Assembly: GCA_009691915.1 (NCBI GenBank) | Contig: SIAD01000004.1 | Coordinates: 1 to 64,000 of the forward strand | DNA from: Phycisphaerales bacterium | GTDB lineage: Bacteria; Planctomycetota; Phycisphaerae; Phycisphaerales; SM1A02 | Reading direction: 5' to 3' | DNA: 64,000 nt | Part shown: one piece after another, positions 1 through 64,000 of the stretch | Layout of the letters: each line of letters opens with the position of its first letter | Position numbering within the stretch: position 1 is the stretch's first letter | Notes under the pieces: generated by a model | Told to the model about the DNA's origin: nothing | What the model saw: the letters and a program-made list of their open reading frames with translations, nothing else | The model's database searches: none | Program-made: the position numbers and the translations under genes

Positions 1-405
1 CATCATCGGTTCAAGCGCGGCGAATCGATCGAGCGGTGGCGCAGCATGTTGGACTACGCGTGCGCCAGCCGCAGGCGCGAGTCGAGGCGACACTTCACCG
101 TTGAATCTGTCGCAGAGACCCTTGAGATCGGCGTCGGCCGCCGCGTCGCTGGGGGCGCGCGCGATCAGCGTGGCGAGCTCGCAGGTGGATTGCTCGAATG
201 CTGGCTCGGGTGTGCGCGATGGTTCGATCTCGAGCGTCGGTTCTGCCACGGGCCGGGGTTCGACGAGAATCGACGGCGCTTGGCTGCACTGAATCAACCA
301 TCGCCCGAGCGCGGTGATGAACTGCGCAAACTCTGGATCGGTGGACGCGCGGCGCCGAATGAATGACTCGACTTCGTGAAGCGGATCAGGCGCAGCCGTT
401 GTCAT
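1..405 (-). CDS. Unknown protein, N-terminal part, running off the left edge
   Basis: An open leftward frame of 135 codons has no stop before the window edge, so only the N-terminus is visible. The chosen ATG gives a protein starting MTTAAPDPLHEVESFIRRR. An in-frame ATG at 567 would add 54 residues of poorer composition. The visible part is acidic and proline-rich (around residues 47-66, with VEPRPVAEPTLEIEPSRTPEP) and has no signal peptide, membrane segment or motif I recognise. It lies beyond the leader-distal end of the CRISPR array and on the same strand as cas2. It could be an associated gene or simply the next chromosomal gene; I assign no function. The rightward frame over the same bases is its antisense shadow. 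Confidence 0.55.
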   Translation of the reverse strand, partial: MTTAAPDPLHEVESFIRRRASTDPEFAQFITALGRWLIQCSQAPSILVEPRPVAEPTLEIEPSRTPEPAFEQSTCELATLIARAPSDAAADADLKGLCDRFNGEVSPRLAPAAGARVVQHAAPPLDRFAALEPMM

Positions 406-660
406 TGGATGATGCCAGTCTCGTTGTAAGTCTTTAGTCCCCGACCCAGTCGTGGGCGAGCCTATCAGTGGTGACCGATCGCGAGACGCAGATTCGCTTG
501 GGCAAGGCTCGTTGGCGGATGGGCGCGTTTGGATTGGATGGCAGCGTTGGTGAGTAGTCATGGCACTCTCTTGACGCCGACTCGCAACGATTTGTGACAC
601 GAACTTCCGCGAGGCGGGCATGATTCTCGGCGCGAGTGGATGCCACGGGCCCCGGTCTCA
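406..660. other. Gap between unknown gene and CRISPR array, no gene seen
   Basis: About 255 bp without a convincing coding frame. The leftward frame of the preceding gene stays open through much of it, but codon content is poor and there is no Shine-Dalgarno sequence before either candidate ATG. No further full CRISPR repeat is visible. The last six bases (655-660, GTCTCA) repeat the start of the array repeat, suggesting a small slip duplication at the array end. Confidence 0.5.
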
Positions 661-1200
661 ATCTCAATCCCAGTCCGGCCGGGGGATCGTCCTGACTTGA
701 ATAAGAAGGGGATAATGGTGAGGGGTGTGGATAGTCTCAATCCCAGTCCGGCCGGGGGATCGTCCTGACCTCCTGCTGTCTTCTGAGACTCTCGGAATTG
801 TTGATGGTCTCAATCCCAGTCCGGCCGGGGGATCGTCCTGACATTACAGTGCAGAAGATGGTGGAGGAGGACGCTTGGTGGGTCTCAATCCCAGTCCGGC
901 CGGGGGATCGTCCTGACCATCAGCCGATCCCGCTGACTTCGTCAAGAATTGGTCTCAATCCCAGTCCGGCCGGGGGATCGTCCTGACCACTACAAACATT
1001 TCTTCGTGGCTGAGTAATCTGTCTCAATCCCAGTCCGGCCGGGGGATCGTCCTGACAAGAGGAGCGCGCGCAGTTCCTTGAAGAGAATGGGTAGTCTCAA
1101 TCCCAGTCCGGCCGGGGGATCGTCCTGACCATCTAGTTGGGGTGCGGTTGCTCAACAGGAAGCTGTCTCAATCCCAGTCCGGCCGGGGGATCGTCCTGAC
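661..1200 (-). CRISPR. CRISPR array, 8 repeats of 36 bp and 7 spacers of 33-39 bp
   Basis: Repeats start at 661, 734, 807, 882, 952, 1021, 1094 and 1165. Seven are identical over 36 bp. The first differs only in its leftmost base (A for G). On the plus strand the repeat begins GTCTCAATCCCAGTCC and ends GGGGGATCGTCCTGAC. Read on the minus strand it ends in GGGATTGAGAC, close to the ATTGAAAC handle common in type I and III repeats, with ATCCC/GGGAT able to form a short stem. Spacers are 37, 37, 39, 34, 33, 37 and 35 bp. The minus orientation is inferred from this handle, from the degenerate repeat at the left (trailer) end, and from the AT-richer leader and cas2 on the right. Identical repeats suggest recent maintenance. 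System type cannot be fixed without effector genes. Confidence 0.98.
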
Positions 1201-1533
1201 TGCCCCATTTCTAAGTGGTTGTAAATACTGGGGTTAAGTGGTCAGTTTTTCGTACCTACCTCAAAGTTGGTCGATCAGCATCAAGAAACAGGGGGGTACG
1301 AAAAACACACCGATTTTCGGCCAAAATGAGCGTAGAACAACTGCGCGAGTTATGGATTTCAGAACGCGTAAAGCGGTCCCAATATCGGGTTCAGGAGGGT
1401 CGACTTGTCAAAGAGCGGCACGACCGCGAGGCGCCGCAACGATATCGAATCGCGGGCGGTGTGCAAGCGCAAACGCGGAGGATTTTCAGGCGGTCCGAGA
1501 TCTCGCGATCGCTGCTCCTGGTCGCCGCCACGC
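1201..1533 (-). promoter_or_regulatory. CRISPR leader between cas2 and the array
   Basis: This 333-bp gap has no credible gene; overlapping frames in several phases are shadows. The 150 bp next to the last repeat are clearly richer in A and T than the surroundings, as expected of a CRISPR leader that holds the array promoter and integration signals. It contains a perfect 12-bp inverted repeat (1245-1256 and 1295-1306) and a shorter palindrome-like element at 1313-1327 (ATTTT/AAAAT arms around CGGCC). The part nearer cas2 (about 1380-1533) returns to high GC and shows nothing further. Confidence 0.65.
1245..1306. repeat. Perfect 12-bp inverted repeat in the CRISPR leader
   Basis: The left arm GTTTTTCGTACC (1245-1256) and right arm GGTACGAAAAAC (1295-1306) are exact reverse complements separated by 38 bp. 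They begin 45 bp from the first array repeat. The arms are too far apart for a compact terminator. Possibilities are a dimeric regulator site, an architectural-protein site used in spacer integration, or a structured leader RNA. Function is inference. Confidence 0.8.
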
Positions 1534-1827
1534 TCACGCCACAACCAGCCGCGGTCCCGCGACCGGCATCGCCTTGCCAAGCATCGACCGCATCGCCGCG
1601 CAACGCCCGCACTGCGGGTAGATGCGTATGTCATCCTCGCCGGTATGCGCGACGCTCGCGAGCACCTTCGCAAGAATGCGCGCTTGCGTGTCTGTCAACT
1701 CAGCCTCATAGACCGACTTCTGCACGCGCTGCGTGTACCCAAGAGCGATCTTCGCGAATTGCCGGCGCCTTCGATCGCTGGGTGTGTCGTAGGCCACAAC
1801 GATACGGTGCCGCGCGCAGCGTTTCAT
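1534..1827 (-). CDS. cas2: CRISPR-associated endoribonuclease-family protein Cas2
   Basis: The 97-residue protein has the Cas2 pattern: an early hydrophobic strand with the family Asp (RIVVAYDTPSD, residues 7-17), a basic stretch RRRRQFAK, the central RVQKSVYEAELT and the late RIYPQCGRC. Cas2 forms the dimeric core of the Cas1-Cas2 spacer integrase. The ATG at 1827 is chosen because it precedes the first strand by only six residues, as usual for the family; the open frame extends 39 codons further upstream with unrelated sequence, and no clear ribosome site is seen. The array lies downstream in the same direction. No cas1, cas4 or effector is adjacent: the upstream neighbour is scpA. It may work with a distant cas1, or the genes may lie left of the window. 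Confidence 0.9.
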   Translation of the reverse strand: MKRCARHRIVVAYDTPSDRRRRQFAKIALGYTQRVQKSVYEAELTDTQARILAKVLASVAHTGEDDIRIYPQCGRCAAMRSMLGKAMPVAGPRLVVA

Positions 1828-1956
1828 CGATAATGCGCTTGATCGCGGAAAGTCGATGACAGGGCTCGATGAGGTCTTCGCATGAAATGACATTCGCAGG
1901 GCTCGCTTCACACTGACTTTCAAGCCGGTGAGGAGTCTGAGCACTTCGGCAGTCTG

Positions 1957-2769
1957 CTAGGGCAGAATCTCTCGCGACGCGGCATCCGGATCCGGCTCAG
2001 GAGCCAGCTGGAGCAGTTCGATCTCGATCGGTGCGTCCGCCTCGCTCTGGCGCACCGCGACCTGTTGCTGTCGTGCGAGTTCGAGAAGGGCCAGAAACAG
2101 TCCAATCATTTCTCCGCGAGATCGCCCCTTGAAGATCTCCGAGAATTCCATTCGGCGGCGCTCGCTGCGCGCGAGACGGTCGATGAGATCCGCCTGATGG
2201 AGACTGATGGGAGTGTCGTCGAACTCGATGGTGTGTTCCCCGAGCTTCGTCAGATCGACCGCCTGGATGATCCGCTCGAACGACTCGAGCAGGTCGAGGA
2301 CATGTGCATCACCGATGTCGATTGCGGCGTCGTCGTCTGAGGGATCGCGCGCGACTTCTCCGCCGTGCCCCCCCGCACCGTAGCGCCGTGCGCTCTCCTC
2401 GCGCAGGCGATCGAGCGAGCCCGCCGCCGTTCGGAATTGCTGGTAAGCCAGCAGTTGCTGCACGAGTTCGAACCGCGGGTCAGCCGCGTCCCGCCGCGAA
2501 TCGACCGCAGAGTCATTGGCTCTCTCCGCCGGCGGTGCGAGGGTTCGACTCTTGATCTCCACAAGCGTCGCCGCCATCACCAGAAATTCCCCCGCTACCT
2601 CAACATCGACGCGATGCAGCTGTGTCAGAAACTTGAAGTACTGCTCCATGATCACCGCGATGGGGATGTCGGCGATGTCGACCTCGGCACGGCGGACGAG
2701 AAAAAGCAGCAGGTCTAGTGGCCCCTGGAAGCTGGAAAGCCGCACTTCATACTCGTCCTGAAGAGGCAT
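1957..2769 (-). CDS. scpA: Segregation and condensation protein A
   Basis: The 270-residue protein is the kleisin subunit of the bacterial SMC condensin complex, bridging SMC heads together with ScpB in chromosome organisation. The family N-terminus is obvious (YEVRLSSFQGPLDLLLFLVRR, then VDIADIPIAVIMEQY and FLVMAATLVEIKSRTL). The C-terminal winged-helix part ends LFLALLELARQQQVAV. The middle carries an acidic linker. The ATG at 2769 places this motif at residue 6 as in the family; the longer frame would add 39 residues of no family character and overlap the divergent kdsD. No scpB is next to it. Its stop lies 129 bp upstream of cas2. Confidence 0.95.
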   Translation of the reverse strand: MPLQDEYEVRLSSFQGPLDLLLFLVRRAEVDIADIPIAVIMEQYFKFLTQLHRVDVEVAGEFLVMAATLVEIKSRTLAPPAERANDSAVDSRRDAADPRFELVQQLLAYQQFRTAAGSLDRLREESARRYGAGGHGGEVARDPSDDDAAIDIGDAHVLDLLESFERIIQAVDLTKLGEHTIEFDDTPISLHQADLIDRLARSERRRMEFSEIFKGRSRGEMIGLFLALLELARQQQVAVRQSEADAPIEIELLQLAPEPDPDAASREILP

Positions 2770-2799
2770 CGGCTCAGCGTATCCGCTACTCTCTCTGGA

Positions 2800-3813
2800 A
2801 TGAAGGCGCAGACACGCACATCTGATGCGCTGTTCATGGCGGAAGTCGTGAGGGCCGAGGCGAGCGCGCTGTCGGCCATCTCCCACGCCCTGCGCACCGA
2901 CGCACGCACCGCAGAGCAGTGGTCAGCGGCGCTCGACATCTGTGAGCAGTGCACGGGGCATGTCGTCGTGTCGGGGCTCGGGAAGTCCGGGCTCATCGGT
3001 GCCAAGATCAGTGCGACGCTTGCCAGTCTCGGCCAGCCTTCGCACTTCATCCATCCGGTCGAGGCGGTTCATGGGGACCTTGGACGGCTGCGCGAGGGGG
3101 ATGTGGCGCTCCTGCTGAGTTACTCGGGCGAGACGGCCGAGGTGATCGATCTTGCTCTCCACCTCAAGGCTGACTCGGTGGCGACCGTAGCCATCGTGGC
3201 GCGATCGACGACTGGGCTTGGTCGACTCTGCACTGCTTGCCTCGCGGTCGGTGACATCGTCGAGGCATGTCCGCTCAACCTTGCCCCGACTGCGTCGACG
3301 ACGGCCATGCTCGCTGCCGGGGATGCTCTCGCTCTCGCGCTCGCACGGCGACGGGACTTCCGTGAGGACGACTTCCATCGCCATCACCCCGGGGGAATGC
3401 TCGGGGCGGGGCTCCGTCAGATCACCGATGTGCTTCGATTCCGGGTGGAACGCAATCTTCCCATCGTCAATGACACGCTCTCTGTGCGCAGCGCGCTGGC
3501 CGCGGCGGGGGAAGGACGACGCGCCGGGGCGCTACTTCTGGTCGATCACGACGGAAAGCTCAGCGGGATCTTTACCGACGCCGACCTGCGCCGGGCAATC
3601 AACGCGGGCGGAAGTGCCGCGCTCGACCAGCCCATCAGCAAGTCGATGACGAAGCATCCCACCTGCCTCACCGTGGACTCGCTGGTGCGTGACGCGGTGC
3701 GGCTGGTTCAGGAGAAGAGACTCGACGAGATTCCCGTCCTCGATGCAGACGGTCGTCCGCTCGGGCTCGTAGATGTTCAGGATCTGATCGCGATGCGCGT
3801 CGTTGAGGGGTGA
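2800..3813 (+). CDS. kdsD: Arabinose-5-phosphate isomerase, KdsD/KpsF family
   Basis: The enzyme interconverts ribulose 5-phosphate and arabinose 5-phosphate, the first step toward Kdo of lipopolysaccharide. The 337-residue protein has an N-terminal SIS sugar-isomerase domain with SGLGKSG (58-64), SYSGET (107-112), PTASTTAM (163-170) and HPGGMLG (196-202), followed by two CBS domains (about 205-335), the full-length family layout. The start at 2800 leaves 30 bp to the divergent scpA; an in-frame ATG at residue 13 is possible. The STAS gene follows after 3 bp. Together with lpxI and the O-antigen-ligase-like gene elsewhere in the window it points to an LPS-bearing outer membrane. Confidence 0.93.
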   Translation: MKAQTRTSDALFMAEVVRAEASALSAISHALRTDARTAEQWSAALDICEQCTGHVVVSGLGKSGLIGAKISATLASLGQPSHFIHPVEAVHGDLGRLREGDVALLLSYSGETAEVIDLALHLKADSVATVAIVARSTTGLGRLCTACLAVGDIVEACPLNLAPTASTTAMLAAGDALALALARRRDFREDDFHRHHPGGMLGAGLRQITDVLRFRVERNLPIVNDTLSVRSALAAAGEGRRAGALLLVDHDGKLSGIFTDADLRRAINAGGSAALDQPISKSMTKHPTCLTVDSLVRDAVRLVQEKRLDEIPVLDADGRPLGLVDVQDLIAMRVVEG

Positions 3814-3816
3814 ACC

Positions 3817-4170
3817 ATGGAGACCTATGTCGTCGAAGTGCAGGGTGATGTCTTGGTGCTTCGCGCGGACGGAGGGCTCAACACGAGTACCGCGGGCCAA
3901 CTCTCCGAGAGCATCGCCGCGTTGCTCAAAGGGGGGATTACTAATGTCGTCGTGGATTGCTCCAAGTTGGCGATTATCTCCAGCATGGGGCTGGGGGCAC
4001 TGCTCATGCTGCACACACGGATGAGGCGCATCGGGGGAGAGGTTCGCCTTGCGGGGCTGACAGGCGCAGTGGTGCAGGTCATTCAGATGACCAAACTCGA
4101 CCGAGTCTTTGAGGTCTACAGGGATGTCGAGCAGGCGAAGGCGAGTTTCCGAAAGCGCACGGGGTCCTGA
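3817..4170 (+). CDS. STAS-domain anti-sigma-factor antagonist
   Basis: The 117-residue single-domain protein resembles SpoIIAA/RsbV-type antagonists, which bind an anti-sigma kinase when unphosphorylated. The STAS core is visible: alternating strands with VVVDCSKLAIISSMGLGALL (residues 45-64). The serine pair in ISSMG occupies the usual phosphorylation site. It starts 3 bp after kdsD and is probably cotranscribed. No anti-sigma kinase or sigma factor is adjacent, so its partner is unknown. A second STAS gene lies at 34766-35104. Confidence 0.88.
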   Translation: METYVVEVQGDVLVLRADGGLNTSTAGQLSESIAALLKGGITNVVVDCSKLAIISSMGLGALLMLHTRMRRIGGEVRLAGLTGAVVQVIQMTKLDRVFEVYRDVEQAKASFRKRTGS

Positions 4171-4200
4171 GCGCCCGGCACCGAGTCGTCCACCGGGCGC
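4171..4200. terminator. GC-rich hairpin between convergent genes
   Basis: An 8-bp perfect stem, GCGCCCGG (4171-4178) with CCGGGCGC (4193-4200), encloses a 14-base loop. It fills the gap between the convergent STAS gene and carboxypeptidase gene. There is no T-run on either side, so it would be a weak or bidirectional terminator, or an mRNA-end stabiliser. Confidence 0.5.
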
Positions 4201-4204
4201 GAAC

Positions 4205-5722
4205 TCATCCCCCCAGCGCGCTGCGCGATGGCGCTCCGATCGAGTCAGCGATCAGCGCGGCGATGCGGTCCTGAAGTCGCTTGAGTTTCCCGACAGAGTC
4301 CCGTTCCGTCAGTCCGTTGCCGAGGATGCTGAAGGCGTAGCGGGTTCCGTTGGCGCTCGTTACAAACCCTGACAGGCAGCTGACCTTGTCGATGTATCCC
4401 GTCTTGCACTGGACGACCGCCAGCGCGGGGTTGATCTCCTTCATCCGCTTGCGAACCGTGCCGGACTTGCCGGCCTCGGCGAGGCTTCCGACAAACATCT
4501 GGGCGACGGCCGAGTCGGATCCGAGTGCCGTCAGCCAGGCGGTCATCCCGTTGGCAGTAACCCGGTTCTCCTTGGAGAGCCCGGATCCATCCGAGATCCG
4601 GAATGCGGATGCGCCCTGGCCGATGGCCGTCGTGAGTGCTCGCTCGACCGCGCGGGATCCCGACTCCCAGGATCCTGGACGCTGCGTCGACTGGGCGCCG
4701 ATCCGTTTGAGCAGGCTCTCGGCATAGAGATTCTCGCTCTCCACATTGCATCGCGCCACGATCGTCTCGATCGGAGTACGCAGTACCGGGCCGACCTGCG
4801 TCCCCGACGGAGCTCCGTCGCTGGTCGCCGCCGTGCGAGTCCGCGCGACAGGGATTCCCGCGCGAGTCAGTCGATCGGCAAGGCACTGCGCGAAGAAGAG
4901 CGCCGGGTCGCTGAGCCCGACCGCGATCGGCGACGCGAGCGGCGTCTTCACATTTCCAAAGAGGGTCAGTTCGCCGGTGCTGGGAGCTCGCGCGATCCAC
5001 GCGGTGTTCCGGTCATTCTTCCCGGTGCGGCTGGTTCCCTTGTTGCGGATCGAAAGCCATGGTGCCTTGGGCGAGAGGGCTGTGATGGACGGCACGCCGC
5101 CGGAGCCTGGCGCGGCACTGACCATGAGGGCGTTTCCGTGGAAGTTGGCCCCGGAGGGTGGGGAGCAGTACGCCTCATCAAGCTGATCCTTCGGCCACGC
5201 GGGATGCGCCCCCTCGCGGGCGAAGATGCGGTCATCGACGACCACCTCTGAGAGTGACTTCACTCCGGATTGGGCGACCGCCCGTACCCACGAGTCGAGG
5301 AGGTGCTCGATGGTCATGCCTGGGTGGACGACCCCCGCAGGATCAACGAAGCTCGACTGAGCCAAGAGTTCGGGATCCCCGAGCGCGGGATCCCCGTCCC
5401 CGACGAGAACAAGACGATCGCCGTCGCGAAGTAGCCGAGTCTCAAACGCGAAGTCCGGTCCCAGGGTCATGAGCGCGGCACCGGTCGTGAGGAGCTTCAT
5501 GTTGCTCGCAGGGACCATCGGCTCGTCAGCGTGATAGGAGGTGATGACCCTGCCCGTGGCGACATCGCGGATGCTGACGGCGATGGAAGCTTTCTTGAGG
5601 CCCAGTGCGCCAATCTCCGCCCGCACCGACTGCGAGATATCAGCCGTCTTTGCGAAGTTCGGATGCGGGGCGGCGCCAGCGAGGGCCAGAGTCGCGGCCA
5701 CGGCGAGGGCAGTCAACAGCAT
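4205..5722 (-). CDS. dacB: D-alanyl-D-alanine carboxypeptidase/endopeptidase, PBP4 (S13) family
   Basis: The 505-residue periplasmic serine peptidase trims or cuts peptidoglycan cross-links. The S13 motifs are present in order: SNMK (S73 nucleophile, K76), the SxN-equivalent region DGSGLSKENRV, and CKTGYID as the KTG box. An N-terminal signal peptide (MLLTALAVAATLALAGA) supports the ATG at 5722; the only upstream start is a TTG preceding 16 residues without signal character. Its presence supports a peptidoglycan wall in this organism. It lies 82 bp downstream of tsf in the same direction, so it may be a read-through partner of the rpsB-tsf operon. Confidence 0.92.
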   Translation of the reverse strand: MLLTALAVAATLALAGAAPHPNFAKTADISQSVRAEIGALGLKKASIAVSIRDVATGRVITSYHADEPMVPASNMKLLTTGAALMTLGPDFAFETRLLRDGDRLVLVGDGDPALGDPELLAQSSFVDPAGVVHPGMTIEHLLDSWVRAVAQSGVKSLSEVVVDDRIFAREGAHPAWPKDQLDEAYCSPPSGANFHGNALMVSAAPGSGGVPSITALSPKAPWLSIRNKGTSRTGKNDRNTAWIARAPSTGELTLFGNVKTPLASPIAVGLSDPALFFAQCLADRLTRAGIPVARTRTAATSDGAPSGTQVGPVLRTPIETIVARCNVESENLYAESLLKRIGAQSTQRPGSWESGSRAVERALTTAIGQGASAFRISDGSGLSKENRVTANGMTAWLTALGSDSAVAQMFVGSLAEAGKSGTVRKRMKEINPALAVVQCKTGYIDKVSCLSGFVTSANGTRYAFSILGNGLTERDSVGKLKRLQDRIAALIADSIGAPSRSALGG

Positions 5723-5804
5723 CGGTGGGAATATCGGCCCCAACGGCCTGGCAACATGACAACATGACAAGTCGAAAAAAGAGCGCGGGTCGCGGCGGAA
5801 ACGG

Positions 5805-6608
5805 TCAGCCGCCGACGCGCATGCGCACGAAGGTCGTGATCTTCACGCCGGCGGGCAGGAGCTTGCCGATCGCCACCTTGTCGTCGCGCACATACTTCTG
5901 GCCCAGGAGCGTCGTCTCCTCGAAGAACTTGCGAAGCCTGCCTTCCGCCATCTTCTCGACGATGTTGGCCGGTTTTCCGCTCTCAAGTGCCTCTTTCCTG
6001 GCCTCGTCGCGCTTGGCGGCGACGATCTCGGCGGGAAGTCCGTGCTCATCGACCGACATCGGTGCCGGGACTGCCGCCGCAATGTGCTGGCAGATCCCCG
6101 TAGCCAGATCATCCGGAATCGTCCCTTCATACTGCAGGAGCACGCCGAGTTTGCCGTCGTGATGGATGTACTTCGCGAAGCTGCCACCCACGAGGTGCGT
6201 TCCCTTGGCGAATGAGATGTTCTCGCCGGTCTTGATGCGGACGGTGTCGAGTTGCGCAGTCATCGGTGCGCTCATCGAAATCGCGCCCGTACCGCCCGCG
6301 AGGGCCATCGAAGCCAGTTCGCTGGCCATCGCGCGGAACTCGTCGTTCTTCGCCGTGAAATCGGTCTCCGAGCGGATCTCGACAATCGTGGCATTGGCAC
6401 CGTTGATCGCAATCGAAATGCACCCCTCGCCTGCGGGGCGGTCGGTGCGGTTGTCCATCTTGCCCTTGAGTCGATCTCGAAGGAGCGCCTCCGCCTTTTC
6501 GAGGTCCGAGCCGACTTCGGCCAGCGCGTTGCGACAGTCGCCGAAGCCGAGTCCGGTCCGATTGCGAAGCGCCATCACAGTCTTTGCATCAATGTTCGCG
6601 GTGCTCAT
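5805..6608 (-). CDS. tsf: Translation elongation factor Ts
   Basis: The 267-residue protein is the nucleotide-exchange factor for EF-Tu. It has the N-terminal UBA-like module (VMALRNRTGLGFGDCRNAL, residues 11-29) and the EF-Tu contact motif TDFTAKNDEF (82-91), followed by the core with the conserved FAKGTHLVGG-like stretch. A good ribosome site (AAGGAA) lies just upstream. It follows rpsB by 29 bp, the classical rpsB-tsf order. It is a little shorter than the E. coli protein, as in many phyla with a reduced second subdomain. Confidence 0.96.
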   Translation of the reverse strand: MSTANIDAKTVMALRNRTGLGFGDCRNALAEVGSDLEKAEALLRDRLKGKMDNRTDRPAGEGCISIAINGANATIVEIRSETDFTAKNDEFRAMASELASMALAGGTGAISMSAPMTAQLDTVRIKTGENISFAKGTHLVGGSFAKYIHHDGKLGVLLQYEGTIPDDLATGICQHIAAAVPAPMSVDEHGLPAEIVAAKRDEARKEALESGKPANIVEKMAEGRLRKFFEETTLLGQKYVRDDKVAIGKLLPAGVKITTFVRMRVGG

Positions 6609-6637
6609 TTCGTGTTCCTTCTGGGAGTGCCCTGAAA

Positions 6638-7501
6638 TCAGGCAGGGGCAGGGGTTGCTGGGCTCGCCGCTGGATCGGCGGGCGCGGTCATGACCGCCTG
6701 GCCACCATCGATCGAGGTCGGACCCTCATCCACGCGGAATCGACTGCGAACGCTGCGCCGTTTCGACGCGAGCGGATCCCCCTCGGGGGCGTCTCCCTCA
6801 TCCGCAGAAGGCGCGGAGGTTTGCCGCTGAGTCTTCCCGTCGGTGACGGCTGAGGCAAGCTCCCGCAGCACGATGTCGATCGAGCGCATCGAGTCGTCAT
6901 TGCCCGGGATGGGGATATCCGAGTAGTCGGGATCGCCGTCGGTGTCGATCAGGCAGATCGTCGGAATGCCGAGGTTCTTCGCCTCGCGCACGGCGTTCAT
7001 TTCGCGGTTCACATCGACGACGACGAGTGCCGCCGGGAGCTTGGACATGCTGCGCACACCATTGAGGTTGCGATGAATCTTCTTGAGTTCGCGGGTGAGT
7101 TGCGACTCCATCTTCTTGGAATAGCTCTTGATCCCACCGCCCGCGACGAGCCCTTCGAGCTCCTCGAGCCGCTTGAGGCGATCGCGCACCGTGCGGAAGT
7201 TTGTGAGCAGTCCGCCCAGCCAGCGCTCGGTGATGTAGGGCATGCCGCAGGCCGCGCAGTGAAGTTCAACCGCGCCCCGAGCCTGGCGTTTGGTGCCGAC
7301 GAAGAGGACATCGCCTCCGTCGCTGACAGTCTTCGAGATAAACTTCTTCGCCAGCAGGAGCCCCTTGATGGTCTCCCGGATGTCGATGATGTGGATCTGG
7401 TTCTTGACCCCCTGGATGTACGGGGCCATCTTCGGGTTCCAATTGGAACGACGCTGGCCGAAGTGAATTCCGGCTTCGATGAGTTCGTTGACAAGCGACA
7501 T
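6638..7501 (-). CDS. rpsB: 30S ribosomal protein uS2
   Basis: The 287-residue protein begins MSLVNELIEAGIHFG and continues with the uS2 signature regions (WNPKMAPYI, IDIRETIKGL, RWLGGLLTNFRT). The ATG at 7501 is chosen from homology and a GAAGGAA ribosome site; a longer open frame upstream is the antisense of the divergent mutase gene and leader. About 55 C-terminal residues past the conserved core are Ser/Pro/Ala-rich, an extension not needed for the fold. It heads the rpsB-tsf operon. Confidence 0.96.
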   Translation of the reverse strand: MSLVNELIEAGIHFGQRRSNWNPKMAPYIQGVKNQIHIIDIRETIKGLLLAKKFISKTVSDGGDVLFVGTKRQARGAVELHCAACGMPYITERWLGGLLTNFRTVRDRLKRLEELEGLVAGGGIKSYSKKMESQLTRELKKIHRNLNGVRSMSKLPAALVVVDVNREMNAVREAKNLGIPTICLIDTDGDPDYSDIPIPGNDDSMRSIDIVLRELASAVTDGKTQRQTSAPSADEGDAPEGDPLASKRRSVRSRFRVDEGPTSIDGGQAVMTAPADPAASPATPAPA

Positions 7502-7747
7502 GGCGATTCCTTCTCTTTCAGGCAGCCCCATTTTGGGGGCCAGCGACACCCGAGCGTGCGGCCGGTGAACCTTTCGGTGCCGCGCACTCGACGAGGGCGC
7601 TTTGCGGGGATGAACAAGGCATGTCGTCCGCGGACCCACCGAGGTCCTGGACGCCCTTCCCGCGGTCCATCCGCGATGGATGGGTGCCTCAGGGAGAGTC
7701 GCGCAGCGTAGCGGAAACCTCCGGCAGCGCGCAACTACCATTCCGCC
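7502..7747. promoter_or_regulatory. Divergent upstream region of rpsB and the mutase gene
   Basis: This 246-bp gap separates two divergent starts and must hold both promoters. A short hairpin (TCCATC at 7666-7671 with GATGGA at 7675-7680) lies within the presumed rpsB leader, where S2 autoregulation acts in other bacteria. I see no strong -35/-10 pair, so no promoter is placed. Confidence 0.4.
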
Positions 7748-9145
7748 ATGCTCAGCAAGGTTTTCAAGGCCTACGACATCCGCGCCACCTACCCCGACCC
7801 GCTTGACGAACATGTGGCGTGGCGCGTGGGCCAGGGAGTGGCGCGCTACCTCACCGAGCGGGTGGCCCGGGATGGAGACGACCGACCAAGCATGCGCCAT
7901 ATCGTCGTCGGCCGCGACATGCGTAAGAGTTCGCCGTCAATGGCGAATGCTCTCAAGCAGGGAATCCGCGACTTCGGCGCGACCGTCATCGATGTGGGAA
8001 TGGTCGACACACCGATGGTGTACTTCGCGATCAATCATCTTCAGTGTGCCGGTGGTGTACAGGTGACTGCAAGCCACAATCCGGCGCACTACAACGGATT
8101 CAAGGTGAGTCGTGCTCACGCCAAGCCTGTGGGGTCGGGCAGCGGGCTCGAAGTGGTCCAACAGTACGCCGAGGCCGCCGTCGAAGGCGATGCTGAGGTT
8201 CGTGCGGGGCGCGAGGAGTTCGTCGACCTCTGGATCGAGTACCGCGATCACCTGCTAAGACGCCTTCACTCGTCCGTGCTTGACGGATCCCGCCGACTGC
8301 GCATCGCGGTCGATGCGAGCAACGGCATGGCTGGGACAGCCTTCGGGAAGGTGTTCGACTCGGTCGCGGGGCTCGAGGTAGAGCGAATCAACTTTGATAA
8401 TTCCAGCGGCGAGTTCGTGCACGAACCGAACCCGCTCGTTGAGGCGAACCTTGCCTCGGTGCGCGAGGCGGTGGTGCGTGGGAGTCTCGACTTCGGAGTC
8501 TGCTTTGACGGCGACGCCGACCGCTGCATGATCGTCGACGAGCGGGGGACCCCGGTGGGGTGCGACCTCCTGCTGGCGGCGCTGGCGACGCAGGCACTCG
8601 TGCAGTGTCCGGGTGCCGCGATTGTGTATGACCTGCGATCCTCGCGCAGCGTTCGGGAAGCGATCATCGAAGGTGGGGGGGTGCCCGTTGAGAGTCGTGT
8701 GGGCCATGTCTTCATGAAGGAGCGGCTGGCGGACACGGCGGCGCCCATCGGCGGCGAACTCTCGGGGCACTTCTACTTTGCCGACATGTTCAACACCGAC
8801 AGCGGTGTCAGGGCGTTCATAGCCGTAGCAAATCTGGTCGCATCGAGACGAGAACCGTTGTCGGAGATCATCCGGCCGTACCAGCGCTACCAGCAGTCGG
8901 GCGAAATCAATTTCGAGTGCGCGGACAAGCCGGGAGCGATCGCCGCGCTCAAGAGCAAGTATTCCGACGCCAAGTGCACGGAGCTTGACGGAGTGAGCCT
9001 CGACGCGGGGTCGTGGTGGTGCAATGTCCGGATGAGCAACACCGAGCCGCTCCTTCGGCTCAATCTCGAAGCGGCGTCCACGGCGCTCGTTGAGAGGCAG
9101 GTCAATGAGTTGACGCCGATCCTCGGTCGTCGTGTCGCGCACTGA
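7748..9145 (+). CDS. manB: Phosphomannomutase/phosphoglucomutase
   Basis: The 465-residue alpha-D-phosphohexomutase moves phosphate between C1 and C6 of mannose or glucose, supplying GDP-mannose or UDP-glucose routes for surface polysaccharide. Visible motifs are the N-terminal AYDIR, the active-site TASHNP (residues 107-112, phosphoserine S109), the metal loop DGDADR (254-259), the sugar loop GGELSGHFYF and the C-terminal phosphate-binding RMSNTEPLLRLN. Length and layout match the AlgC/ManB type. Which sugar it prefers cannot be read from sequence alone. It is divergent from rpsB. Confidence 0.92.
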   Translation: MLSKVFKAYDIRATYPDPLDEHVAWRVGQGVARYLTERVARDGDDRPSMRHIVVGRDMRKSSPSMANALKQGIRDFGATVIDVGMVDTPMVYFAINHLQCAGGVQVTASHNPAHYNGFKVSRAHAKPVGSGSGLEVVQQYAEAAVEGDAEVRAGREEFVDLWIEYRDHLLRRLHSSVLDGSRRLRIAVDASNGMAGTAFGKVFDSVAGLEVERINFDNSSGEFVHEPNPLVEANLASVREAVVRGSLDFGVCFDGDADRCMIVDERGTPVGCDLLLAALATQALVQCPGAAIVYDLRSSRSVREAIIEGGGVPVESRVGHVFMKERLADTAAPIGGELSGHFYFADMFNTDSGVRAFIAVANLVASRREPLSEIIRPYQRYQQSGEINFECADKPGAIAALKSKYSDAKCTELDGVSLDAGSWWCNVRMSNTEPLLRLNLEAASTALVERQVNELTPILGRRVAH

Positions 9146-9175
9146 GTACGGGGGGTGCTGTAGGCTTCCGACCCC

Positions 9176-9592
9176 ATGCCGAACACCGCGAAGGATGCAG
9201 CGCGCGTCGTCCTCGAGAGTGCCTGCGATGGTCGAGTGGTGGTCAGCGTCCCTAAGTCGCACTACCGGATCGATTTCGTCGATGACTCCAAGGGTGTATG
9301 CGCGCGCCGCGAGATCGGCCGCCCCTTCAATGCCATCATTCACGCGTCCGCTCTCAAGATGCATCGCGCATCGGGGGGCGGCACATTCATTGAGCCGGTC
9401 GACGGGCACCCACGGATAGTGCAGGGGCGGATTCTCGCCACCGACGCCACGCGCAACAAGACGCTAGTTCATGCCGTCGTGCCGATATGGATCTCCGTCC
9501 CCCAAGGGCAGGCGGCGGCGGATTTCACTACCGGGGAGCTCGTCAACTTTTATGTTGAGAGCGGCGCGTCAATCGCCTCCATCGACGGCTGA
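9176..9592 (+). CDS. Uncharacterised 138-residue protein
   Basis: I do not recognise a family. The protein has no signal peptide or membrane segment. It reads as a small, beta-rich soluble domain (RVVVSVPKSHYRIDFVDD, HAVVPIWISVPQG, LVNFYVESGASI). The ATG is 30 bp after the mutase stop and the two genes may be cotranscribed. The stop is 2 bp from the end of the convergent gene. Composition matches the neighbours. Confidence 0.7.
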   Translation: MPNTAKDAARVVLESACDGRVVVSVPKSHYRIDFVDDSKGVCARREIGRPFNAIIHASALKMHRASGGGTFIEPVDGHPRIVQGRILATDATRNKTLVHAVVPIWISVPQGQAAADFTTGELVNFYVESGASIASIDG

Positions 9593-9594
9593 GC

Positions 9595-10764
9595 TCAGGG
9601 CTGTGCGCTGGTGGCATTGAGAACGCGCTTGCGCGTACCGGGACCGTCGTACACCGCGACTTCTCCGGCCCCGACACGATCAACGCCAAGCCGAACAAGC
9701 TGCGATCCAGTCCCGCCCCGGATGCTCACGGCGCCACCATCCGCGTCGCTTGCTGGACCCGCAACGACGACAGCGCGGCCGTCTGCCTTGGCGAGGTTGA
9801 GAAGGCCGCCACTCTCTGACGATCCCAGCCCCGCCACCCTCTTGCCGTTGTTCCACAACGACACGAGAGCGGTGTTCTCCGCGCCGCTCTCCACGACAAC
9901 CGCCGGCTGCTTCGTCGCGTCCAAGAGCGTGAGTCGAGAGCCCGAGTCTGCTTTCGCCTGTGCGGAGAGGGCCTCAGCCCCATCGGGACTGAAGAGCGTC
10001 AGCGATCCGCCGACCTCCGCACCGGCGACGCCCAGGATCGCCGCACGGGCACCTGTTCGCGAGGCGCACTCGACTAGACCACCCGAGTCGTACGCGAGCA
10101 TCTGGGCGGCGATCGTTCCATCGGGCTGGGACACGCGGATGATCCCACCGTGACCCTCCGAGGCTCCCAGCGCGATCAACTCCTGTCCCTCGGCGTTGCG
10201 CACGCTGAAGCCGGTTGTTGATGGAGCACTCGTGGCGACGATGCGCGGCCGATCCTCAGAGTCAGTGATCGCCATCGCCGGTCCGCTTCCCTCGGCGCGC
10301 AGGACCGCGGCACCGGATGCGTCGGGCATGGTCGCTTCGATCCGACCCCCTTGCGCCGTGGCATACATCGCCGCGACGGGCTGCAACTTGGCGTTCCACA
10401 GCGCGATGTCGCCGCCCTCGGCACTCGCCCCCAGTCGCAGCACATTGGCCCCGGCACTCGACCACACATCGACTTGCCCTCCGTTCTGACCGATCCCCAT
10501 GAGAAGCACGATCTTGTCACTCTGGTCAACGACCTCGAACCGCCGTGCGCGAATCACCTCCGGGGTGCGCGACGACTGAGTCGCGGCGAGTGACATGAAG
10601 GTCACTGCCAGCGCAACTGTTGCGAGGGTCGCGCTGCGCCATCGTCGTGTGTCTCGTCGGCACTTGAGCGACTGGGTCTCGAGGCGTTCAACGCGCGCGA
10701 GGAGTGCCTGGAGAGTGGTTGGATCGCATGGGGTGTGGTTCGTCGGAGTGTCGGTTGTGTTCAT
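9595..10764 (-). CDS. Membrane-anchored protein with repeated glycine-rich beta segments
   Basis: The 389-residue protein has a short coiled-coil-like segment (about 18-32), basic residues and one membrane helix (about 43-63), so it is probably a type II anchored protein with most of it outside the membrane. The exterior is built of roughly 25-residue segments that repeat a pattern of G-G then a strand, as in NGGQVDVWSSAG, EGGDIALWNA, HGGIIRVSQPDG and VGGSLTLFSPDG. This suggests a beta-solenoid or propeller-like structure. The ATG at 10764 removes 15 residues from the longest frame. No enzyme motif is visible and the role is unknown. It is divergent from the oxidoreductase gene 32 bp away. 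Confidence 0.75.
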   Translation of the reverse strand: MNTTDTPTNHTPCDPTTLQALLARVERLETQSLKCRRDTRRWRSATLATVALAVTFMSLAATQSSRTPEVIRARRFEVVDQSDKIVLLMGIGQNGGQVDVWSSAGANVLRLGASAEGGDIALWNAKLQPVAAMYATAQGGRIEATMPDASGAAVLRAEGSGPAMAITDSEDRPRIVATSAPSTTGFSVRNAEGQELIALGASEGHGGIIRVSQPDGTIAAQMLAYDSGGLVECASRTGARAAILGVAGAEVGGSLTLFSPDGAEALSAQAKADSGSRLTLLDATKQPAVVVESGAENTALVSLWNNGKRVAGLGSSESGGLLNLAKADGRAVVVAGPASDADGGAVSIRGGTGSQLVRLGVDRVGAGEVAVYDGPGTRKRVLNATSAQP

Positions 10765-10796
10765 GGAGTGTCCTTGTAGATCGTTAGGATACTTCG

Positions 10797-12014
10797 ATGT
10801 CGAGCGCACGCGGATCGAGCCATGCCAGGAGCGCCGCGGTCGGCATCGGCCTCGTCGGGACGAAGTTCATGGGACGGGCCCACTCGATCGCATGGGCCAA
10901 TGCGCCCAAGTTCTTCGACCTTCCCATGACGGTCGAACTGGCTTGCGCGGCCGGGCGTGACGCAGCCGCAACGCACGAGTTCGGGCGTCGATGGGGCTGG
11001 CGCGCATCGACGAGCCGGTGGCGGGATCTGCTGAAGGATCCATCGGTCACTCTCATCGATGTCGCATCCCCCAACGACACCCATGCCCTCCTCTCGATCG
11101 CCGCGCTTGAGTCCGGGCGGCATGTGGCGTGCGAAAAGCCGCTGGCGAGGACCCTGAAAGAGGCGAGGGCCATGCGCGATGCCGCTCGACTGGCGGCAAG
11201 GCGCGGGCTAAGAACCTTTGTTTGGTTCAACTATCGCCGTGCGCCTGCAGTCGCACTGGCCCATCGCCTTGTGCGGGACGGGCGCATAGGCCGGATCTTC
11301 CACATCCGTGCGGCGTACCTCCAAGACTGGGGTGGGGCATCGACGCCGCTGCTGTGGCGGTTCCAGTCGGGGAAGGCCGGGTCCGGCGCACACGGCGACC
11401 TCAATGCGCACATCATCGACATGGCGAGGTTCATCAGCGGGCTGGAGTTCCGCACTGTCGTGGGTGGGGTCGAAGAGACATTCATCAGGGAGCGCGCCTT
11501 CGTTGATGTCGAAGGATCTACCCAGCGGGCGTCCAAGTCAAAACGCCCCCGCATGGGACGCTCGACGGTCGATGATTGCCTCCTCTTTCTCGCTCGCATG
11601 AGCGGCGGTGCGGTGGCGTCCTTTGAAGCCACGCGGCTCGCAACTGGGAACAAGAATCGAAATTGCATCGAGATCAACGGGGAGCGCGGGAGCGTGAAGT
11701 TTGACTTCGAGCGGATGAACGAGCTCGACTACTGGGATGCGACGAGGCCTGCGGCAGTGCAGGGATGGACGAGGATCATGTGCACCGACCCTGCACATCC
11801 GTACGCCGCGAACTACTGGCCCGCCGCACACCTCTTGGGGTATGAGCACGGGTTCATCAGCCAAGCCGCCGACATCGTGCGCACGCTGGGCGGGCTCGAG
11901 CCAGAAGTCCCGCTGCCGGATTTTTCCGATGCCTATGAGACTCAGCGCGTCCTTGAAGCGGCGCAGCGAAGCGCACGGTTCGGACGGTCAATTCCCCTGT
12001 CGACGGTGACCTGA
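10797..12014 (+). CDS. Gfo/Idh/MocA-family NAD(P)-dependent oxidoreductase
   Basis: The 405-residue protein has the family layout: an N-terminal Rossmann fold (IGLVGTKFMGRAHS, residues 17-30, with the glycine pattern slightly changed) and a C-terminal alpha/beta substrate domain. The catalytic EKPLA motif is at about residues 118-122, and a GDLNAHIIDMARF stretch contains the family Asp/His pair. Members oxidise or reduce sugars, inositols or related cyclic alcohols; planctomycetes carry many of them and the substrate cannot be told. It lies 10 bp before the squalene-hopene cyclase gene, so the two may share a transcript. Confidence 0.88.
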   Translation: MSSARGSSHARSAAVGIGLVGTKFMGRAHSIAWANAPKFFDLPMTVELACAAGRDAAATHEFGRRWGWRASTSRWRDLLKDPSVTLIDVASPNDTHALLSIAALESGRHVACEKPLARTLKEARAMRDAARLAARRGLRTFVWFNYRRAPAVALAHRLVRDGRIGRIFHIRAAYLQDWGGASTPLLWRFQSGKAGSGAHGDLNAHIIDMARFISGLEFRTVVGGVEETFIRERAFVDVEGSTQRASKSKRPRMGRSTVDDCLLFLARMSGGAVASFEATRLATGNKNRNCIEINGERGSVKFDFERMNELDYWDATRPAAVQGWTRIMCTDPAHPYAANYWPAAHLLGYEHGFISQAADIVRTLGGLEPEVPLPDFSDAYETQRVLEAAQRSARFGRSIPLSTVT

Positions 12015-12024
12015 AACGAGCGAC

Positions 12025-14067
12025 ATGCCGACCATCGACATGGCGCCTTCGGCAGACACGCTCGTCGAGCGCATCGCGATCAGTCGCGATGCGGCTCTCG
12101 AGGCGCTCGCATCCCTGCAGCGATCTGATGGCCACTGGTGCGGGGAGTTGGAGGGAGATTCCATCCTCCAATCCGAATACATCCTCATGAAATGGATCGT
12201 CCATCAGGAGTGCGCCCCGATGGCCGACGGACGCGATGGAAGCGAGATCCTCGCGCGCATCGCCGCGACCCTGAGATCCCAACAGCGCGCGGACGGCAGC
12301 TTTGGTCAGTATCCCGAATCCGGTCCCGATCTCTCCGCCACGGTCAAGGGGTACTTCGCCCTCAAGCTCGCGGGGGACGATCCCGCCTCGCCGCATATGA
12401 CTCGCGCGCGCGCGCGAGTGCTCGCCCTCGGCGGCGCGGAACAGTGCAACTCGTTCTCGAGTTTCTACCTCGCGTGCCTTGGCCAAGTCCCGTGGTCCGC
12501 TCTGCCGTCCATTCCTCCTGAAATCGTCTGGCTCCCGCGCATCTGCTTCTTTCATCTGACGAAGGTGAGCGCGTGGAGCCGCACAATGATTCTGCCCTTG
12601 GCGATTGTCAACGCGCTGCGCCCGACGCGCGCGCTCCCAGTGGAACTGGGAATCGCTGAACTCTTTGTCAGCGAGCGCGAGCGATCGCGGCTCTTTGTGC
12701 GCGAGGGTGGGTCACGGCTCTGGACGGGGCTATTCCGTGGACTCGACCACGCCCTCAAAGCGGCCCAGAGGCTCGGGAGATCCCCGTGGCGGAACCGGGC
12801 GATCGCTGACGCATTCCAGTGGTGCATGGCGCGAGCCAGTCAGGAGTCGCCCGCCCCGACGAGCGGTCTCGGCGCGATCTTTCCACCGATGGTCTACATC
12901 CAGATTGCGATGCATGCGCTTGGAATCCAGCGCGACGACCCCCGCGTACAACGCGCCGAGCGAGACCTCGACGAGTTTTTCATCGAGGACGAAGGCACGA
13001 TCCGGATCCAGCCCTGCTTCTCGCCGGTGTGGGACACCGGGATCGCCCTCTATGCGCTCAACGACTGCGGCCTCGATCAGCGCGATCCGCGTGCGGCGCG
13101 CGCGGCTCAGTGGCTGGTGGGGAAAGAGTGTGCGTTTCGCGGAGACTGGGCGAACAACTGCGCGCCGGGCGCACCCACCGGCGGATGGTGCTTCGAGTAC
13201 CAGAATTCGTGGTATCCCGACTGCGACGACACCGCGATGGTGGCGATGGCGCTGCAGCGCACCGGCGGGCGCGCCGCCATCGGCGCGGCGCGGCGCGGCG
13301 TGCAGTGGATGCTCGCCATGCAGAACGCAGACGGCGGCTGGGCCGCGTTTGACCGCACTCGCGACCGACCGATTCTCGAGTGCATCCCGTTCGCCGATCA
13401 CAACGCCATGCAGGACCCATCATGCCCCGACATCAGCGGGCGAGTACTCGAGTGCCTTGCGTGGAACGGCTGCCAAGTTGGCGACCCGGTAGTCGATCGT
13501 GCAATCAAGTACATCAGGTCGCGTCAGGAAACAGAGGGCTGCTTCTTCGGCCGCTGGGGAGTCAACTACATCTACGGCACATGGCAGTCGGTCGTCGGCC
13601 CGATCCGCTGTGGCGTTGCCACGAGCGAGCCGTGGATCCGCCGTGCGGGAGAGTGGATCCGCGCGATCCAGAAGCCCGATGGATCCTTCGGAGAAACCGC
13701 CGACTCCTATCTCGATGCGCGCCTGAAGGGCACCGGCCCATCAACCGCGTCGCAGACGGCGTGGGCGGCGATGATTCTGCAGGAGGTCTTCGGGGTCGAG
13801 GATCCCGGGCTCCGGCGCGCACTCGAGTGGTTGGCTGCGACGCAGTTGACGCCTTCGGACGCCGCCAACCTCGAGACGAATCCGGACGGCGATCCGGAGG
13901 GATCGTGGTGTGAAACCCAGTTCACCGGGACGGGGTTCCCACAGGTGTTCTATCTGCGTTACCACCTCTACCGTCTGTATTTCCCGTTGATGGCGCTGGG
14001 GCGATTCGTCCAGGCCTCCGAATCTAGAACGGCGATGGACTCTCGAACGAGACCGTCTCCTTCGTGA
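12025..14067 (+). CDS. shc: Squalene-hopene cyclase
   Basis: The 680-residue class II terpene cyclase converts squalene to hopene and hopanol, precursors of membrane hopanoids. The catalytic acid motif DCDDTA is at residues 399-404. Several QW-type repeats are visible, such as QRADGSFGQYPE, MQNADGGWAAFD, QETEGCFFGRWG and QKPDGSFGET, together with the late WAAMILQEVFG. Length is typical of the family. The oxidoreductase gene precedes it by 10 bp and its end overlaps the convergent RluA-type gene by 44 bp. A possible HpnB-like glycosyltransferase is at 31002-32222, but there is no compact hopanoid operon here. Confidence 0.95.
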   Translation: MPTIDMAPSADTLVERIAISRDAALEALASLQRSDGHWCGELEGDSILQSEYILMKWIVHQECAPMADGRDGSEILARIAATLRSQQRADGSFGQYPESGPDLSATVKGYFALKLAGDDPASPHMTRARARVLALGGAEQCNSFSSFYLACLGQVPWSALPSIPPEIVWLPRICFFHLTKVSAWSRTMILPLAIVNALRPTRALPVELGIAELFVSERERSRLFVREGGSRLWTGLFRGLDHALKAAQRLGRSPWRNRAIADAFQWCMARASQESPAPTSGLGAIFPPMVYIQIAMHALGIQRDDPRVQRAERDLDEFFIEDEGTIRIQPCFSPVWDTGIALYALNDCGLDQRDPRAARAAQWLVGKECAFRGDWANNCAPGAPTGGWCFEYQNSWYPDCDDTAMVAMALQRTGGRAAIGAARRGVQWMLAMQNADGGWAAFDRTRDRPILECIPFADHNAMQDPSCPDISGRVLECLAWNGCQVGDPVVDRAIKYIRSRQETEGCFFGRWGVNYIYGTWQSVVGPIRCGVATSEPWIRRAGEWIRAIQKPDGSFGETADSYLDARLKGTGPSTASQTAWAAMILQEVFGVEDPGLRRALEWLAATQLTPSDAANLETNPDGDPEGSWCETQFTGTGFPQVFYLRYHLYRLYFPLMALGRFVQASESRTAMDSRTRPSPS

Positions 14068-14680
14068 CGGGGTGGGCGAACTCCAGCCGCTCGGCGTGCA
14101 GGCAGAGCCGAGGCGCGAGCGCGCGAATGTCGGGTGGGGCGTAGAGATCGTCGCCCAGAATCGGGTGGCCGATCTCGCGCATGTGAATGCGCAGCTGGTG
14201 GGAGCGACCGGTCTCGGGATGAAGGTGCACGCGCGTGCGCGCGGGATCAATGAGCCGCAGGGCGACCGCCCATCGTGTCACACTAGGGCGCCCATGATCG
14301 AAGTCGATCCGCTGCCTTGGTGGACTCGTCAGATCCTTGGCGATGGGAAGGTCGATCGTTCCGGACTCCTCCACCATCGTGCCTGCAACCAGCGCGCCGT
14401 ATCGCTTGCCGACGCCGCGGGCCTCGAACTGACATGACAGGTGGCGGTGGGTCCGCGCGTCGAGAGCCATCACGATGAGTCCGCTCGTGTCGCGGTCAAG
14501 CCGATGAACGATCCGGGCTCCGGGACGGACCGCGGCGACGCGCGCGGCAAGACAATCCGCCTTCTCGGGACCAATGCCAGCAACTGCCAGGAGCCCCGCG
14601 TCCTTGTCGAGCACCAAAAGCCATTGATCCTCGTGCACGATGCGATATCCGATCCCTATACTTTGCGGTTCTCCATGCAT
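14024..14680 (-). CDS. RluA-family RNA pseudouridine synthase
   Basis: The 218-residue enzyme isomerises uridine to pseudouridine in rRNA or tRNA. The catalytic motif HRLDRDTSGL is present with its active Asp, then RIHMREIGHPILGDDLY and RLCLHAERLEF near the C-terminus. It lacks an N-terminal S4 domain, like the short RluA/TruC-type members. The ATG at 14680 puts the catalytic core in family register; its ATG overlaps the start codon of the divergent propeller gene in the palindrome ATGCAT. Target nucleotide is unknown. Its end overlaps shc. Confidence 0.9.
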   Translation of the reverse strand: MHGEPQSIGIGYRIVHEDQWLLVLDKDAGLLAVAGIGPEKADCLAARVAAVRPGARIVHRLDRDTSGLIVMALDARTHRHLSCQFEARGVGKRYGALVAGTMVEESGTIDLPIAKDLTSPPRQRIDFDHGRPSVTRWAVALRLIDPARTRVHLHPETGRSHQLRIHMREIGHPILGDDLYAPPDIRALAPRLCLHAERLEFAHPVTKETVSFESPSPF

Positions 14681-15844
14681 CAGCACCGCATTGTCGCACT
14701 CCTTGCCAGTTCTGTGTGCGCCCTGATTCCGGCGTGCGCGCCCGAACCTACGGCGACTCCCGCTCTGCCCCTGCGAACGTGGCACGAGTCAGAGAGCGGT
14801 GTGCTGCGAAATCAGACGCAACTCACATTCCCCGCACAGTTCGTGAAGGCTGGGGAGGCGTACTTCTCGCCCGATGGTTCGAAGATCGTCTTCCAGGCCA
14901 TCGAGCAGCCCTCGCGCGGGGGCACGCCCGAAGATTTCTACGCCATGTTTGTCGCGGATCTCACCACGGGGCCAGGAGCTCCGAGCCTCTCGAACATCCG
15001 GCGGATCAGCCCAGCGGGATCCGCCAACACCTGCGGGTGGTTCGACGCGAGCCACCCCGGTCGCGTGATCTTCGGCTCAACGATTGTTCCGCCGAGCAAG
15101 ACCGAGGCACCTGGATTTCAGAGAGGCACGGGTCGGTACCGCTGGCAATTCCCACCCGAGATGCGAATCGTCGCTCTCGACCTCGACACGGCGCCGTCCG
15201 CCGACGGATCGCCCGGGCATCCGACGATATTGGCGGGCGACGGGACCGCCTACGCCGCAGAATGCAGCACGACTTCGGATGGCCGGTGGCTCCTGTACTG
15301 CACGCTCGCGTCGGGGCAGGGGGACATCGTCGTCAAAGATCTCCTGAGCGGGAGTGTCACTTCGCTTGTGACGGCGCCCGGGTACGACGGCGGACCGTTC
15401 TTCTCCAACGATGGCACGACTCTCTGTTACCGCAGCGATCGTCATGGCGACAGCCTCCTGCAGATTCATGTCTGTGAGGTCGTGCGCGATGCCTCGGGAG
15501 CGATCACGGGGACGCGACACGAGCGGCAGCTGACCGCGAACGAGCATGTCAACTGGGCCCCGTACTGGAGCCCGGACGATGCGGTGCTCCTCTACGCATC
15601 CAGCGAGATCGGCCACGACAACTACGAAATCTTCGCCGTCGATGCTGGAGAAAGTGGTGATGGCGCGGCGGCCGCGCGAACACGGGTGACCCAGGCGGCG
15701 GGTGCGGATGTGCTGCCGGTGTTCGATCCCTCGGGGACTCGCATGATGTGGACGAGCCAGCGTGGCGAAGGACGATCAAGCCAACTCTGGATCGCGGAGC
15801 TCGTCGTTCCCTATCGTCCATCCATCTCAGGTTCTTTGCCATGA
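14675..15844 (+). CDS. TolB-like beta-propeller lipoprotein
   Basis: The 389-residue protein has a signal peptide ending in a lipobox-like LIPAC, so it is probably an exported lipoprotein. The body carries WD40-like PD40 repeats of the TolB type (YFSPDGSKIVF, FFSNDGTTLCYRSDRHGD, YWSPDDAVLLYAS, FDPSGTRMMWTSQRG), forming a beta-propeller likely used for binding. The ATG at 14675 is chosen because it opens the signal peptide. A TATACT element lies 14 bp upstream, so the message may be almost leaderless. Its stop overlaps the nadB start (ATGA), so the two are probably translated together although their roles look unrelated. Confidence 0.85.
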   Translation: MHQHRIVALLASSVCALIPACAPEPTATPALPLRTWHESESGVLRNQTQLTFPAQFVKAGEAYFSPDGSKIVFQAIEQPSRGGTPEDFYAMFVADLTTGPGAPSLSNIRRISPAGSANTCGWFDASHPGRVIFGSTIVPPSKTEAPGFQRGTGRYRWQFPPEMRIVALDLDTAPSADGSPGHPTILAGDGTAYAAECSTTSDGRWLLYCTLASGQGDIVVKDLLSGSVTSLVTAPGYDGGPFFSNDGTTLCYRSDRHGDSLLQIHVCEVVRDASGAITGTRHERQLTANEHVNWAPYWSPDDAVLLYASSEIGHDNYEIFAVDAGESGDGAAAARTRVTQAAGADVLPVFDPSGTRMMWTSQRGEGRSSQLWIAELVVPYRPSISGSLP

Positions 15845-17490
15845 CCCTATTCGACGATCGCCGCCATCTCATCCCGTTCCGCAGCCAGCTGCTGCCGCAC
15901 ATATTCACAGACATGCTGGTTGTGGGAAGCGGTGTCGCTGGGTTGCGCTCCGCGATCGAGGCCGCGCACCATGGCGATGTCATAGTGCTGGCGAAGGAGT
16001 CACTCGACCTCTCCAACTCCAGCTGGGCGCAGGGGGGGATCGCGGCGGCGATTGCCGAGGACGATTCGGCGCAGGCGCACGCCGAAGACACCATCGTTGC
16101 CGGAGCGGGGTTGTGCGAGCCGCGTGCGGTGCGGGCGCTCGTCGAGGAGGGGCCCGCGGAAATCGAGCAGCTGATCTCGTGGGGGATGCGGGTCGACCGC
16201 GACGCATCCGGGAGTCCTAGCCTTGGCCTCGAGGGCGGGCACGCGCACGCGAGGATCATTCACTCTGACGGGGATGCCTCCGGGCGTGAACTCATGCGCA
16301 CGCTGCTGGCTCGGGTGCGAGCGACTCAGGGAATCCGCCTCTTCGATCACTGCTTCGCCGTGGATCTCCTGACCACCTCATGCGGTCGCGTGGCCGGGGT
16401 CATCTCCTTCAGTCAGCGATTCGGACTACAGATCATTTGGGCGCGCGCGACAATTCTGGCGGCGGGCGGCGCGGGGCAGGTCTACCGCGAGACCTCCAAT
16501 CCGCGCGTCGCCACCGGGGATGCGATCGCGATGGCTTGGCGCGCCGGAGCATGGGTTCGCGATCTCGAGTTCATGCAGTTTCACCCGACCTCGCTCTATG
16601 TCGCGGGAGCGCCGCGTCACCTGGTCAGCGAGGCGGTCCGCGGCGAGGGCGCGGTCATCGTCGACCGTCATGGTGCGCGCATCATGGCGGGGCGCCATCC
16701 GCAGGAGGATCTGGCTCCACGCGACATCGTCACTCGCGCAATCGTCGAGCACCTCTCCCACTCGGCGGCACCGTGTGCATACCTCGACGCGCGCCACATG
16801 GGCAGCCGAGGATTCCTCGCGCGCTTTCCCTCGCTGGCGAAGATGCTCGAAGGATTCGGCATCGACGCGGGAAGGGATCTCATTCCCATTCATCCCGCGG
16901 CGCATTACACCATTGGCGGAGTCCGCACCGACATCGAGGGGCGGACGAGTATCGCCGGGCTCTACGCTTGCGGCGAGGTCGCGTCCAACGGCGTTCATGG
17001 GGCGAACCGACTCGCCAGCAACAGTCTTCTTGAGGGGCTCGTTTTCGGGCGGCGCAGCGTGACCGCGGCCCTCAAGGATTCGTTGAGCGATCCGGTGCCG
17101 ATGCACCTGGAGAGTCGTGTGCAGACGGTGGTCGCCGGGGAGCTGGATCTAGGCGATGTCCGTTCGAGTCTGCGAAGTTCGATGTGGCGGAATGTCGGCA
17201 TCGTCCGCCACGGCGCGAAGCTCGCTGACTGCCTCGATATGTTCGCCTTCTGGGGACGATATGCCCTCGGCTCTGTCTTCGACACCGCCCAGGGATGGGA
17301 GACGCAGAACCTCCTGACAGTCGGGCACCTCATGACGCGCGCTGCCTACGAGCGGCGTGAATCGCGCGGCGCGCACCAGAGGGTCGACTGTCCCGGCGAA
17401 GATCCATCTGGCCCCTGTCACCTTGACTGGCGAATCGGGGTCGCCGCTTTCGAGCGAACGCCAGTCCTCGGCCATGGGGCGGCGCGGTGA
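15841..17490 (+). CDS. nadB: L-aspartate oxidase
   Basis: The 549-residue flavoenzyme oxidises L-aspartate to iminoaspartate, the first step of de novo NAD synthesis. The FAD-binding loop GSGVAGL is at residues 29-35, followed by the family signatures SWAQGGIAAA, EGGHAHARIIH, MQFHPTSLY and the C-terminal GGVRTDIEGRTSIAGLYACGE. The start is fixed by the ATGA overlap with the upstream gene and by the family N-terminus. nadA and nadC are not adjacent. The lipoprotein gene follows with a GTGA overlap. Confidence 0.93.
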   Translation: MTLFDDRRHLIPFRSQLLPHIFTDMLVVGSGVAGLRSAIEAAHHGDVIVLAKESLDLSNSSWAQGGIAAAIAEDDSAQAHAEDTIVAGAGLCEPRAVRALVEEGPAEIEQLISWGMRVDRDASGSPSLGLEGGHAHARIIHSDGDASGRELMRTLLARVRATQGIRLFDHCFAVDLLTTSCGRVAGVISFSQRFGLQIIWARATILAAGGAGQVYRETSNPRVATGDAIAMAWRAGAWVRDLEFMQFHPTSLYVAGAPRHLVSEAVRGEGAVIVDRHGARIMAGRHPQEDLAPRDIVTRAIVEHLSHSAAPCAYLDARHMGSRGFLARFPSLAKMLEGFGIDAGRDLIPIHPAAHYTIGGVRTDIEGRTSIAGLYACGEVASNGVHGANRLASNSLLEGLVFGRRSVTAALKDSLSDPVPMHLESRVQTVVAGELDLGDVRSSLRSSMWRNVGIVRHGAKLADCLDMFAFWGRYALGSVFDTAQGWETQNLLTVGHLMTRAAYERRESRGAHQRVDCPGEDPSGPCHLDWRIGVAAFERTPVLGHGAAR

Positions 17491-18197
17491 AGAGTGCTCT
17501 CGCTGTCCTTGCGCTTCTGGGAGCACTCTCTCAGGCGTGCGACGAGGGGAGGACGGTCTATGTGAAGCGCGGGGCGGGGATGCTCGGGCTGGAAGGCAAT
17601 GTCGGCGATGAGTACACGCTTCCCGACGGCACACGCGTCGTCATAGTCGACGAGGTGCCGAGCCGGGCCGTCACACCTGGGGATGGCGCGGCTGTCAAGT
17701 TCGTGGAGCCCGAGTCACCCCCCCCCGCGTGGACGGGTGGACCGATGAGCCTATCCGCGGTGCATGTGGCGTACCCCGGAGCGCCCAAGGATCCGCCGCC
17801 CAAGGACTTCGAGCCGCGCAAGGAACTCGGCCACGGCAAGGTGCGTTTCAGCGCGATGATGCCCGAGCATGTCCTGTCGAACCTCATCGACTGCCTCCGT
17901 AAGCGCGAGTACCAGCCGTTCTACGAGCAGATGCTCTCCGACGAGGCGCGCGTGGCTTACGAGCGCGCCGGTGGTGCCGAGGTGTTTGCCACATGGGCAG
18001 AGGAACACCGCGAATCACTGCTGGCGTTTCTCAATCGGCTGGGAAATGCGTGGGCGGGGTCGGAAGTGATTCCGCAGACCCTGACGCCCAAGACCCTGCG
18101 ATTCTCCCTCGACAAGCGGGAGATTCAGGGGATCCGGTTCACCTCCGTCGACATCTCGATGGAGCACGGCGGCTGCCGCTTAGCCATGGTCAAGTGA
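17487..18197 (+). CDS. Uncharacterised lipoprotein
   Basis: The 236-residue protein starts at GTG overlapping the nadB stop. It opens with a signal peptide and a lipobox (LGALSQAC), so Cys18 is the likely lipidated residue. A proline-rich stretch (ESPPPAWTGGP, near 75) precedes a C-terminal domain (about 110-236) beginning KVRFSAMMPEHVLSNLIDCLRKREYQPFYEQML. I recognise no family. Coupling to nadB is positional only. Confidence 0.75.
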   Translation: MKSALAVLALLGALSQACDEGRTVYVKRGAGMLGLEGNVGDEYTLPDGTRVVIVDEVPSRAVTPGDGAAVKFVEPESPPPAWTGGPMSLSAVHVAYPGAPKDPPPKDFEPRKELGHGKVRFSAMMPEHVLSNLIDCLRKREYQPFYEQMLSDEARVAYERAGGAEVFATWAEEHRESLLAFLNRLGNAWAGSEVIPQTLTPKTLRFSLDKREIQGIRFTSVDISMEHGGCRLAMVK

Positions 18198-18200
18198 ACC

Positions 18201-19739
18201 TCACTCGAACCGGCCGCGGTCGATGAGGTCTAGGTCGTAAAGGTCCCGCAGGTCGCGGGGTGCGAGGGTCTCAATCTCCGCCAGGCGCCGTAAGACACGC
18301 TTTGGCTTCTCACAGGCGATGCGCGCGAGCATTCGGAACTTGGACTCAAGGATTCCCGTAATGTCTGCCGTGGTGTTGCGCGCATGACCGGTCGGGTACA
18401 TGACGAGACCGCTATCGAATGTCCGGCCACCGCGCAGTTCGACGACGACAGAGGTCGGAATACCGTCGGGGTAGCGGCGGTCGTACTCCGCGCCGCCGTG
18501 TTCGAACTGCACCTTGGCCATGAGTTCGCGCGTCCGTGCGTCATCGATCGCCTCGGCCGAGTAGTCGTGAGGAGCCAGCATGATCGCCATCCACCACTGG
18601 TCGCTGGTCGTGGGGGATGACTCCGCTCCCGACGCCTCACGCGTTTCGATCGCCTTGCGCAGGAGGGTCGAGACGATATAGAGCATCGAGTGGTCAGCCG
18701 ATTGCCGAGTGCGTGGGTCGCGCTTGGCCGGGTCGCCGATGATCGAAAACGCCGGTTCGTAGGCGGTGATGCGGATCCGCTGGATATCCGACGCTTCCGC
18801 GATGATTTCCGGATTCGCGACGATGAGATCGATCAACCCCTGCAGAGCACCGGCGGACTGATGTTCGTAGAGGCCGAGCTTGAAGTGCATCCCCATCACC
18901 GCAAAGTCATCCCCCGCTGAACTCAGCACCAGGTCGAACGGGCTGTCTCCCTTCGTCTGTTCGAACTGTCGAAACATGCTCTCGGGGTTTCTGAAGATGT
19001 CGCGCGGCCCGAGGAAACCTCGCATCGAGCGTTCCATCGACAGCACCGCGACCTCGGCGCTGATGGCTGCGGACGCTCCCTTGCTGTCGGAAAGTTGCTT
19101 GCCCGCACGGATCGCGCGCCATGGGATGTAGTGGGCGACGACCATCCCGATAGCCGACTCGATCTCTTCCGCGGTGGCGCCGAGCATCGCGCCGTATGTT
19201 GCCGCGCTGGCGATTGCCCCGTGCACCACATGATCGATCTTGTATGTCTTGAGGCTGAAGACCTCCGCCAGACGTCCGCGGATCTCGTCGAGCAGGATCA
19301 TTCCCCGCAGGGCCGTTCCCCCGTCTAGCTCCGCCAGTTGCGCGGCAGCGACGGCCACGGAGTAGAAGTCATTGTGGCCGAATTCCCCCGCGGTGTGACC
19401 GAGTGCGGGGTTGTAGCCGAAGTTTGTGCCGTTCGAGTCCCACTCACGAACGGCGGCGCAGTTGGCGACGATCGCCTTCTCCGGGGCGACCATACGCCGC
19501 GATCCGAACACTGTCGCGCCGCGCTTGCGGCGGTAGCCGAGTGCCTCATCCCGCAGGATGCGCGGCGCGTTCGTCCCCAGCGCCAGGGCCGAGATGCCGC
19601 ACAGCACCGCATCAGCGTGGAAGAGCGTGGTTCGTTTGCGCACCGCCTCTGACGGCTCCGCCGAATGCATGAAGTCGACGGCGAACTGCCCAATGCCGAG
19701 GGCCTGATTGGTGCTGCGCGGAAGAGTGGTTGCGCTCAT
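18201..19739 (-). CDS. prpD: MmgE/PrpD-family protein (2-methylcitrate dehydratase-like)
   Basis: The 512-residue protein belongs to the MmgE/PrpD family; PrpD dehydrates 2-methylcitrate in propionate breakdown. Supporting segments are VREWDSNGTNFGYN (a family-like active region), AGEFGHNDFYSVAVAAAQL, KTYKIDHVVHGAIASAATYGAML, the FKLGLYEHQSAGALQGLIDL region and the late QSADHSMLYIVSTLLRKAI. No prpB or prpC lies beside it. The leftward B12-MeaB fusion gene is 50 bp upstream, which fits a propionyl/methylmalonyl theme. Substrate is inferred from family only; related members act on other hydroxy acids. Confidence 0.85.
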   Translation of the reverse strand: MSATTLPRSTNQALGIGQFAVDFMHSAEPSEAVRKRTTLFHADAVLCGISALALGTNAPRILRDEALGYRRKRGATVFGSRRMVAPEKAIVANCAAVREWDSNGTNFGYNPALGHTAGEFGHNDFYSVAVAAAQLAELDGGTALRGMILLDEIRGRLAEVFSLKTYKIDHVVHGAIASAATYGAMLGATAEEIESAIGMVVAHYIPWRAIRAGKQLSDSKGASAAISAEVAVLSMERSMRGFLGPRDIFRNPESMFRQFEQTKGDSPFDLVLSSAGDDFAVMGMHFKLGLYEHQSAGALQGLIDLIVANPEIIAEASDIQRIRITAYEPAFSIIGDPAKRDPRTRQSADHSMLYIVSTLLRKAIETREASGAESSPTTSDQWWMAIMLAPHDYSAEAIDDARTRELMAKVQFEHGGAEYDRRYPDGIPTSVVVELRGGRTFDSGLVMYPTGHARNTTADITGILESKFRMLARIACEKPKRVLRRLAEIETLAPRDLRDLYDLDLIDRGRFE

Positions 19740-19789
19740 GGGTGCTCTTGAGGATGGTCTTCCTCGAGAATGGCGGGACAGTCTAGTCG

Positions 19790-20917
19790 TCAGGGCCGCT
19801 CGACGAGCGCTTCGTAGAGTTCGATGATCCCCTTGCCCTGCGTGGCGATCGTCTCAAAGATCTCGCGACCCGAGGCGACATCGAGGAGCTCCCTCATGAG
19901 TTGCGCCTCCCCCGCGTAGTCGGCCTTGTTGGCGACGAAGAGGTCGGCGATCTCGAGAATGCCCGCCTTGTCCATCTGCACGCCGTCGCCCATGCCCGGA
20001 ACCGTGACGACGGCCGTGCGGTCAACATGAGTGCGGATGGCCACATCGTTCTGCCCGGCGCCAACCGTCTCGATGAGAAGCGTCTCGAATCCAGCCGCTC
20101 CCACAAGACCGATGAGCGTGTCGAGATGCCGGTAGTCCTCGCCGACGATAGCGAGGCTGCGATAGAACACGCCTTCGTCGACCGCGTTGAAGTCGACCCT
20201 GAGACGGTCGCCCAGCAGCGCCCCACCCGTGATCGGGCTCATCGGATCAAAGGCGATCACCGCCATGCGCCTACCTCGGCGGACTCCCTCGGAGGCCATC
20301 GCCGCGACGAGTGTGCTCTTGCCTGCGCCGGGGGCCCCGGTGATGCCGATGACTCGTCGCGGTCGAGCAAGCGGCGCACTCGCGGGAACTTGACCGGCGC
20401 TTGCCAGCGACAAGAGCCTGGCGAGCCTCGCCGATGGTGGCGCACTCGCGGGGAGCTCGGTTCTCTCGCGGACGCATTCGCGGACGCTCTCGACGATCTG
20501 ATCCATTCCCGTGCCCGTGTGGTAGACGCGTGCGACCCCTTGCGCGATCAGCGTCGCGACATCTTCCTGGGGGATAATGCCTCCGACATTCACGCGGATG
20601 TCGCCCCGCCCAAGCCCGCGCAGTTCATCGAGCAGCCTGGGAACGAGCACTAGGTGTGAGTTGCTCATCATCGACGCCGCAACACAGTCGACATCCTCGT
20701 CCCGTGCCCCGATCGCCAGTCCTCGCGGGGTCTGCCAGAGTCCGGAATAAATCACATGGATACCGCTGTCGCGCATGATGCGCGCGATGAGTTTGACGCC
20801 ACGATCATGACCGTCGAGCCCAATCTTGCCCAGGAGGACGCGCGGGCGATGGGGGAGATCCCCGCATCGATCTCGCTTTTCGATTGAAGTAGTCGGATCC
20901 GCGAGGCTCCTAGCCAT
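19790..20917 (-). CDS. Fusion of cobalamin-binding domain and MeaB-type GTPase
   Basis: The 375-residue protein joins two modules. Residues about 24-150 form a B12-binding domain like the methylmalonyl-CoA mutase C-terminus: DGHDRG (35-40, axial H37), SNSHL (85-89) and VGG (111-113). Residues about 185-375 are a MeaB/ArgK G3E GTPase with Walker A GAPGAGKST (194-202), ETVGAGQND and NKAD. MeaB-type GTPases gate cofactor loading and protection of B12 mutases. IcmF isobutyryl-CoA mutases fuse the same two modules but add a mutase barrel, missing here. The ATG overlaps the stop of the upstream membrane-protein gene. A separate mutase subunit elsewhere is predicted. Confidence 0.9.
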   Translation of the reverse strand: MARSLADPTTSIEKRDRCGDLPHRPRVLLGKIGLDGHDRGVKLIARIMRDSGIHVIYSGLWQTPRGLAIGARDEDVDCVAASMMSNSHLVLVPRLLDELRGLGRGDIRVNVGGIIPQEDVATLIAQGVARVYHTGTGMDQIVESVRECVRERTELPASAPPSARLARLLSLASAGQVPASAPLARPRRVIGITGAPGAGKSTLVAAMASEGVRRGRRMAVIAFDPMSPITGGALLGDRLRVDFNAVDEGVFYRSLAIVGEDYRHLDTLIGLVGAAGFETLLIETVGAGQNDVAIRTHVDRTAVVTVPGMGDGVQMDKAGILEIADLFVANKADYAGEAQLMRELLDVASGREIFETIATQGKGIIELYEALVERP

Positions 20918-21624
20918 TACGCCGAACTCCCATCGGAACCGCGGGTTGCCTCCGCCCCCGTCGCAGAGCTCTGCGCTGGCGTCCCGTCTTCGTCGGGCAC
21001 TTCGACCTTCGTGGCATCCTCCTTCCACAGGTCGGGGTGGTAGCGGTGGGCGATGCGGCCAACGATGTATTGCGTGTCTTTGAGGAGGTAGTCATCGAGT
21101 ACCAGCCTCTGTCCGCCTCGTCCCTGGACGGTGGCGATTGACTTGCTCATCCAGCGCGACATGTCGATCCCCTGAATGTCAATCGCGTCGAGAGTCTGGC
21201 CGTCAACGAAGAGGTCGCCGCGATCGGTGAGTTCTGTGCGTCGGCGCTTGAGCTTCGCCAACGACCACGCGAAGTAGGGCGTTCCGAGGATCCCGCACCC
21301 CACGACATACACCCACAACTGCAGCGGGCGGTCGTAGACAGGCACCGGCTCTGGTGCGCCTTCGGCATACCGTTGAAACTCTGCCGTGCGTCTTTCGTAT
21401 GAAGCGATCTCAGTTGGGGTCAGCGGCGTCGATCCGTTCTGCGCCTTCAGTTCGAGCGCCTCCTTGGCATCCTTGATCTCGTTGAACTGCGCGAACTCCG
21501 CTTCCTCCCTTGGGATTCGTACCCAGTAGTCATAGGCGCCCCACAGGCCGAATCCAGCGCAGAGGACGATGTACCCGATGAACCAGGCGATGCGACTTGG
21601 GCGAGCGCTTGCCACCAATGCCAT
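20917..21624 (-). CDS. Two-helix membrane protein of unknown function
   Basis: The 235-residue protein has two predicted membrane helices (about 10-30, IAWFIGYIVLCAGFGLW, and about 103-120, LWVYVVGCGILGTPYFAW). The 70-residue loop between them is helical and charged, with EEAEFAQFNEIKDAKEALEL. A soluble tail from about 125 ends in an acidic, Ser/Ala-rich stretch. I recognise no family. The ATG at 21624 is preferred over longer starts, which overlap the divergent hydrolase gene. Its TAA shares a base with the ATG of the B12-MeaB gene, implying coupled translation. Confidence 0.7.
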   Translation of the reverse strand: MALVASARPSRIAWFIGYIVLCAGFGLWGAYDYWVRIPREEAEFAQFNEIKDAKEALELKAQNGSTPLTPTEIASYERRTAEFQRYAEGAPEPVPVYDRPLQLWVYVVGCGILGTPYFAWSLAKLKRRRTELTDRGDLFVDGQTLDAIDIQGIDMSRWMSKSIATVQGRGGQRLVLDDYLLKDTQYIVGRIAHRYHPDLWKEDATKVEVPDEDGTPAQSSATGAEATRGSDGSSA

Positions 21625-21681
21625 CACCCAATGGTAACGAGATCCGCTTGCGGATGGCGTCATTGGGGATACCTTGGGGTG

Positions 21682-23853
21682 ATGCCCCACCGGAAAGTGC
21701 ATGTTGCTGTCCCCGTTGCCTCGGTGCTCCTAGGCGTTGTTTCCGCTGCTGCGGCGGACTGCACAGCCGATCTCAATGGCGATTCGGTCGTCGATGCCCT
21801 CGACCTTGGCGCGCTTCTTGCCAATTGGGGGAATTCCGGGACCGGCGACTTCGACAGCGATGGTGTTGTCGCGGGCAATGATGTCACGATTCTCCTCGCC
21901 AGTTGGCTGGAGATCTGCCAGAGCGAGCCCGTCTCGACGAGGCTCGCCTGCGTGCCTCTTGCCGCAGCGCCGTACGCCTCATTTGTCCGCACATTCATCG
22001 CGGGTACCGCGTTGACGGTTGCCGTCGATCCGGCACTCACGGCGGTGGCAGCAGGTGCTTCGGCGGATCTGTTTGTCATCGCCGCACGAACGCAGGCCGA
22101 GTGGGCGGCAACCCCGGCGCTCACCGATGCCAGAGGGGCGTCGCAGGCGATCACCTTCGCTGCAGGCGGAGTCGACGCCAATCGCTTCACCGTTTCGTCA
22201 ACGGGTTCACTCTCCGCCGACGGCGGCCTCTGGGTCGGTCGGGGCTACGACCTCGTGATCGACATCGACCGCAACGGTGTGCTCTCTGCAGGTGATCTCA
22301 TCGACGGCGCTGGCAACGAGAGTGCCGTGTGGTGGTGCCGCGATCCGGGTGCGACCGGACCCCTGGCGGTGACGACGCTGTCGAGTTACACGGCGACGGG
22401 CGCAACGGCAGGCTTCACGCTCTCCCGACTCTGGTACCCGACTTTGATCGCGTCGCTTGGTCAGCGGCCGCTGGTCGTCATCAGTCACGGCAATGGGCAT
22501 CTGTACTCCTGGTACGACTATCTCGGAAGCCATCTCGCCAGCTGGGGGTTCATCGTCATCAGCCACCAGAACAACACGGTGCCGGGAATCGAGACCGCGT
22601 CGACGACGACCCTGCAGCACACCAGCGCGATCATCGCCCAGCAGACCTCTGTGGCAGGTGGCGCGATCAACGGAAAGCTCGACGCTACTCGGATCGGATG
22701 GATTGGTCACAGCCGCGGTGGTGAGGGAATCGCCCGCGCACTTGATCGGATCTACGACGCGACCTACACACCCACTGGCTATTCACTGGCCAATCTCAAG
22801 TTCCTCTGCTCGATCTCACCGACGGACTTCCTCGGTCCCTCAAGTGCCCATCCGCACGCGGCCAACCACATGCTGCTGTGGGGTGCCGCCGACGGCGATG
22901 TCAGCGGGACTCCATCCAACACCGTGACCTGGAGCTTCGATCTTGCGGAGAGATCGATCGGCTATCACAATTCGGTGTATGTCCACGGGGCCGATCACAA
23001 CGACTTCAACTGCTGCGGAACCAACGACTTCGTCGGGCCGGCCGGGACGGCCATCGAAAACGCGGGGGCCCAGGCGGTCGCCAAGGCGTTCATCCTGGCG
23101 GGGCTCAAGTACCACCTTGAATCGGAGCAGGCGATGGAGGAGTTCCTCTGGCGCCCGAGCGCGACGCTGCGCCCGACGGTGGTGGCCGCGACAACCACGC
23201 TCGTCAAGGAGCTCTTCGAGCCAGCGGCCAATGGGAGCGTGGTGATCGACAACTACCAGACCCAGACCGCGACGACGACCTCATCCAGCGGCGGTGCGGT
23301 GACTTCAACGGTCGCGAGTATCTCGGAGGCACTCGCGCGTGACACGGACGGGGTGTACACCTGGAGTACCGGCAACGCTCACAATGGTTCCGTCCGCGCC
23401 CAATCGACGGACACCCAGCGAATGGTCGCCTTTGACTGGAATGCGGCGCAGTCGATGCAGTGGGCCGTCCCCGCCGCGCTGAGCGATGTCTCGTCGAAGG
23501 ATTTCGTGGAAGTTCGCGTCGGACAGGGGACCCGTCATCCCAATACGGTGACACTCAATGGGGGTGCGACCTTCTCGATCGTCCTTCGCGACACGGCTGG
23601 CACCGAGGCGCGCGTCTCGTGCTTGGCGCAGGGGGAGGCGATCAAGCGTCCCTACCAGCGAACCGGAAGCGGCACGGGAACAGGATGGCAGAACGAGTTG
23701 CGTACCGTTCGCCTCAGACTTCGAGATTTCCAGGCTGGTGGTACGGGTATCAATCTTGCCAGTCTGGCGGCCGTGCGACTTGAAGTCGGTGGGACATCCG
23801 GCAGCGCCACCGGCCGCTTCGTCCTCGACGACCTCCAATTCACCAAGGAATGA
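21682..23853 (+). CDS. Secreted alpha/beta hydrolase with N-terminal dockerin-like domain
   Basis: The 723-residue exported protein has a signal peptide (about 1-26), then a dockerin-type pair of calcium loops (DLNGDSVVDALD near 30 and DFDSDGVVAGND near 57) ending LLASWL. The catalytic part follows: an oxyanion region VVISHGNGHLYSW, then the nucleophile elbow GHSRGGEG with Ser near 342, then VHGADHND carrying a candidate His. The C-terminal 200 residues are beta-rich (VRLRLRDFQAGG, GRFVLDDLQF), like a carbohydrate- or surface-binding module. The start removes 17 residues of unlikely sequence. Substrate is unknown. The next gene overlaps it by 4 bp. Confidence 0.85.
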   Translation: MPHRKVHVAVPVASVLLGVVSAAAADCTADLNGDSVVDALDLGALLANWGNSGTGDFDSDGVVAGNDVTILLASWLEICQSEPVSTRLACVPLAAAPYASFVRTFIAGTALTVAVDPALTAVAAGASADLFVIAARTQAEWAATPALTDARGASQAITFAAGGVDANRFTVSSTGSLSADGGLWVGRGYDLVIDIDRNGVLSAGDLIDGAGNESAVWWCRDPGATGPLAVTTLSSYTATGATAGFTLSRLWYPTLIASLGQRPLVVISHGNGHLYSWYDYLGSHLASWGFIVISHQNNTVPGIETASTTTLQHTSAIIAQQTSVAGGAINGKLDATRIGWIGHSRGGEGIARALDRIYDATYTPTGYSLANLKFLCSISPTDFLGPSSAHPHAANHMLLWGAADGDVSGTPSNTVTWSFDLAERSIGYHNSVYVHGADHNDFNCCGTNDFVGPAGTAIENAGAQAVAKAFILAGLKYHLESEQAMEEFLWRPSATLRPTVVAATTTLVKELFEPAANGSVVIDNYQTQTATTTSSSGGAVTSTVASISEALARDTDGVYTWSTGNAHNGSVRAQSTDTQRMVAFDWNAAQSMQWAVPAALSDVSSKDFVEVRVGQGTRHPNTVTLNGGATFSIVLRDTAGTEARVSCLAQGEAIKRPYQRTGSGTGTGWQNELRTVRLRLRDFQAGGTGINLASLAAVRLEVGGTSGSATGRFVLDDLQFTKE

Positions 23854-24524
23854 TCATGAGTCCACGCATTGCCGTTCTCGCGCTTGCCTGTGTCACGCTG
23901 ACTGTGCCGGGGTTTGCCGATGCCGCCGACGACACCAGTGTGTCCGCGCTTCCCGCTCTTCCGCCGACTCCATCGCGCGCGACCGTCCCGACGGTCGTCC
24001 TGCTGCAGCGGGTCGAGTTGAACACCCCATACGAGACCGACTTCCGTGTGGAGCGGTCGAAGGTGACTTCGGGGTGGCTGATGGTCATTACGGGCAGGGC
24101 TGACATTCTGGCTCCGCGCGCGCTCGCGCAGCCGCTGCTTCTCGCGGGCGGTGACGGCTGGACGGAGTCAGTCGAGTGGTTCAATCACGGAGAATCCAGC
24201 CTTCATCGCGTCTGTTTCATACCGCAGACTACGGAGGCATCCAAGGCTCCTCTGGCGGCTGCACACCTTCGCGTCTGGTTCGGCTCGCCGATGCTCCCCG
24301 AGCAGGTCGATGCAAAGACTCTGGTTCAGGAATCCGAGAAGGCGGATGCCGCCGGGATTGTCGCCGCGAACCCGGCCCAAGCGGCGCGTCCTCTCGCAGA
24401 GTTTGCCGATCGGACGGCGCTGATCGAGGCAGTCAATGCACTCGTGAAGCAATACTCCCCGAAGGAGACTCAGGCCGCCGGCGATGATCCCGCTGCGGCG
24501 CCCGCCTCGGGCGTGGTTCGGTAG
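23850..24524 (+). CDS. Uncharacterised exported protein
   Basis: The 224-residue protein begins with a signal peptide (MSPRIAVLALACVTLTVPGFADA if the ATG at 23856 is used). The middle is beta-rich (TVVLLQRVELNTPYETDF, SGWLMVITGRADILAP, SLHRVCFIP). The C-terminal 60 residues are helical and Ala-rich. No known motif. The first ATG overlaps the hydrolase stop (ATGA), so both may be made together and exported. The 3' end overlaps the convergent zinc-ribbon gene by 55 bp. Confidence 0.7.
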   Translation: MIMSPRIAVLALACVTLTVPGFADAADDTSVSALPALPPTPSRATVPTVVLLQRVELNTPYETDFRVERSKVTSGWLMVITGRADILAPRALAQPLLLAGGDGWTESVEWFNHGESSLHRVCFIPQTTEASKAPLAAAHLRVWFGSPMLPEQVDAKTLVQESEKADAAGIVAANPAQAARPLAEFADRTALIEAVNALVKQYSPKETQAAGDDPAAAPASGVVR

Positions 24525-24730
24525 AACCCAGCAGATCGTTCGGGGAGTAGCCCGCACTCAGGGCAGGGGTGTCCAATGGGAAGGCGGGAGAGGTCGTGGC
24601 GGCATCGCGCGCACTGGTTATCGTGGAATGCGACGAGTACCTGGAGTTGACAGGTCGGGCACGGATGCAGGCCAGTCTCGAAGTGAGACTTCTTGCCGCA
24701 GCGCGGGCAGACAATCTCTGCGCCACTCAC
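24470..24730 (-). CDS. Small zinc-ribbon protein with four CxxC knuckles
   Basis: The 86-residue protein holds four CxxC pairs in order: CPRC (8-11), CPTC (24-27), CARC (40-43) and CPEC (55-58). This pattern would bind two zinc ions. The C-terminal tail is Ala/Ser/Pro-rich. Such small ribbons often serve as nucleic-acid or protein adaptors; no specific function can be assigned. Cysteine spacing makes the frame convincing despite the overlap with the convergent gene. The frameshifted membrane gene ends 3 bp upstream. Confidence 0.75.
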   Translation of the reverse strand: MSGAEIVCPRCGKKSHFETGLHPCPTCQLQVLVAFHDNQCARCRHDLSRLPIGHPCPECGLLPERSAGFYRTTPEAGAAAGSSPAA

Positions 24731-24733
24731 GCT

Positions 24734-25083
24734 CTACTGACGCGCCTGCTGACTTCGTCCCATCCGGTAGAGGATCCCGATCGTGAGCGCGAGGCAGCCG
24801 TCGGCGATCAGGAGCGCGATGAGAACGCGGCGCTGTTCCCAGTCGTTGGGGGAACCGAAGGGTTTGTCGGCTATGACCCACGCACCGACCGCTCCGGTGA
24901 GAGCGGCTGTCGCAGCGAGGACTCGGGCGAGAGGCCGCCGGCCACGGCCAAGAGGGTGCTTGTTCCTATCAGTTGCTCGCCGAAGCTTGTGGCAACGGGG
25001 AGGATCACGAACAGGATTGCGCACGCACACGCCGCCACAAGGGCGCCGATCATCGTGCGGAACACCAGAGACTTCAGGCTCAT
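24734..25083 (-). pseudogene. Small membrane-protein gene broken by a frameshift
   Basis: The first frame begins MSLKSLVFRTMIGALVAACACAI with a clear membrane helix and reads to STLLAVAGG before becoming non-hydrophobic. A frame shifted by one base then gives LARVLAATAALTGAVGAWVI and RRVLIALLIADGCLALTIGILY, two more helices, ending at 24734. Joined near 24930-24955, the two frames make one three- or four-helix protein of about 115 residues. The shift lies in a GC-rich run (CCGGCGGCC on the minus strand), so an assembly error is as likely as a true mutation. The alternative is two small overlapping membrane peptides. Confidence 0.6.
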
Positions 25084-25123
25084 CTGCGCATCGTAGAACG
25101 AGAACTAGAGCGAGAGGACAGAC

Positions 25124-25140
25124 TGAGCGGATCGCTCCGC

Positions 25141-25143
<3 letters not shown>
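25124..25143 (-). terminator. Hairpin overlapping the clpC stop codon
   Basis: TGAGCGGA (25124-25131) and TCCGCTCA (25136-25143) form a perfect 8-bp stem with a 4-base loop; the second arm includes the clpC stop. No T-run follows, so termination would need Rho or the stem may only protect the mRNA end. Confidence 0.35.
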
Positions 25144-27684
<2,541 letters not shown>

Positions 27685-27947
27685 CGACGAGAACCTCCTT
27701 TTGTGGAACGGTGAATCCTACGGAGCCGGCAGACCTGCCGCTCCAACCCTGAGCATCATGCGTGCCACATGGGAAGAATCGGATATGCCGGGGAGCGACT
27801 CAAGCGTTTGCGCAGAATTCGGCGATGAAACCGTTGCGCATCCGCATAGTCGCAGGATTGAAACTGGCAGCGGACGGACAATGATGGCTGATAATACTAG
27901 TTTGGAGCAAGTAAAATCGCTGATTTTTCTTTGGATCCGCTCGCCCG
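27685..27947. promoter_or_regulatory. Upstream region of clpC with hairpin and AT-rich patch
   Basis: This 263-bp gap contains no credible gene. Nearest clpC is a hairpin (GGAGC 27722-27726 and GGCAG 27728-27732 pairing with CTGCC 27735-27739 and GCTCC 27740-27744) that would lie in the 5' leader. A CRISPR-like single repeat is at 27833-27864. An AT-rich patch (about 27880-27935) includes TATTAT on the minus strand (27896-27891), a possible -10 box for clpC, without a good -35. No CIRCE element is visible. Confidence 0.45.
27833..27864 (+). repeat. Solitary CRISPR-like repeat
   Basis: This 32-bp segment starts GTTGCGCATCC and ends CGCAGGATTGAAAC, with ATCC/GGAT able to form a stem. It has the general form of type I/III CRISPR repeats, which typically end ATTGAAAC. 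It differs from the array repeat at 661-1200 apart from the ATTGARAC end. No second copy is found at a spacer distance on either side. It could be a decayed array, a lone repeat or coincidence. Confidence 0.45.
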
Positions 27948-28643
27948 TCACTCGACGCGACCACCGACGAGTCGCACGACACGGGTTGCGCGCGCTGCGA
28001 CCTCCGGATCGTGGGTGACCATCACCATGGTGAGCCCGGATGCGTGGCGCGCGGCCAGAAGTTCGAGAATCCCGGTGCCGGTGTGCGCATCGAGGTTCCC
28101 CGTCGGCTCGTCGGCCAGCAGAACTCGTGGCTTGTTGACGAGTGCGCGGGCGATCGCCACGCGCTGCCGTTCACCTCCGGAGAGCTGACCGGGCTGGTGT
28201 GCGAGGCGTTGAGAGAGGCCGAACGAGTCAAGGAGTGTGCGCGCATGCGCCTCAGCGTCCCGGCGTCGCGCCGACGCGAGCCCCGTCCACCCGCCGATCA
28301 TCGCTGGGAGCATGGCGTTTTCGAGCACCGTCAGTTCAGGCAGCAGGTGGTAGAACTGGAAGACGAACCCGATGTCCCGATTCCGGTACACATCGAGCGC
28401 GCGGGAGTTGGTGACCGCGATGGGCGTTCCCATGAACCGGATCTCGCCGCCTCCAGCGTCGGGCCGATCGAGTCCGCCTAGAAGGTGCAGGAGCGTGCTC
28501 TTTCCCGATCCGGACGAGCCGAGCACCGCCAGCCACTCTCCCTCGGCGACGACGAGATCAGTTCCGAGGAGCACGGGCACACCGACACTCCCGAAGGCGT
28601 AGGTGCGCTTTACGCCCCGGGCTTCAAGGATCGCCTCACCCAT
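27948..28643 (-). CDS. lolD: Lipoprotein-release/antimicrobial-type ABC transporter ATPase
   Basis: The 231-residue ATPase of the LolD/MacB family powers extraction of lipoproteins from the inner membrane. It shows Walker A GSSGSGKST, the family LSGGERQRVAIARAL signature, Walker B VLLADEPTGNLD and a switch His in VTHDPEVA. The ATG at 28643 overlaps the end of the permease gene by 8 bp, so ATPase and permease are coupled. MacB-like export cannot be excluded from the ATPase alone. Confidence 0.92.
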   Translation of the reverse strand: MGEAILEARGVKRTYAFGSVGVPVLLGTDLVVAEGEWLAVLGSSGSGKSTLLHLLGGLDRPDAGGGEIRFMGTPIAVTNSRALDVYRNRDIGFVFQFYHLLPELTVLENAMLPAMIGGWTGLASARRRDAEAHARTLLDSFGLSQRLAHQPGQLSGGERQRVAIARALVNKPRVLLADEPTGNLDAHTGTGILELLAARHASGLTMVMVTHDPEVAARATRVVRLVGGRVE

Positions 28644-30276
28644 AGTGGAGTGCCTCCACTGGATCGATGTCCGCAGCCTTTGAGGCAGGAATTGCCGCAC
28701 CGATCACGCTGAAAAGCACTCCGCCGAGCGCCGTCGTCCAGGCAGTCGTCCAGTCGACGCGGTCGGGAATGATGGTGAAGTAGTAGACGCTTGGATCCCA
28801 GATGAGCGTGCCCTTGTGGAGCATGAGAAGAGTCGCCGCGAGCGCGAAGACCAGCATCCCGAGCAGCCACAGAAGGATCGAGAGGAGCCGCCCCTTGATG
28901 GCGGCGCGAAGGAGTCCCACACCACACCCACCGGCAACTACATACGCCCCGATCCACGCGCCACTCGGCGCGTCGCTGCCGATCGCCAGATGGATGGCGT
29001 TGATGTTGCGCACGATGATCCATGCCAGCAGTACCCCGATGCCGCTTCCCACGACGCCGATCACCAGTCCATAGCGCAGGAAAATCCACATGACTCCAAG
29101 CCGTGACGCTCCGACAGCGCGCAGGATTCCGATGTCGCGTGTCTTCTCGACAACGATTGCCCAGAAGATCGAGAGGATGAGGCCCGCGCAGACGATGTAG
29201 ATCAGCGAGAAGAGGACCCGCATCATCTCCCGTTCTTTCTCGACCGGTGTGATGAGATCGCGAAGCTGCTCGTTCCAGGTGAGGATGTTGACAAACGAAG
29301 GGGCACGGGCGGTGCGCGCGGGATCTCCCTCGATTCTCTCGGCAAACTTGGCGTACACCGCGCCGACCTCGCGCTTGAGTTCGTCGGCATTGACGCCGCT
29401 TCGTCCACGCACCAGCACCTTGGTGACCCTCGCTGGAGTCCTGCCGATGACGGGATAGTTGCCATCTGCATCCGGTTCGGCAGTAAGGTCGTACAACCAA
29501 GCCTCGTCGAGCCTGAGGAGCCGTTGCCCTTCGGCGAGTGGGATGAAGACGCGATTCCGATCGACCTCATAAACCCCGGTCTGCACTTCATTGACGACGG
29601 GAAAGACCTGTTCCCGTGGTTCCGCAATCGTTCCCTGACCCGAGACGGGAACGACGGTCAGCGTGACATCGTGTCCCGGCATGAACCAGCCGTAGCGGGG
29701 GAGGTAGCTCCCATCGGACTGGCGCGCATTCCCCACCGACACATGCATTCCAAGGGCGATCCCGGGACGCCCCGACGATGCCTGCGCAAGGCGCTTGCCA
29801 TCCTCGAGGAGCGTGCCATCGAGCGTGCGCCGAGGATCCTCGGGGGCCATCGCCTCGGCCGCGGCGGAGTCTGCGGCCGGACGCCAGTAGAGATCATTGG
29901 CGAAGTCGGTGACTGTCGCAAGGCTCGTGGGATCGACCGCCCAGACCTGAACATGCGAGACTTCCTTCTGAGGGCCGTGGGGATACGGCATGCGCAGGAG
30001 CCCGATCGTGTCGATGAGCGGTGTTGCCCCCTGGACATCGGGGTGCTGGCGCAGCTCGGTGACAAGTTCATCGCCGTAGGGAATCCCTCCGAGCCCGGAT
30101 GTCACGATGACATCGCCGACGATCAACCGCCCTGAGTCCTTGAGCATGTCGAGGAACCCGGTCATCACGGAGACGACGGTCACCACGAGGGCGACGCAGA
30201 GCCCGACCGCACCGATGGCGATGAATGGAATCAGCCGCGAAGTCAGGTAGCGGTTCGAGAGGAGCGCGGCGTACAC
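28636..30276 (-). CDS. lolC: LolC/LolE-type ABC transporter permease
   Basis: The 546-residue permease has an N-terminal membrane helix (about 14-40, LIPFIAIGAVGLCVALVVTVVSV), a large periplasmic domain and three C-terminal helices (around 355-380, 405-435 and 510-535), the FtsX-like layout of LolC/E. It is longer than the usual 400 residues because the periplasmic part is expanded. With lolD it forms a complete half-set; only one permease is present, so it probably works as a homodimer, as in LolCD-only lineages. The nnrE gene ends 9 bp upstream. Confidence 0.88.
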   Translation of the reverse strand: MYAALLSNRYLTSRLIPFIAIGAVGLCVALVVTVVSVMTGFLDMLKDSGRLIVGDVIVTSGLGGIPYGDELVTELRQHPDVQGATPLIDTIGLLRMPYPHGPQKEVSHVQVWAVDPTSLATVTDFANDLYWRPAADSAAAEAMAPEDPRRTLDGTLLEDGKRLAQASSGRPGIALGMHVSVGNARQSDGSYLPRYGWFMPGHDVTLTVVPVSGQGTIAEPREQVFPVVNEVQTGVYEVDRNRVFIPLAEGQRLLRLDEAWLYDLTAEPDADGNYPVIGRTPARVTKVLVRGRSGVNADELKREVGAVYAKFAERIEGDPARTARAPSFVNILTWNEQLRDLITPVEKEREMMRVLFSLIYIVCAGLILSIFWAIVVEKTRDIGILRAVGASRLGVMWIFLRYGLVIGVVGSGIGVLLAWIIVRNINAIHLAIGSDAPSGAWIGAYVVAGGCGVGLLRAAIKGRLLSILLWLLGMLVFALAATLLMLHKGTLIWDPSVYYFTIIPDRVDWTTAWTTALGGVLFSVIGAAIPASKAADIDPVEALHYG

Positions 30277-30285
30277 GAAGCTCCA

Positions 30286-30963
30286 TTATTCCATGATTGG
30301 CAGTTTGCGTGGATCGGCTGGACCCCCGATGGGAATGATGGTCACTTCGCCGGTGTACTCGGAGGCGTCTGCCGCGGAAAACCCGAGTTTGGGGGCGACC
30401 ATGGTCAGAGTCTGATCGGCCCGGACGGCGGAGTTGGCTCCGCCGAGTGCGACCCCCAGATCGCCGTCGATACCACTGGGAAGATCGATGGCGACTACCC
30501 GCGCGCCGCGCGCGCGCTGGGCATTGATCCAAGAGATGGCCTCAAGTGCCGCCCCTTGGGGAGGGCGAGTGAGACCGATTCCGAAAACTGCGTCAATGAT
30601 CAGGGTGTGTTCAGGATCGACGAGCGACGCGGCGAGCGCGTCGAATCGTGCGACCAGTCCCATTGCCGTCGCCCACTGGTGCATCAACGCTGCATCCGAA
30701 GAGGCGCGGGGCGCGGCGACCTCAAGCGCGGAGGCCGCAAGCCCGTGCGAGGCGAGTGTTCGCACGATCGCGTACCCGTCTCCGCCATTATTCCCGCTGC
30801 CACACACGGCGACGAAGTTCGTCGCCTGGCCGCAGTGTGCGCGGATGAACGCGGCGCACTCGACCGCGGCATGAGTCATGAGCACAATGCCCGGGATCCC
30901 CAGGACTCTCGCGCACGCCCGGTCGTAGTTCGCGGCCTCCTGGCTCGAGAGTGCTCGGGTCAT
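30286..30963 (-). CDS. nnrE: NAD(P)H-hydrate epimerase
   Basis: The 225-residue YjeF_N-type enzyme interconverts R and S forms of damaged NAD(P)H hydrate so that the S form can be repaired by the dehydratase. The nucleotide-binding loop CGSGNNGGDGY is at residues 54-64, followed by IDAVFGIGLTRPP and VAIDLPSGIDGD, all typical. The C-terminal dehydratase domain (NnrD) found fused in many bacteria is absent here and is not adjacent. Divergent from the glycosyltransferase gene. Confidence 0.92.
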   Translation of the reverse strand: MTRALSSQEAANYDRACARVLGIPGIVLMTHAAVECAAFIRAHCGQATNFVAVCGSGNNGGDGYAIVRTLASHGLAASALEVAAPRASSDAALMHQWATAMGLVARFDALAASLVDPEHTLIIDAVFGIGLTRPPQGAALEAISWINAQRARGARVVAIDLPSGIDGDLGVALGGANSAVRADQTLTMVAPKLGFSAADASEYTGEVTIIPIGGPADPRKLPIME

Positions 30964-31001
30964 TCTTCGAGGGTAACCGCAGCGACCGCTACCCTAGGTC
31001 G

Positions 31002-32222
31002 ATGGTCTTGGTGGTCAGCGTCTGGATCCTGTGCGCGTTCTCGCTGGCGGGAACGGCGTACTGGTGTGTCGTTTTCTGGCGGGTCGAGCGCGATGGCCGC
31101 AACCGACCCGCACTCTCCGAGGGCCTGTCCATACAGCGCGCCCAGTGGCCGAGAGTTTCGATCATCATCCCGGCGCACAACGAGGAGTCGCATGCACCGG
31201 ATCTGCTTCGCAGCCTCGACGCGCAGATCTACCCGGGGGAGATCGAGGTCATCTTCGTGCTCGATCGATGCACCGATGGCACCCGGAGTGCGATTGAGCG
31301 CGCGCGGGGGGCCTCCGGGTCGAGTCGCCAGCTTCACCTCATTGATAATGCATCCTGCCCCGACGACTGGGCAGGAAAGTGCAACGCCGCGCGCGTGGGA
31401 AGCGACCGCGCATCGGGCGAACTGCTGCTCTTCACCGATGCCGACACGACCTTCGAGGCGGATCTCGTTAGGTCCTCAGTCGCCCTGTTTCTCGATCGTG
31501 GGCTCTCGCTCCTCTCGGCCCTTCCTGAGGTGAGCGTCCGTCAGGCGTTCGAGGCGGCGGTTCAGCCGGTGGCTGCGATCCAGTTGATGAAGCTCTATCC
31601 GATCGCACGGGTCAATGCGGAGACGAATCCCCGCGCCTTCGCGAACGGGCAGTTCATGCTCTTCTCGCGCGAGTCCTACAACGCCCTCGGTGGCCACGCG
31701 GCGGTCAAGAATGATCTCCTCGAGGACCTTGCCTTCGCACGCAGGATGGTCCATGTCCTCAAGCGCCGCGCGGGGCTCTTTGTCGCGGACGGACTCCTCC
31801 ATGTGCGGATGTACGAGTCGTTCTCGCAGTTTCGCGAGGGATGGAGACGGATCCTCATCGAGGCGTGTCACAGGAATCCGTCAAGGATGTCGCGGTACGC
31901 CGCCGAGTGCACCGTGATCGGCCCCGGCGTTTCGGCGATCGCAGCGCTCGCGCTTGCAACGGGCGCGGCCGCACTCGCCGGTGGTGACGCTCCCCTGGGA
32001 TGGTCTGGGATCGCCTCTGGCGCTCTCGCCCTCGTCGCGCAGGGAGGCACGCTCGCGCGGATCTACCGGATCATTGGCGTCCCGATGATTGCCGTGCTCG
32101 CCCACCCATATGCCTCGCTCATCGTGGCATCGATCCTCCGACAGGGAGCCAGGGATCTGCGCGCGCGGCGGCCAGTGAGGTGGGGGGGACGCCAGTATGT
32201 CCTCGAGCCGCAGACGGACTAG
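31002..32222 (+). CDS. Family 2 glycosyltransferase, membrane-bound
   Basis: The 406-residue protein starts with a membrane helix (about 2-24), then a GT-A domain: VSIIIPAHNEES, the VLDRCTDGT segment, a DAD motif in LLFTDADTTFE, and a later EDLAFARRM acceptor motif. Three helices follow at the C-terminus. The layout resembles HpnB-type hopene-associated or carotenoid glycosyltransferases, and squalene-hopene cyclase is in the same window, but this subfamily assignment is uncertain. The ATG at 31002 begins the first helix; the longer frame overlaps nnrE. Confidence 0.8.
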   Translation: MVLVVSVWILCAFSLAGTAYWCVVFWRVERDGRNRPALSEGLSIQRAQWPRVSIIIPAHNEESHAPDLLRSLDAQIYPGEIEVIFVLDRCTDGTRSAIERARGASGSSRQLHLIDNASCPDDWAGKCNAARVGSDRASGELLLFTDADTTFEADLVRSSVALFLDRGLSLLSALPEVSVRQAFEAAVQPVAAIQLMKLYPIARVNAETNPRAFANGQFMLFSRESYNALGGHAAVKNDLLEDLAFARRMVHVLKRRAGLFVADGLLHVRMYESFSQFREGWRRILIEACHRNPSRMSRYAAECTVIGPGVSAIAALALATGAAALAGGDAPLGWSGIASGALALVAQGGTLARIYRIIGVPMIAVLAHPYASLIVASILRQGARDLRARRPVRWGGRQYVLEPQTD

Positions 32223-32257
32223 ACCACCTGCGATCGCCGTCGCGGTATTGTCCTCGC

Positions 32258-33067
32258 ATGCGCATCCTTCTGACTAACGACGACGGGATCGCGGCGCCGG
32301 GGATCGACGCGCTGCATGAGGCGATCGGCTCGCTAGGGGAGGTCGTCGTCATTGCACCCGCGGGGGTGCAGTCGGCGATGAGCCACGGGATCACCTTTCA
32401 TCGGCCGCTGCTGGTCCGCGAGGTGCAGGTCAACCCTCGCATGCGCGGGTACGCCATCGATGGGACCCCCGCGGACTGCGTAAAGATTGGCTTGCGGACG
32501 ATGTGGGCGGAGCGGTTCGGCGAGGGAACCCGGCCCGATCTCGTCATCAGCGGGATGAACAGCGGCGCCAATGTCGGAATCAATGTCATCTACTCGGGGA
32601 CGGTGGCGGCGGCGATCGAGGCGGCGTTTCTCGGTGTCCCCGCGATCGCGGTCAGTCTGCACATCGGCGATCCCGCGAAGACAGCATGGCCACGGGCGGC
32701 GCAGATTGCCCGTACGACCATCGACCGGATCGTCGCCCATCCGCTCGATCCGCACCGCGTGATGTCCGTCAACATTCCCACGATTGAAAGCGCGGCCGCG
32801 CCGATGCCGGCGATCCGCGTCGTGCGCATGAACACCGCGGCTGGAATCGATCGGCACGAGCGGCGCGTATCACCCGATGGTCGCCCCTACTACTGGCCCT
32901 GCGGAAACGGAATGGAGTTCGCGCACACCGCGCAGGGGAGCGATGTCGAGGCACTGATGGAACACCAGGTGACCGTGACGCCGCTCTGGTACGACCTCAC
33001 GGACGATGCCTCAATGTCGGCTTGGCGCGAGCGACTCGATGGTCACTGCGGCACAGCGGCTAGTTGA
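32258..33067 (+). CDS. surE: 5'/3'-nucleotidase SurE
   Basis: The 269-residue metal-dependent phosphatase acts on nucleoside monophosphates. The start MRILLTNDDG carries the metal-binding Asp pair (D8, D9). Other family parts are SAMSHGIT with the metal Ser, the GTPADCVKIG segment and SGMNSGANVGINVIYSGTVAAA with the metal Asn. The ATG at 32258 is fixed by this N-terminus. In many proteobacteria surE neighbours pcm; that is not so here. Its last 8 bp overlap the convergent TonB-like gene. Confidence 0.95.
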   Translation: MRILLTNDDGIAAPGIDALHEAIGSLGEVVVIAPAGVQSAMSHGITFHRPLLVREVQVNPRMRGYAIDGTPADCVKIGLRTMWAERFGEGTRPDLVISGMNSGANVGINVIYSGTVAAAIEAAFLGVPAIAVSLHIGDPAKTAWPRAAQIARTTIDRIVAHPLDPHRVMSVNIPTIESAAAPMPAIRVVRMNTAAGIDRHERRVSPDGRPYYWPCGNGMEFAHTAQGSDVEALMEHQVTVTPLWYDLTDDASMSAWRERLDGHCGTAAS

Positions 33068-34274
33068 GGATGAAACGGACGCAGAAGCGCAGGGTCTTGC
33101 CGGGCGCGAGCTTGTTCAACTGTTCGCCCTTGGCGCGCCACCGATAGAGCGCGTCGAGGACCGGTCCATCGACATCTTCCGATCCGCTGGAGCTCAGCAG
33201 TCGGCAGGTGACCGGCTTGCCATCCTTGCCGAAGACGATTTCACAGACGGGATTCGAAGGCGAAGTCGTCAATTGCGTGAGGATCGGAAGAACCGGCTTC
33301 TTCGTCAGCACCTCGAGCCCCTTCTGGGCGAGCGGCTTTCCTGTGCGCCACTTCGATGGGGGAGCATCAATGATGCTGGTGGCGTCCGACTCGCGGTCGG
33401 ACCTTTCCCCTTCTTCAGGATTGGGGTTCTGAGCGCCGGGTGGGCCGGCAACTGCTGATGGCACCGGGGATGTCGCGCCTGCGTTGGTCGCCGGCGGAGT
33501 CTGCAGAGAAGGAGGCGATCCGGGAGCCGGTGTCGTTGGCTGACTGGGCGAGACCGCGCTCGCTGTTGGTTCTGGTGGTGGAGGTGGAGGCGGAGGCGGA
33601 GGTGGAGGTGTTGGCGTGATCGGCAGAGTGCCGTCCGGGCCGATCGGGGGTTGAGGCAAATCGACCTGTGGTGGCGGAGGTGGCGGCGCGACTGGGGCGG
33701 GCGGCTGCGGCGTAGGTTGCGGCGACGGCTGCGTTGTGGGTTGCGCGGACGGCTGCGGCGTAGGTTGCGGCGACGGCTGCGTTGTGGGTTGCGCGGACGG
33801 CTGCGGCGTAGGTTGCGGCGACGGCTGCGTTGTCGGGGGCGGGGGCGTCGTTGTCTCGGCGGCGTCGGGAGTGGGAGGAAGTTGGTTGGGTGCACCTTCG
33901 CTTGGTGCTCCGCCGCCGCCAGCATCCTTCTCCGTGAACGCAGCCTGATCAGTCGTCGCGTGGCGCGCGATGTGCTCCTGGTACTCGGCGTAACCGATCC
34001 AGGCCATGCCCTGATCGGATCCGTCGTCGAGCCCCGGCTTCACGAGGTCGTCTTCAGGCGGCGGCGCCTCCTGCATCTCCTTGAGTGCATTATTCATCCG
34101 CTCGCGCTGTTTGCGCTCGGCGGCGCTCGATCCGTCGAGACGCGAGTCGAGCGCACTGGTCCCGGTGACACCAAACACATTGCTGAGGACCGGCACCGCG
34201 ATCATCAGGTGCAGTGCGAGCGCGACGGCAATCCCCACATAGAGCGGAGCATTCGCCTGCCGGACCTCGTTCAC
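33060..34274 (-). CDS. tonB: TonB-like energy-transducing protein with repeat-rich proline linker
   Basis: The 404-residue protein has an N-terminal membrane anchor (about 10-32, LYVGIAVALALHLMIAVPVL), a periplasmic segment, a long Pro/Gln/Thr linker (about 130-270) and a C-terminal domain of TonB type (about 310-404: CEIVFGKDGKPVTCRLLSSSG, then ALYRWRAKGEQL). The linker includes 16-residue repeats of the form PSPQPTPQPSAQPTTQ, followed by an uninterrupted proline run of 12. TonB couples the inner-membrane proton gradient to outer-membrane receptors. Its start overlaps the ExbD-like gene by 4 bp. TolA is the main alternative identity. Confidence 0.82.
   Translation of the reverse strand: MNEVRQANAPLYVGIAVALALHLMIAVPVLSNVFGVTGTSALDSRLDGSSAAERKQRERMNNALKEMQEAPPPEDDLVKPGLDDGSDQGMAWIGYAEYQEHIARHATTDQAAFTEKDAGGGGAPSEGAPNQLPPTPDAAETTTPPPPTTQPSPQPTPQPSAQPTTQPSPQPTPQPSAQPTTQPSPQPTPQPPAPVAPPPPPPQVDLPQPPIGPDGTLPITPTPPPPPPPPPPPPEPTASAVSPSQPTTPAPGSPPSLQTPPATNAGATSPVPSAVAGPPGAQNPNPEEGERSDRESDATSIIDAPPSKWRTGKPLAQKGLEVLTKKPVLPILTQLTTSPSNPVCEIVFGKDGKPVTCRLLSSSGSEDVDGPVLDALYRWRAKGEQLNKLAPGKTLRFCVRFILN
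33703..33833 (-). repeat. 48-bp coding tandem repeat, 2.7 copies
   Basis: Two exact 48-bp copies (33703-33750 and 33751-33798) and a 35-bp partial third copy lie within the TonB-like gene. Each unit encodes 16 residues of the proline-rich linker. Exact identity at DNA level suggests recent slippage and possible length variation between strains. Confidence 0.9.
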
Positions 34275-34723
34275 GGCCTTATCGTAGGCGAGAGCGCGGG
34301 CTTCTCATCGGTATCTCTGGGCTTGGCAACGAAGTTCACCTGCAACCCGCATCCGCGCAGGATGTCCCACACCGACTGCATGATCGGCGCGCGATCGACC
34401 GACCCCTCACCATCGGCGACGGCGATATAGACGATCGTCTTGGGATCCTCTTTCTTCGACTCAGCCACCCGTCCGGCGATGTCTTCCAGCGTGCAGGGAA
34501 CCCGGTTGTAGAAGAGCCGTCCATCGAGTGCGAGGGAGATCGTCGCGGCGGTGGCCGGCTTGGCATCCTGACTGCTCTGGAACTTGCGAAGTTCCATCGG
34601 CACGACGCTGATTCGAACCGCCAGGGCCTGCGAATAGATGAAGAATGACAGCAGAAACATCATCACATCGATGAGAGGGATGAGTTCGATGCGAGGCTCG
34701 TGGACGGCGCGCCGAATCTTCAT
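34271..34723 (-). CDS. exbD: ExbD/TolR-like proton-channel subunit
   Basis: The 150-residue protein has a single N-terminal membrane helix (about 11-34) beginning IELIPLIDVMMFLLSFF, with the conserved proton-path Asp (D19) of ExbD and TolR, and a small periplasmic domain. It overlaps the TonB-like gene (ATGA), so both are made together. The expected ExbB/TolQ channel partner is not adjacent: the upstream neighbour is a STAS protein. A distant exbB is presumed. Confidence 0.88.
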   Translation of the reverse strand: MKIRRAVHEPRIELIPLIDVMMFLLSFFIYSQALAVRISVVPMELRKFQSSQDAKPATAATISLALDGRLFYNRVPCTLEDIAGRVAESKKEDPKTIVYIAVADGEGSVDRAPIMQSVWDILRGCGLQVNFVAKPRDTDEKPALSPTIRP

Positions 34724-34765
34724 GTCAACATGCCATCATTTCGGCTTGCACTCACCCCGAGGCCG

Positions 34766-35104
34766 TCACAGGCCCAGCTGCGCCGCAGCGAGGCCGGTCG
34801 AGACATCTTCGGAGAACTTGAACAGGCGATCGAGCCCGGTCATGAGGAGAATGCTCCAGACGGCATCAGCGACCCCGCACAGATGCAGGGAGCCCCCCGT
34901 GGCGTTCGCGAATTTGCGAGTCTGGATCAACTGCGCGAGGTTCGACGAGGTGAGATAAGTCACCTTGCTCATGTCGAGAACGACATGAAGCGGAGACTTT
35001 GATGACTCCAGACGGACGGCGAGGGTCCCGAGGTCCTCGCTCAACTGAGGTTCGTCAGTCAGGTCGCCCACAATCACTGTCTCCGACCAGTCGCTGAGTG
35101 CCAT
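34766..35104 (-). CDS. STAS-domain protein
   Basis: The 112-residue protein resembles anti-sigma-factor antagonists: LHVVLDMSKVTYLTSSNLAQLI (about 39-60) is the strand-loop-helix holding the usual serine phosphosite, here within TSSN. The remainder completes a single STAS domain. It sits between gyrA and the exbD-like gene, all leftward and closely spaced. No kinase or phosphatase is nearby. It is distinct in sequence from the STAS protein at 3817-4170. Confidence 0.85.
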   Translation of the reverse strand: MALSDWSETVIVGDLTDEPQLSEDLGTLAVRLESSKSPLHVVLDMSKVTYLTSSNLAQLIQTRKFANATGGSLHLCGVADAVWSILLMTGLDRLFKFSEDVSTGLAAAQLGL

Positions 35105-35116
35105 GGTTCGATCCTA

Positions 35117-37714
35117 TCACGGCTCCGGTGGCGATCCGCCCTCGGCATCGCTGCCCTCGAACCGCGCGGCTCCAACGAGCGAGTCATCATCCTGCAACTT
35201 CACGACACGGACGCCAAGCGTGTTGCGACCGACAAGGCGAACCTCACTGGCGCGGATCCTCACGATCATCCCCCCTCGGGAGACGAACATCAGGTCGTCG
35301 TCATCGCGGGTCGAGTGGACCGCGACGACGGGTCCGTTGCGTTCATCCGTGCGGATGTCAATCCGCCCCTTGCCACCACGCGACTGCGCGCGAGTCTGCC
35401 CATCCTCCTGATGGACGAGGTACTCGCTCATCGCCGTGCGCTTTCCAAACCCGTTGGAAGTGCAGGTGAAGAGCGCCGCGGCGTCATCGCATCGCACCAG
35501 CCCGACCACCGCGTCAGAGTCGGCGAGATCGATGCCGGCGACGCCAGCCGCATCCCGACCCATTACGCGCGCGTCGTTCTCATCGAAGCGGATAGACATG
35601 CCGTGCGCGGTCGCCAGTAGCACATGATCGTTGCCGCGCGACAGGACGACATTCACGAGGCGATCCCCTTCATTGAGTCTCACCGAGATGATCCCGCTGC
35701 GATTGACATTCCGGTAGTCCTTGAGCGACGAGCGCTTCACCCGCCCGAGAGCCGTGGCGAAGAACAGATAGTCCTCGCTCAGTTCGAAATCCTTGATGGG
35801 GAGATACGCGACCATCGATTCGCCCTCCTTGAGTTCCACCACATTGTTGATGGCCCGTCCCTTGGAGGTGCGGGACATCTCCGGGATCTGCCAGACTTTG
35901 ATCCGGTAGACCCGTCCCGTGTTGGTGAAACAGAGGAGGTCATCGTGAGTCGAGGCGATGAAGACGCGCTCGATGTAGTCGCCGTCCTTGGCATCGGATC
36001 CACGCACCCCGACCCCACCGCGGCCTTGGATTCGGAAGGTGTCGACCGGAAGCCGCTTGACGAATCCCTCGTGGCTGACCGTGACCGCCACATCGTGCTC
36101 CTGAATGAGTTCGGCTAGATCGAACTCGCCCGCTTCGTCGTCCTCGATGGTCGTTCGGCGCTCGTCGCCGAACTTCTCGGCTACCTCAAGGACATCCTGC
36201 CGAACGATCTTGAGTATGAGTTCCTCGTGGCCGAGAAGCCGTTCGTAGGAGTCGATTTCGGCGAGGAGGTCGCTGAACTCCTTGGCGAGCTTCTCGATCT
36301 CGAGTCCGACCAGCTGGATGAGCCGGAGTGCACCGATGGCATCGGCCTGGACGCGGGTGAGGCGAATCCCGCCTTTCTGGCGGCTGGCGGCGGCGATCTT
36401 CTCGGGGACGAGCGGTGCGCTCGGATGGTCCGCAGCGATTCGGAAGGCCCGCGCCATCAGCTGCTCGATCGCCTCCTCGCGGGTCCGGGACTCGCGGATG
36501 ATGCGGATGACTTCGTCGATATCGCAGACGGCATAAACGAGTCCTTCCAAGCGGTGCGCCTGCTGTCTCGCGTGGCGCAGGAGGAATTCGGTGCGCCTCC
36601 GGATCACATCACGGCGGTGGTCGATGTAACAGTCAATCAGCGCACGCAGCGGCAGGGTGCGTGGTTGGCCGTGAACCAGCGCGATGTTGTTGATGCTGAA
36701 TGTTTCCTGAAGCGGCGTGAATTCGTAGAGTTGCCGCTCTACAACCGCCGGATCTGCTCCCTTGCGAAGCACGACGAGGATCCGCGTCTGCGCGTCGCGC
36801 CCGGAGTGATTGCGAACATCCACGATGTCCGGGATCCGATCCTCCTTCTTGGCCTCCACGATCTTGGCGATCAACTGGCTCTGCACGACCTGGAACGGAA
36901 TCTGCTCGATGATGATCGTGGCGCGCCCATCCTTGGTCTCGTGGCGAACGCGGCCGCGCACGGCAAGTTTTCCGCGCCCCGAGGCGTATGCCTCGGCGAT
37001 CCCGCGCCGCCCGATGATCATGCCGCCGGTGGGGAAGTCAGGGCCGGGCAAGAGTGCCAGAAGTCCGTCGAGGCCGATCTCCGGATTGTCAATCGTGGCC
37101 ACCACCGCGCGCGCGACTTCACGCAGATTGTGGGGAGGCATCGAACTGGCCATGCCAACGGCGATGCCGCTTGACCCGTTGACCAGCAGGTTTGGGAGTT
37201 TGCCAGGAAGAACCGTGGGTTCCTTGAGCCGATCGTCGTAGTTGGGCTTGAAGTCGACCGTCCCTTTGTCGAGATCCTCGAGCATGGCGACCGCCGGGCC
37301 GGTCAGGCGCGCCTCGGTGTAACGCATGGCGGCGGGGGGATCTCCTTCGATCGATCCGAAGTTGCCCTGCTTGTCGATGAGGAGGGAGCGGGTCTTCCAG
37401 GACTGTCCGAGATTGACAAGAGTCGGGTAGATAACCGACTCTCCGTGGGGGTGGTAATTGCCGCTGGTGTCCCCGCAGATTTTCGCGCACTTGATCTGCT
37501 TGCGCCCCGGGGTGAGATTGAGATCGTTCATCGCCACGAGAATCCGGCGTTGCGATGGCTTGAGTCCGTCGCGCACATCGGGGAGCGCACGATCGGTAAT
37601 CGTGCTCATGGCGTACACGAGGTACGACTCGTGCAGCTCGCGATCGATCGACTTGTCGATCACCGTTCCCAGATTCGAGGCGTGCGGGATTTCTGGGTTC
37701 TCGGGAGGACTCAC
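35117..37714 (-). CDS. gyrA: DNA gyrase subunit A
   Basis: The 865-residue type II topoisomerase subunit cuts and rejoins DNA. The catalytic Tyr132 is in AMRYTEARL. The quinolone-pocket region reads HPHGESVIYPTL, with S93 at the E. coli Ser83 position and Pro at the Asp87 position, a form seen in PVC-type gyrases. The C-terminal six-bladed wrapping domain includes a slightly changed GyrA box QSRGGKG, which favours GyrA over ParC. gyrB is not adjacent. The STAS gene follows 12 bp downstream. Confidence 0.95.
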   Translation of the reverse strand: MSPPENPEIPHASNLGTVIDKSIDRELHESYLVYAMSTITDRALPDVRDGLKPSQRRILVAMNDLNLTPGRKQIKCAKICGDTSGNYHPHGESVIYPTLVNLGQSWKTRSLLIDKQGNFGSIEGDPPAAMRYTEARLTGPAVAMLEDLDKGTVDFKPNYDDRLKEPTVLPGKLPNLLVNGSSGIAVGMASSMPPHNLREVARAVVATIDNPEIGLDGLLALLPGPDFPTGGMIIGRRGIAEAYASGRGKLAVRGRVRHETKDGRATIIIEQIPFQVVQSQLIAKIVEAKKEDRIPDIVDVRNHSGRDAQTRILVVLRKGADPAVVERQLYEFTPLQETFSINNIALVHGQPRTLPLRALIDCYIDHRRDVIRRRTEFLLRHARQQAHRLEGLVYAVCDIDEVIRIIRESRTREEAIEQLMARAFRIAADHPSAPLVPEKIAAASRQKGGIRLTRVQADAIGALRLIQLVGLEIEKLAKEFSDLLAEIDSYERLLGHEELILKIVRQDVLEVAEKFGDERRTTIEDDEAGEFDLAELIQEHDVAVTVSHEGFVKRLPVDTFRIQGRGGVGVRGSDAKDGDYIERVFIASTHDDLLCFTNTGRVYRIKVWQIPEMSRTSKGRAINNVVELKEGESMVAYLPIKDFELSEDYLFFATALGRVKRSSLKDYRNVNRSGIISVRLNEGDRLVNVVLSRGNDHVLLATAHGMSIRFDENDARVMGRDAAGVAGIDLADSDAVVGLVRCDDAAALFTCTSNGFGKRTAMSEYLVHQEDGQTRAQSRGGKGRIDIRTDERNGPVVAVHSTRDDDDLMFVSRGGMIVRIRASEVRLVGRNTLGVRVVKLQDDDSLVGAARFEGSDAEGGSPPEP

Positions 37715-37777
37715 GGGGGATCAAAATCCTACCAGAACAGGGTCTCTGATGCCCCCTCAGCGAGCCTCGGATCGACC

Positions 37778-38350
37778 CTATTTCGCTGCCGTGAGGAGCA
37801 CCAGATGCTCAGCGTTTCCGCCGCCACCTTCAAGCGGGCTCGGAGTGTGCGCGACGACCTCGGCTCCGAGCTTGGGCATCTCTGCGAGGACTCGATCGAC
37901 GACGCGCGCGGCGATTTCGGCGCTAAGCACACCCTTGACGAGCGCGAGTTTCTCGTCTCCCGACGCCTCATAGTGGGGCTTGATGAGGGCGACGATTAGC
38001 CCGTGGGGAGCGAGCCATCTGAGCGCCACGGGAATCGACCGTTTCTGCTGCGTCCACGCCATGTCGATGACAACGAGATCGACTCTTTGTGCCGGGATGG
38101 CCATGTGCAGGACATTTCTCCGCTCGTGCACTTCGACCCGCGTGTCGTTGCGAAGTCCCCAATCGAGCATCCCATATCCGGTGTCGACGGCGATGACCTG
38201 CAACGCGCCTCGCCTGAGGAGACAGTCGGTGAAACCACCGGCGTTACAGCCGAAATCGGCGCATCGGAGCCCTCTGGGATCGATCTGAAACACATCCAGG
38301 GCGTGCGCCAACTTGAGGCCCGCACGCGAGACAAACTCGCCCTTGGGCAT
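37778..38350 (-). CDS. TlyA-like rRNA methyltransferase/FtsJ domain lacking S4
   Basis: The 190-residue protein begins with the TlyA hallmark FVSRAGLKLAHALDVF and then the SAM-binding domain (CADFGCNAGGFTDCLLRRGA, AVDTGYGMLDWGLRND). TlyA proteins 2'-O-methylate rRNA and normally carry an N-terminal S4 RNA-binding domain of about 60 residues, absent here: the protein begins exactly where that domain would end. Upstream sequence holds lpxI, so the S4 part is not simply missed. RNA target is uncertain. Confidence 0.85.
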   Translation of the reverse strand: MPKGEFVSRAGLKLAHALDVFQIDPRGLRCADFGCNAGGFTDCLLRRGALQVIAVDTGYGMLDWGLRNDTRVEVHERRNVLHMAIPAQRVDLVVIDMAWTQQKRSIPVALRWLAPHGLIVALIKPHYEASGDEKLALVKGVLSAEIAARVVDRVLAEMPKLGAEVVAHTPSPLEGGGGNAEHLVLLTAAK

Positions 38351-38359
38351 CGCGGTGCC

Positions 38360-39196
38360 TCAGACTCCGACGAGCGCGATTCCCATCGCGTCCGCTGCGG
38401 CGATCAGCCCGGGTCGTTCGAGCATTATGACGCGACCAGCTCCGAGGACAAGTGCCGTTCCCCCCAAGCGCTTCATCAGCTCAAGGGTGGGGATCCCGAC
38501 AGTCGGAACATCCGCCCGCATGTCATGGGTTGCATGAGCGGTCTTGAGAAGCATCCACCCGCCAGTGCGGCACAGCGACGCTGTCCGTTCGATCGTCGCA
38601 TCCGTTCCCTCCATCGCCTCGACGGCGATCACATCGCATTCTCGCACGGTGATTGCCTGGCCGACGCCGAGGTCGGCGATAGAGCGGAGGATCGGCCAGC
38701 CGAAGTCGAGATCCCGCCGCTGGGTGGAGTTGGGCTGAATCCGTCCCATGACACCAGAAGACGCCATGTGTTCGCGGATGTAGGTCGTTGAGTCGATCAA
38801 GTGAACTCCGCTTCTGGCCAGTTCGTCCGCAACCGCGCTCAGAAGAACATGGCTGCGCCGATCAAACCGCAGGTGGCGATAGTAGAGGAGTGCGGCACGA
38901 AGATCTGGAAGTTGCCTGAGGAGCCTCAGCGGTTCGTACATGCGGGCCTTCGACACGCGGCCCACCATCACCGCCTCAGAAATCCCCCAGCGGCGCATCA
39001 CCCGGATCCATCGTCCGAGCTGAAGAACACCCGCCCGTGCGAACTCGTCGCAGTAGAGCGGAAGCGACAGGTTGTACTGATCCCGAAGCCCGATGCAGGC
39101 GACGCGGTGCCCCGAGGCGCGGATCCCCTGAGCGACCAGCATCGGCAATGTGCCGCTTCCGGCGATGAGCCCGATGGTCTCAGGTGTGCCGCTCAT
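38360..39196 (-). CDS. lpxI: UDP-2,3-diacylglucosamine pyrophosphatase LpxI
   Basis: The 278-residue protein is of the DUF1009/LpxI family that makes lipid X in lipid A synthesis where LpxH is missing. Visible features are an N-terminal GLIAGSGTLPMLVAQGIRASG segment, the GRWIRVMRRWGISEAVMVGRVSK region, and a C-terminal domain with AIEAMEGTDATIERT-like sequence (VIAVEAMEGTDATI) containing the catalytic Asp, then DVPTVGIPTLELM. Length is typical. With kdsD and the ligase-like gene it supports a lipid-A-bearing outer membrane. The TlyA-like gene follows 9 bp downstream. Confidence 0.93.
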   Translation of the reverse strand: MSGTPETIGLIAGSGTLPMLVAQGIRASGHRVACIGLRDQYNLSLPLYCDEFARAGVLQLGRWIRVMRRWGISEAVMVGRVSKARMYEPLRLLRQLPDLRAALLYYRHLRFDRRSHVLLSAVADELARSGVHLIDSTTYIREHMASSGVMGRIQPNSTQRRDLDFGWPILRSIADLGVGQAITVRECDVIAVEAMEGTDATIERTASLCRTGGWMLLKTAHATHDMRADVPTVGIPTLELMKRLGGTALVLGAGRVIMLERPGLIAAADAMGIALVGV

Positions 39197-39208
39197 GCGC
39201 GCCTCGCG

Positions 39209-39832
39209 TCATCCATGTGGCCCGTGCATCGGGAGCATGGCCCGTGGGTCATGGGACGGCCCGCCGTTCGGAGTGATCTCGGCGCGCAACGCGTCGAGCA
39301 GGGCTCCTGCATCGACGGCTGAGATCACGAGATCGCGTGCCGCGGACCGTACGAATCCCGACTCGACGCCATGGGAGAGGAGCGCTAGGAGGGGATCGAA
39401 GAACCTGTTCACATTGAGGATTCCAAGCGGTTTGGCGTGGCGACCAATGACCCGCCCCACGAGCGTCTCGAAGAACTCTTCGCAGGTGCCCAGTCCACCC
39501 GGCAGGATGGCAAAGGCGTCGGCTCGTTCCTCCATCTGCTTCTTGCGCTCGCGCATCGAGTCGACGACGATCAGTTCGTCGCAGCCATCCCAACCCTGCT
39601 CGAGCGTGACGAACTGCTCCGTGATGATTCCGGTGACGCGGGCCCCCGAGTTCTTCGCGCTCCTGGCAAGTTCCCCCATAAGTCCGATCCCGCCGCCGCC
39701 GTAGACGAGGTCAAAGGAGTGCTCGGCCAGGAGCCGTCCGAAGTCGCGCGCGGCATCAAGGTGCCGAGAATCCAAACCCCGCGCGCTCGCGCAGTAGACG
39801 GTGAGGAGGCGACGAGTGGTATCCGACGGCAT
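39209..39832 (-). CDS. LOG-family nucleotide 5'-monophosphate phosphoribohydrolase
   Basis: The 207-residue protein shows both LOG-family motifs: the GGGGIGLMGELA region and PGGLGTCEEFFE with the catalytic Glu. LOG enzymes release a base from nucleoside monophosphates; plant LOGs activate cytokinins, but in most bacteria the substrate is AMP-like or unknown. Because of this I do not infer cytokinin production. The ATG at 39832 is chosen over a start that overlaps the divergent gene. lpxI is 12 bp downstream. Confidence 0.9.
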   Translation of the reverse strand: MPSDTTRRLLTVYCASARGLDSRHLDAARDFGRLLAEHSFDLVYGGGGIGLMGELARSAKNSGARVTGIITEQFVTLEQGWDGCDELIVVDSMRERKKQMEERADAFAILPGGLGTCEEFFETLVGRVIGRHAKPLGILNVNRFFDPLLALLSHGVESGFVRSAARDLVISAVDAGALLDALRAEITPNGGPSHDPRAMLPMHGPHG

Positions 39833-39900
39833 CGCCTCCGACGATACCCGTCTGGTGGCGAGGGAACTGTTGGGAAGCCAGGGTTCTAGGATGCCTGACG

Positions 39901-42123
39901 ATGGAGACCTTGAAGCCATCGCTCTCCGACCGGATCGCGCTGGGGGCGATTCTGGTGGCGGCGTGCACCCGGGCGCTCGTCAACTTCGCCCCGCTCCCGG
40001 TGTTTGACATGGACCCCGCGTTCGACGGCTCGGTCCTCATTGGCGCGTCGGCCGCCGACAGCGTGCTCATCGACGCGCTGGGACTTGCGGGGGCAGGCTG
40101 GTTGCTGACGCGATCCCGTGGTGGACTCGGGCTCGCGGCAGCACTCGTCTCGCTCGCTTGTTGTGCCGCGATCGGCATGGCGATCTTCCACGGAGTTGGG
40201 GATGCCGAGCAACTCTGGCGCGGCGCGACCTGGGTGACCGGTGTGCTCTGCGCCATCGCGCTTCTTGCGTCGGTGCCGTCTGACAGGAGCCGACTGCTCT
40301 CGACCGTAGCGGTTGCTGTGCTCGGCGGAGTCGGCGTGATCATCGCCATGCGCGGACTCACTCAGATGATCTCGGAGCATCCCTCGATGCTCGCCTACTA
40401 CAGTGAGACTCGCGAGCAGTTCCTAAGAGCCCAGGGGTGGGCCATCGACTCGCCTCAGACCCTGGCGTATGAACGACGACTCTCCCAGAACGAGCCGACG
40501 GGGTGGTTCGGATTCTCAAATGTCTTTGCCACCGTCTCGGTGGCAACCGCGCTGCTCCTGGGCAACATTGCGCTAGTCAGGTCATCGCTGGACTCACGGC
40601 CGAAAGGCGACACTCGCGCTCGCGCACTTCTCTGGGGTGGTGCAGCCCTGTGTCTCGGATTGGTCGTGGCTAGTGGAAGCAAGGGCGGGATCGCTGCGAT
40701 CGTTGTCGGCGTGGTAGTCACCTTGGTCGCGCGTCGCACACGAGCACCTATAGGATGGCTGCTTGTGGCATTGAGCGTCGCGGCAGTCGCCGGGATCTTG
40801 ACGCGCGGTGTGATCGGCGTGGAGTGGGCCGAGCGCAGCCTCCTCTTCAGATGGCAGTATCTCGTTGGAGCCCTGGGCACGCTTGGAGACTCTCCATGGA
40901 CTGGCGTCGGTCCCGCAGGATTCCAGACCGCATTCCTCGCACACCGGCCGATTGAGTGCGTGGAGGAAGTGCAGAGCGCGCACGGCGCGTTCGCCGACGC
41001 ACTCGTCGCGTTCGGGTGCACCGGAGCCGGACTGATCGCACTCCAACTGCTCTTGGCATGGCGCGCGGGTCGCATCGAGACCGATGCTGTGGAGACGACC
41101 CTCGAGCAGCGATCTCGGAGCGCCTGTGTGCTTTCCCGGTGGGTTGTCGTCGTGTGCGGCGTGATCTCGCTGGCGTTTGAAGCCCCGGCGCTTGATGGAA
41201 TTGACGCGTGCGCCTGGAGATTGGGAGCACTCGCGCTCGGTGTGTTGGTGGCAGGGACGATTGCGCGTGCGCTGGCAGCGGGAACGGAGCGCATGGTGAA
41301 GGGAACCGCCGTCGGTCTCGCCGCACTGGCGGCGGTCGTCGTGATGCATGGCGAGATCGACATGGCATTCTGGCTTCCCGGCAGCACGATGTGGGGGTGG
41401 GTTGCGCTCGCGGTGGCGGGATCGTGGGCGCTACGGCGCGGTGAAGGAACTCAAGTAGTTGGTGTCAGGGTGACCAGAGGGATCGAGTGGACGCTCTCGG
41501 CGCTCGCCTTCATGCTCAGCGCGACCTTGGCGACCGTCGTCCATCGAGGACTCGCGGCGCAGGACCTGCCGGCGATCGCGGGTGCATTACGCATTCACGA
41601 AGCCGCGCAGACCGGCTCTGCAGTGTTGCTCGCTGACGCGCGCGCCGGGGCCGCCGCCGATCTCCTTGAGGTGTCGTCGCGATGGCCGCCGCGGCTCGCG
41701 TACGCCGTCCGCGCATCGGAACAGTGGCAGGCGGCTGCGGATCTTGCCCCGTCTGATCCTCGCGCCCCGGAGTGGCTCGCACTTGCCGGTCGTGCGTCCT
41801 CTGCGGCGGCCATCTCGCTCCCTTCGCGGTTCGCGGCGCTGCTCTCGGAGTCGATGGCCGCGATCCGCAGCGCCCGGATTGCGGGCGGGTCGTGGCAGGA
41901 AGCGGCGAGCGCGATTGAGAGAGTGCTCGCACTCAACAACCGTCACACCGAGAGTTGGATCCGGCTCGCCGACGCGCTCGAGCGCGCGGGAGATGCGGCC
42001 GGAGCGCGCGTGGCTATCGCGATGGCCCTCGAGTCCGACGCGACCTACCAGCTTGACCCCCTTCGTCAACTCTCCGCTCAGCGCCGCGCCGAACTCAGGT
42101 CGCGGTTCGACCCTCAAGAATGA
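39901..42123 (+). CDS. O-antigen ligase-like polytopic membrane protein with C-terminal repeats
   Basis: The 740-residue protein has about 11-13 membrane helices and the Wzy_C/WaaL hallmark: a large periplasmic loop and a later TGVGPAGFQTAF with HSAHGAF-type sequence (QSAHGAFADALVAFG). Such proteins ligate O-antigen or polymerise polysaccharides. The C-terminal 170 residues form an alpha-helical, Ala-rich region with TPR-like pairing (SWQEAASAIERVLALNNRHTESWIRLADALERAG). The ATG overlaps none of the LOG start. Whether it is a ligase or a polymerase cannot be decided. Confidence 0.8.
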   Translation: METLKPSLSDRIALGAILVAACTRALVNFAPLPVFDMDPAFDGSVLIGASAADSVLIDALGLAGAGWLLTRSRGGLGLAAALVSLACCAAIGMAIFHGVGDAEQLWRGATWVTGVLCAIALLASVPSDRSRLLSTVAVAVLGGVGVIIAMRGLTQMISEHPSMLAYYSETREQFLRAQGWAIDSPQTLAYERRLSQNEPTGWFGFSNVFATVSVATALLLGNIALVRSSLDSRPKGDTRARALLWGGAALCLGLVVASGSKGGIAAIVVGVVVTLVARRTRAPIGWLLVALSVAAVAGILTRGVIGVEWAERSLLFRWQYLVGALGTLGDSPWTGVGPAGFQTAFLAHRPIECVEEVQSAHGAFADALVAFGCTGAGLIALQLLLAWRAGRIETDAVETTLEQRSRSACVLSRWVVVVCGVISLAFEAPALDGIDACAWRLGALALGVLVAGTIARALAAGTERMVKGTAVGLAALAAVVVMHGEIDMAFWLPGSTMWGWVALAVAGSWALRRGEGTQVVGVRVTRGIEWTLSALAFMLSATLATVVHRGLAAQDLPAIAGALRIHEAAQTGSAVLLADARAGAAADLLEVSSRWPPRLAYAVRASEQWQAAADLAPSDPRAPEWLALAGRASSAAAISLPSRFAALLSESMAAIRSARIAGGSWQEAASAIERVLALNNRHTESWIRLADALERAGDAAGARVAIAMALESDATYQLDPLRQLSAQRRAELRSRFDPQE

Positions 42124-42421
42124 CGACAATCTCGCCGCAGCTGCGCTCGTAGGAAACGCCGCGCTCCCAAGGGAAGCGTTCAAGTCCGCGTGCGCGCAAT
42201 CGCGGTGCGTGAAGGTGAAGGTAGGTCTCGTACCCCTTGCGATCCGCGAACTCGTAGCGCGCCTCGGCGCGCGGGGGATCGCCGTCGAGCCTGACGACGG
42301 CGCCGCGCAGGGCTCCGGCTGCGAGCACCTCGCAGAGATGCTCCGTCTTCATCCAATCGATCCACTCCTCGAGGGCCGAAGCGTCCGGAAGTGTTGCCCT
42401 CACGCAGTAACTGAACGGCAT
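42095..42421 (-). CDS. DUF4286-family small protein
   Basis: The 108-residue protein matches the DUF4286 pattern: an opening beta strand, ALEEWIDWMKTEHLCEVLAAG, ARYEFADRKGYETYLHLHAPRLRARGLERF. The fold is expected to be a ferredoxin-like alpha/beta dimer of unknown role. The ATG at 42421 lies 13 bp after the dsbD stop, so it probably forms the end of that transcript. The 3' end overlaps the convergent ligase-like gene by 29 bp. Confidence 0.8.
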   Translation of the reverse strand: MPFSYCVRATLPDASALEEWIDWMKTEHLCEVLAAGALRGAVVRLDGDPPRAEARYEFADRKGYETYLHLHAPRLRARGLERFPWERGVSYERSCGEIVVILEGRTAT

Positions 42422-42434
42422 CGGGAGAGTCGCC

Positions 42435-44384
42435 TCAGCGTCCGCCCGCCGCCTCGGTGCGGGTCGCCTCATCGAGCGCCATTTCCACCTGGCCGGGTGT
42501 GTACGCATCGCTCTTGAAGACCTCGCGCCCGTCGGGGGCGATGATGACGAGCAGCGGAATCGTCAGTCGATCGTGCTTCGTCAGAAGTTCCCGCCCGGCG
42601 GCGTTGTTGCCGGTCAAGTCGACTTTGATCGGGGCGATGCCGCCCGCGTCCAGCCGCTCGAGGACACCCGCCGACTCCAGCACCGTGCTCTCCAAGGTCT
42701 TGCAGTTGAGGCACCACTCCGCGGTGAAGTCCAGCATGACGGCGTCGCCTGAAGCGAGCGCCGAGGCGACCCGCTCCGGCGTGTAGTAGATCCAGTCGAT
42801 TCGACCTTCGTCGGTCAGCCGCACTCCGACCGCGGCGCTGACCGCAGCGATCATCCCGCCCAGCAGAATGGAAATGACCCGCCATTTCGTCGTGCGCGCA
42901 ATCTGCATCGAGCGCCAGAGGAGCCAGCCGCCAGCCGCGACTCCAAGGGCGGAGACCACCCACCAGTATGCGTGCGATGGTGGATTGGGTGGTTCGACGG
43001 CCCATCCCGAGAGTCCCGCTCCGACGAAGTACGCCGCCGCGGCCAGAAGCAGGAGCCCCATCGTCTGCTTGACGAGATCGCTCGCTGGGCCGGTGCGCGG
43101 CACGCGCGCGACAAGTTTCGGAAACGCGCTCAGCACGAAGTAGGGGAGCGCCATCCCAGTACCGATGGAGGCGAAAACAGCGAGCACCGTCGACGGCGGT
43201 TGCGAGGCAGCCCAGGCCGCCGCCGCTCCCATTAGAGGCGCGGTGCACGGAGTTGAGAGTACTGCGGTCATGATTCCGAAGCCCACCGAACCCGCCACGG
43301 TGTCGTGGTGAACCTCGATCCCCGCGATTGACTGGGGCAGTTGAATCGAGAAGAGCCCGCACATGCCGATGGCCATCGCGCCTATGACGACCCCGAGGGC
43401 CACCGTGAATAGCGGGTACTGGAAGAGCTGGCTGCTGGTGAAGCCGCTCAGGAGTGAGACCGCAAGACCGAGTCCCATCCAGAAGGCGATGACCCCTAGG
43501 CTGAGTGCCGCTCCCAGCTGCGCGCAACGAGCCCGATTGCCTGCGCTCTTGGCGAGCCCCATGACTTTGAGAGGAATGACCGGGAGAACGCAGGGGGTGA
43601 AGTTGAGGAGCAACCCACCGATCGCCGCAACCAGCAGCAGGAGCAGGAAGCCGCCACCGTGCGGGTCAATCGAGAATTCGGCGCCGAAGACATCGAACTG
43701 CACTGCGTCCGTCTCTGCGGTCCCTCCATGAATGGCGGCGAAGAGTCCAGGGTCAAACCCCTTGAACACATCGAGCACCTCGGGCCGTGCGCCCGCGGTG
43801 GCACCAGGTCGGACATCGACCTCAACCTTCAGTCGCACCGTGGCCGGTTGGAGGCAAATGGTGGCGTCGCACGCCTGAAAGGAGACATCCAGATCAATAG
43901 AGTGACGGCCCACGCTGGCCTCCGGCGAGACGGATATGGGTACGAACACGATCGTGCGCCCTTCGAATACTGCGTAGGTCTGCGGGCCATCACCGACATC
44001 CGCCGTGACCGTGTGAAACTCCGGCCACTGCGCGAAGAGCCGCGCCGTTGGTTCACTGCGGTCGGCGCTGGTGATGAACCGCGAGGACGATGCGAGTGCG
44101 ACGCGCAGCGCGCTGGGTGCGGTCGATGCCGTGATCTCGGTCTCGACGGCACCGTCGAATACCGCCACCGTCCCCGGCAGGGAACGGTCATTCGTCCACA
44201 CATGCCATGATGGTTCGATCTCAAGAACAATGGCAAGGGGGAGATCCCCGCCGGGCGCGACCTCGATCAGGGCGGGATACGCGTGGACTTCAACGCGCTC
44301 CGAAGAGTCCGCGATGCCACTCTGGAGCGGCGCTGCCACTCCGAGGAGTGCCATGGCAGTCAGTCCGATCCAGCCAACGATCAT
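42435..44384 (-). CDS. dsbD: Thiol:disulfide interchange protein DsbD
   Basis: The 649-residue protein carries electrons from cytoplasmic thioredoxin across the inner membrane to keep periplasmic thiols reduced. Order of parts: a signal peptide, the alpha domain (with VSFQACDATICLQP supplying the redox Cys pair), an 8-helix beta domain with NFTPCVLPVIPLK and STPCTAPLMG, and a thioredoxin-like gamma domain with the WCLNCK active site. All six redox cysteines are visible. It is divergent from nusA. Confidence 0.94.
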   Translation of the reverse strand: MIVGWIGLTAMALLGVAAPLQSGIADSSERVEVHAYPALIEVAPGGDLPLAIVLEIEPSWHVWTNDRSLPGTVAVFDGAVETEITASTAPSALRVALASSSRFITSADRSEPTARLFAQWPEFHTVTADVGDGPQTYAVFEGRTIVFVPISVSPEASVGRHSIDLDVSFQACDATICLQPATVRLKVEVDVRPGATAGARPEVLDVFKGFDPGLFAAIHGGTAETDAVQFDVFGAEFSIDPHGGGFLLLLLVAAIGGLLLNFTPCVLPVIPLKVMGLAKSAGNRARCAQLGAALSLGVIAFWMGLGLAVSLLSGFTSSQLFQYPLFTVALGVVIGAMAIGMCGLFSIQLPQSIAGIEVHHDTVAGSVGFGIMTAVLSTPCTAPLMGAAAAWAASQPPSTVLAVFASIGTGMALPYFVLSAFPKLVARVPRTGPASDLVKQTMGLLLLAAAAYFVGAGLSGWAVEPPNPPSHAYWWVVSALGVAAGGWLLWRSMQIARTTKWRVISILLGGMIAAVSAAVGVRLTDEGRIDWIYYTPERVASALASGDAVMLDFTAEWCLNCKTLESTVLESAGVLERLDAGGIAPIKVDLTGNNAAGRELLTKHDRLTIPLLVIIAPDGREVFKSDAYTPGQVEMALDEATRTEAAGGR

Positions 44385-44406
44385 CGATCCATCCTAGAGA
44401 TTGTGG

Positions 44407-44412
44407 TATGAT
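44407..44412 (+). promoter_or_regulatory. Extended -10 promoter box for the nusA leader transcript
   Basis: TATGAT is preceded by TGG, giving an extended -10 (TGnTATGAT). No -35 match is seen, as is common with an extended -10. Transcription would start near 44419, making a 5' leader of about 295 bases before nusA. Confidence 0.5.
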
Positions 44413-44482
44413 GCGCCTTCCCACGGAATCGCTTCCTTGGGTGCCCGTCCGTCCCCTTGACCGCCTCAGCATTGGAGCGACC

Positions 44483-44536
44483 ATGAAGTTTCAACTCTTG
44501 GCTCGTGTCGAATCGGTACACCGAAGCCGCGTATGA
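44483..44536 (+). CDS. Possible 17-residue leader peptide upstream of nusA
   Basis: A short frame (MKFQLLARVESVHRSRV) begins at an ATG with a GGAG ribosome site 5 bp upstream (44474-44477). It ends 104 bp before a strong intrinsic terminator inside the nusA leader. The position fits a transcription-attenuation leader peptide, but no codon run of one amino acid is present. A coincidental start is the alternative. Confidence 0.4.
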   Translation: MKFQLLARVESVHRSRV

Positions 44537-44640
44537 CGCGTTTGTGCGTCCATCCGCGCCGACGGTCGGCAGTCTTCTCAGGGGCGTTCGCAGGACCGGA
44601 GACCCGTATGGGTTGAGGTTCCGTGAGCGCAGTCGGACGG

Positions 44641-44676
44641 GCCATGTTCGCGACCGCGGCGAACATGGCTTTTTTT
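44641..44676 (+). terminator. Strong intrinsic terminator inside the nusA leader
   Basis: GCCATGTTCGC (44641-44651) and GCGAACATGGC (44659-44669) form a perfect 11-bp stem with a 7-base loop, followed at once by seven T residues. It sits 38 bp before the nusA start with no gene ending upstream on this strand, so it would cut the leader RNA to about 255 bases. GTTCGC at 44677-44682 could compete for the 3' arm. Attenuation of nusA or an independent small RNA are both possible. Confidence 0.85.
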
Positions 44677-44714
44677 GTTCGCGGTGACATCTTGAATAAT
44701 CGAAAGGATCCGAC

Positions 44715-46070
44715 ATGAATGAAATCATCAGACTGCTGGACCATGTGGCCCGGGAGAAGAATGTGGATCGAGAACTGCTGGTGCAGGATCTTGAGCTGGC
44801 CATGGTGAGTGCCGCTCGCAAGCACTTCAATTCTGAAGAACCCGATGAGTTTGGCTGTTCGATCGACCGCCTTGGGGGGACGATTTCGCTCTGGCGCAAC
44901 GAGGAAGATGGTTCGCAGAAGGCGATCCCATTGGACCAACTTGGTCGGATTCCCGCACAGACCGCCAAGCAGGTCATGATCCAGCGGTTCCGCGAGAACG
45001 AGCGGGTCTCGCTCCTCGACGAGTTTTCGAAGCGGCAGGGAGAACTCGTGACGGGCGTGGCGCAGCGGTACGAGGGCAACGCGCTCATCGTGCAGCTCGA
45101 GCGCGCTGAGGGGTTCATGCCCAAGAGCGAGCAGATCCCCGGTGAGCAGTTTCAGGCGGGCGATCGGGTGCGTTGCATCCTGCTTGATGTCCGCGATGCG
45201 GGAAGTCAGGTCAAGATCGTCATGAGCCGTGCGCACCCTGACTTCATCCGCAGGCTGTTCGAATCGGAAGTTCCCGAGGTCGCCGAGCGCACCATCGAGA
45301 TCAAGGCCATGGCGCGGGAGCCGGGATTCCGCACGAAACTAGCGGTTTCGAGCGTTGACTCGAAGGTCGACGCCGTCGGTGCATGCGTCGGTGTGCGCGG
45401 ATCACGGATCCGCAACATCGTCGACGAGCTCGGCGGAGAGAAGATCGACATTGTTCGCTGGAACGAATCGAGCCAGGTGCTGATCTCCAACGCACTCAAG
45501 CCGGCGGAGGTGGAGGAAGTCAGTCTCTGCTTCGAGCTCGGGCGAGCCACGATCATCGTGCGCGATGATCAACTCTCGTTGGCCATCGGTCGCCGCGGGC
45601 AGAATGTGCGCCTCGCCGCGCGTCTCACCGGATGGGATGTCGACATTCTTACGCCGCCTGAGTTTGAGAAGGGTCTTGGGATTCTTCAGGCGACGGTCAA
45701 GACCGTCGAGGGTGCCGTCGACGAGATGCTCGACAAGATGGGGGCACTGGGAATGATCAGCGTCTTCGATGTGGAGGAGATCGGAGAACCAATCCTCGTC
45801 GAAGAGTGCGGGATGAGCGAGGAACTGGCGGTCGCGGTCGTCAATGCGTGCTCGGAGCGCGCCAAGACCCTGGCGGCGGAGATGCAGCGCGAGAGTGCCG
45901 AGGCCGCGGAACGAAAGGCGGCGGAGGTGGCGGTTGCCGACGCACTGCTGGGTGGCCATGGATCTGGGCATTCGGCTGTCGCCACGACCGACGCGCAGAG
46001 CGAGTCGGCGGCCGACAGCATTCTTGGTATTGGCGGCGCTGGTGCCGGCACCGCGGAGTCAAGAGCTTGA
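44715..46070 (+). CDS. nusA: Transcription termination/antitermination protein NusA
   Basis: The 451-residue RNA-polymerase partner modulates pausing and termination. It has the N-terminal polymerase-binding domain (about 1-125), an S1 domain (about 130-200), two KH domains with the GVRGSRIRNIVDELGGEKIDIV and LAIGRRGQNVRLAARLTGWDVDI signatures, and a C-terminal HhH-like region. The tail is Ala/Glu-rich. An AAAGGA ribosome site precedes the ATG. RimP, which usually precedes nusA, is absent; a leader with terminator occupies that place. infB follows. Confidence 0.96.
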   Translation: MNEIIRLLDHVAREKNVDRELLVQDLELAMVSAARKHFNSEEPDEFGCSIDRLGGTISLWRNEEDGSQKAIPLDQLGRIPAQTAKQVMIQRFRENERVSLLDEFSKRQGELVTGVAQRYEGNALIVQLERAEGFMPKSEQIPGEQFQAGDRVRCILLDVRDAGSQVKIVMSRAHPDFIRRLFESEVPEVAERTIEIKAMAREPGFRTKLAVSSVDSKVDAVGACVGVRGSRIRNIVDELGGEKIDIVRWNESSQVLISNALKPAEVEEVSLCFELGRATIIVRDDQLSLAIGRRGQNVRLAARLTGWDVDILTPPEFEKGLGILQATVKTVEGAVDEMLDKMGALGMISVFDVEEIGEPILVEECGMSEELAVAVVNACSERAKTLAAEMQRESAEAAERKAAEVAVADALLGGHGSGHSAVATTDAQSESAADSILGIGGAGAGTAESRA

Positions 46071-46081
46071 TCGCGCTTTGC

Positions 46082-46135
46082 ATGACAGGCATGACAGGCA
46101 TGACAGGCATGACAGGCATGACAGGCATGACAGAT
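46082..46135 (+). repeat. 9-bp minisatellite between nusA and infB
   Basis: Five exact copies of ATGACAGGC and a sixth that ends differently (ATGACAGAT) lie between the nusA stop and the infB start. Read in frame from the first ATG it encodes (Met-Thr-Gly) repeated five times, and the frame closes with MTDQNTLE and TAA at 46151-46153, 3 bp before infB. The GGAG that serves infB (46147-46150) lies within this frame, so translation of a mini-cistron could couple to infB. Confidence 0.9.
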
Positions 46136-46156
46136 CAAAACACGCTGGAGTAATCA

Positions 46157-48946
46157 GTGGCAACAAAGACAGTCAAGAGGATCCGAATCACAGCCGTCGC
46201 GAAAGATCTAGGGATCACCGCGAAGGACATCATCGAGAAGTGTGCCAGAGAGGGCATCGAGGGTGTCACGACCCCGCAAGCATCCGTTCCCATGGGGCTC
46301 GCGGAGACGATCAGGGAGTGGTTCGGTTCTGGCCATGGCTCGTCTGCCCAGGAGGTGTCGGATCATGTCGATCTTGTCGCAGCCCGCGAACGGGCGAAGA
46401 AGGGCGTCGCCAAGCGCAAGGCGGGAGGGGCGGACTCTGCGACGGAGACTCTCGAGTCGACCCGTGCCGTCGACGCTCCGCCCGCACCCGCGTCATCGGA
46501 CATGACGGCGACACTTGCGCATCCCAAGGCCATCATCGAGACGGAACCACCGGTGATTGGGATCGCACTGCCGCCTGCACTTCCGGCTGCACCCACCGCA
46601 CGCGTCGAGCCGATCCAGCCATCCATGGCGGCCGCGCCCAGCGTGTCACCCGCGCCACCGAGAGCTCCGCCCGCCGCGGCGTCGCCCTCGGCACCGCCAT
46701 TGGGCCGACCTCCAGTACCCGTCCAACCTGCGGCCATGAATGTCCCGACACGGCCGGTCCGAGCTCGGCCGACCGGCGAAGTTCTTCAGCCGACGAAGAC
46801 GAGCCTCTCCGGACCGAAGGTCATTCGCGTGGACCGCCCCGATAATCTCCCGGCGCCACGACCGCGAGTCGGAGGACCGTTTGGCTCGCCCGGTGCCGGG
46901 GATAGCCGCACGGGTCCAGGCGCGGGAGGCGGTGCGGGCGTTCGACGGCCTCCAGCGTCAGGGCGGGTTGGTAGACCGGGACGCGATGCAGGGAGGACTG
47001 GAAGAGCGGGCGAGGGAGCGACCGGTGGAGGCTTCAGTCAGAAGGATCTTGACGAGCGCACATCCCGACTGGGAAACTCCTCGGGGATCTTCAACAAGTT
47101 CAAAGCCGGCCGACGGCCTGTGTCGACGGCACCGCGGGTAGTCGCCGTCAAGCCTCAGGGGCCAGTCATCATTCCCGACCCTGTGGCCGTGAAGGAACTA
47201 TCGGAACTCACCGGCATCAAGGCGGCCGAGATCATGAAGCGGTCCCTGATGGCGGGGAACATGATCACCATCAATGCGGCGCTCGACGGCATGACTGCGG
47301 CGGAACTCATGGCCGGATTCGGCATCGAGATCAAGATCCGGCAGGAAGCGAGTGCCTCCTTCCAGATCGAGCAGCGCGCCGCCGCGCGCACACGCACCGA
47401 TGAGCGGACCCGACCTCCGGTCGTGACGATCCTGGGACATGTCGACCACGGCAAGACCACACTGCTGGATCGGATCCGCAACACCAATATCGCCGCCGGT
47501 GAAGCGGGGGGGATCACCCAGTCGACGCGCGCATTCAAGGTGACTGTCGAGTCCGGCGAATCCCCGCGCGAGATCACCTTCATAGACACGCCGGGGCATG
47601 AAGCGTTCACTGCCATGCGCTCGCGCGGCGCGAAGATCACCGATGTCGTGGTGCTGGTCGTTGACGCGGTAGAGGGGGTTATGCCCCAGACGGTCGAGAG
47701 CATCAATCATGCGAAGGCCGCGAATGTCGCGATCATCGTCGCGCTCAACAAGATCGATCGTCCGGACTTTGACGAGAAAAACCTGCAGCGGATCTACGGA
47801 CAGTTGGCAGCCAACGAACTCAACCCGACTCCATGGGGAGGGCCGGTCGAAGTTGTGCAGGTCAGCGGTCTCAAGGGCACGGGGATCCCGGAGCTTCTTG
47901 AACTCATCGCGCTGCAGGCTGATGTCCTTGAACTCAAGGGGGACTGGAAGGGCAACGCGCAGGGCACGGTGCTGGAAGCGCGCATGGAAGAGGGGCGCGG
48001 TGCCGTCGCCCAGATTCTGGTGCAGGAAGGTGTCCTCAAGCGCGGGGACTTTGTCGTCGTGGGTCGTGGGTTCGGCCGCGTCCGCGATATTGTGAATGAC
48101 CGCGGTGAGCGGATCCAGACCGCGTTTCCCACCATGCCCGTCGCGATCTCTGGGATCGATGCACTTCCCGACGCCGGCGACAAGTTCTATGTGGTCGACA
48201 GCCTGGCCGCGGCTGAGCAGGCGGCGGCCGAACGGCGCGCGACCGAGCGCGAACGAGAGCTCGCTTCTCCGAAGATCACGCTCGACAACATCTTTGAGAC
48301 GATGGCCAACTCGAAGCGCAAGGAACTCCCCTTGATCGTCAAGGCCGATGTGCAGGGATCGCTGGAGACGCTCAAGGTCGTCCTCGGTCGGATCAAGGCC
48401 GACGATGTGACGATCTCCATCAAGCACTCGGGGGTCGGAGGCGTCAACGAGAGCGATGTCGAACTCGCCGCGACCACGGGCAGTGTCGTCGTGGGCTTCA
48501 ATGTCACTAGTAACGCCAAGGCGCGCAAGCTGGCCGAGATCCGCCGGGTCGACATCCGGATGTACGAGATCATCTACCAGCTCACCGACGACATGGACAA
48601 GGCGGTGCGTGGTCTCCTTGAGCCGGAAGTCAAACTGCAGGTCCTCGGTCATGCCGATGTTCGTGCGGTGTTCAAGATCACCAAAGTCGGCGCCGTGGCC
48701 GGGTGCTATGTCACCGACGGCGTGGTCGAACGGAACGCGCAGATCCGCGTCACGCGCGACGGCATTGTCGTCGAAAAGGATCGCCGCCTCGAGCAGCTCA
48801 AGCGCTTCAAGGATGATGCCAAGGAAGTTCGCGCCGGCAACGAGTGCGGCATGAAGATCAACGGATACGACGACATTCGTGAAGGCGATGTTCTCGAGTG
48901 CTACAGGACGATCACGGTCCGTCCGCTGGGCGGCGGGAATGCGTGA
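46157..48946 (+). CDS. infB: Translation initiation factor IF-2
   Basis: The 929-residue GTPase delivers initiator tRNA to the ribosome. The start is GTG, with GGAG 6 bp upstream. An N-terminal IF2_N domain is followed by a long Pro/Ala/Gly/Arg-rich linker (about 90-320), a second IF2_N-like module (around 350), then the G domain with GHVDHGKTT (about 429-437), DTPGHEAF and NKID, and C-terminal domains that bind fMet-tRNA. The linker is longer than in E. coli and low in complexity. rbfA overlaps its end by 8 bp, completing nusA-infB-rbfA. Confidence 0.97.
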
Positions 48947-49352
48947 TCGAGGTCGCAAGGGCCCGAAACTTCCGCCGGGCGTGTCGCTCGGCGGACGCTT
49001 CCCGGGAGCCCCGCAGTCTGGAGCCCCCGAGGCTCCGAGTTCACGGCCAGCGCAGGTGGCAAGCGTCGTGCAGCGCGCCATCCAGGAGCGAATCATTCGC
49101 GGTCTCAGTGACCCGCGCTTCCAGGGCATGGTGTCTGTGCAAGAAGTCCGGATGAAAAGCGACCTTTCCATTGCAACAGTGTGCGTGTCCGTGCTGCCCG
49201 TCGAGCGGGCCAAGCTGACTCTTTCGGCGATGCGCAGTGCCGCCGGATTCTTCCGGTCGCACCTGCGGGAATCGACGAGGCTCAGAAGCGTCCCGCAGAT
49301 CGAGTTTGAATTGAGCGATCCACCCAGCCCCCCAGATGAGGAGACCCCGTGA
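48939..49352 (+). CDS. rbfA: Ribosome-binding factor A
   Basis: The 137-residue 30S-maturation factor contains the RbfA KH-like fold: SVVQRAIQERIIRGLSDPRF, VSVQEVRMKSDLSIATVCVSVL and RLRSVPQIEFELSD. An N-terminal extension of about 40 residues (Arg/Lys/Pro/Gly-rich) precedes the core and has no counterpart in typical 120-residue RbfA. The ATG at 48939 lies within the infB end, the usual arrangement. truB and rpsO, which often follow, are absent. Confidence 0.92.
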   Translation: MRDRGRKGPKLPPGVSLGGRFPGAPQSGAPEAPSSRPAQVASVVQRAIQERIIRGLSDPRFQGMVSVQEVRMKSDLSIATVCVSVLPVERAKLTLSAMRSAAGFFRSHLRESTRLRSVPQIEFELSDPPSPPDEETP

Positions 49353-50077
49353 AGGACGCAAAGCCGTCGTACAACATCAACCGCCTCAATTCGCTCGTCC
49401 TCAAGTGGGGCGCGAGAGCACGGGCTGAGGAACCCAACACCAGCGATCTTCTGGCACTCTTTATCCACTCCACGCTGCTCGCGGATGCGTCCACCGAGAT
49501 GGCCGACAACGCAATGCAGAAGATCCGCAGCCAGAATGTCGACTTCAACGAGTTCCGTGTGAGTCTCGTGGATGAGATGGTGGCGGTGATCGGGGTCAAG
49601 TACCCCGATGCGTTTCAGCGCATGCGGGGACTGCGCATGACGATGTTTGACCTCTTCCGCCGTCACCACAAGGTTTCGCTCGATCAGCTCATCGCCAAGC
49701 CGACGAAGGATGTCAAGATCTACATGGAAAACCTGGAGGGGATGCCTCCGTTCGTGTCCACGCGGTTCCTGCTTCTGGGCTTCGGCTACCCGTCGGTGCC
49801 GGTCGACTGGACGACGATTGACTTTCTCATGCACGAGGAAGTGCTCAACGAACCGATCGAGCCCGCGCAACTGATGAAGGAGTGGTCCAAGAAGTTCAAG
49901 AGCGAGCGCGCGCGGGCGATTCACTTCGCGCTGGTCGCGGGCACCGACGCCTTCCACGCGGGCGGGAAAGCGTCCAAGGCGCGCAAGGCCCGTGAGAGCA
50001 CTCCCAAGCTGAGCGGTGCGGCGGCGGCTTCCGCCGAGGCGGCGAAGAAGGGGAAGGCTTCGATCCGCTCGCGCTGA
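49349..50077 (+). CDS. Degenerate endonuclease-III-like HhH protein
   Basis: The 242-residue protein resembles the HhH-GPD superfamily of DNA glycosylases in the middle: LEGMPPFVSTRFLLLGFG, followed by YPSVPVDWTTIDFL. In EndoIII the same place reads LPGVGRKTA with catalytic Lys and then VDTH with catalytic Asp. Here the Lys position is replaced, the Asp is kept and the C-terminal iron-sulfur cysteines are missing. A Lys/Ala-rich tail (about 208-242) resembles DNA-binding tails. It starts at GTG overlapping the rbfA stop and precedes yebC by 12 bp. Catalysis is unlikely; nucleic-acid binding is inferred. Identification as HhH-like rests on these motifs alone. Confidence 0.6.
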   Translation: MKDAKPSYNINRLNSLVLKWGARARAEEPNTSDLLALFIHSTLLADASTEMADNAMQKIRSQNVDFNEFRVSLVDEMVAVIGVKYPDAFQRMRGLRMTMFDLFRRHHKVSLDQLIAKPTKDVKIYMENLEGMPPFVSTRFLLLGFGYPSVPVDWTTIDFLMHEEVLNEPIEPAQLMKEWSKKFKSERARAIHFALVAGTDAFHAGGKASKARKARESTPKLSGAAAASAEAAKKGKASIRSR

Positions 50078-50089
50078 ATGGGGTGCCCC

Positions 50090-50815
50090 ATGGCCGGACA
50101 CAGTGCATGGAAAAACATCAAGCACCGTAAAGCGTCGGTTGACGCCAAGCGGGGAAAGATCTGGTCGAAGGCGTCGCGTGCGATCATCGTCGCGGCGCGC
50201 ACGGGGGGGGCGGACATTCGATTCAACTCGACCCTGCGTCTGGCGATCGACGACGCTAAGGCGGTCAACATGCCACGCGACACGATCGAGAAGGCCGTGA
50301 AGAAGGGCTCGGGTGATCTCGGTGGCGAGGAATTCCAGGCCATCCGTTACGAGGGCTATGGCCCGGGAGGTGTGGCAGTGATCGCCGAGGTGCTGACCTC
50401 CAACATCAATCGCACAGCTCCCGAAATCCGCATGATCTTTGACAAGAACGGCGGGAACCTCGGTGTCCCCGGATCGGTCTCGTTTGGGTTCGTCCATGCG
50501 GGGGTGATCCTGATTGACCGCGCCGCGGCGAAGGAGGACCGCCTCGTCGAAGTCGCCCTTGAAGCTGGTGCGGACGATGTCCTTGAGGAGGACGAAGTCT
50601 GGCAGGTGACCAGCCGCTCGGCCGTGCTTCCGGTGGTGCGCGACGCAATTGAGGCGGCGGGGATCGCGGTGATTGAGGCGCAGGTAATGTGGGTTGCGTC
50701 CAGCACTGTCGACATCGACTCGGAGCGTGCGGCCGAGATCACTCGGCTGGTTGATGCCCTCGAAGAGAACGACGATGTCCAAAGGGTCTTTACCAATGCA
50801 AACTTTCTGGAGTAG
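50090..50815 (+). CDS. yebC: YebC/PmpR-family protein (TACO1)
   Basis: The 241-residue protein starts MAGHSAWKNIKHRKA and continues with DAKRGKIWSKASRAI, the family signature; then YEGYGPGGVAVIAEVLTSNINRT and FDKNGGNLGVPGSVSFGF. Family members act as transcription regulators or as translation factors that relieve stalls at proline runs. The ATG at 50090 is fixed by the family N-terminus. The following lipoprotein gene overlaps its end by 20 bp. Confidence 0.94.
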   Translation: MAGHSAWKNIKHRKASVDAKRGKIWSKASRAIIVAARTGGADIRFNSTLRLAIDDAKAVNMPRDTIEKAVKKGSGDLGGEEFQAIRYEGYGPGGVAVIAEVLTSNINRTAPEIRMIFDKNGGNLGVPGSVSFGFVHAGVILIDRAAAKEDRLVEVALEAGADDVLEEDEVWQVTSRSAVLPVVRDAIEAAGIAVIEAQVMWVASSTVDIDSERAAEITRLVDALEENDDVQRVFTNANFLE

Positions 50816-51296
50816 GCGCGTCGGACGATCGTTCGTAGCGCTCGCCGTGTCGTGTGCGTCGTTCGCGGTGGTTGGGTGTGCCTCGGCAACGCGCGACTAC
50901 CCAGGTGTGACACGCGATGCGCTGTGGGCCGCGGCCGTGGGAGCGGCCAACCATCCGCAGTACACCGACTGGTTTGTCGCGGAGAACGGGGTCTTCGTCG
51001 ATGAAGCGGAACTTCGGATCGAGATTCACCGCGAACTCAAACGGGACCACGCTCCACCGGGGGCCGCGCTGCGACGGGAGTCCGAGACATGGTCGCTCTC
51101 CGTGCGGCTCGACATGGACGACCGTATCCCGAAGGTGTGTGTCGACTCCCGTGCAGGGATCAAGTCGCGTGGGTTCAAACGACAGGCGGATCACTTCTTC
51201 TCTGAGATCGACTCTCGATTGGCGCAGGTCTCACCGAAAGATGCTGGGGCAACAGTGCCGGCCGCCGAAGCGCCCGGGCCGCTTCAGGCCCCGTAG
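50796..51296 (+). CDS. Uncharacterised lipoprotein
   Basis: The 166-residue protein has a signal peptide with a lipobox (FAVVGCAS, Cys26). The mature part starts with an aromatic/charged segment (WAAAVGAANHPQYTDWFVAENG) and is alpha/beta in character up to a Pro/Ala-rich tail. I recognise no family. It overlaps the yebC end by 20 bp, so it belongs to the same transcript. The ATG at 50796 begins the signal peptide. Confidence 0.75.
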   Translation: MQTFWSRRVGRSFVALAVSCASFAVVGCASATRDYPGVTRDALWAAAVGAANHPQYTDWFVAENGVFVDEAELRIEIHRELKRDHAPPGAALRRESETWSLSVRLDMDDRIPKVCVDSRAGIKSRGFKRQADHFFSEIDSRLAQVSPKDAGATVPAAEAPGPLQAP

Positions 51297-51325
51297 GAAA
51301 ACACGCGAGCCGGTGCCACGCTGCG

Positions 51326-52060
51326 TCAGGGCTGCGGCGGCGCGAGACCCGCGCTCGCGAGCGCGCGCTTGGCGATGGCCGAGATCACGGCCAGGGCAAC
51401 AATCAGGCACGCTAGGCCGATGCCGAACCACATCCATCCCTGCTGCGCTAAGAGCGACTGAATGTCCTCGGCCCCAGTAGCTGCGGCCGCCGCTGCCGCG
51501 GTGCAGAGTGCCGCGGTGCGAGGGAGCATCCCGAGTCCAGTCGCGGCGACGACCGGCACGAGCCGTACTCCCGACGCGCCCATCGCCAGATTCGCGGCGG
51601 CGAATGGAGAGTTGGGGGGAAGACGCAGGAGCAGGATCAACAGGAATGTCCGCCGCTGGCTGGCGTCGACGAGCGCGGCCCGAATGACTCTCGACTTGGG
51701 ACTCGCGTCGAGCCACGCAACGACCCTTGGCCCGCTGGCCAGGCGAGCGACGCTCCAGCCGATCGCAGCGCCGACGACAAGCCCAGCCGTGACCGCCATC
51801 GTGCCCTCCACCGCACCGAAGACCCATCCACCGAGAATCGTCTGGGCGTACGGTGGCAGGAGTCCAAGCCCCGTTGTCACCGCGAAACACCCGGCAAAGA
51901 TGACGATTGCGGCGCCATCCCGTTCCCTGAGCCACTGTCCGACGAGCCCGAGTTCCGCAACGAGCATCACTCCCATGATTGCAGGCACGGTGAGCCAGAT
52001 CGCCGCCAGAACGACGACGGCCTTGTGCTGTCGCCAGTCAGGCCGAGCGAGTGCGCTCAT
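51326..52060 (-). CDS. TVP38/TMEM64 (DedA-like) membrane protein
   Basis: The 244-residue protein has about six membrane segments and the family core: GLLPPYAQTILGGWVFG, then the GPRVVAWLDASPKSRVI stretch and the LLILLLRLPPNSPFAAANLAMGASGV motif typical of SNARE-associated/DedA proteins. Members are linked to lipid scrambling or transport in other organisms. The ATG at 52060 overlaps the end of the TauE-type gene (ATGA); the much longer open frame upstream is antisense of that gene. Confidence 0.85.
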   Translation of the reverse strand: MSALARPDWRQHKAVVVLAAIWLTVPAIMGVMLVAELGLVGQWLRERDGAAIVIFAGCFAVTTGLGLLPPYAQTILGGWVFGAVEGTMAVTAGLVVGAAIGWSVARLASGPRVVAWLDASPKSRVIRAALVDASQRRTFLLILLLRLPPNSPFAAANLAMGASGVRLVPVVAATGLGMLPRTAALCTAAAAAAATGAEDIQSLLAQQGWMWFGIGLACLIVALAVISAIAKRALASAGLAPPQP

Positions 52061-52887
52061 TGACCCAGTCCCATCATGCGGATGCTGAGGAGCGCACACA
52101 TCGCGGCGAATGCGATCGCCAACTTCTGCATAGGGATCCGGTGGACAAGCGATGCCCCCGCGTAGGAGCCAAGGAATGCGCCAGGGGCGAGCGCGGCCGC
52201 CAGCCAGGCGGCGGAGGAGACGGTGATCGCGTCGCCGGATGGTGTCGTCACCGATTGCAGGGTTGCGAACTTGAGAGCTGCACCGGCGACAACCGTCGGA
52301 AGGATGAGGAACGCACTTGTCGCGATCGTCGTGCGGATGTTGAAGTTGTTGACGACGCGCATGAGCGGGACTGCGATCACGCCGCCGCCGATCCCGAGCA
52401 CGCCGGAGAGGGTCCCCATCGCACCTCCGACCAACGCGGCCGGCCCCCAGGAGAGTCGCTCCGCCGCGGACCCGGTTCTGGATGGTCCTCGCGCGGGTCG
52501 AAATCGCCGCACGACTTCCGCCACGGCCACATACAGAAGGAAGACGGCAAAGATGCGCTCCAGCCAGAGCGGATCGGGAAGAGCGTTGCCGATGGCGATT
52601 CCCGCGCCGACTGTGGCAAGTGAGAACGGGATCGTTCGGTAGGCGAACACCCAGCGGATCGCGCGCGCCTTGATGTGCCTCGGGATGCTTCCGGCGGCAA
52701 CCAGCAGTGCCGCGGTCAGGCTCGCGGCCTGATAGAGGTGGGGATTGCTTCCGTGCGCGAGTGTGAGAAGGGGAATGATGACCAGCCCGCCGCCGATGCC
52801 AAAGAGCCCGCCGAGGAATCCACCGATGGCACCGATGGCAATGGAGATCGCCAGACTTGAGGGATCGAGGGCGAAGACCGCGGTCAC
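52057..52887 (-). CDS. TauE/SafE-family membrane permease
   Basis: The 276-residue protein has about eight helices and the two-fold family motif: GGFLGGLFGIGGGLVIIPLL near the start and GTLSGVLGIGGGVIAVPLM in the middle. The family exports sulfite or other organosulfur anions. A GTG at 52887 is chosen because the helix region begins directly there; longer starts to 52998 would overlap the divergent comM start. It is coupled to the TVP38-type gene by an ATGA overlap. Substrate unknown. Confidence 0.85.
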   Translation of the reverse strand: MTAVFALDPSSLAISIAIGAIGGFLGGLFGIGGGLVIIPLLTLAHGSNPHLYQAASLTAALLVAAGSIPRHIKARAIRWVFAYRTIPFSLATVGAGIAIGNALPDPLWLERIFAVFLLYVAVAEVVRRFRPARGPSRTGSAAERLSWGPAALVGGAMGTLSGVLGIGGGVIAVPLMRVVNNFNIRTTIATSAFLILPTVVAGAALKFATLQSVTTPSGDAITVSSAAWLAAALAPGAFLGSYAGASLVHRIPMQKLAIAFAAMCALLSIRMMGLGQ

Positions 52888-52957
52888 GACGAGGGGACAG
52901 TAGGCGAAATAGGGGAAGGTTTGGTGGCGTCGCTGCGCGCGGGCGTAGGTTTCCCCT

Positions 52958-54538
52958 GTGCACGCCGTGGTCCATGCGTTCATGCTTCGCGGCATCACGG
53001 CCCATCCGTGCGAGGTGGAAGTTCACCTCTCTCAGCACGGGCTTCCGCAGATCTGCGTAGTCGGTCTTCCTGATGCAGCGATTCGCGAGTCCGTAGAGCG
53101 AGTCCGCCAGGCGATCGAGGCGTCCGGGCTCGAAGTTCCGCGCCACCATGTGATCGTCAATCTTGCGCCCGCGGGAACGCGCAAGGAGGGTCCGGTGTAC
53201 GACCTTCCCATCGCCCTTGGATTGCTCGCCGCCGCGGGGTCGCTGGAGGCGCGCGGACCCCAAGCGCGCGAGATCACCGACTGGATCGTTGCCGGAGAAC
53301 TGGCACTCGATGGTCGACTGCGACCCATTCGTGGAGCCGTCAGCGCCGCGCTTCTGGCCCGCGAAGGCCGACGAGGCATCGTGCTTCCCATGGCCAACGC
53401 GCTCGAAGCCGGGCTTGTTCCCGGGGTACGCGTCTTCGGGGCGGTGTCGCTGTCCGAGATAGTCGCTTTCTTCCGGGGAGAACCGTTCGAGCGACCTGAA
53501 GTAGCGCTGTCGGAATCCAACGGGGATTCGCGCTCGCTCGAGGGGCGCGACGGGTGTGGTGAGGAGGGTGGCACACTCCCAACCTTCGGCCTTTCACAGG
53601 TCGACTTCCGCGAAATCCGCGGGCAGCCGATCGCTCGCCGAGCGATGCTGATCGCGGCCGCAGGCGAGCACAATGTTCTGCTCATCGGGCCGCCGGGGTG
53701 CGGCAAGACGATGCTTGCCCGCGCCCTGACCGGAATACTTCCGCCGCTGACCATGGAGCAGTCCCTTGAGGTCGTCCGTGTTTCCTCATGCTTCGGCGCA
53801 GAAGACGCACTCCGCGTCGGGCCCGCACCAACGATGGCCCGTCCCGTGCGCGCACCTCACCACAGCGCGAGCGCGGCGTCGATTCTCGGCGGCGGATCCG
53901 GAGGTCGTCCCGGGGAGATCACACTCGCCCATCGCGGAGTTCTCTTTCTCGACGAACTGCCCGAGTATCGACGGGATGTGCTTGAGGGACTCAGAGAGCC
54001 GCTCGAGAGCGGGGAAGTGTCGATCGCGCGCGCATCCGGAAGTGTCACCTGGCCGGCTCGGGCACTGCTGGTGGCGGCCATGAACCCGTCGGGAAGGGGC
54101 GGGCGAGCGCTTGGTTCCCGTGGCGGAAGGCTGGCCAACGAGTACCTATCCAAGGTCTCGGGACCCATTCTCGACCGCATCGATCTGCATGTCGAAGTGC
54201 GACGGGTCGGCGCGCGCGATCTGGCCCGCGCGAAAGTCGGCACTGACAGCGCGTCGATGCGCGATGCAGTCCGCACGGCCAGGGATCGCGCGACCGCGAG
54301 GCAGGGGGCGGTCGTCAACTCCCGTCTTTCCGGCGAGCTGCTCGATCGTCACTGCGCGCTCGACGGCTCAGCGGCCGAGCTGCTGTCGAGAGGCCTGGAC
54401 GACCTCCAGTTGAGCGCACGGGCCTACGACAAGATCCGCCGCGTGGCGAGGACGATCGCCGATCTCGCCGGATCGGTTGAGGTCACAGGAGAATTCGTCG
54501 CCGAGGCGATCCAGTATCGATCGCTGGGGATCGCCTAG
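52958..54538 (+). CDS. comM: ComM/YifB-type AAA+ Mg-chelatase-like protein
   Basis: The 526-residue AAA+ protein helps branch migration during natural-transformation recombination in species tested. The start (GTG) gives HAVVHAFMLRGITAHPCEVEVHLS with GLPDAAIRESVERV, the family N-terminus with a Lon-protease-like fold. Then come the AAA+ module with Walker A GPPGCGKTML (about 245), GVLFLDELPEYRRDVLEGLREPLE and ALLVAAMNPS. The C-terminal Mg-chelatase domain completes it. No other competence genes are in the window. Confidence 0.92.
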   Translation: MHAVVHAFMLRGITAHPCEVEVHLSQHGLPQICVVGLPDAAIRESVERVRQAIEASGLEVPRHHVIVNLAPAGTRKEGPVYDLPIALGLLAAAGSLEARGPQAREITDWIVAGELALDGRLRPIRGAVSAALLAREGRRGIVLPMANALEAGLVPGVRVFGAVSLSEIVAFFRGEPFERPEVALSESNGDSRSLEGRDGCGEEGGTLPTFGLSQVDFREIRGQPIARRAMLIAAAGEHNVLLIGPPGCGKTMLARALTGILPPLTMEQSLEVVRVSSCFGAEDALRVGPAPTMARPVRAPHHSASAASILGGGSGGRPGEITLAHRGVLFLDELPEYRRDVLEGLREPLESGEVSIARASGSVTWPARALLVAAMNPSGRGGRALGSRGGRLANEYLSKVSGPILDRIDLHVEVRRVGARDLARAKVGTDSASMRDAVRTARDRATARQGAVVNSRLSGELLDRHCALDGSAAELLSRGLDDLQLSARAYDKIRRVARTIADLAGSVEVTGEFVAEAIQYRSLGIA

Positions 54539-54549
54539 CGCGCTCTGCC

Positions 54550-57500
54550 CTAATCGTTCGATGTCGACTCGAGGCCGGGTGCGAATCCGCGGCGCATCGC
54601 GTTCTCGCACACTGATCTGGGCTCCACGAACTGATAGAGATACTGCTCGCCACCGGCCTTGCTGCCGACACCGCTCATTCCGAAACCGCCGAATGGTTGG
54701 CGACCGACGAGCGCCCCCGTGATCGCCCGGTTGAGGTAGAGGTTTCCGACGCGGAACTCCCGCCGCGCGCGCGCCAGATGCGATGGGCGACGGCTGTAGA
54801 GCCCGCCGGTCAACTTGTAGTTGGTGGAGTTGGCGATGGCGAGAGCCTCGTCGAAGTCCTGGGCATGGATGACTGCCAGCACCGGTCCAAACACCTCCTC
54901 GTTGGCGAGCCGATGCTCCGGACGGATCGCCGAGAAGATCGCAGGCCCGACGAAAGGTTTTCCGACGCGCGCGGCGAGGCCAACCGGAACACCGAGCTGA
55001 ATCTCGAGCCGACCCTCCGACTTCCCGATCTCGATGTACGACCGGATCTTCGCGGCCGACTCCTCGTCAATGACCGGACCGATGTCGGTGCCAGGGAGCG
55101 CGGGATCACCCACTACGAGAGTGCGGGTCGCCTCGATCAGACGGCGCAGGAACGGGTCGTGCGCGCTCCCGACGACGATCACCCGGCTGCATGCCGAGCA
55201 CTTCTGGCCCGAGAACGAGAACGCGGACTGGCGCACGCCGACCACGGCTTCATCGAGATCGGCACTCTCGTCGATGATCACCGCGTTCTTGCCACCCATC
55301 TCGCACACGACCTTCTTGACATGTCGCTGGCCTGGCTGTGTTGCGCCGCACGCCTGCACGATGTCGAGGCCGACACCCTTGGATCCGGTGAAGGCGACCA
55401 TGGCCACGCGCTCGTCGCGGACGAGCTGCGCACCGACTGTCTCACCCGCGCCCGCGAGGAACTCGAGTGCGCTCGCTGGCGCTCCCGCCGCCCACAGGAT
55501 CTCGCACAGGGCGCGGGCGATCGCAGGTGTCTGCTCCGCCGGCTTCACGATCACCGTATTGCCTGTTACAAGCGCGGCGACAGTCATGCCGCAGCAGATG
55601 GCTAGCGGGAAATTCCACGGGCTGATCACGACTGCGACACCTCGAGGCTGGAACCACTCTTCGTTGACTTCGCCGGTGAATCGGCCCAGCCGGCGCGGAT
55701 CGAAGAGCCGCGAGGACTCGCGCGCGTAGTACTCGCAGAAGTCGATGGCTTCGCAGATGTCGCCGTCCGCCTCGCGCCAGGTCTTCCCCGACTCCTTCAC
55801 GACGATTCCGGACAGCGCGTCGCGGCCTGTGCGCATCGCGGCAGCGGCGCGGACGAGGACTCGAGCGCGCTCCTGCCAGGGAGTGTCGCGCCACGCGCCG
55901 AACCCCGCGTGCATGCGTGCGACCGCCGCCACGGCATCCGTCGCCGTCGCGTCACTGGCGATCCTCTGGACCTTCGCGCTCGAGACCGCCTCCGCGAACG
56001 CGGTCCGCTGTTTACGATCAGAGAAGTCGCGCAGGCTCTCTGAGAAGAACGGTCGCCCGTCGCCAACCGCCGCGTCCTTCACGCTGAGCGCGTGCCGCTC
56101 GGGACCCTCGGCGAGCCGCGACCGGCCATCGTCTCGTCCTGAGCCCGACCCGCTCTCGCGGTGTGGGCTCGCCACCAACGCGACCGAATCCGCCCCATCG
56201 GCGAATCCAGAGCGAAGCCAGCTCTCATTGCTGGTGTTCTCGAGGAGCCGCCTCACGAGGTAGGCCATCCCCGGGATCATCTGGCCGACGGGGAGGTACT
56301 CGCGCAGTCTCAGGCCGCGCGCCACGACGGCGGTCTTGAGCGCGTCGGCCATTCCATGGAGCATCTGGAACTCGATCGCGCTCGAGGGGAGGCCGGCGCG
56401 TTCGACGAGGGCAAGCGCCGCCCCGATCGATCGCGCGTTGTGGGTCCCCAGCGCGAGCTTCACGCCGCCGACCCCCGCGGCGTGTGGCGTTGCCTGGATA
56501 AACGCCGCCGCCATCCTCTCAAAGCACGCATCGGTGTCGCGCTTGGTGGTCCACACCGGCGATGGCCATCCAAGCTGCTCCGAGTGAATCGTCTCCGAGT
56601 CCCAGTACGCCCCCTTCACCAGTCGAACGGTCACCGTACGACCCGTCCGCGTGGACCAATCGATGACCCGCTGGGCATCCGCGAGGCCGCTGCGGAGGTA
56701 GGCCTGCATGGCGATCCCGGCAGCGAAGTCGACCGTCTCGCAGCAGCGCATGAAGAGCTCAAGCGTCAGATCCTTGAACGCATGATGTTCCATGTCGAAG
56801 TTGACGAACACGCCGCGGCGCTTCGCCTCCTCGAGTATCGGTGTCAGTACGCCAACGAGGCCCCGCAGCGACCCGTCGAAGTCGATGGGGTCGGTGCGTG
56901 CAAAGAGTGACGAGATCTTGATCGAGACATTCGTCCGCGGGATCGGCCCCAGATGATCGCTCTCGAGGAGGGCGTTCGTCCTCCACGAGGCGACTGCTCC
57001 GGGCAGATTGGCGATCAGGTCGAAGTACTTGTCGCGGTAGACCGCCGCCTCCTCGTCACTGAGGCAGGCCTCACCGAGCAAGTCGACGCTGAAGGCCATG
57101 GAGCCGTCCCAGACCCTGCGAAGTGTCGGCAACGCGCTGCGCGCGTCTTCGCCCGCGATGAACTTCGCGGCCATCGACTCGATCTGGGACGACATGGTCC
57201 TGGCTACGAGTCCCTTGGCAATTGCTCCCGCCTTGAGCGATAGATCCAGCCCCGGCGGGAGTTTCAGCCCGGGTTTCGCCATGAAGTCGACGAGATGGTC
57301 GTATACGGCGCCCGGACTCTTGAGTGTCGGGAAGCAGTCCACGAAGTGGAACAACTGAACCTTGAAGTCCGGGTCCTTCATCGACCACGCCATCAGCTTG
57401 TCCGACCAGAAGGCCCCGCTGAGGATCCCACTCTGCCCTTCTCGCGCGGCGGCAAGAATCTCCGTCGCGATCGCCTGACAGCGCGACTCGAGTGCTCCAC

Positions 57501-57621
57501 TTCCAAGCAGCGGCACTGGAGCGCCTGTGTCCGCTCTGCTCGAACCTCTTGGCGACTTCGAGGGTTCCCGTGTGTTCTCTGTGGGTGCGGGCGGGACCTT
57601 CGAACGCGTGAACAGTCCCAT
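54550..57621 (-). CDS. putA: Bifunctional proline dehydrogenase/delta-1-pyrroline-5-carboxylate dehydrogenase
   Basis: The 1023-residue enzyme oxidises proline to glutamate via two fused domains. The proline dehydrogenase barrel spans about 90-470 (VNFDMEHHAFKDLTLELF, VRLVKGAYWDSE, EFQMLHGMADALK, LREYLPVGQMIPGMAYLVRRL). The aldehyde dehydrogenase spans about 540-1010 with FTGSKGVG, EMGGKNAVIIDESAD and the catalytic Cys in SFSGQKCSACSR. There is no N-terminal DNA-binding domain, so it is the shorter type that does not repress itself. The ATG at 57621 is chosen over a start that reaches the glycosyltransferase end. Confidence 0.95.
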   Translation of the reverse strand: MGLFTRSKVPPAPTENTREPSKSPRGSSRADTGAPVPLLGSGALESRCQAIATEILAAAREGQSGILSGAFWSDKLMAWSMKDPDFKVQLFHFVDCFPTLKSPGAVYDHLVDFMAKPGLKLPPGLDLSLKAGAIAKGLVARTMSSQIESMAAKFIAGEDARSALPTLRRVWDGSMAFSVDLLGEACLSDEEAAVYRDKYFDLIANLPGAVASWRTNALLESDHLGPIPRTNVSIKISSLFARTDPIDFDGSLRGLVGVLTPILEEAKRRGVFVNFDMEHHAFKDLTLELFMRCCETVDFAAGIAMQAYLRSGLADAQRVIDWSTRTGRTVTVRLVKGAYWDSETIHSEQLGWPSPVWTTKRDTDACFERMAAAFIQATPHAAGVGGVKLALGTHNARSIGAALALVERAGLPSSAIEFQMLHGMADALKTAVVARGLRLREYLPVGQMIPGMAYLVRRLLENTSNESWLRSGFADGADSVALVASPHRESGSGSGRDDGRSRLAEGPERHALSVKDAAVGDGRPFFSESLRDFSDRKQRTAFAEAVSSAKVQRIASDATATDAVAAVARMHAGFGAWRDTPWQERARVLVRAAAAMRTGRDALSGIVVKESGKTWREADGDICEAIDFCEYYARESSRLFDPRRLGRFTGEVNEEWFQPRGVAVVISPWNFPLAICCGMTVAALVTGNTVIVKPAEQTPAIARALCEILWAAGAPASALEFLAGAGETVGAQLVRDERVAMVAFTGSKGVGLDIVQACGATQPGQRHVKKVVCEMGGKNAVIIDESADLDEAVVGVRQSAFSFSGQKCSACSRVIVVGSAHDPFLRRLIEATRTLVVGDPALPGTDIGPVIDEESAAKIRSYIEIGKSEGRLEIQLGVPVGLAARVGKPFVGPAIFSAIRPEHRLANEEVFGPVLAVIHAQDFDEALAIANSTNYKLTGGLYSRRPSHLARARREFRVGNLYLNRAITGALVGRQPFGGFGMSGVGSKAGGEQYLYQFVEPRSVCENAMRRGFAPGLESTSND

Positions 57622-57658
57622 GAGTCGAGTATAGGAAGGGGATTCGGGAGTCCGCAGT

Positions 57659-59275
57659 TCAGCTGCTTCGCGGCCGCGACGGGACGAAGCGCCGGGTGCG
57701 CGCGATGGCATCGAGCGCGAGTGAGTAAGTCAGAAGGCAGCGCTTGGCGGCGCCGTCCCAGGTGATCCCGCGCACCTCGAACCATCCGCGGTCGCGCAGT
57801 TCCGCCCTGAGCGGCGGGTGGCGCAGCACCGCGACGATCTTGTTGGCCATCTCATCCACATCCCAGAAGTTGACCTTGAGCGCGTGCGTGAGCACCTCCG
57901 AAACCCCGGAGTTCCTGCTGATGATGACCGGGACGCGATGCCCCATCGCCTCAAGCGGTGCGATCCCGAATGGTTCCGAGACACTGGGCATCACATACAG
58001 ATCGGCCATGGAGAAGACCCGCTGAATGTCTTTGCCCCTGAGGAACCCCGTGAATGTCATCTTGCCGCCAATTCCAAGCGCCGCGGCCATCTCAATCATG
58101 GACGCCGCCTGATCACCCGACCCCGCGACAACGAACCGCACGCTCTTCTCAACCTCCAGCACCCGTTTGGCCGCGCGCACGAAGTACTCGGGGCCCTTCT
58201 GCATGGTGATTCGTCCGAAGTACAGCACGATCCGTTCCGACCTCTCGATCCGCTTGATTCCATAGGCCGCCGGCTCGAGGTCCACGCCGTTGTAGACGAC
58301 ATCGATCTTGTCGGGTGAGACCCCGTAGCGGTTGACAAGGAGGTTGCGTGTGAGCATGCTCACCGCGATCACGCGGACTGCCGCGTGCATCCCGCGGCGC
58401 TCGATGTTGTAGACCGACTGGCTGACATGATCACCCGACCGATCAAATTCGGTGGCGTGGACATGGACGATGAGCGGACGGCCGGTCAACCGTGCGAGCG
58501 CGATTCCTGCGGGGTAGGTGAGCCAGTCGTGCGCGTGAATGACATCGAAGGGGATGCCCTGCGCGGCCCGGACGCAGAAGTGGGCATACCGCTCGGCCGC
58601 GAGGATGAGATCCCCGTCGTAGCCCCCCATGGGAACGGAGTCGCGGGGCTGGGTGTCGCGTTGCGCCGCTTCGGGGAGGGCGCGCTCCATCTCGAGCGCC
58701 TCGATCGCGTTGCGCAGCGCGCTGCGCGTGGGGGCGTTAGCGACAAGCGTGTCGATCTCGTCAGGGGTGAGAAGAGAAAGCGCCTCGCGGGTCGACAGCT
58801 GGTCCTCTCCAGTCGTCAGCCCCTTGATCGATGCCCTGACCAACGCGCGAAGTTCGGCGAACTCGCTCCGGGTGTGGGTGCGGGGGCCAGCACCATACGA
58901 GCCCATCGCCATCGACCGGGTACGGAGAATGTCGATGCGCGCAGGAGTGCCCGCGAGGAGGTCGGCGGCGCGGAACTCACGCTCTACACGATCGCTCTCA
59001 TCATCGCGCGGAGCTGACTGATCGAGGGTCGTCGCCGGCGTGACTGTGGCTGTCGGCGGAGCAATCCATGCGGAGGGTGCTCCTGTCGGGTCGCTCTCAG
59101 GCGAAAGAAAATCAACATGCGAGGCGTGCGACCCTTCGATGGCGCGCGGAAGTACAAAGGTCACTCGGCAGCCGGCCGCAGTCAGCGCACGCGTCAGGCC
59201 ATGGCACGCGGTTCCCAGTCCGCCCGTGATGAATGGCGGGAACTCCCATCCGAGCATCAGCACCCGGGGTGGCAC
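57659..59275 (-). CDS. GT4 glycosyltransferase, glycogen-synthase-like, with a long insertion
   Basis: The 538-residue protein has the GT-B fold. The N-terminal loop reads FITGGLGTACHGL as in starch/glycogen synthases, and the C-terminal half contains VLYFGRITMQKGPEYFVRAA and the donor-binding EPFGIAPLEAMGHRVPVI with its Glu pair. Between the first strand and DVIHAHDWLTYP an insertion of roughly 170 residues (about 55-225), Ser/Thr/Pro/Glu-rich at first, is unlike family members of 400-480 residues. Substrate unknown. The gene for an unknown small protein ends 3 bp upstream. Confidence 0.82.
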   Translation of the reverse strand: MPPRVLMLGWEFPPFITGGLGTACHGLTRALTAAGCRVTFVLPRAIEGSHASHVDFLSPESDPTGAPSAWIAPPTATVTPATTLDQSAPRDDESDRVEREFRAADLLAGTPARIDILRTRSMAMGSYGAGPRTHTRSEFAELRALVRASIKGLTTGEDQLSTREALSLLTPDEIDTLVANAPTRSALRNAIEALEMERALPEAAQRDTQPRDSVPMGGYDGDLILAAERYAHFCVRAAQGIPFDVIHAHDWLTYPAGIALARLTGRPLIVHVHATEFDRSGDHVSQSVYNIERRGMHAAVRVIAVSMLTRNLLVNRYGVSPDKIDVVYNGVDLEPAAYGIKRIERSERIVLYFGRITMQKGPEYFVRAAKRVLEVEKSVRFVVAGSGDQAASMIEMAAALGIGGKMTFTGFLRGKDIQRVFSMADLYVMPSVSEPFGIAPLEAMGHRVPVIISRNSGVSEVLTHALKVNFWDVDEMANKIVAVLRHPPLRAELRDRGWFEVRGITWDGAAKRCLLTYSLALDAIARTRRFVPSRPRSS

Positions 59276-59278
59276 GCC

Positions 59279-59737
59279 TCAGCCACCCTCGCCTGAGGAC
59301 ATCTCCCCAAGCTGCGAAAAGGTCCGTTCATAGGCGGCAAGAAGCGTCCAAACCCGTGAGAGTTCGCCGGGTGCCCCGCGCACGGCAAGGGTCGACTCGA
59401 AGACATACTGCTTGGAGTCATCCCGGAAGTGCCGTATGGCAACCTCCCCCTCACTCCAGTCGAGGTCTCGTAGTTCTTCAAGAAGGAGCGCCTCTGGCTC
59501 CTCGCGCGACTCCACAAGCTGCGACTCAATCGACTCGCTGAGCCATCGGTCGGATGTGAGCAGTGCGATGTGCCAGTGGGTTCCCATGAGCCGGACTGTG
59601 TAATGCGCGGGCGCACCGGATGCCTTCGCGAGGCAAACGAGTTCCTCCGGGCTCCTCGTCACCTGACCAAATCGCCCGCACGCCTGCGCGCGCTTCTCGA
59701 GTTCCGTCATCACCTCGTCCTCGTGCATCATCTCCAT
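59279..59737 (-). CDS. Uncharacterised 152-residue protein
   Basis: No signal peptide and no membrane segment. The sequence looks like a soluble alpha/beta domain (APAHYTVRLMGTHWHIALLTSD, EVAIRHFRDDSKQYVFESTLAV), with an acidic N-terminus (MEMMHEDEVMTELEKRAQ). I recognise no family. It overlaps no gene and sits 3 bp before the glycosyltransferase gene, so the two are probably cotranscribed; that is the only functional hint. The ATG at 59737 avoids overlap with the divergent prmC. Confidence 0.7.
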   Translation of the reverse strand: MEMMHEDEVMTELEKRAQACGRFGQVTRSPEELVCLAKASGAPAHYTVRLMGTHWHIALLTSDRWLSESIESQLVESREEPEALLLEELRDLDWSEGEVAIRHFRDDSKQYVFESTLAVRGAPGELSRVWTLLAAYERTFSQLGEMSSGEGG

Positions 59738-59782
59738 GGTGTGGGGGGTCGAGTGTACAGGGCGACCCACTACGATCGGACG

Positions 59783-60751
59783 ATGGCCGAACAGTGGAGC
59801 GTGCGGCGACTGCGAGGATGGATGACCGCATATCTCTCTGACCGAAGGGTCGAGTCGCCGAGCGTGTGCACCGACCTGCTGCTCGCCAGCGTGTTCAAGT
59901 GCCCCCGCATGGAGCTCTACATGGACGCAGACCGCCCTGCGTCGGCGGAAGAGCTCGCCGCATTACGCGAGTGTGTGAAGCGGGCCGGGTCCGGGGAGCC
60001 GGTGCAATACATCGTGGGATCGTGGTCGTTCTATGGATGCGAGATCGCCGTCGGTCCCGCCACACTCATCCCGCGTCCATCGACGGAGTCGCTGGTCGAT
60101 GCGGCGCTCTCGGTGCTGCGCGAGAGTGCGCCCGCGGACGCCGATTCACGACCCCGCCGCATCCTCGACCTCTGCACGGGAAGTGGATGCATCGCCATCG
60201 CTCTGGCAAGGTCGCTGCTCGCCAGCGGGGGATCGCGGCGGCATCTGGCCTGGAGCGGCACGGCGACAGCAGCGCCCTCCTCCGCGGGGGCCACAGACAT
60301 TCGGGTGATTGCGACGGAGATCGTCCCGGAGGCGTGCGCTCTCGCCAGGCAGAACGCCCAGTCCAATGGCCTTTCCCAGTGGATCGAGATACTCGACGGA
60401 GATCTCGACATGCCGCTCGCAGGGCGCGGTCTCGAGGATTCCTTCGATGTTGTGTGTGCGAACCCGCCCTACATCAGTGACGCCGAGTGGGTGCTGGTCC
60501 CGAAGAGTGTCCGCGAATTCGAGCCCGAGTCGGCGCTTCGTGGCGGGACCGACGGCCTCGATGTCGTACGCCGGGTCGTCGCATGCGCTCCAAAGTGGTT
60601 GCGGCCCAGAGGTTCACTGCTTGTCGAGATCAGTTTCTCTCAGGGCCCGCAAGCGCTCGAACTCGCGCGCGCCGCGGGGCTAGTCGAAGCGACTCTTGTG
60701 AAGGACCTCGAGGGACATCAGCGCGTACTCATGGCGCGCCGACCTGCCTGA
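59783..60751 (+). CDS. prmC: Peptide chain release factor N(5)-glutamine methyltransferase
   Basis: The 322-residue SAM enzyme methylates the GGQ glutamine of release factors RF1/RF2. It has a helical N-terminal domain (about 1-80), the SAM loop RILDLCTGSGCIAIALA and the catalytic NPPY near 227. An insertion of about 25 residues (SRRHLAWSGTATAAPSSAGA) after the SAM loop makes it longer than the usual 280. The release-factor gene prfA, often adjacent, is not in the window. The start is the first ATG after the divergent gene. Confidence 0.92.
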   Translation: MAEQWSVRRLRGWMTAYLSDRRVESPSVCTDLLLASVFKCPRMELYMDADRPASAEELAALRECVKRAGSGEPVQYIVGSWSFYGCEIAVGPATLIPRPSTESLVDAALSVLRESAPADADSRPRRILDLCTGSGCIAIALARSLLASGGSRRHLAWSGTATAAPSSAGATDIRVIATEIVPEACALARQNAQSNGLSQWIEILDGDLDMPLAGRGLEDSFDVVCANPPYISDAEWVLVPKSVREFEPESALRGGTDGLDVVRRVVACAPKWLRPRGSLLVEISFSQGPQALELARAAGLVEATLVKDLEGHQRVLMARRPA

Positions 60752-60754
60752 TGC

Positions 60755-62218
60755 TCAGACCGGAGCTCCGAATGCCTTGCGGACTTCCTCGAGGAGTACT
60801 TGGGCCTGGAACGGCTTGAACAGAAAATTGCTCAGCCCCTCCTGGCTTGAACGAACGATCGAGTGGTTTGGGTCGTAGCCGAACCCTGTCATCATCAGGA
60901 AGGCGCACTTTGGCGTGAGTTCGCGTGAGGCGCGGAACACTTCGTAGCCGTTGCGGTCCGGCATTCGCACATCCGAGATGATGAGGTCGAATGGGCGGCC
61001 GTCGGCATTGGCCCGGGTGAGGAGGTCGAGTGCGCTGCTGCCATCGGGACGATTCTCGACGATCGCTCCAGCCTCCTGCAGGAGACCCTGAATGGTCTCG
61101 CGCACATTGGCATCGTCATCAGCCACAAGAATCCGCTTCCCCTCGATGAATGGATCTCGGCTGCGATCGCGCGGCAACCGATCGATTCCCAGCACGGTCT
61201 GGGGACCCGCGGTCGCCCCCTTTATTCGGGCCGAGAGCATCTCGAGAGCCTTTTCGAGGGACTCGTACGCGCCGAGCCGTCCCACCGCAAGATCGCGTGT
61301 CGCCTGCCGCAGGCACTGTTGCGGGATCTCGAGTTCATCGCGAAGCGTTGCCGAGACTCGTTCGCTCGTGCTGGAGCGCTCCACAATCAGCATGTCGAGA
61401 ATGTTGAGACCCATCGCCTGATACCGCCCGTAAGTTTCCAGCGCGATCCGATCATCGTCGGAGAACGCGCTGGGCTTGAGCGACTCCATGTTCACGACGC
61501 CGATGACCTTCTGACGAAGCAGCATCGGCACGGTCAGGCTCGAGCGGGCACCTGGGAGGCCGGGGAGGTAGAGCGAGTCGGTGTCCGGGTCACGGCAGAT
61601 GTACGACTCTCCTGAAGCAGCGACCCAGCCGGAGATTCCCTGACCCTGCTCGCGGGCGTACAGAGACTCGCCGATCCGCAGCGGGTCGATGCCATGGCCG
61701 ATCACCAGTTCGAGCTGGTCGGTCTTGCGATTTCGCAGTCGAACCTCAAACGGATGTCCCCCGAAGAGCGTGTCCATCGCCTGAGCGATCTTGCCTTCGA
61801 GCAGCGCGAGGCGCTCAGCGACATTGAGCGGGTTGACGATCTGGGCATCGAGGTCGAGGAGATCGGCACCCGCCGCATCGACCGCGTCGAGTCGCTCGCT
61901 CAGCCGCGTTCGCGCGGTGACATTGAGAAGAATTCCTAGCACACGGTGTTCTCCGCATGGCGAGAGGATCACCTCGAAGTGATTGCCGTCGCTTCGAAAC
62001 CGTCGTCGATTGTGGGGTACTGACGGGTCCGCCGTCGCGCCAGCCGTCGTCGTGCACACTTCCACAAAACTGGCGAGCGTCCGCGGGTCGTGGCGACCCA
62101 GGCTCGCGCTCATCCAGACGATCTCCCCTGAGGCATCCACGATTCCGCAGCCATCACCAGCCCCCTCGAAGGACGAGGCGATCTGCGCACCGGCAACTGA
62201 GGGGAGTGGATCGGCCAT
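60755..62218 (-). CDS. PAS/GAF-domain protein with C-terminal receiver domain
   Basis: The 487-residue protein has an N-terminal PAS-like segment (about 15-105, GIVDASGEIVWMSASLG), a GAF domain (about 150-285, GQGISGWVAASGESYICRDP, SSLTVPMLLRQKVIGVVNMES), a helical linker and a CheY-like receiver (about 365-487) with phosphoacceptor Asp in FDLIISDVRMPDRNG and a Lys in FLFKPFQAQVL. There is no histidine-kinase or DNA-binding output domain, so it is likely a signalling adaptor. The ATG at 62218 is chosen; 62263 is an alternative that overlaps the divergent ABC gene start. Its partner kinase is not in the window. Confidence 0.82.
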   Translation of the reverse strand: MADPLPSVAGAQIASSFEGAGDGCGIVDASGEIVWMSASLGRHDPRTLASFVEVCTTTAGATADPSVPHNRRRFRSDGNHFEVILSPCGEHRVLGILLNVTARTRLSERLDAVDAAGADLLDLDAQIVNPLNVAERLALLEGKIAQAMDTLFGGHPFEVRLRNRKTDQLELVIGHGIDPLRIGESLYAREQGQGISGWVAASGESYICRDPDTDSLYLPGLPGARSSLTVPMLLRQKVIGVVNMESLKPSAFSDDDRIALETYGRYQAMGLNILDMLIVERSSTSERVSATLRDELEIPQQCLRQATRDLAVGRLGAYESLEKALEMLSARIKGATAGPQTVLGIDRLPRDRSRDPFIEGKRILVADDDANVRETIQGLLQEAGAIVENRPDGSSALDLLTRANADGRPFDLIISDVRMPDRNGYEVFRASRELTPKCAFLMMTGFGYDPNHSIVRSSQEGLSNFLFKPFQAQVLLEEVRKAFGAPV

Positions 62219-62261
62219 CGGGCGATCGAGTGTACGGATGCCATACACTCTGGGTTCCCCC

Positions 62262-63227
62262 ATGATTCTCGTCGACAGGGCCAGCAAGCGCTTCAATGCC
62301 GTGGCGGCAGTTTCAGCCCTCTCGTTTGAGGTGCCTTCGGGGTGCGTCTGCGGATTCATCGGTCCCAACGGTGCCGGCAAGACGACGACGATCCGAATGC
62401 TGGCGGGGGCCATTCTTCCCGATAGCGGGCGACTGTTCGTGGGTGGTGCTGATGTCGTTCTCGAGTCGTACGAGGCGCGACGGCGCCTTGGATACCTCCC
62501 CGACAACTCACCGCTTCCGGGCGAGCTGCGCGTGGTGGAGTACCTCAGGTTTCGATGCGCGCTCTGGGGGGTTGAGCCACGATTACGGCGAGGAGCGATC
62601 GACGCCGCGATTGACAGGTGCGATCTCGCGGGGGTCAGGCGGTCACTCATCTCGACACTGAGCCGTGGGATGAGGCAACGCCTCGGCCTCGCCGCAACGC
62701 TGGTGTCGGCGCCGAGAGTCATCATCCTCGACGAGCCGGGGACCGGCCTCGATCCGACGACGGCGCTCTCGTTTCGCTCGCTGGTGCGCTCGCTGCGCGG
62801 GACCCACACGGTGCTCTTCTCCAGTCACAATCTCGCGGAAGTCGAGGCCACCTGCGACCATCTGGTGTTGATTGACCGGGGAAGGCTGGTCGCGGAGGGC
62901 AGCAGTGATGCCCTCGCCAGCGCGGGGGCGGTCGCCGCGCGCTATGAGATTGAATCCACCCGCAGTGATGCCAGCGCAATCCGTGCGCTGCGCGGGGTTC
63001 GCAGTGTGCGCTGTCAGACACTCGACGCTGCGTGGATCCGAACGGATGTTGAGGTCGACCCCGCGGCGCGCGCCGACCGGGCGATTGCGGAGGCGATCGG
63101 AGAGGCTCTCGCCCACTCGGGGGCGATTGTGCGACGGTTCGAGCGCGCCTCGACACCGCTGGCCGAAGTCTTCGCACGGCTCGTGGGCGGTTCAGAGCAC
63201 ACACCGCCCGACGGGGAGTCGGGATGA
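62262..63227 (+). CDS. ABC-2-type exporter ATP-binding protein
   Basis: The 321-residue ATPase has Walker A GPNGAGKTTT, LSRGMRQRLGLA (family signature with Arg instead of Gly), Walker B VIILDEPGTGLDP and switch His in LFSSHNLAE. The C-terminal 90 residues are an extra alpha/beta domain. It resembles CcmA/NatA and GldA-type ATPases. Its stop overlaps the start of the permease gene (ATGA). Transported substrate is unknown. Confidence 0.9.
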   Translation: MILVDRASKRFNAVAAVSALSFEVPSGCVCGFIGPNGAGKTTTIRMLAGAILPDSGRLFVGGADVVLESYEARRRLGYLPDNSPLPGELRVVEYLRFRCALWGVEPRLRRGAIDAAIDRCDLAGVRRSLISTLSRGMRQRLGLAATLVSAPRVIILDEPGTGLDPTTALSFRSLVRSLRGTHTVLFSSHNLAEVEATCDHLVLIDRGRLVAEGSSDALASAGAVAARYEIESTRSDASAIRALRGVRSVRCQTLDAAWIRTDVEVDPAARADRAIAEAIGEALAHSGAIVRRFERASTPLAEVFARLVGGSEHTPPDGESG

Positions 63228-64000
63228 CCGCTCGTTGGTGGAACGCGCTCTTTGTGGTGGCAGGCCGCGAGTTCCGGGCACTCGCATGGACTCCGGTTCT
63301 CTGGGGATCGATGGCGATCTTCACTTTTCTGACGGGGACCGTTGCAGGAATCGCGGTGCTTGTACCCGGCGGTCCCGCCGAGATCCGCACGGTGGCTGCC
63401 GCCGCTGGTTGGGCGATGCTCCTGGCCGCGCCGGTTCTCTCTCTGAGGCAAACTTCGGAGGAGCAGCGCAGCGGATTCTGGGAGATACTCGCCACCAGCC
63501 CCGCACCGATCGGCGCCCTCGTCGGCGGGCGGTTTCTTGCTGGGTTACTGGCGATTTCGCTTCTGGCGCTCGCTGGCCTGGGTGCCCCATACGCCGTTCT
63601 CGAAACGCTCAGCCGACCCGATCCCGCGCAGGCACTGTGTGCGGCACTCGGAGTCGTCCTGATCGGCTCGGCCTATCTGGCCTCGGGACTGCTGTTCGGA
63701 CTCGTGTCGCAGAGCGCATCGGTGGCCTACCTCCTCTCATTCTTCTTCTGGATGATCTTGCTCATCGCGGTGAGATCCATTGCCCCTGTGCTTCCGATTG
63801 CTCAGGCGGACATTCTCTACGCCGCCGATCCGGTCCGTCGGCTCGAGTCATTCCTAGATGGCAGCGTCGACACCTTCAGCATCGTGTACTTCGCCTCGTT
63901 GACAGGCGCGTTCCTCGTGTCCGCGGCGGCACTTCAGGCCACGATGGCCCAGCGCAGTTCCGGCGTTCGCGCCATGCGGGCCTGGGTGCGTCCGATCGCC
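63224..64000 (+). CDS. ABC-2-type transporter permease, GldF-like, partial
   Basis: An open frame of 259 codons from the ATG at 63224 runs to the window edge without a stop. The translation begins MTARWWNALFVVAGREFR and shows five or six membrane helices: LWGSMAIFTFLTGTVAGIAVL, AAAGWAMLLAAPVLSL, FLAGLLAISLLALAGLGAPY, ALGVVLIGSAYLASGLLFGLV, VAYLLSFFFWMILLIAV. The order and a TSPAPIGALVGGRF region are like GldF/NosY-type permeases. ATGA overlap with the ATPase gene shows one transporter. The substrate is unknown. Confidence 0.85.
   Translation, partial: MTARWWNALFVVAGREFRALAWTPVLWGSMAIFTFLTGTVAGIAVLVPGGPAEIRTVAAAAGWAMLLAAPVLSLRQTSEEQRSGFWEILATSPAPIGALVGGRFLAGLLAISLLALAGLGAPYAVLETLSRPDPAQALCAALGVVLIGSAYLASGLLFGLVSQSASVAYLLSFFFWMILLIAVRSIAPVLPIAQADILYAADPVRRLESFLDGSVDTFSIVYFASLTGAFLVSAAALQATMAQRSSGVRAMRAWVRPIA

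Follow-up and report, generated by a model that had tools for sequence, protein, structure and literature searches.

Introduction

Known ribosome-based attenuators read amino acids, antibiotics or nascent peptides. Another kind of short frame is the two-codon minigene, to which the bar minigenes of lambda belong. Two-codon minigenes acting in cis are described, in the accessible text of the source, as mg2 of axe-txe (ATG-act-TAA) and as the LEE1 ler minigene (PMC8708949), and start-stop uORFs are reviewed, in a text likewise accessible in part, as a eukaryotic class (PMC5972666). The most ubiquitous predicted attenuator is reported to be a terminator upstream of rimP-nusA-infB whose stem has the form GGGc/gCCC; the accessible part of that paper records no larger element there and names NusA as the likely effector (PMC2965389). 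In E. coli, the operon is repressed by NusA in a feedback, according to the accessible portion of PMC6511841.

Here, we describe the leader of nusA in a window of 64,000 nucleotides (the whole stretch of DNA that was analysed) from a Phycisphaerales bacterium. Judged by comparison of related sequences, a start-stop mini-ORF that ends a relay of upstream frames is deeply conserved ahead of nusA-infB in Planctomycetota. A search of the literature, chiefly papers available without subscription, turned up no start-stop element described for the leader of nusA or of infB, and the accessible text of PMC13236596 and PMC4965119 does not describe one.

Results

Organization of the leader and comparison sets

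The signals and genes of the locus are the following.

44404..44412, +, extended -10 promoter element, TGG TATGAT (sequence; aligned in genus relatives)
44474..44477, +, Shine-Dalgarno (SD) site of ORF1, GGAG (sequence)
44483..44536, +, ORF1, 17 residues, MKFQLLARVESVHRSRV (sequence, genus comparison)
44533..44616, +, ORF2, 27 residues, joined to ORF1 by an ATGA overlap, its in-frame end being the start-stop mini-ORF (genus frame keeping; few stops in frame)
44598..44601, +, SD site of the mini-ORF, GGAG (sequence, order-level comparison)
44608..44616, +, start-stop mini-ORF, ATG GGT TGA (order, class and phylum comparisons)
44641..44676, +, intrinsic terminator, 11-bp stem and seven Ts (sequence, order-level and genus comparison)
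44703..44708, +, SD site of nusA (sequence)
44715..46070, +, nusA, with NusA_N and NusA-like KH domains (Pfam)
46157..48946, +, infB, encoding IF2, the next gene of the operon (Pfam IF-2, IF2_N and GTP_EFTU)

According to Pfam, the operon comprises nusA, infB and rbfA, with a divergent DsbD-like gene upstream. The terminator stem, GCCATGTTCGC/GCGAACATGGC, occupies 44641-44669 and is followed by Ts at 44670-44676, which leaves 38 bp to nusA at 44715. All the parts named in the initial annotation are present, namely the -10 box (44407-44412), the 17-codon frame, the 11-bp stem and the seven Ts; the leader itself stands, and its length is 308 bp from the -10 box to nusA, not the 330 bp given there. 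Missing from that annotation were ORF2 and the start-stop mini-ORF, which are the most conserved features of the leader. The gap between nusA and infB holds a 9-bp repeat, GCATGACAG, with six perfect copies at window positions 46080-46133.

In this sequence taken alone, a terminator motif scan gave two hits, compared with 1.0 (sd 1.1) in shuffles, which is not beyond background, and the fold of the leader is moderately unusual (z = -2.5). Since the motif was near chance and the fold moderate, relatives were brought in. The nusA gene was located in 59 of 61 relatives, 119 of 120 class genomes, 57 of 59 genomes of the phylum sample and all 41 of a second order, and a further 80 named loci with nusA, mostly Phycisphaerales and Planctomycetota MAGs, were added. 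The order-level set combines the labelled relatives with the named loci, whose order was not checked singly; clustering by shared 8-mers reduced its 132 leaders to 120 non-redundant ones. Many comparisons of ORF1 endings and pseudoknot variants were first made by eye, and in one by-eye comparison of class loci 1 of 40 was not placed.

The arrangement of a short frame and an intrinsic terminator before nusA-infB, as originally proposed, is kept in relatives, with a promoter upstream: genus relatives carry TATAAT or TACAAT at the -10 position, and TTGAAA is present further upstream in eleven of these.

Absence of a recognisable rimP

The idea that the leader takes the place of the usual rimP gene proved misleading, as RimP_N was found in 0 of 61 relatives and 0 of 120 class genomes, with matches in 10 of 14 control genomes. 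The domain was matched in 10 of 59 genomes of the phylum sample, and rimP seems to be widely lost or diverged in Planctomycetota. Because a recognisable rimP is lacking throughout the class, the leader is no stand-in for a local loss of rimP.

No Rfam family matched the window at the gathering score or its leader at E ≤ 10. RF01770 had no match in 18 class and phylum loci at the gathering score, or in 10 of them at E ≤ 10; the E. coli leader, used as a control, scored 102 bits. The segments GGGCC..GGCCC in L002 and GTGGG..CCCAC in class loci resemble the wider rimP-leader motif by eye only.

A start-stop mini-ORF in the order

In the 120 order-level leaders, ATG, one codon and a stop occurred 79 times with no SD required, compared with 8.4 (maximum 16) in dinucleotide shuffles, and the counts for 0, 2, 3 and 4 codons between ATG and stop were 15, 9, 4 and 6. 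When an SD of at least 4 bases was required (n = 115 order-level leaders), the counts for zero to six codons before the stop were 6, 67, 3, 0, 0, 2 and 4, against about 1.3 each in shuffles. All 64 triplets were then tested in the position before X-stop; the three largest excesses belonged to ATG (67 vs 1.2), GTG (18-19 vs 2.0) and TTG (11 vs 2.0), followed by CGG (11 vs 2.8). Since it is the start codons that show the largest excesses, the pattern is a signature of initiation and not a base motif.

The layout of a two-codon minigene (SD, start, one codon, stop) is thus found here. Among the 101 chosen mini-ORFs, the start codon was ATG in 74, GTG in 17, TTG in 9 and CTG in 1, and the stop codon was TGA in 77, TAG in 14 and TAA in 10. 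The middle codon is varied: Thr 24, Gly 18, Arg 11, Ala 10, Met 9, Ile 8 and others. No mini-ORF above the score threshold was found in 19 of the 120 order-level leaders, one of which (L003) has CTG-GGC-TGA at the equivalent place.

Pairing of the second codon with bases upstream or downstream was considered and rejected, as it concerned a minority of the 101 leaders (18 in one register, null mean 6.4, maximum 12; 16 downstream, null mean 4.6, maximum 12).

ORF1, ORF2 and the frame relay

In the genus, the TGA of ORF1 overlaps the ATG of ORF2, and in all 18 members ORF2 runs in frame to the start-stop site over a distance of 66 nt (15 members), 75, 78 or 84 nt. At the order level, 3 of 101 leaders carry a stop in frame with the mini-ORF in the 20 codons that precede it, compared with 37 expected from stop density and with 23 and 13 in the other two frames. 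When ORF1 was picked by its SD alone (79 of 124 leaders), an overlapping start opened into the start-stop in 54; frame controls for this choice are confounded by the frequency of GTG and TTG overlaps, and ATG overlaps were open in 32 cases in frame 0 and in 16 in frame 2, the DNA being GC-rich. As overlapping starts in other frames are also often open, the count of 54 is weak when taken alone.

The synonymous fraction of changes in ORF2 was 0.18 in its own frame and 0.37 and 0.49 in the other two; with no synonymous excess, a conserved ORF2 peptide was ruled out. Consequently, it is the translation of ORF2, and not its product, that seems to matter. Together with the varied middle codon of the mini-ORF, this indicates that the feature which has been kept is initiation followed by immediate termination.

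An arrest of the ribosome by the product of ORF1 or ORF2 would be another way to use these frames, and ORF1 endings are in fact similar within groups (RVES...NR[LV] in many genus members; SRA in L269, L296 and L297). Between families, however, the endings are unlike and overlap a conserved hairpin, and the ORF2 peptide, as noted above, is not conserved, so that we regard control by a leader peptide as very improbable.

Two side observations concern ORF1 in other families. In four loci of one family (L035, L037, L039 and L041), ORF1 encodes a conserved peptide of ten residues resembling MHRWEEPSAW, with Trp before the stop. In six loci of three class families (L269, L275, L276, L277, L296 and L297), ORF1 is a very short frame, and a GTG inside its last codons starts an ORF2 that is in frame to the start-stop; this pattern was seen by eye in the six loci and by script in L269, L276, L296 and L297.

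Gene specificity and phylogenetic depth

One-codon start-stop sites were counted in the leaders of infC (0, n = 30), frr (3, n = 28 of 30 leaders used) and pth (1, n = 30) and were at or below the level of shuffles, while the same count in a nusA subset gave 35 in 50 leaders, compared with 5.0 in shuffles. A general trait of translation-factor gene leaders was ruled out on this basis.

In other families of the class, SD-ATG with 0, 1, 2 and 3 codons before the stop was found 8, 16, 9 and 1 times, against about 1 each (46 leaders from 45 genomes, L085 and L289 being the same genome counted twice). The ATGTAG matches in L281, L282 and L284 lie, by eye, within the end of the upstream gene; without these three and the duplicate, the counts are 4 for no codon, 15 for one and 9 for two. 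The SD-start-stop count gave no site in class families f9, f10, f14 and f22.

In the second Planctomycetota order, AUG directly followed by a stop occurred 15 times in 24 non-redundant leaders, compared with 0.8 in shuffles, and one or two middle codons were present in 2 and 1 cases. An infB gene was found downstream in 1 of 30 loci of this order, a figure of little weight since it comes from limited downstream sequence, and in a rough motif check 20 of 30 showed a pattern like the N terminus of IF2. An earlier phylum sample, from which 12 of 20 stretches were dropped for having too little of nusA for placement, had the site in 2 of 8 placed leaders, both from that second order. In the E. coli leader, no start-stop site was seen by eye.

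What the comparisons establish is, at the level of predicted signals, a fixed order of promoter, two overlapping frames, SD-start-(0-2 codons)-stop, terminator and nusA-infB.

Terminator and RNA structure

A structural model for the genus, built on 14 leaders, consists of a 5' hairpin, a long-range helix P1, a hairpin at the start of ORF2, the mini-ORF stem, the terminator and a pseudoknot between the terminator loop and a downstream segment. In addition to the terminator, it includes the following elements.

44420..44441, +, 5' hairpin of the leader, CCCA/TGGG core (helix 1, 2 of 4 pairs changed on both sides)
44444..44451, +, 5' strand of P1, CCCGTCCG (fold, genus structure)
44529..44557, +, hairpin with the ORF1 stop and the ORF2 start codon (helix 3 of the genus structure)
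44584..44630, +, stem-loop presenting the mini-ORF, GCGTTCGC/GTGAGCGC (helix 4, 83.9% paired)
44634..44641, +, 3' strand of P1, CGGACGGG (abuts the terminator, with one base in common)
44653..44656, +, bases of the terminator loop, pseudoknot-capable at the genus level (can pair with 44682-44685)
44682..44685, +, downstream partner of the terminator loop (complementarity)

In this model, 93.9% of cells are paired, compared with 25-36% for slid versions; 8 pairs are changed on both sides (3.9 in shuffled sets), and the covariation score exceeds that of all 500 shuffles. The two-sided changes fall in the 5' hairpin, the mini-ORF stems and the terminator. The P1 helix is 100% paired in the genus, with 3 of 8 pairs varying on one side only, and the pseudoknot is invariant; order-wide, P1 shows a modest excess (13 of 91 leaders at p ≤ 1/30, with about 3 expected). 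The ORF2-start hairpin has a median z of -2.0, and the start codon is paired in 21 of 32 leaders.

Of the 101 order-level leaders with a mini-ORF, 95 have a hairpin and T-rich tail in the interval from this frame to nusA, and this, along with the pairing kept in the genus, bears out the conservation of the stem that had been named as a check. The distance from the mini-ORF stop to the terminator stem ranges from 4 to 114 nt (median 56) at the order level, which makes direct blocking of the stem by the ribosome unlikely in most leaders. A match of at least 6 bases between the terminator loop and the segment downstream was present in 19 of 95 leaders, mostly of the genus, against 5.7 (maximum 12) with partners shuffled. 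As the partner sits past the T-run, only transcripts that read through could form the pseudoknot, just ahead of the ribosome site of nusA.

The initial annotation also allowed that the RNA of about 255 nt up to the terminator could be a small RNA in its own right, a suggestion that suits a structured RNA with its own promoter and terminator. The lack of an Rfam match, the nature of the conserved features, which are translation signals, and the fact that the compared loci were all found via nusA weigh against it, and we consider it very unlikely.

A search for pairing partners of the 5' arm of the terminator found no antiterminator common to the order-level leaders. Equilibrium folding of 16 leaders predicted that the terminator forms by default in most of them and, with a ribosome masked on the start-stop, remains nearly unchanged in most. 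One account that would need no antiterminator is ribosome parking, where a ribosome held at the SD and start-stop would protect the leader against nucleases and stabilise the mRNA, termination not being controlled; this is how the authors explain the axe-txe two-codon minigene and the esp six-codon mini-ORF in the accessible text of PMC8708949. A strong terminator is nevertheless present downstream in 95 of 101 leaders, and the relay of ORF2 into the site would be superfluous for parking alone, so that we rate parking as unlikely.

The predicted default formation of the terminator would equally suit regulation by NusA alone, which would raise termination at a rimP-leader-like terminator while the start-stop merely releases ribosomes ahead of it. 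Before rimP-nusA-infB, such a terminator, its 5' arm rich in G and its 3' arm rich in C, is the most ubiquitous of the predicted attenuators (PMC2965389), and the E. coli operon is repressed by NusA (PMC2965389, PMC6511841), in each case as far as the accessible text goes. For the release of ribosomes, however, a plain stop codon would suffice, and an SD and a start placed 0-2 codons before the stop would be unexplained; regulation by NusA alone is therefore, in our estimation, unlikely. Autoregulation by NusA as such, proposed in the initial annotation, is plausible by analogy with the rimP-leader as described in the accessible part of PMC2965389.

Discussion

Our best reading, to which we give about even credence, is a translated attenuator that controls the nusA-infB-rbfA operon through the start-stop site. 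The ribosome would enter at ORF1 and be passed by the ATGA overlap to ORF2, whose start would be hidden by the hairpin until ORF1 is read. It would end at the start-stop, where the SD and the start codon right behind the stop would allow termination and re-initiation in place. The time of occupancy would be set by initiation (IF2, initiator tRNA) and by termination and recycling and, given a middle codon that is variable or missing, would be independent of any one amino acid or peptide. The outcome at this site would set how often RNA polymerase passes the terminator, by which IF2 and NusA would feed back on their own operon. The link from the ribosome to the terminator is one that we infer; it may consist in coupling with RNA polymerase involving NusA, or in protection of the mRNA.

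Since the middle codon varies, the peptide is not conserved and, in the second order, a middle codon is usually missing altogether, what the site can report is limited to initiation, termination and recycling; with infB directly downstream, feedback by IF2 would be its simplest purpose. We suggest tentatively that Planctomycetota have here a sensor of translation initiation of their own, in which the start-stop ribosome gauges IF2, initiator tRNA and release or recycling and feeds back on the IF2-NusA operon. Such a sensor would need neither a peptide nor a specific elongator tRNA and could possibly, with the same reservation, be the bacterial counterpart of eukaryotic start-stop uORFs.

The transcription attenuation proposed at the outset agrees with the leader frame, the terminator and the promoter upstream; its classical form with alternative hairpins is weakened, given that no common antiterminator was found and that masking was nearly neutral in most of the 16 leaders folded. 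Of the classical marks of an attenuator, the leader has a frame before an intrinsic terminator, its translation being suggested by signals and frame keeping. An antiterminator hairpin mutually exclusive with the terminator was not seen in equilibrium folding, and regulatory codons for one amino acid were not seen and are absent in AUG-stop leaders.

A site that keeps only start and stop would read the steps of initiation and termination, and it precedes the gene of IF2. Kept throughout a bacterial order and recurring in a second order of the phylum, this putative start-stop control site gives a concrete test of how bacteria set the levels of an initiation factor and NusA.

Among known systems, the rimP-leader (RF01770 and the wider motif) is alike in having a U-run terminator in the leader of rimP-nusA-infB, with NusA feedback proposed (PMC2965389); the present leader differs in having no Rfam match and no rimP and in adding the relay and the start-stop, which the accessible text of that paper does not mention. 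Amino-acid operon attenuators share with it a short frame before a terminator, whereas here there is no run of codons for a single amino acid and no antiterminator was found. The eukaryotic start-stop uORFs (plant NIP5;1 AUG-UAA, DENR-MCT-1 targets), as far as their accessible descriptions go, also use AUG followed directly by a stop as a control site, but they work through a scanning 40S and re-initiation at the main frame, in place of which bacterial SD sites and an intervening terminator are present here. Closest in layout are the two-codon minigenes of E. coli and plasmids, which likewise place SD, start, one codon and stop in a leader and for which an effect in cis is described in the accessible text (PMC8708949). 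Each of those is an isolated case close to a start codon further downstream, while the site described here is kept through an order and beyond, ends a two-frame relay and stands ahead of a terminator and a housekeeping operon.
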